From: an uncultured Oscillospiraceae bacterium
GTDB lineage: Bacteria > Bacillota > Clostridia > Oscillospirales > Oscillospiraceae
Direction: 5' to 3'
Assembly: GCA_934661715.1 (NCBI GenBank)
Contig: CAKUJL010000014.1
Coordinates: forward strand, 1 to 14,505
DNA: 14,505 bases
The position numbers and the translations under genes are program-made. Below are positions 1 through 14,505 of the stretch, in pieces. The notes below the pieces were generated by a model. The model made no database searches and was not told where the DNA came from. It saw only the letters and a list, made by a program, of their open reading frames with translations. Position 1 is the first letter of the stretch. Each line of letters starts with the position of its first letter.

Positions 1-98
1 AGGGCTGCAAAGTCGTCTCCGCGTACATCTGGTGGTCAAGCGAAGACGCCTTCCCCGCCGAATCCATCGCCCGCGCCCTCGCCAACGCGATCGAGTAG
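1..98 (+). CDS. 3' end of an unrecognised protein (partial)
   Basis: The frame starting at base 3 is open from the window edge to a TAG at 96-98 and encodes about 31 residues ending in ARALANAIE. Visible parts include KVVSAYIWWSSEDAFPAE and then an alanine-rich helix. The reading frame uses G/C-ending codons like its neighbours, and a strong terminator follows directly, so this is very probably the end of a real gene. The fragment is too short to assign; a flavodoxin-like or other small alpha/beta protein is possible but only a guess. It converges on the dehydrogenase on the other strand. Confidence 0.7.
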   Translation, partial: GCKVVSAYIWWSSEDAFPAESIARALANAIE

Positions 99-100
99 AA

Positions 101-133
101 AAAACCTCCGAAGCGTGAAGCTTCGGAGGTTTT
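101..133. terminator. Bidirectional intrinsic terminator
   Basis: A perfect inverted repeat pairs 101-114 (AAAACCTCCGAAGC) with 120-133 (GCTTCGGAGGTTTT) around a 5-base loop. The A-run and T-run flanks make it usable on both strands. It ends both the upstream plus-strand gene (stop at 96-98) and the minus-strand dehydrogenase (stop at 136-138). Confidence 0.9.
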
Positions 134-135
134 CT

Positions 136-1095
136 TCAATAACCCACGTTCCAATCGACGACGTGGCGCAGGGGTTTTCCATCTAAGTACCGGTCGAGAT
201 TTTCGAGGCAAACGTCCCAGATCGCCGCGAGGATATCCTCGTTCGTGCTGAAGCTGGGCCCCGCGATGTGCGGCGTCAGAAGAACATTTTCCATGTCCCA
301 GAGGGGGCAGTCGCCCGCAAGCGGCTCTTCTTCCAGCACGTCCAGCACCGCGCCGCGCAGCTGCTTTTGCTTGAGCGCCGCGATCAGATCGTCGTTTTTG
401 ACAATGCTGCCGCGCCCGACGTTTACAAAAAGCGCACCCTTTTTGAGCCTGTCCAGCCGTTCGCGCGTCAGAAGGCCGACAGTTTGCTTCGTCGCGGGCA
501 GGCAGTTGATCAGAATGTCCGCGTCCAGCAGCGCCTCGTCGAGGCGGTCGATCGGAAACTGCGCCTCAAAAAACGGCGGGAGCGCATCTCTGACCGTTCT
601 TCTTACGCCCACCGGGTGGGCCTCAAAGGCCGCGAGACGCTTTGCCACATTGCTGCCGAGGTCTCCCATGCCGAGGATGACCGCGCGTTTGCCGGAAACT
701 GTCGAAGACTCGTCCAGCTGCCGCCAGACGTGCTTTTTCTGGTTGTCGCGGTAGACGCCGAAGCCGCGGTACTGCGCGACGATGCCCGCCACAACATACT
801 CCGAAATGACCACGCCGAACGCGCCGGACGCATTCGTAAACAGCACGTCCTTCGGAAACCGCGCCATCCGCGCGTAAGCGTCCACACCGGCCCACGAAAG
901 CTGGAGCCAGCGCAGGCTCTTTGCCTTCGCAAGCTCGATCTCTTCCGGTGCGCCGATGATGATCTCCGCCTCCGGAAGGGCAGTTTCCTTATCTGCCTCA
1001 AAGAAAAAGTCGCAGCGCTCGCCGTAGGTTTTTTCGAGCTGCGCACGCCTAATTTCGCCGCAGGGCGCGAGAATGAGTACCTTTCGTTTTTCCAT
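136..1095 (-). CDS. D-isomer-specific 2-hydroxyacid dehydrogenase family protein
   Basis: The 319-residue protein is a cytoplasmic NAD(P)-dependent oxidoreductase of the D-2-hydroxyacid dehydrogenase family, which interconverts 2-oxoacids and D-2-hydroxyacids. The Rossmann fingerprint GMGDLG lies at about 142-147. The family's catalytic Arg, Glu and His appear as R228 in NVGRG, E257 in DVLEEEP and H276 in PHIAGPS. Length is normal. The start at 1095 (MEKRKVLILAP) was chosen because it lies 10 bases after the stop of the upstream gene; the frame is open back to 1152, but that start would overlap the M18 gene by about 47 bases. The SD is weak (AGGGA about 8 bases upstream), so translation is probably coupled to the M18 gene. 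The substrate cannot be told; the sequence resembles the divergent glyoxylate/hydroxypyruvate reductase-like branch more than serA or ldhA. Confidence 0.9.
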   Translation of the reverse strand: MEKRKVLILAPCGEIRRAQLEKTYGERCDFFFEADKETALPEAEIIIGAPEEIELAKAKSLRWLQLSWAGVDAYARMARFPKDVLFTNASGAFGVVISEYVVAGIVAQYRGFGVYRDNQKKHVWRQLDESSTVSGKRAVILGMGDLGSNVAKRLAAFEAHPVGVRRTVRDALPPFFEAQFPIDRLDEALLDADILINCLPATKQTVGLLTRERLDRLKKGALFVNVGRGSIVKNDDLIAALKQKQLRGAVLDVLEEEPLAGDCPLWDMENVLLTPHIAGPSFSTNEDILAAIWDVCLENLDRYLDGKPLRHVVDWNVGY

Positions 1096-1105
1096 CGCCG
1101 CGTCC

Positions 1106-2410
1106 CTATACCAGCCGAATCGCGCCGTTCGATTTTTCAAGACCCGATTCAAAAAGCGTCCGGCAGATGTTCACAAGGTCCAGCAGATCCGAAACGCCCG
1201 CCGTCTCGAAGCACGAGTGCATCGCCAGCTGCGCAAGGCCGATATCGGCCATCTCCACCGGCACGAGCGTGCTGGCGATCGAGCCGAGCGTCGACCCGCC
1301 GGGAAGATCGGAGCGGTTTGCGTAGACCTGCACGCGGGCGGAAGCCTTCCGGCAGAGCTTGCGGTAAATGGCCGCGGCCACGCCGCTCGTCGCGTAGCGC
1401 TGGTTGGCGTTGAATTTGAGCACGACGCCTTCGTTGAGCTGCGGGCAGTTGCCGGAATCGGAATACTCCGGATGGTTCGGGTGCTGCGCGTGCGCGTTGT
1501 CGCACGATAAAAGGAAGCTCTCGTCGAGCATTCTGGACAGATGCCCCGCCGTCATGCCCAGAGACTCCGTCACGCGTTTGAGCGTGTCGCGCAGCATCGT
1601 AGACGCTGCGCCCTGCCGTGTCGCGCTGCCGACCTCTTCGTTGTCAAAGACGCACAGAACCGGAATGCATTCAGCTTCTTTTGCGCCCAGGAAGCCCTCG
1701 AGGCTTGCAAACACGCAGGCCAGATCGTCGAGCTTCGCGCTTGCGAGGAATTCCTCGTTCGCGCCGAAAATCACGCCCGGCTGGCGCACATAGAGCGTCA
1801 GATCGTGGCCCAGAATGTCCTCTTCGCGGCAATTTGCGTTTTCCGCGACGAGCGTCAAAAACGCGCCCTTTTCCGAAGCCGCGCCGAGAAGCGGCAGGGT
1901 ATCGACGTTCGGAAGGAGCTTGACGCCGTCGTTTGCCGCGCGGTTCATGTGGATGGCGAGGTTCGGGATGACGAGAAGATCACGGTCAATGTTCACAAGC
2001 CGCGTCTCGATGCCGTTTTCCCCGTCCACGAGCACGCGTCCGGCAACAGAAAGCGGCCGGTCGAACCACGGGGCCATCAGCATCCCGCCGTATTTTTCGG
2101 TCGAAAGCTGCAAATAAGCCCCCGAGACCCGCTCGGGATTTTCCTTGATTTTGAAGCTGGGGCTGTCACTGTGGCTGGCCGTGAGCATAAAGCCGCGGGC
2201 CGAACCCTCCGGCACCCGGAAGGCGATGCAGGACGTGCCGCCGCGCGTGAGAAAATATTTTCCGCCGTGTTTGACGTTCCAGCGTGCGTTTTCCGCCAGC
2301 TCTTCATAGCCGGCCGCCCGCAGCCGCGCACGGACGTTCTCGATCACGTGGTAGGTGCTGGGGCTTTTTTCGATGAATTGCAGAAGCTCTTTTGCAAGGG
2401 TCTTTTTCAT
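1106..2410 (-). CDS. apeB: M18-family aminopeptidase (zinc metallopeptidase)
   Basis: The 434-residue cytosolic aminopeptidase belongs to family M18 (aspartyl aminopeptidase type), which removes N-terminal residues from peptides using a two-metal site. Visible motifs are TASHSDSP (H80, D82), AKLDD (D228/D229), FDNEEVGS (E258/E259, the catalytic-base and metal-ligand pair), DNAHAQHPNH near 304-313, and a late AMHSCFE histidine (H398). Length matches bacterial family members. The start at 2410 has GGAGG 6 bases upstream and a promoter placed correctly behind it; the frame runs on to 2485, but that extension would cross the promoter. It is the first gene of an operon with the D-2-hydroxyacid dehydrogenase. 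Peptide preference cannot be read from sequence. Confidence 0.93.
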   Translation of the reverse strand: MKKTLAKELLQFIEKSPSTYHVIENVRARLRAAGYEELAENARWNVKHGGKYFLTRGGTSCIAFRVPEGSARGFMLTASHSDSPSFKIKENPERVSGAYLQLSTEKYGGMLMAPWFDRPLSVAGRVLVDGENGIETRLVNIDRDLLVIPNLAIHMNRAANDGVKLLPNVDTLPLLGAASEKGAFLTLVAENANCREEDILGHDLTLYVRQPGVIFGANEEFLASAKLDDLACVFASLEGFLGAKEAECIPVLCVFDNEEVGSATRQGAASTMLRDTLKRVTESLGMTAGHLSRMLDESFLLSCDNAHAQHPNHPEYSDSGNCPQLNEGVVLKFNANQRYATSGVAAAIYRKLCRKASARVQVYANRSDLPGGSTLGSIASTLVPVEMADIGLAQLAMHSCFETAGVSDLLDLVNICRTLFESGLEKSNGAIRLV

Positions 2411-2440
2411 ACCGTGCCTCCAAAATTTTTTCGTAGTGCC

Positions 2441-2469
2441 ATCATAGCATGGATGGCCCGCGCTTTCAA
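2441..2469 (-). promoter_or_regulatory. Sigma-A-type promoter of the M18/dehydrogenase operon
   Basis: On the minus strand TTGAAA (2469-2464) is followed after exactly 17 bases by TATGAT (2446-2441). The first codon of the M18 gene lies about 30 bases further on, with GGAGG between. Confidence 0.8.
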
Positions 2470-2489
2470 TCCATTTTCCGCCCAACCGC

Positions 2490-2518
2490 TTTTCAAACGG
2501 GACAAAATGCTGTATAAT
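2490..2518 (+). promoter_or_regulatory. Sigma-A-type promoter of the M29 aminopeptidase gene
   Basis: A perfect TATAAT at 2513-2518 is preceded by TTTTCA at 2490-2495 with 17-base spacing. The -35 box is a moderate match. The two divergent -35 boxes are only 20 bases apart, so one regulator could affect both aminopeptidase transcripts. Confidence 0.75.
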
Positions 2519-2541
2519 ATGGGCGCAAATACTTCAATTAC

Positions 2542-2555
2542 AAGGAGATGCTCCT
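2542..2555 (+). promoter_or_regulatory. Ribosome binding site inside a small hairpin
   Basis: AAGGAG (2542-2547) lies 8 bases before the ATG at 2556. AGGAG (2543-2547) and CTCCT (2551-2555) are exact complements around a 3-base ATG loop, so the SD can fold into a 5-bp hairpin that abuts the start codon. The SD assignment is firm; a regulatory role is inferred. Confidence 0.6.
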
Positions 2556-3779
2556 ATGAAAAAATCGGTTCTGCGTTCCTACGCAAAGTTAATTGCCGCG
2601 TGCGGCGTCAATGTCCAGAAGGGGCAGGAGGTTTTCATTCAGGCCGAGCTCGACCAGCCGGAATTTGTGACCATGCTCGTCGACGAGTGCTATAAGCTGA
2701 AGGCCAAAAAGGTCGTCGTCGACTGGAGCCACCAGCCGATCGAAAAGCTCCACGTGCGCCACCGCAGTCTTACGACCATGTCCACGCTCGATAACTACGA
2801 GGAAGCGAGATGGCAGCACTACGTCGACACCATTCCCTGCCGCATTTACCTGCTCTCCGAAGACCCCGACGGGCTCAAGGGCGTCAATCAGGAGAAAATG
2901 GCCAGGGCCCAGCAGAAAAAATACCCGATCATCAAGGGCTACCGCGACCAGATCGAAAACAAATACCAGTGGTGCATCGCGGCCGTTCCCGGCGAAAAAT
3001 GGGCCAAAAAGCTCTTCCCGAACCTGCGGACGAGCCAGGCCGTCGAAAAGCTCTGGGAGGCGATCCTTGCCACGTCCCGCGTCACGGAAGACCCCATCGC
3101 CGCCTGGCAGGCGCACAACAAAGACCTGCACGACCGCTGCGCGTATCTCAACAGTCTGCACATCCGGGAGCTTCACTACAAAGCCTCCAACGGCACGGAC
3201 TTCCATGTCGGCATGATCCCCGAGGCCAGATTCTGCGGCGGCGCGGAAAAGAGCCTTCAGAACATCGTCTTTAACCCCAACATCCCCACGGAGGAGTGCT
3301 TCATTTCCCCCATGCGCGGCAAGGCCGAGGGCATCGTCTACTCGTCGAAGCCCCTTTCCTACCAGTCGCAGCTGATCGACCGGTTCTGGATCCGCTTCCA
3401 CGAGGGAAAAGCCGTCGAGTGGCACGCGGAGGTCAATAACGACCTTCTCACGAAGCTCATCGAAATGGACGAGGGAAGCGCGTATCTCGGAGAATGCGCT
3501 CTGGTGCCCTTCGATTCGCCCATCAATGCGTCCGGCATTTTGTTCTACAACACGCTCTTTGATGAGAACGCCTGCTGCCATCTGGCGCTCGGCATGGGCT
3601 TTGCCGACACGATCGAGGATTTCGAGCACAAGTCGCTGGACGACTGCCGCAAGCTCGGCGTCAACGATTCGATGATCCACGAGGACTTCATGGTCGGCAC
3701 GCGCGACCTCTCGATCGACGCTGTCTGCGAAGACGGCAAAACGGTTCCTATCTTCCGCGAAGGCACATGGGCCTTCTAA
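2556..3779 (+). CDS. M29-family aminopeptidase
   Basis: The 407-residue cytosolic metallo-aminopeptidase belongs to family M29 (AmpS / aminopeptidase T type), which trims N-terminal residues from peptides with a dinuclear metal centre. Candidate metal and catalytic residues fall in the expected order: E246/E247 in PTEECFISP, E313 in YLGECALVP, H342 in CCHLALG, and H375 and D377 in MIHEDFMVG. NGTDFHVGM (212-220) and the GTRDLSIDAV segment near the end are also typical. Length is normal. The start is fixed by AAGGAG 8 bases upstream and a promoter with a perfect -10. It stands alone between its promoter and a strong terminator, divergent from the M18 gene, so two unrelated aminopeptidase families share one intergenic region. 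Confidence 0.93.
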   Translation: MKKSVLRSYAKLIAACGVNVQKGQEVFIQAELDQPEFVTMLVDECYKLKAKKVVVDWSHQPIEKLHVRHRSLTTMSTLDNYEEARWQHYVDTIPCRIYLLSEDPDGLKGVNQEKMARAQQKKYPIIKGYRDQIENKYQWCIAAVPGEKWAKKLFPNLRTSQAVEKLWEAILATSRVTEDPIAAWQAHNKDLHDRCAYLNSLHIRELHYKASNGTDFHVGMIPEARFCGGAEKSLQNIVFNPNIPTEECFISPMRGKAEGIVYSSKPLSYQSQLIDRFWIRFHEGKAVEWHAEVNNDLLTKLIEMDEGSAYLGECALVPFDSPINASGILFYNTLFDENACCHLALGMGFADTIEDFEHKSLDDCRKLGVNDSMIHEDFMVGTRDLSIDAVCEDGKTVPIFREGTWAF

Positions 3780-3797
3780 GACTGCAAACAGATTTTT

Positions 3798-3831
3798 CCC
3801 GCGTCGAAAGGACACTTCGGCGCGGGTTTTT
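3798..3831 (+). terminator. Intrinsic terminator after the M29 gene
   Basis: CCCGCGTCGAA (3798-3808) pairs with TTCGGCGCGGG (3816-3826) through 10 Watson-Crick pairs and one G-T wobble, with a 7-base loop, followed by TTTTT at 3827-3831. Confidence 0.9.
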
Positions 3832-3920
3832 CTGCGCTTTGCGCGGAACCAATCCGGAGCGGTTTGACACTCTGCACAGGTTTTTTCTTGAAAAAGGCAC
3901 ACTTTTTGCCGAAAACAGTC

Positions 3921-3949
3921 TTGCATTTTTCCGCTTCGTGTGCTATATT
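3921..3949 (+). promoter_or_regulatory. Promoter of the small protein / metal ATPase unit
   Basis: TTGCAT (3921-3926), a 17-base spacer and TATATT (3944-3949), with an extended -10 TGC directly in front. The start codon at 4021 implies a leader of about 65 bases. Confidence 0.8.
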
Positions 3950-3993
3950 GTGCTCACGGTTTAAGATGACTAACTAAAGAGCGGAATTCCCGC

Positions 3994-4005
3994 TTTTCCG
4001 GAAAA
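3994..4005. promoter_or_regulatory. 12-bp perfect palindrome in the leader, possible operator
   Basis: TTTTCCGGAAAA reads the same on both strands and lies between the predicted transcription start and the AGGAGG SD at 4007-4012. A near-palindrome, GCGGAATTCCCGC (3981-3993), sits directly before it. The position suits binding of a dimeric repressor or an RNA hairpin next to the SD. No regulator gene for it was identified in the window. Confidence 0.4.
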
Positions 4006-4020
4006 CAGGAGGTTATTTCC

Positions 4021-4290
4021 ATGAAGCATATTGGTCTGTTCGCCGCCGGCGTCCTGTTCGGTACGGCCGGTCTGAAGATTCTCGGCAGCCAGGATGCCAA
4101 GAAGGTCTACGCTCACACCACCGCCGCTGTTCTTCGCGCAAAGGACTGCGTGATGAAGGCCGCCGCCACCGTCCGTGAAGGCGCAGAAGACGTCTACGCC
4201 GACGCTGTGGACATCAACGAATCCCGCGCTGCGGCGCAGGAAGCCGCCGTCATCGAAGACGCATCCGAAGAAGCGCCCGCGGCCGAATAA
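4021..4290 (+). CDS. Small membrane-anchored protein, DUF6110-like
   Basis: The 89-residue protein starts with a hydrophobic, glycine-rich segment (residues 4-20, IGLFAAGVLFGTAGLKI) suited to one membrane helix. An Ala/Lys-rich, probably amphipathic helical region follows (24-70, containing DAKKVYAHTTAAVLRAKD), then an acidic Ala/Glu-rich tail. It resembles the small Firmicutes family annotated as DUF6110, recognised from memory of the GTxGLKIL and DAKKVY pattern and not verified. The start has AGGAGG 8 bases upstream and a good promoter. It is the first gene ahead of a P1B-type ATPase, so a role as accessory or regulatory partner of the pump is plausible. Its molecular function is unknown, and no metal-binding Cys/His cluster is visible (one Cys at about 41). 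Confidence 0.85.
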   Translation: MKHIGLFAAGVLFGTAGLKILGSQDAKKVYAHTTAAVLRAKDCVMKAAATVREGAEDVYADAVDINESRAAAQEAAVIEDASEEAPAAE

Positions 4291-4300
4291 ACGCACCCGC

Positions 4301-4330
4301 GAAGGGCCGCAAAGCGGCCCTTCTTTTCTT
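4301..4330 (+). terminator. Intercistronic terminator/attenuator between the small gene and the ATPase gene
   Basis: GAAGGGCCGC (4301-4310) and GCGGCCCTTC (4314-4323) form a perfect 10-bp stem with an AAA loop, followed by TTTTCTT. Only 67 bases separate the two genes and no promoter is visible after the hairpin, so the ATPase gene probably depends on read-through. That would give more small-protein than pump transcript. Confidence 0.8.
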
Positions 4331-4357
4331 TGAAAGCTTTCCCGGAGGAATTACCAT

Positions 4358-6451
4358 ATGAAGTGTCTGATTCAGCACGAGTCGCGCGGGCGGCTGCGTG
4401 TGCATCTGGCCGTTTCGCGCATGAGCCTGCACGAGGCGGATGTTCTGGAATACTATCTGAAGGCCGTGTCCGGCGTCGAGTCCGTCAAGGTCATCGACCG
4501 CACGTGCGACGCGGCCGTTGTTTACCGCGGAAAAAGGGACGATATGCTCAAGGCGCTGGCCGCGTTTTCGTTCCGGAAGGCCGAGACGATGGATCTCGTT
4601 CCGTCGCACACGCCGCGGGCTCTGAGCCGTGAATTTGAAGACAAGCTCGTCATGACCGTTGCGCGCAGAGCCTTTTCCAAGCTCTTTCTGCCGCTTCCCG
4701 TGCAGGCGGCGATCGCGATTTTCCGCTCAGTCAAATATATCCGCGAGGGGCTGATGGCGCTGCTGCACGGAAAGCTCTCCGTCGCCGTTCTGGACGCGAC
4801 CGCCGTCACCGTCTCGATCGTCCGTGGAGACTTTGATACGGCGGGCTCCGTGATGTTCATGCTGCACCTCGGCGAGATTCTCGAGGACTGGACGCACAAA
4901 AAGTCCGTTGCAGACCTTGCCGGCGCGATGGCGCTGAACGTCGATCAGGTGTGGAAGCTGGCGGGCGAGACGGAAGTGCTCGTCCCCGTCACATCCGTTG
5001 CGGCAGGCGACCTCATCGTCGTGCGCACCGGAAACCTTATCCCGCTCGACGGCGCCGTCGTCTCGGGCGAGGCGATGGTCAACCAGTCGTCGATGACGGG
5101 CGAAAGCATGCCCGTGTGCAAGCGCGAAGGAAGCCTTGTTTACGCCGGAACCGTCTGCGAAGAGGGCGAATGCGTCTTCCGTGTGGACAAAACGAGCGGT
5201 GGCGGCCGGTACGACCGGATCGTCAAAATGATCGAGCAGTCTGAAAAGCTCAAGTCGACCGCCGAAGATAAGGCCGCGCGTCTGGCCGACCGGCTCGTTC
5301 CGTATACGCTGGGCGGCACGGTGGCGACGTATCTTCTCACGCGTAACGTCACAAAGATGCTGGCCGTTCTGCTGGTCGATTTCTCGTGCGCACTGAAGCT
5401 CGCGATGCCCATTGCGGTGCTCTCCGCGATGCGCGAGGCAAGCGCGTGCCACATTTCCGTCAAGGGCGGCCGGTTCATGGAGGCCGTCGCGAACGCGAAT
5501 ACGATCGTCTTCGACAAGACCGGCACGCTCACCTACGCCACGCCGACGGTCGCCGCGGTCGTCCCCTTCGCCGGATACGAAGAATCCGAAATGCTGCGTC
5601 TGGCCGCGTGCCTCGAGGAGCACTACCCCCACTCGATGGCAAACGCCGTTGTGGAAGCGGCGCGTGTGCAGGGGCTCAAGCACGAGGAATACCACTCGCA
5701 GGTGCAGTACATCGTCGCGCACGGCATTTCCAGCATGGTGAATGACAAAAAGGTCGTCATCGGCAGCGCCCACTTTGTCTTTGAAGACGAACATTGCCGC
5801 ATCCCCGAAGGCGAAGAGGAAAAGTTCCGCTCCCTTCCGGCGGAGTATTCGCACCTGTATCTTTGCATCGCGGGCCAGCTCTCCGCCGTCATCTGCATCC
5901 ACGACCCGCTGAGAAGCGAAGCGGCGGACGCCATCCGCGCCCTGCACGCCTGCGGCATCGACAAGGTCGTCATGATGACAGGCGATAACCGCAGAACCGC
6001 CGAGTCCGTCGCGGCGCAGGTCGGTGTGGACGCGGTCTATTCCGAGGTCCTGCCGGAGGACAAGGCCGCCTTCGTCCGCGCGGAAAAAGCAGCCGGACGC
6101 ACGGTTATCATGGTAGGAGACGGCGTGAACGATTCTCCGGCCCTGTCAGAGGCCGACGCGGGCATCGCCATCTCCACAGGCGCGGCCATCGCACGGGAGA
6201 TCGCCGACATTACGATCGCCTCGGAAGACCTCTTTGAGCTCGTGACGCTGCGAAAGCTCTCCATGGAGCTGATGAACCGCATCCACCGGAACTACCGCTT
6301 CATCGTCGGCTTCAACTTCTCGCTGATCGTCCTCGGTGTTGCGGGCATCCTGCCGCCGACCACGTCCGCGCTCCTGCACAACGCCTCCACACTCGGCATC
6401 AGCCTCAAGAGCATGACCAACCTCCTGCCCCCGGCAGAGGAAAAGAAATAA
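4358..6451 (+). CDS. Heavy-metal P1B-type ATPase, atypical
   Basis: The 697-residue membrane pump would use ATP to move a transition-metal ion across the membrane. It carries the P-type ATPase set: TGES (247-250, actuator), DKTGT with phosphorylated D386, TGDN (541-544) and GDGVND (587-592). The first ~75 residues look like a ferredoxin-fold HMA-type domain but lack the CxxC metal site. The usual CPC/SPC motif of the metal-passage helix is replaced by FSCALKLAMP (342-351), and the nucleotide-domain HP motif reads EEHYPHSMANA (421-430), a variant I recall from related clostridial pumps. The last helices carry LHNASTLGISLKS. The start is fixed by GGAGG (4344-4348) 9 bases ahead; a 10-bp palindrome GAAAGCTTTC (4332-4341) precedes it. 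Divergent relatives include Mn/Zn/Fe exporters, so the metal is not assigned. No terminator follows. Confidence 0.92.
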   Translation: MKCLIQHESRGRLRVHLAVSRMSLHEADVLEYYLKAVSGVESVKVIDRTCDAAVVYRGKRDDMLKALAAFSFRKAETMDLVPSHTPRALSREFEDKLVMTVARRAFSKLFLPLPVQAAIAIFRSVKYIREGLMALLHGKLSVAVLDATAVTVSIVRGDFDTAGSVMFMLHLGEILEDWTHKKSVADLAGAMALNVDQVWKLAGETEVLVPVTSVAAGDLIVVRTGNLIPLDGAVVSGEAMVNQSSMTGESMPVCKREGSLVYAGTVCEEGECVFRVDKTSGGGRYDRIVKMIEQSEKLKSTAEDKAARLADRLVPYTLGGTVATYLLTRNVTKMLAVLLVDFSCALKLAMPIAVLSAMREASACHISVKGGRFMEAVANANTIVFDKTGTLTYATPTVAAVVPFAGYEESEMLRLAACLEEHYPHSMANAVVEAARVQGLKHEEYHSQVQYIVAHGISSMVNDKKVVIGSAHFVFEDEHCRIPEGEEEKFRSLPAEYSHLYLCIAGQLSAVICIHDPLRSEAADAIRALHACGIDKVVMMTGDNRRTAESVAAQVGVDAVYSEVLPEDKAAFVRAEKAAGRTVIMVGDGVNDSPALSEADAGIAISTGAAIAREIADITIASEDLFELVTLRKLSMELMNRIHRNYRFIVGFNFSLIVLGVAGILPPTTSALLHNASTLGISLKSMTNLLPPAEEKK

Positions 6452-6521
6452 GCCCAGCCCTCCGGCGCCCTGAACCGCACCCAAAAAGCAGGAATCGCCC
6501 GAGGCAGGCAAGGACGAGCAC

Positions 6522-6737
6522 GTGTCGGTGATGATCGAAAACCTGATGGACAATATTCTCGGCGATGCCGACGCGCAGAGCCTGCCGCGTGAGGAACGGC
6601 TCGAAAAGATCCGCTTCATGGACGAAAAGGGCCTGTTTCTGATGAAGGGCAGCGCCCAGAAGGCGGCGGAAAAGCTCGGCGTCGGCAAGGTCACGATCTA
6701 CAGCTATTTGGACGAGGTAAGGGGAAAGCGCGGATGA
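6522..6737 (+). CDS. YheO/DauR-type regulator fragment (HTH part only)
   Basis: The 71-residue product matches only the C-terminal linker and helix-turn-helix of YheO/DauR-type regulators. MDEKGLFLMKGSAQKAAEKL, directly followed by GVGKVTIYSYLDE, corresponds to the family pattern of a 'GxFLxKGAVxxVAxxLGVSxxTVYxYL' block. The PAS-like N-terminal sensor (normally well over 100 residues) is absent: the frame is closed by TGA at 6471-6473 and the ATPase gene ends at 6451. The GTG start at 6522 has AAGGA (6510-6514) 7 bases upstream, and the stop overlaps the start of the RidA gene by ATGA. It may be a degraded regulator or a reduced one still binding DNA. Its value to the cell could also be translational coupling of ridA. 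In relatives, YheO-type regulators often neighbour RidA and PLP-enzyme genes, which fits here. Confidence 0.75.
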   Translation: MSVMIENLMDNILGDADAQSLPREERLEKIRFMDEKGLFLMKGSAQKAAEKLGVGKVTIYSYLDEVRGKRG

Positions 6738-7117
6738 AGGAAGTTATTATAGAAACAAAGCTTCAGAACAAGGGTCACTATGTGCCGGGCATGATCTCAG
6801 GCCGCACGCTCTACATTTCGGGTCAGCTCCCTGTGCACCACGAAACCGGGGCGCCGATGGCGGAAACCATCGAAGAGCAGACAAAAGACGCCCTTCACAA
6901 CGTGGAGCAGGTTTTGAAGGCCGCGGGCTGCACGAAAGATGACGTCGTTTTGTGCCGGGTCTACATTCCGGACGTGTGCCATTGGGACGCGGTCAACGCG
7001 GTCTACGGCGCGTTTTTTGGGGCGCATAAGCCCGCCCGCGTCATTGTCCCGACGAGGGAGCTTCACAACGGGGCTATGGTGGAAATTGAAGCCGTCGCCG
7101 AGCTGCACGAACAATAA
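6734..7117 (+). CDS. RidA-family enamine/imine deaminase
   Basis: The 127-residue protein has full RidA length. RidA proteins hydrolyse reactive enamines and imines such as 2-aminoacrylate, which PLP-dependent dehydratases release, to 2-oxoacids and ammonia. The segment GRTLYISGQLP (23-33) and the PARVIVPTREL / MVEIEAVA blocks (100-121) are typical. R102 aligns with the substrate-carboxylate-binding arginine and E118 with the conserved glutamate, so an active deaminase is expected. ATG at 6734 overlaps the previous stop (ATGA), and 12 bases separate it from the next gene, a PLP enzyme. That order supports detoxification of an intermediate made by the neighbour. The gene could belong to a Rid subfamily other than RidA proper. 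Confidence 0.92.
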   Translation: MKEVIIETKLQNKGHYVPGMISGRTLYISGQLPVHHETGAPMAETIEEQTKDALHNVEQVLKAAGCTKDDVVLCRVYIPDVCHWDAVNAVYGAFFGAHKPARVIVPTRELHNGAMVEIEAVAELHEQ

Positions 7118-7129
7118 GGAGGGTCAACC

Positions 7130-8224
7130 ATGAAATTTATCTGCACGAAATGCGGCCAGAAGGAAGCCGTCACGACGAGAAAGGCCCGCTGCGACTGCGG
7201 CGGGCTGTGGAAGCTCGATTTTGCACCCGAGAAATTTGACCTTGCGAAAATCGACACGCACGAGTGGAGCCAGTTCCGGTACCGGAGGTTCATGGCGCTG
7301 GACGGCGAGAGCTGGCGCGATGTGACGCTCGGCGAGGGCATGACGCCGGTCGTGAAATTTGACGACGACGTTTCGTTCAAAATGGACTACTTCATGCCCA
7401 CGCTCTCCTTCAAGGACCGCGGCGCGGCTGTCCTGATCGCGCACTGCAAGGCCATCGGCGTCGACAAGGTGGTCCAGGACTCGAGCGGCAATGCCGGAAA
7501 CGCCGTCGCAGCCTACTGCGCAAAGGCCGGCATCGCCTGCGAAATATTCGTGCCCGAAGGGACGAGCCCCAAGAAGATCGACATGATCCGCGCCCACGGC
7601 GCCACCTGCACCGTCGTGCCCGGTTCGCGCGACCACTGCGCTGATGTTTGCCGCGAAAAGGTCGAAAAGGACGGCGTCTATTACGCGAACCACGTCTATA
7701 ACCCGTATTTCTACGAGGGCACAAAGACTTATATCTACGAAATTTTCGAGCAGCTCGGCCGTATCCCGGAGCACCTCGTCATCCCCGTCGGAAACGGCAC
7801 GCTGTTTCTCGGCGCGATCTTTGCCCTCGAGCATTTGCAGGAAAGCGGCGTGATTGATCACTTCCCGCAGCTCATCGCGCTTCAGAGCCAGAACTGCGAC
7901 CCGCTGCTTCTGGCCGCGCAGAGAGGAGAAGACGCCCCCGCCGCCGTCACGCCCACGCCGACCATCGCCGAAGGCATCGCCATCGGAAAGCCGATGCGCG
8001 GAAAAGAGATTCTAGCCCTCACCAAAAAGCACGCCGTCCGCTTCGTCCACGCGCCGGAGGACAAGATTCTGGAAGCAAGAAGCCGCATCGCAAGAAAGGG
8101 CATCTACTGCGAGCACACCACCGCCGCCAATTACGCCGCCTATCTCGAATATTGCAGAATCTACGGCCAAACGCCCGATACGTTAATTACCATGTGCGGT
8201 GCAGGTTTGAAATCCGACCATTAA
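7130..8224 (+). CDS. PLP-dependent threonine-synthase-like enzyme with zinc ribbon
   Basis: The 364-residue fold-type-II PLP enzyme resembles threonine synthase. The N terminus has a four-Cys zinc ribbon (C5, C8, C21, C23; CTKCG and CDCGG). The PLP lysine is K95 in MPTLSFKDRG, which corresponds to NPTGSFKDRG of threonine synthases. SSGNAGNAVAAY (118-129) is the cofactor loop and GNGTLFLGA (221-229) the glycine-rich phosphate-binding loop. It ends in CGAGLKSDH. AAGGAGG (7116-7122) lies 7 bases before the ATG. Threonine synthase makes threonine from phosphohomoserine, but no hom or thrB gene is nearby, and the RidA partner and YheO-type regulator remnant would equally fit an amino-acid ammonia-lyase or dehydratase. 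I therefore leave the reaction open. A relic of a paralogue's 3' end lies about 100 bases downstream. Confidence 0.88.
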   Translation: MKFICTKCGQKEAVTTRKARCDCGGLWKLDFAPEKFDLAKIDTHEWSQFRYRRFMALDGESWRDVTLGEGMTPVVKFDDDVSFKMDYFMPTLSFKDRGAAVLIAHCKAIGVDKVVQDSSGNAGNAVAAYCAKAGIACEIFVPEGTSPKKIDMIRAHGATCTVVPGSRDHCADVCREKVEKDGVYYANHVYNPYFYEGTKTYIYEIFEQLGRIPEHLVIPVGNGTLFLGAIFALEHLQESGVIDHFPQLIALQSQNCDPLLLAAQRGEDAPAAVTPTPTIAEGIAIGKPMRGKEILALTKKHAVRFVHAPEDKILEARSRIARKGIYCEHTTAANYAAYLEYCRIYGQTPDTLITMCGAGLKSDH

Positions 8225-8226
8225 AA

Positions 8227-8256
8227 CCAGATTGCAATCCATGGATTGCAATCTGG
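8227..8256. repeat. Perfect 30-bp palindrome
   Basis: CCAGATTGCAATCCA (8227-8241) is followed immediately by its exact reverse complement (8242-8256), with no loop. It is built of nested palindromes: ATTGCAAT (8231-8238), CCATGG (8239-8244), ATTGCAAT (8245-8252). It starts 3 bases after the stop of the PLP enzyme gene. The minus strand is followed by TTTTAA, the plus strand by AAAGGAAG. It could form a terminator hairpin (better for minus-strand transcripts) or be a protein-binding site. Confidence 0.75.
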
Positions 8257-8322
8257 AAAGGAAGAAGGAAGGAGCGGATGTGAAGACCGCGGCGCAAGCC
8301 GGGGGCAGAACGCAGCGAGTTT

Positions 8323-8364
8323 CTTCTGACGCTGTGCGGTGCTGGACTCAAGTCTGACCATTAA
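8323..8364 (+). pseudogene. Relic of the 3' end of a second threonine-synthase-like gene
   Basis: The frame ending at TAA 8362-8364 encodes LLTLCGAGLKSDH, matching 11 of 13 residues of the C terminus of the preceding enzyme (LITMCGAGLKSDH, 8183-8221). At DNA level 30 of 42 bases match. Across the last ten codons, all differences except one Met/Leu change are synonymous (GCA/GCT, GGT/GGA, TTG/CTC, AAA/AAG, TCC/TCT), so the copies diverged as coding sequence and this is not a recent duplication. Upstream the frame holds no recognisable homology and is closed by TGA at 8281-8283. An SD-like purine run (8258-8273) followed by ATG TGA / GTG (8278-8282) may be the matching 5' end, which would imply internal deletion. 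Confidence 0.7.
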
Positions 8365-8370
8365 ACTGAA

Positions 8371-8415
8371 AAGAATCGAGCGATTGGAAAGCCTCCAATC
8401 GCTCGATTCTTATTT
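8371..8415. terminator. Long hairpin terminator between convergent genes
   Basis: The 18 bases 8371-8388 (AAGAATCGAGCGATTGGA) pair perfectly with 8394-8411 around a 5-base AAGCC loop, followed by ATTTT on the plus strand. The right arm overlaps the MATE stop codon (8410-8412). The T-run is short on both strands, but stem stability and location support a bidirectional terminator. Confidence 0.75.
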
Positions 8416-9741
8416 TGGAAGAAGCGCCTTTTTATGGCGGAAGTAATACCCATACCCCGCGAGATCTGCCAGCGCCCAGCCGATGGGGATGGCCATCCAG
8501 ATGCCCACCTCGCCGACGGGCCCGGCCAGAAGATACGCAAGCAGCACGCGCGTGCCGAGCGAGATAACTGTCAGCACGACGGACATGCCCGGCCGCTTGA
8601 CCGCGCGGTAAAATCCATAGAGAAGGAACAAGCAGCCGATGCCGACATAAAATGCGCCCTCCACGCGCAGATACAAAACGCCCGCGGCCAGAACCTCCGT
8701 CTCTCCCGCCTGCACGAAAATGCGCATGAGCGGGTTCGCAAACGCGAAGACCAGCGCAGAAATGACGAGCGAGAACGCGGCGCTTGCGATTGTCGCCTGC
8801 CGGAAGCCGGTTCTAAGCCGTTCGCGGTCGCCCGCGCCGTAGTTCTGTGCGATGAAGGTCGAAAAGGCGTTGCCGAAATCCTGCACGGGAAGATAGGCAA
8901 AGGAGTCAATTTTCACCGCCGCGGCAAAGGCCGCCATTGTAACGGGGCCAAAGGAGTCGACCAGGCGCTGGATGAGCAGAATCCCGAAGTTCATCGCCGA
9001 CTGCTGGGCGCAGGTGAGAAGCGACAGGTCAAGAATTTCCGAGAGGATGCTTCTGCGGAAGACGAGGTCCTCCTTTCCGGGCAGAAATTCGCGGCAGCGC
9101 AGGAACACATAGAGAAAAATCCCGAGCCCCGAGACATACTGCGCCAGCACCGTCGCGATCGCCGCGCCCGCAATGCCCCACGAAAACACGAGCACGAACA
9201 GAAGATCGAGCCCCACGTTGAGCAGCGCCGCCGCCCCCAGAAACCACAAGGGCGCGACCGAATTTCCCAGCGCCCGCAGAAGACAGGAAAAAAAGTTATA
9301 CAGAAACGTCGCAAGCAGCCCCGCGAAAATGATCACGAGGTATTCGCGCATGGAAAAATACAGCTCGTCCGGGATTTGCAGAAAGTGCAGAATGGGGTCC
9401 AAAAACGCGTACACGAGCGCGTTCAAAGCCGCCGTCACCGCGAAAATCAGCACAAACGCGTGCAGCACCGCGCTTTTAAGAGACCCCATGTCCTTTTTCC
9501 CGAGATAGATCGAAAACAGCGCCCCCGCGCCCATCGAAAGCCCGAGGAACACGGACGTGAGAAACGTCATGAGCGTATACGCAGAGCCCACCGCCGCCAG
9601 CGCGTTTTTGCCCAGCGCCTGCCCGACGATGAGGGTATCGGCGATGTTATAAAACTGCTGGAGCAAATTCCCCGCGATCATCGGCAGCGCAAACAACAGC
9701 AGCCCCTTTGTGATATTTCCCTTTGTCAGATCGCGATACAT
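8410..9741 (-). CDS. MATE-family multidrug/cation efflux transporter
   Basis: The 443-residue polytopic membrane protein has the two-repeat, twelve-helix layout and length of MATE transporters, which export organic cations, drugs or metabolites using Na+ or H+ gradients. The N terminus DLTKGNITKGLLLFALPMI with NLLQQFYNIADTLIVGQALG (25-44) is diagnostic for the NorM/DinF-like bacterial group. LLRALGNS (154-161) closes the first half and QNYGAGDRERL (299-309) marks the second repeat. The start at 9741 (MYRDLT) was chosen by family alignment; its SD is poor (GGGTGGG). ATG at 9756 (MGGCIMYRD) is a possible alternative. The frame is open back to 10113, but that extension crosses this gene's own promoter and the folT leader. 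It is a single-gene transcript; the substrate is unknown. Confidence 0.92.
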   Translation of the reverse strand: MYRDLTKGNITKGLLLFALPMIAGNLLQQFYNIADTLIVGQALGKNALAAVGSAYTLMTFLTSVFLGLSMGAGALFSIYLGKKDMGSLKSAVLHAFVLIFAVTAALNALVYAFLDPILHFLQIPDELYFSMREYLVIIFAGLLATFLYNFFSCLLRALGNSVAPLWFLGAAALLNVGLDLLFVLVFSWGIAGAAIATVLAQYVSGLGIFLYVFLRCREFLPGKEDLVFRRSILSEILDLSLLTCAQQSAMNFGILLIQRLVDSFGPVTMAAFAAAVKIDSFAYLPVQDFGNAFSTFIAQNYGAGDRERLRTGFRQATIASAAFSLVISALVFAFANPLMRIFVQAGETEVLAAGVLYLRVEGAFYVGIGCLFLLYGFYRAVKRPGMSVVLTVISLGTRVLLAYLLAGPVGEVGIWMAIPIGWALADLAGYGYYFRHKKALLPK

Positions 9742-9792
9742 GATGCACCCACCCATTTTTTCTTCATCGCCGCCGCAATGCGCGGCTTGGCT

Positions 9793-9821
9793 ATTATAAC
9801 CTGTCCGCCGCAGAAAAGCAA
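9793..9821 (-). promoter_or_regulatory. Promoter of the MATE gene
   Basis: On the minus strand TTGCTT (9821-9816) is followed after 17 bases by a perfect TATAAT (9798-9793). The predicted leader is about 45 bases. Confidence 0.75.
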
Positions 9822-9931
9822 TGCTGGTGGTTTGTTCCACAAAAATCGCCGCCTCTTTTCGTGGCATTTGCCGAAAAAAGAACGGTATCAGAAATATTTT
9901 CAAAAATCGGTAAGTTTTTATTGATTTCCTC

Positions 9932-9959
9932 TTGCTATTTTCGAAAAAAACGATATACT
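9932..9959 (+). promoter_or_regulatory. Promoter of the folT-folC operon
   Basis: TTGCTA (9932-9937), a 16-base spacer and TATACT (9954-9959). Transcription would begin near 9966, giving a leader of about 315 bases that contains the riboswitch. It is divergent from the MATE promoter, with about 110 AT-rich bases between the two -35 boxes and no other recognisable element there. Confidence 0.65.
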
Positions 9960-10033
9960 GAGATGCAGGAGATTTTTTAAGTGCGGGAAAGATGTGGCCC
10001 CGCAAATTTAACGATCTAAGCGTAGTCGAACGC
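9960..10033 (+). other. 5' leader ahead of the riboswitch, unassigned
   Basis: About 70 transcribed bases precede the aptamer. TGCGGG (9982-9987) can pair with CCCGCA (9999-10004), and GCGT (10020-10023) with ACGC (10030-10033). AGGAG at 9967-9971 stands 9 bases before a GTG (9981) that opens a 12-codon frame closed by TAA at 10017-10019. None of this belongs to the known THF aptamer, and function is unknown. Confidence 0.35.
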
Positions 10034-10126
10034 TGCATGAGTAGGAATGACGCGTCAAGTACCGGTCGGATGGGAGGTTGCCGCCGGGCGAAGGAATCTT
10101 TCCGCGGTGTCATTTCGCATCCGCAT
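10034..10126 (+). promoter_or_regulatory. THF (tetrahydrofolate) riboswitch aptamer
   Basis: The segment follows the THF-aptamer pattern in order: GAGTAG (10039-10044); AATGACGCGTCAAGT (10046-10060); GGATG (10068-10072); GCGAAG; CGCGGTGTCATT (10105-10114... ); GCATCCGC (10117-10124). Predicted pairings are AATGAC with GTCATT (10046-10051 with 10109-10114), CCGG with CCGG (10062-10065 with 10084-10087), the long-range GGATG with CATCC (10068-10072 with 10118-10122), and a short closing ATG/CAT. The next genes are folT and folC, exactly the expected targets. Folate binding would be expected to lower expression of folate uptake. Confidence 0.9.
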
Positions 10127-10241
10127 TTTTGTGCAGGAACCTCTGGGTCGGGCGCTTGCCGCCTGAATCAGAACTTCCTGAAGAATAATCTGTTACATTC
10201 GCTGCGTAAGTAAAAAATTCATCTGCTGCATCACCATATTT

Positions 10242-10271
10242 CAACCTCCTCCCATCATTTTGATTCGGAGG
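10242..10271 (+). promoter_or_regulatory. Likely expression platform: anti-SD and SD of folT
   Basis: CCTCC (10245-10249) is complementary to the folT SD GGAGG (10267-10271), which lies 8 bases before the ATG at 10280. The wider segment CAACCTCC (10242-10249) is exactly complementary to GGAGGTTG (10073-10080) in the aptamer. No terminator hairpin with a T-run is visible between the aptamer and folT, so control of translation is more likely than attenuation. Mutually exclusive pairing is inferred. Confidence 0.6.
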
Positions 10272-10279
10272 CTATTTTT

Positions 10280-10894
10280 ATGTCTAAAAACCAATCCGCA
10301 GCCATCGCGCGTGTGCATACGCGCAGTCTCAAAAACGTCAGAACCCTTGTTGTATCCGCCGTCCTCGCCGCCATCAGCGTGGTGCTGGCCCGGCTCATCA
10401 TCCCGATGCCGGACGTGTCGACGCGCTTTTCCTTAGAAGCCGTGCCGATCTTCCTGGCGGGCATGTTCTTCGGCCCCGTTCCGGGCGCACTCGTCGGCTT
10501 CTCGGCGGACCTGGTCGGCTGCCTGTTCTCGGGCTATGGATACAACCCGCTGTTCTGTGTCCCGCCGATCCTCTACGGCCTGTGCGCGGGCTTCTTCCGC
10601 CCGATGCTGGAGAAAAAGACAAATCCGCTGACCATCGGTCTGGCGTTTTTGCCTGCCATCGTCTTCGGCTCGATCCTCTATCAGAGCTGGTCTCTGGCCT
10701 TTGTCTACGGCGGCGACGCGTTCGAGGCGTTTTTCCTGACGAAGCTCGCGTCCCGCTCCATTCAGTTCGGCATCACGTTTGTGCTGGACGTTGTGATCGT
10801 CTGGCTGCTTTATAAAGCGAAGGTGTTCGCCGCGGCAAAGCTCTGGCCGCCTGTGGCTGCGGCGCAGAAGCCCTCGCGCGAGGACGGATTCTAA
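10280..10894 (+). CDS. folT: Folate-specific ECF transporter S component
   Basis: The 204-residue membrane protein is the substrate-binding S component that captures folate and works with the shared ECF energising module (EcfA, EcfA', EcfT), which is not in this window. After a short cytoplasmic N terminus, hydrophobic helices start at about 22. The hallmark STRFSLEAVPIFLAGMFFGP (47-66) is followed by PGALVGFSADLVG (68-80) and YGYNPLF (86-92), as in FolT. Length is in the normal range. The start at 10280 has GGAGG 8 bases upstream. Identification is reinforced by the THF riboswitch upstream and folC 18 bases downstream, which together form a folate-salvage operon. Confidence 0.94.
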   Translation: MSKNQSAAIARVHTRSLKNVRTLVVSAVLAAISVVLARLIIPMPDVSTRFSLEAVPIFLAGMFFGPVPGALVGFSADLVGCLFSGYGYNPLFCVPPILYGLCAGFFRPMLEKKTNPLTIGLAFLPAIVFGSILYQSWSLAFVYGGDAFEAFFLTKLASRSIQFGITFVLDVVIVWLLYKAKVFAAAKLWPPVAAAQKPSREDGF

Positions 10895-10912
10895 AGAAAG
10901 AAGTTTTTTGTT

Positions 10913-12184
10913 ATGACGCTGGAACAAGCACTGCATTACATCCACGCTGTCTGCTGGAAGGGCAGCATTCCGGGCCTGGAGCGCATCAACGCCCTGCTCG
11001 ACAAGATGGGTCATCCCGAACGCGCGTGCAAATTTGTCCACGTGGCGGGCACGAACGGCAAGGGCTCGACCTGCGCGATGCTGGCCTCGATTTTTAGAGC
11101 CGCTGGCTACAAGACGGGTCTTTACACCTCGCCCTACATCCTGCGCTTCAACGAGCGCATTCAGATCAATGGGCAGCAGATTCCGGACGAGGCCATCTGC
11201 GAGCTGACCGAGTACATCAAGCCCATGGCCGACTCGATTTTTGAGCAGCCGACGGAGTTCGAAATGGTCACGGCGCTGGGCTTTGAATACTTCAAGCGTG
11301 AAAAATGCGACATCGTCATCTGCGAGGTCGGCATGGGCGGCGAATTTGACGCGACGAACGTCATCCTGCCCCCCGAGGCGGCGATTCTTTGCAACATCGG
11401 TCTGGACCACACCGAGGTTCTGGGCGACACGCTGGAAAAGATCGCGGCCACCAAAGCCGGCATCATCAAGCCCGGCTGCGACGCCGTCATCTACCGCGAA
11501 AAGCCCTCCGTGGAGGCGGTGTTTGAAGAGCGCTGCAAAGCCGTCGGCGCGAAGCTCCACAAGGCGGACTTCGATTCCATCAAGTTAGAATCGCACGGCC
11601 TTGCGGGACAGGTCTTCTCCTGCGGCAGATTTGAGCATCTGAAGCTCCCGCTTCTCGGCGAGCACCAGCTTCATAACGCGGCGGTCGTTCTCGCGGCGGT
11701 CGACGCGCTGAAAGAAAAGGGCTGGAACCTCACGGACGAGGCCGTGCGTGAAGGCCTTGAGAGCGTGCAGTGGCCCGGCCGGTTCCAGATCGCGCGGGAA
11801 AATCCGCTTTTCATTATCGACGGCGGCCACAATCCGCAGTGCATCGAAGCGCTCGTCAAGAACATCGACGATTACCTGCAAGGAAGGCCCCTTACCATTC
11901 TCACCGGCGTTCTCGGCGACAAGGACTTCCACTGCATGTACAGTAACGTCGCGCCCTACGCCAAAGAGTTCATCACCATCACGCCCGACAATCCCCGCGC
12001 GATGCAGGCCGCGGACCTCGCCGCGTATGTCAGCCAGTTCGGAAAGCCCGCGACGGCCTGCGAGACGGTCGAAGAAGGCGTCCGGCTTGCCGTTTCCCAC
12101 GCGGGAGAAAACGGCGTGGTACTGTGCTACGGCTCTTTGTACATGATCGGAGACATCGACGCCGCGCTCAAAAAGCTTTCCTGA
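10913..12184 (+). CDS. folC: Folylpolyglutamate synthase / dihydrofolate synthase
   Basis: The 423-residue cytosolic Mur-ligase-family enzyme adds glutamates to folates, keeping them in the cell, and may also form dihydrofolate from dihydropteroate. The P-loop is GTNGKGS (46-52), then TSPYILRFNERI (72-83), EVGMGGEFDATNV (138-150), LDHTEVLGDTL and ATKAGIIKPG with the probable carbamylated Lys at 181. The C-terminal domain has WPGRF (287-291), DGGHNP (303-308) and a Gly/Ser-rich CYGSLYMIG end. Length is normal. The start lies 18 bases after folT; its SD is weak and purine-rich (AAAGAAAGAAG), so coupling to folT and thus to the riboswitch is likely. Whether it has both activities cannot be told from sequence. 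Confidence 0.95.
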   Translation: MTLEQALHYIHAVCWKGSIPGLERINALLDKMGHPERACKFVHVAGTNGKGSTCAMLASIFRAAGYKTGLYTSPYILRFNERIQINGQQIPDEAICELTEYIKPMADSIFEQPTEFEMVTALGFEYFKREKCDIVICEVGMGGEFDATNVILPPEAAILCNIGLDHTEVLGDTLEKIAATKAGIIKPGCDAVIYREKPSVEAVFEERCKAVGAKLHKADFDSIKLESHGLAGQVFSCGRFEHLKLPLLGEHQLHNAAVVLAAVDALKEKGWNLTDEAVREGLESVQWPGRFQIARENPLFIIDGGHNPQCIEALVKNIDDYLQGRPLTILTGVLGDKDFHCMYSNVAPYAKEFITITPDNPRAMQAADLAAYVSQFGKPATACETVEEGVRLAVSHAGENGVVLCYGSLYMIGDIDAALKKLS

Positions 12185-12194
12185 CAAAGCAAAC

Positions 12195-12235
12195 AAAATC
12201 CCCGAAACGGAAATTTCCGCTTCGGGGATTTTTCG
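12195..12235. terminator. Bidirectional terminator between folC and the CapA-family gene
   Basis: AAAATCCCCGAA (12195-12206) pairs with TTCGGGGATTTT (12221-12232). Inside, past an A-C mismatch, CGGA/TCCG continues the stem around an AATT loop. T-runs follow on both strands (TTTTT at 12229-12233; TTTTGTTT on the minus strand). Confidence 0.9.
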
Positions 12236-12238
12236 CGT

Positions 12239-13534
12239 TCATCCGGCCGTCCCGGAAGTAATTTTATCAAACAGCGACTGCATTGCTTCCACCGAGCAGC
12301 CCGCGATATGGTGCGCAGCGGCCAGCTCCGGCGTGTAGTCGGACAGGAGCATGGGCAAATAATTGTACCAGCCCGTGTCCGGGTTTTTCGTGATGAGGTT
12401 CACCGTCGGAAGAAGCGCGTAGTCCTCCACAAACGCGCCCGTTTCGTCCTTGCAGATCGTGACGCTTGCCATGCCGCCGAGCATATTCTCGGGGTCTGTC
12501 TGGTGCGACAGGAAATTTCCGAGCGAGTAGAAAACCGGTACCTCTCTGCCGCCCTCCGCCATGAGGACCCGCGCAGGCTGCACCACGTGCGGATGGCCGC
12601 CGATGATGAGATCCGCGCCGCCGTCGGCCAGCACCTGCGCCCACGTTTTTTCATACTCGTTGGGAGAAAACGTCCCCTCTTCGCCCCAGTGGGCAAAGAC
12701 GATGACAAAATCGGCCGCTTCCTTCGCCCGGGTCAGATCGTCTCGCACCGCGTCGAAGTTCACGAACCGGTCGACCATCCAGCGCTTTGCCGGCAGACCG
12801 CCGTTGAGCCCGTAGGTGTAGTTGAGCATCGCGATACGGATGCCGTTTTTCTCGACCACGCGGAGCTTCTGCGCGTCCTCCTCGGAGTCGTGGATGCCCA
12901 GAAGCGTCACGCCGGGGTAGACCTCCCGCCAGTAGCGGCAGGTGTCCAGAATGCCGGTCTCGCCCTTGTCAAAGCAGTGGTTCGTCGCGCCGGTCACCAC
13001 GCGAAAGCCCGCCTTCACGAGCGCGTCCGCCACATGCACCGGAGAGCCGAAGCTCGGGTAGTTGTCGTAAAGCGCGGGGTCCGTGACAAGGATCGTCTCC
13101 TGATTGATGCAGGCGATGTCGTATTCCTGCGCGACCGGCGCAATGGCCGCGTAGAACGGGGAAAAATCGTATCCGCCGTCCGGCAGCTCTGCCGACCAGT
13201 AGACCGTGTTGTGGATCAGATTATCGCCAACCGCCATCAGCGTCACGCGGGCCGGTTCCGGTTCCGGCTCTGTCGGAAGCGATTGCGCTTCTTCTGAAGC
13301 AGGTTCTTCCGCCACCGTTTCAGGCACGGCGGTCTCCGGCGCCTGTTCCGGGACAGCAGCTTCCTGCATCGTGCCTTCCGGCGAAGCCTCCGCGTTGGCC
13401 GCTCCTGTATTCCTTGCCGCCGTCCAGACCCAGCGGAAGCCAAAAAACAGCGCCGCCAGCAGCAAAACGATCAGCACGCCGCCCAGCGCCGCGCCCGAGC
13501 CGCCCTTTTTCTTTTTTGAAAATCTCCCGGCCAT
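12239..13534 (-). CDS. Membrane-anchored CapA-family protein (metallophosphatase fold)
   Basis: The 431-residue protein has a basic N terminus (SKKKK), one membrane helix (about 14-36), a Pro/Glu/Ala-rich linker (50-94) and an outward-facing CapA-type domain from about 96. CapA/PgsA proteins, calcineurin-like in fold, take part in poly-gamma-glutamate or other cell-surface polymer metabolism. Visible motifs are MAVGDNLIHN (100-109), NQET (144-147), TGATNHCFDKG (181-191), FAHWGEE (280-286), IGGHPHVVQP (311-320) and YSLGNFLSH (336-344). The start at 13534 has AAAGGAG 6 bases upstream; a slightly longer frame to 13561 lacks one. No capBC or other polymer genes are adjacent, so a polyglutamate role is unproven; many clostridial genomes carry lone CapA homologues of unknown role. 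Confidence 0.9.
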   Translation of the reverse strand: MAGRFSKKKKGGSGAALGGVLIVLLLAALFFGFRWVWTAARNTGAANAEASPEGTMQEAAVPEQAPETAVPETVAEEPASEEAQSLPTEPEPEPARVTLMAVGDNLIHNTVYWSAELPDGGYDFSPFYAAIAPVAQEYDIACINQETILVTDPALYDNYPSFGSPVHVADALVKAGFRVVTGATNHCFDKGETGILDTCRYWREVYPGVTLLGIHDSEEDAQKLRVVEKNGIRIAMLNYTYGLNGGLPAKRWMVDRFVNFDAVRDDLTRAKEAADFVIVFAHWGEEGTFSPNEYEKTWAQVLADGGADLIIGGHPHVVQPARVLMAEGGREVPVFYSLGNFLSHQTDPENMLGGMASVTICKDETGAFVEDYALLPTVNLITKNPDTGWYNYLPMLLSDYTPELAAAHHIAGCSVEAMQSLFDKITSGTAG

Positions 13535-13600
13535 TTCAGGCTCCTTTCCGCTGCAAAGCACGCCGCATTTCGTCGTTTTCTCTTGTCAACTGACGCTTTG

Positions 13601-13629
13601 ATTTTACCATAGCAGGAAAACATTCTCAA
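13601..13629 (-). promoter_or_regulatory. Promoter of the CapA-family gene
   Basis: On the minus strand TTGAGA (13629-13624) is followed after 17 bases by TAAAAT (13606-13601), about 65 bases before the start codon. Confidence 0.65.
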
Positions 13630-13648
13630 CTGCTTTCTTCCGCGCAGA

Positions 13649-13686
13649 AAAACGCCGCCGCACCAAAACCGGTGCGGCGGCGTTTT
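13649..13686 (-). terminator. Intrinsic terminator of clpB
   Basis: The 16 bases 13649-13664 (AAAACGCCGCCGCACC) pair perfectly with 13671-13686 around a 6-base loop. A T-run follows on the minus strand, 17 bases after the clpB stop. It overlaps no gene and isolates clpB from the CapA-family promoter. Confidence 0.9.
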
Positions 13687-13703
13687 CGGAAGGGAAGGGG
13701 AAA

Positions 13704-14505
13704 TTACCGGATGACAAGGTCTCCGTTTTCCACATCGACCGTGATGGTCTCGCCGGGAAGGATGCTGCCCGCAAGGATCTTCTTCGCGATGAGCGTTTCG
13801 ACCGTGTGCTGGATATACCGGCGCAGGGGTCTTGCACCAAACTGCGGATCATACGACGTGTCGATGATGAGCTGCTTTGCCGCGTCCGTGAGCTCGCAGC
13901 GCAGCTGCTTGTCGGCAAGACGCTTGTTGAGAGAATCGATTTGCAGGTCAATGATGCCTGTGATGTTCTCTTTCGTCAGCGGCTTATAGAAGACGATCTC
14001 GTCGAGCCGATTCAAAAATTCGGGGCGGAACGTGCGGTGCAGAAGCGCGTCGACCTGATCCTTGGCCGCCTGCGTAATTTCGCCGTCGGGGCCGATGCCG
14101 TCGAGCAGCAGCTGGCTTCCGAGATTCGAGGTCAGGATGATGATCGTGTTCTTGAAGTCCACGGTCCTGCCCTGCGAGTCGGTGATCCTGCCGTCGTCGA
14201 GAACTTGCAGAAGGACGTTAAACACATCCGGATGCGCCTTTTCGATTTCGTCAAAGAGGATGACGGAATACGGACGGCGGCGCACGGCCTCGGTCAGCTG
14301 ACCGCCTTCTTCATAGCCCACGTATCCGGGAGGCGCGCCAATCAGACGCGACACGGAGAACTTCTCCATGTACTCCGACATATCGATACGAACGAGGTTC
14401 TTCTCGTCGTCAAAGAGGCTCGCCGCCAGCGTTTTGGCAAGCTCCGTTTTGCCGACGCCCGTCGGGCCCAGGAACAGGAACGAGCCAAGCGGACGGTTCG
14501 GGTCC
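13704..14505 (-). CDS. clpB: ClpB disaggregase, C-terminal part (partial at window edge)
   Basis: About 266 C-terminal residues are visible, roughly a third of a normal ClpB; the rest lies beyond the window edge. ClpB is a hexameric AAA+ chaperone that threads and resolubilises aggregated proteins with DnaK. The second AAA+ module shows Walker A GPTGVGKT (about visible residues 13-20), the pore-loop region [13 protein letters not shown], Walker [14 protein letters not shown], sensor-1 [19 protein letters not shown], and sensor-2 [24 protein letters not shown] and TEAVRRRPY favour ClpB over ClpC, and no ClpP-binding loop is seen in the visible part. The stop TAA is at 13706-13704 and a strong terminator follows, so it is the last gene of its transcript. 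Confidence 0.93.

Follow-up and report, generated by a model that had tools for sequence, protein, structure and literature searches.

The folT leader in the window (the whole stretch of 14,505 nucleotides analysed here) is best explained as a THF-I riboswitch that acts as an OFF switch and whose expression platform works by loop capture, an assignment that we regard as probable. Ligand loop L3 of the aptamer and the Shine-Dalgarno (SD) sequence of folT would compete for a single strand that lies just upstream of the SD. Pairing in the cell, the direction of control (folate turning folT off), the choice between translation and termination, and switching as such are all what we infer from the comparison of leaders.

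The aptamer, its ligand loop and the downstream genes

By aptamer, ligand residues and gene, the element is classified as a THF-I riboswitch. RF01831 (gathering score 36) is the sole Rfam match in the window above its gathering score. Assignment to THF-II does not apply: the Rfam matches of the window include no folE-motif aptamer and the downstream gene is folT. The features used below are as follows.

9932–9959, + strand: sigma-70-like promoter match (TTGCTA, 16 nt, TATACT), 9/12 consensus matches
10035–10128, + strand: THF-I riboswitch aptamer, RF01831, 65.6 bits, model positions 1–99 of 99
10073–10080, + strand: capture segment GGAGGUUG in ligand loop L3, residue roles placed by alignment
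10118–10122, + strand: pseudoknot receptor CAUCC, 4/5 pairs with 10073–10077
10242–10249, + strand: platform strand CAACCUCC, complement of L3, with the conserved core AACCUCC at 10243–10249
10248–10256, + strand: second possible L3 register, CCUCCCAUC with GAUGGGAGG at 10069–10077, 9 nt exact
10248–10271, + strand: predicted SD hairpin, CCUCC 10248–10252 with GGAGG 10267–10271 and an inner AUC/GAU stem
10267–10271, + strand: Shine-Dalgarno sequence of folT, from the sequence
10275–10279, + strand: U-run immediately 5′ of the start codon, from the sequence
10280–10894, + strand: folT, folate-family ECF transporter S component (TIGR04518, 98.2 bits, cut-off 60)
10913–12184, + strand: folC, folylpolyglutamate/dihydrofolate synthase family (TIGR01499, 401.5 bits, cut-off 162.65)

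Folate-related genes thus lie 3′ of the aptamer in the order TIGR04518, TIGR01499, and folT starts with ATG at 10280. The closest relative found is the leader of Oscillospiraceae isolate POC01 (L001; FolT identity 91%). The stretch scanned for promoters holds two promoter-like sites (0.6 expected), a number that is not evidence of function. Downstream of the promoter-like site and ahead of the aptamer there is a short hairpin, TGCGGG/CCCGCA (9982–10004, from sequence and predicted fold). CTGCA (10033–10037) and TGCAG (10132–10136) could pair across a U-rich bulge and so lengthen P1 beyond what the Rfam model covers. The neighbours on the opposite strand encode a MatE-family transporter (8410–9741, −) and a PGA_cap-domain protein (12239–13561, −).

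The pseudoknot joins loop positions 8–12 to receptor positions 18–22 (PMC6614920); by alignment these are GGAGG 10073–10077 and CATCC 10118–10122 in the window, with a mismatch of G10076 opposite A10119. At the pseudoknot site THF contacts U7, U35 and U42 (PMC11477058, PMC9881143), and this site alone is reported to be essential for regulation (PMC9881143). The three uridines align with U10042, U10071 and U10078, and A8, A34 and G44 with A10043, A10070 and G10080. One legend gives U42 and U35 as the counterparts of loop U6 and U13 (PMC6614920). We took the loop numbering in 5′–3′ order (U6 = U35, U13 = U42), since this fits both the A10:U20 pair of that paper and the A:U that 146 of 147 leaders have at 10:20 (see below).

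The capture segment 10073–10080 consists of the loop strand of the pseudoknot (10073–10077) followed by U42 (10078), U43 and G44 (10080), so its capture would compete directly with ligand binding. The earlier note had placed a GGATG/CATCC ligand contact next to the loop segment; this has to be corrected, as the aligned pseudoknot is GGAGG/CATCC and lies inside the capture segment.

The platform strand and the SD hairpin

The sequence elements on which the earlier note had built a competition between loop, anti-SD and SD are present exactly: GGAGGTTG (10073–10080), CAACCTCC (10242–10249), GGAGG (10267–10271) and ATG (10280). CAACCTCC is complementary to GGAGGTTG in L3. There are two overlapping copies of CCTCC in CCTCCTCC (10245–10252). 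The proposal that CCTCC can hide the SD holds, but the predicted hairpin uses the second copy (10248–10252) and not the one originally named. The minimum free energy (MFE) of 10243–10279 is −8.3 kcal/mol, and the SD has an unpaired probability of at most 0.01 in the unconstrained window leader.

No exact complement to loop 10068–10082 within 10129–10279 is longer than 9 nt, a length reached by CCTCCCATC (10248–10256) with GATGGGAGG (10069–10077), a register absent from the earlier note and, by eye, only partly kept in relatives. Dinucleotide shuffles of the window leader reached at least 8 nt in 35/2000 cases and at least 9 nt in 5/2000. The window complementarity is by itself suggestive, being only moderately unlikely by chance; the case for complementarity above chance comes from conservation among relatives, not from the window alone. 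Against 30 shuffles of the window leader, the L3 complement gave p 0.03 and the complement to the P1 3′ strand p 0.37, so that a P1-coupled platform is not indicated here.

We propose that, when THF is scarce, L3 (GGAGGUUG), a mimic of the SD, would pair over 7–9 bases with AACCUCC(U) just 5′ of the SD. Capture would occupy the outer bases of CCUCC, the strand needed to close the SD hairpin; the hairpin could then not close fully and folT would be translated. With THF at the pseudoknot site, L3 would be held by the receptor and the ligand (U42), which would free AACCUCCUCC, and the freed CCUCC would close on the SD and turn folT off. Transcription termination may contribute as well, through the U-run that follows the hairpin. 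AACC would serve as a toehold, a role suggested by the predicted structures, in which only 2–3 bases are common to the capture strand and the 5′ arm of the SD hairpin. The OFF direction is proposed from the feedback logic expected for an importer.

Nearest-neighbour energies across the 51 leaders of this layout (see below) are −12.3 to −13.9 kcal/mol for the capture duplex and −7.1 to −10.5 kcal/mol for the SD hairpin. The window leader folds to −97.7 when unconstrained and to −88.4 with both segments held unpaired, and the duplex contributes a further −13.8 if no pseudoknot penalty is charged; from these values the captured and uncaptured states appear close in energy. The aptamer fold is absent from the unconstrained MFE structure of the window leader. 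With both segments held unpaired the SD is still paired (unpaired probability 0.03–0.29), in the MFE structure with early folT codons. As models, the unconstrained and constrained folds are thus neither of them clean support for loop capture. The eight pairs inside an 11-nt hairpin loop may also impose strain.

Relatives and alternative explanations

We collected 362 THF leaders, of which 314 are non-identical, from folT relatives, from RF01831 draws within the family and the phylum of the nearest relative's genome, from searches with a loop pattern and with a platform pattern, and from relatives of three genomes. THF aptamers were found in 219/300 genomes of the family draw and 90/398 of the phylum draw. 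The loop-capture type makes up 5/149 loci among the family-draw matches listed, which stop near E 1e-16 and so under-represent it, 0/89 in the phylum draw, and 6 of the 16 aptamer-bearing folT relatives. The loop pattern gave 43 matches in 41/400 genomes; 39 lie at an aptamer and 34 have the platform. The platform pattern, which is blind to the loop, gave 12 matches in 11/394 genomes; seven lie behind THF aptamers, and all seven of these have loop GGAGGTTG. Among relatives of one loop-capture genome, 17/17 newly retrieved leaders (L369–L385) are of the type, with three further matches left out.

AACCTCC and an SD hairpin follow the aptamer at 16–144 nt in 51 of the 314 non-identical leaders, a number that is no frequency estimate because these leaders were largely gathered through the loop, platform and relative searches. 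One further regular-expression match, L196, was excluded for its A loop and P1-type leader (52 to 51). Loop GGAGGTTG occurs in 51/51 of these leaders, and the platform in 51 of the 56 leaders with this loop. The 51 fall mainly into two aptamer groups of 35 and 16; a weak aptamer tree gives groups of 32 and 15 plus four single rows. All 51 downstream proteins are FolT-like by a profile built from the same 51. An independent TIGR04518 scan of nine of them plus L345, the variant leader also listed as L110, placed 7/10 above the cut-off, with L312 and L345 below it and L376 without a match.

The aptamer-to-AACCTCC offset of the window, 115 nt, is the second longest of the 51. From the aptamer end (profile boundary) to the start codon the distance is 152 nt. 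The linker is indeed long, as the earlier note had remarked, but not unique, since 5.5% of 309 leaders equal or exceed it.

As AACCTCC belongs to the definition of the 51, conservation of AA was scored on leaders defined by CCTCCTCC alone, where AA directly precedes this sequence in 50/50 (one of them, L330, was retrieved by a pattern that requires AA). Positions −4 to −20 upstream carry 0.02–0.61 bits in the 36 leaders first profiled, 26 of which have C before AA. AACC is unpaired in the MFE structure of the SD hairpin in 43/51 leaders, has two of its four bases paired in seven and all four in one; the SD hairpin as modelled does not need AACC. Between a point 60 nt 5′ of the aptamer and the start codon, 50/51 leaders contain a single copy of GGAGGTT. 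With 30 shuffles for each leader, the L3 complement exceeds same-leader shuffles in 50/51 vs 14/246 others. The comparison gives good support to the central claim of the earlier note that aptamer loop and SD compete for one strand, in a layout common to 51 non-identical leaders, and it is further backed by the position of AACC outside the SD hairpin, the altered receptor (see below) and the scarcity of P1-strand platforms in this set.

Covariation is uninformative here: the capture helix is nearly invariant and shows no compensatory double change across the 51 leaders. Tree-corrected contrasts run in the expected direction, with six on the FolT tree (median p 0.0625) and two on the aptamer tree (median p 0.5).

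One alternative, which we think unlikely, accepts that the strand pairs with L3 and takes the hairpin to be mainly an intrinsic terminator, with control transcriptional rather than translational. TTTTT lies within 12 nt of the start codon in 51/51 loop-capture leaders vs 103/258 others, which makes added termination possible, and 50/51 pass a 5-U-in-8 rule beside the stem. But with the SD inside the stem and a U-run that stops at the start codon, sequestration would result in any case; the window hairpin, moreover, is interrupted by an internal loop, and no terminator was detected by a scan.

Another reading, which we consider quite improbable, is an ordinary P1-coupled THF-I switch, in which THF would stabilize P1, the freed P1 3′ strand would serve as antisequester, and the loop complement would be incidental, since L3 and the SD are both purine-rich. 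Action via P1 stability is the mechanism described for THF-I riboswitches in PMC11477058, and a P1 3′-strand complement exceeds shuffles (30 for each leader) in 121/246 other leaders. It does so in only 3/51 leaders of the loop-capture type and, as given above, not in the window; in addition, AACC, which lies outside the SD hairpin, is conserved, and some linkers of 16–23 nt leave scant room for another antisequester. The P1-strand leaders also bear on the pattern that the earlier note had held to count against its model, aptamers kept in relatives with the two segments absent. Most THF leaders show this pattern, but about half of them, the 121, carry a detectable P1-strand platform instead; by the shuffle test 116/246 have neither complement. 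Loop GGAGGTTG without AACCTCC occurs in five leaders, of which L140, L333 and L334 have clear P1-strand complements and L308 a weak one (p 0.13), the fifth being the variant L110.

That there is no functional coupling, loop and platform being co-kept by common descent and CCUCCUCC merely giving two registers of SD sequestration, would suit the few resolvable independent origins and the only moderate improbability of the window taken alone, but is very unlikely given that AA and the first CC are invariant while flanks, hairpin loops and linker length (16–144 nt) diverge, and that the receptor has changed in several ways almost solely in the loop-capture group.

Receptor changes, related switches and variant leaders

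We compared the receptor in 196/314 rows, those with A10 loops and an 8-letter receptor; L002, L194 and the GGGG loops lie outside this set. Receptor pair 10:20 is A:U in 146/147 of the leaders not of the loop-capture type, the sole exception being L110, which has a variant capture strand. In the loop-capture leaders it is A:U in 6/49, A-A in 22 and A-G in 21, with loop A10 kept; in the proposed capture helix the partner of A10 is the U of AACCUCC. A register shifted by three bases, using loop positions 11–15 (GGUUG), forms 5/5 pairs in 35/49 loop-capture leaders vs 1/147 others. The canonical register (loop 8–12) forms three pairs in 35/49 loop-capture leaders and four in 14. The window fits both equally, with four pairs each.

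The shifted register may be either the ligand-free state or a moved ligand-bound pseudoknot. We raise as a tentative idea, more doubtful than probable, that these leaders are a THF-I subclass of their own, its receptor having moved to the shifted register (CARCC with GGUUG) and competing with the platform for the ligand uridines U42–U43. If so, one loop would have three exclusive partners (the ligand-bound canonical receptor, the shifted receptor and the platform), and the ligand response would possibly be altered.

The loop-capture platform shares its aptamer family (RF01831), ligand residues and folT association with P1-coupled THF-I switches. It differs in that L3, rather than the P1 3′ strand, is proposed to free the SD, and in its altered pseudoknot receptor. 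By analogy it would work most like the ZTP (pfl) riboswitch, in which a platform strand likewise competes with a ligand-stabilized pseudoknot (PMC10085676). However, ZTP is an ON switch whose invader disrupts P3 and the pseudoknot to form a terminator, whereas in our proposal folT is ON in the captured state; the ZTP aptamer is also unrelated to that of THF-I. In the L5–L13 kissing loop of the cobalamin riboswitch an aptamer loop also pairs with a distant platform element (PMC9600662); that pairing uses a platform loop and forms part of sensing the bound state, whereas here pairing is proposed to be excluded by ligand. THF-II (the folE motif) likewise senses THF and controls access to the ribosome binding site (RBS), but with a small unrelated aptamer upstream of folE and the RBS in its own P1 (PMC6800512, PMC9881143). 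We found no description of a loop-capture THF-I platform in the literature searched, which did not reach the primary THF-I papers. If the proposal is right, this sizeable group of leaders shows how an aptamer can be retained through a change of expression platform, with the pseudoknot coupled directly to the SD by strand competition in a compact natural design, at offsets down to 16 nt.

Loop capture as a property of the whole class was considered and rejected. The complement to a leader's own loop averages 5.06 vs 4.97 for swapped loops in 263 leaders, which is no enrichment; own loops come out ahead only for complements of at least 8 nt (11/263 leaders vs 26/5505 swaps). When G-U pairs are allowed and each leader is trimmed to end at the start codon, 245 leaders of other types do no better than swaps (12.2 vs 12.5). 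In the same test the 32 loop-capture leaders scored have a mean percentile of 0.88, many of the swapped loops being alike.

Ten leaders (L007, L010–L014, L018, L101, L107 and L172) have loop GGGGAGTTG/GGGGAGT and terminators of the form ACTCCCC...GGGG(AGT), the 5′ arm of which complements their own loop. These GGGGAGTTG-loop leaders may be a second instance of loop capture, one that acts on transcription. L101 and L107 exceed shuffles without a P1 complement; for several leaders of this group swapped loops do nearly as well. The pair L348/L074 has 10 loop pairs, two of them G-U, but by eye also a P1-strand complement, and was not counted. In L110 (identical to L345) the platform GCAGCCTCCC pairs with loop GGGAGGTTGC through 10 pairs including one G-U, which makes this leader, on its sequence, the nearest thing to a compensated L3/platform variant. 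The L110 platform repeats the receptor GCAGCC; downstream of it come a CCCC/GGGG hairpin and, ahead of ATG, U7.
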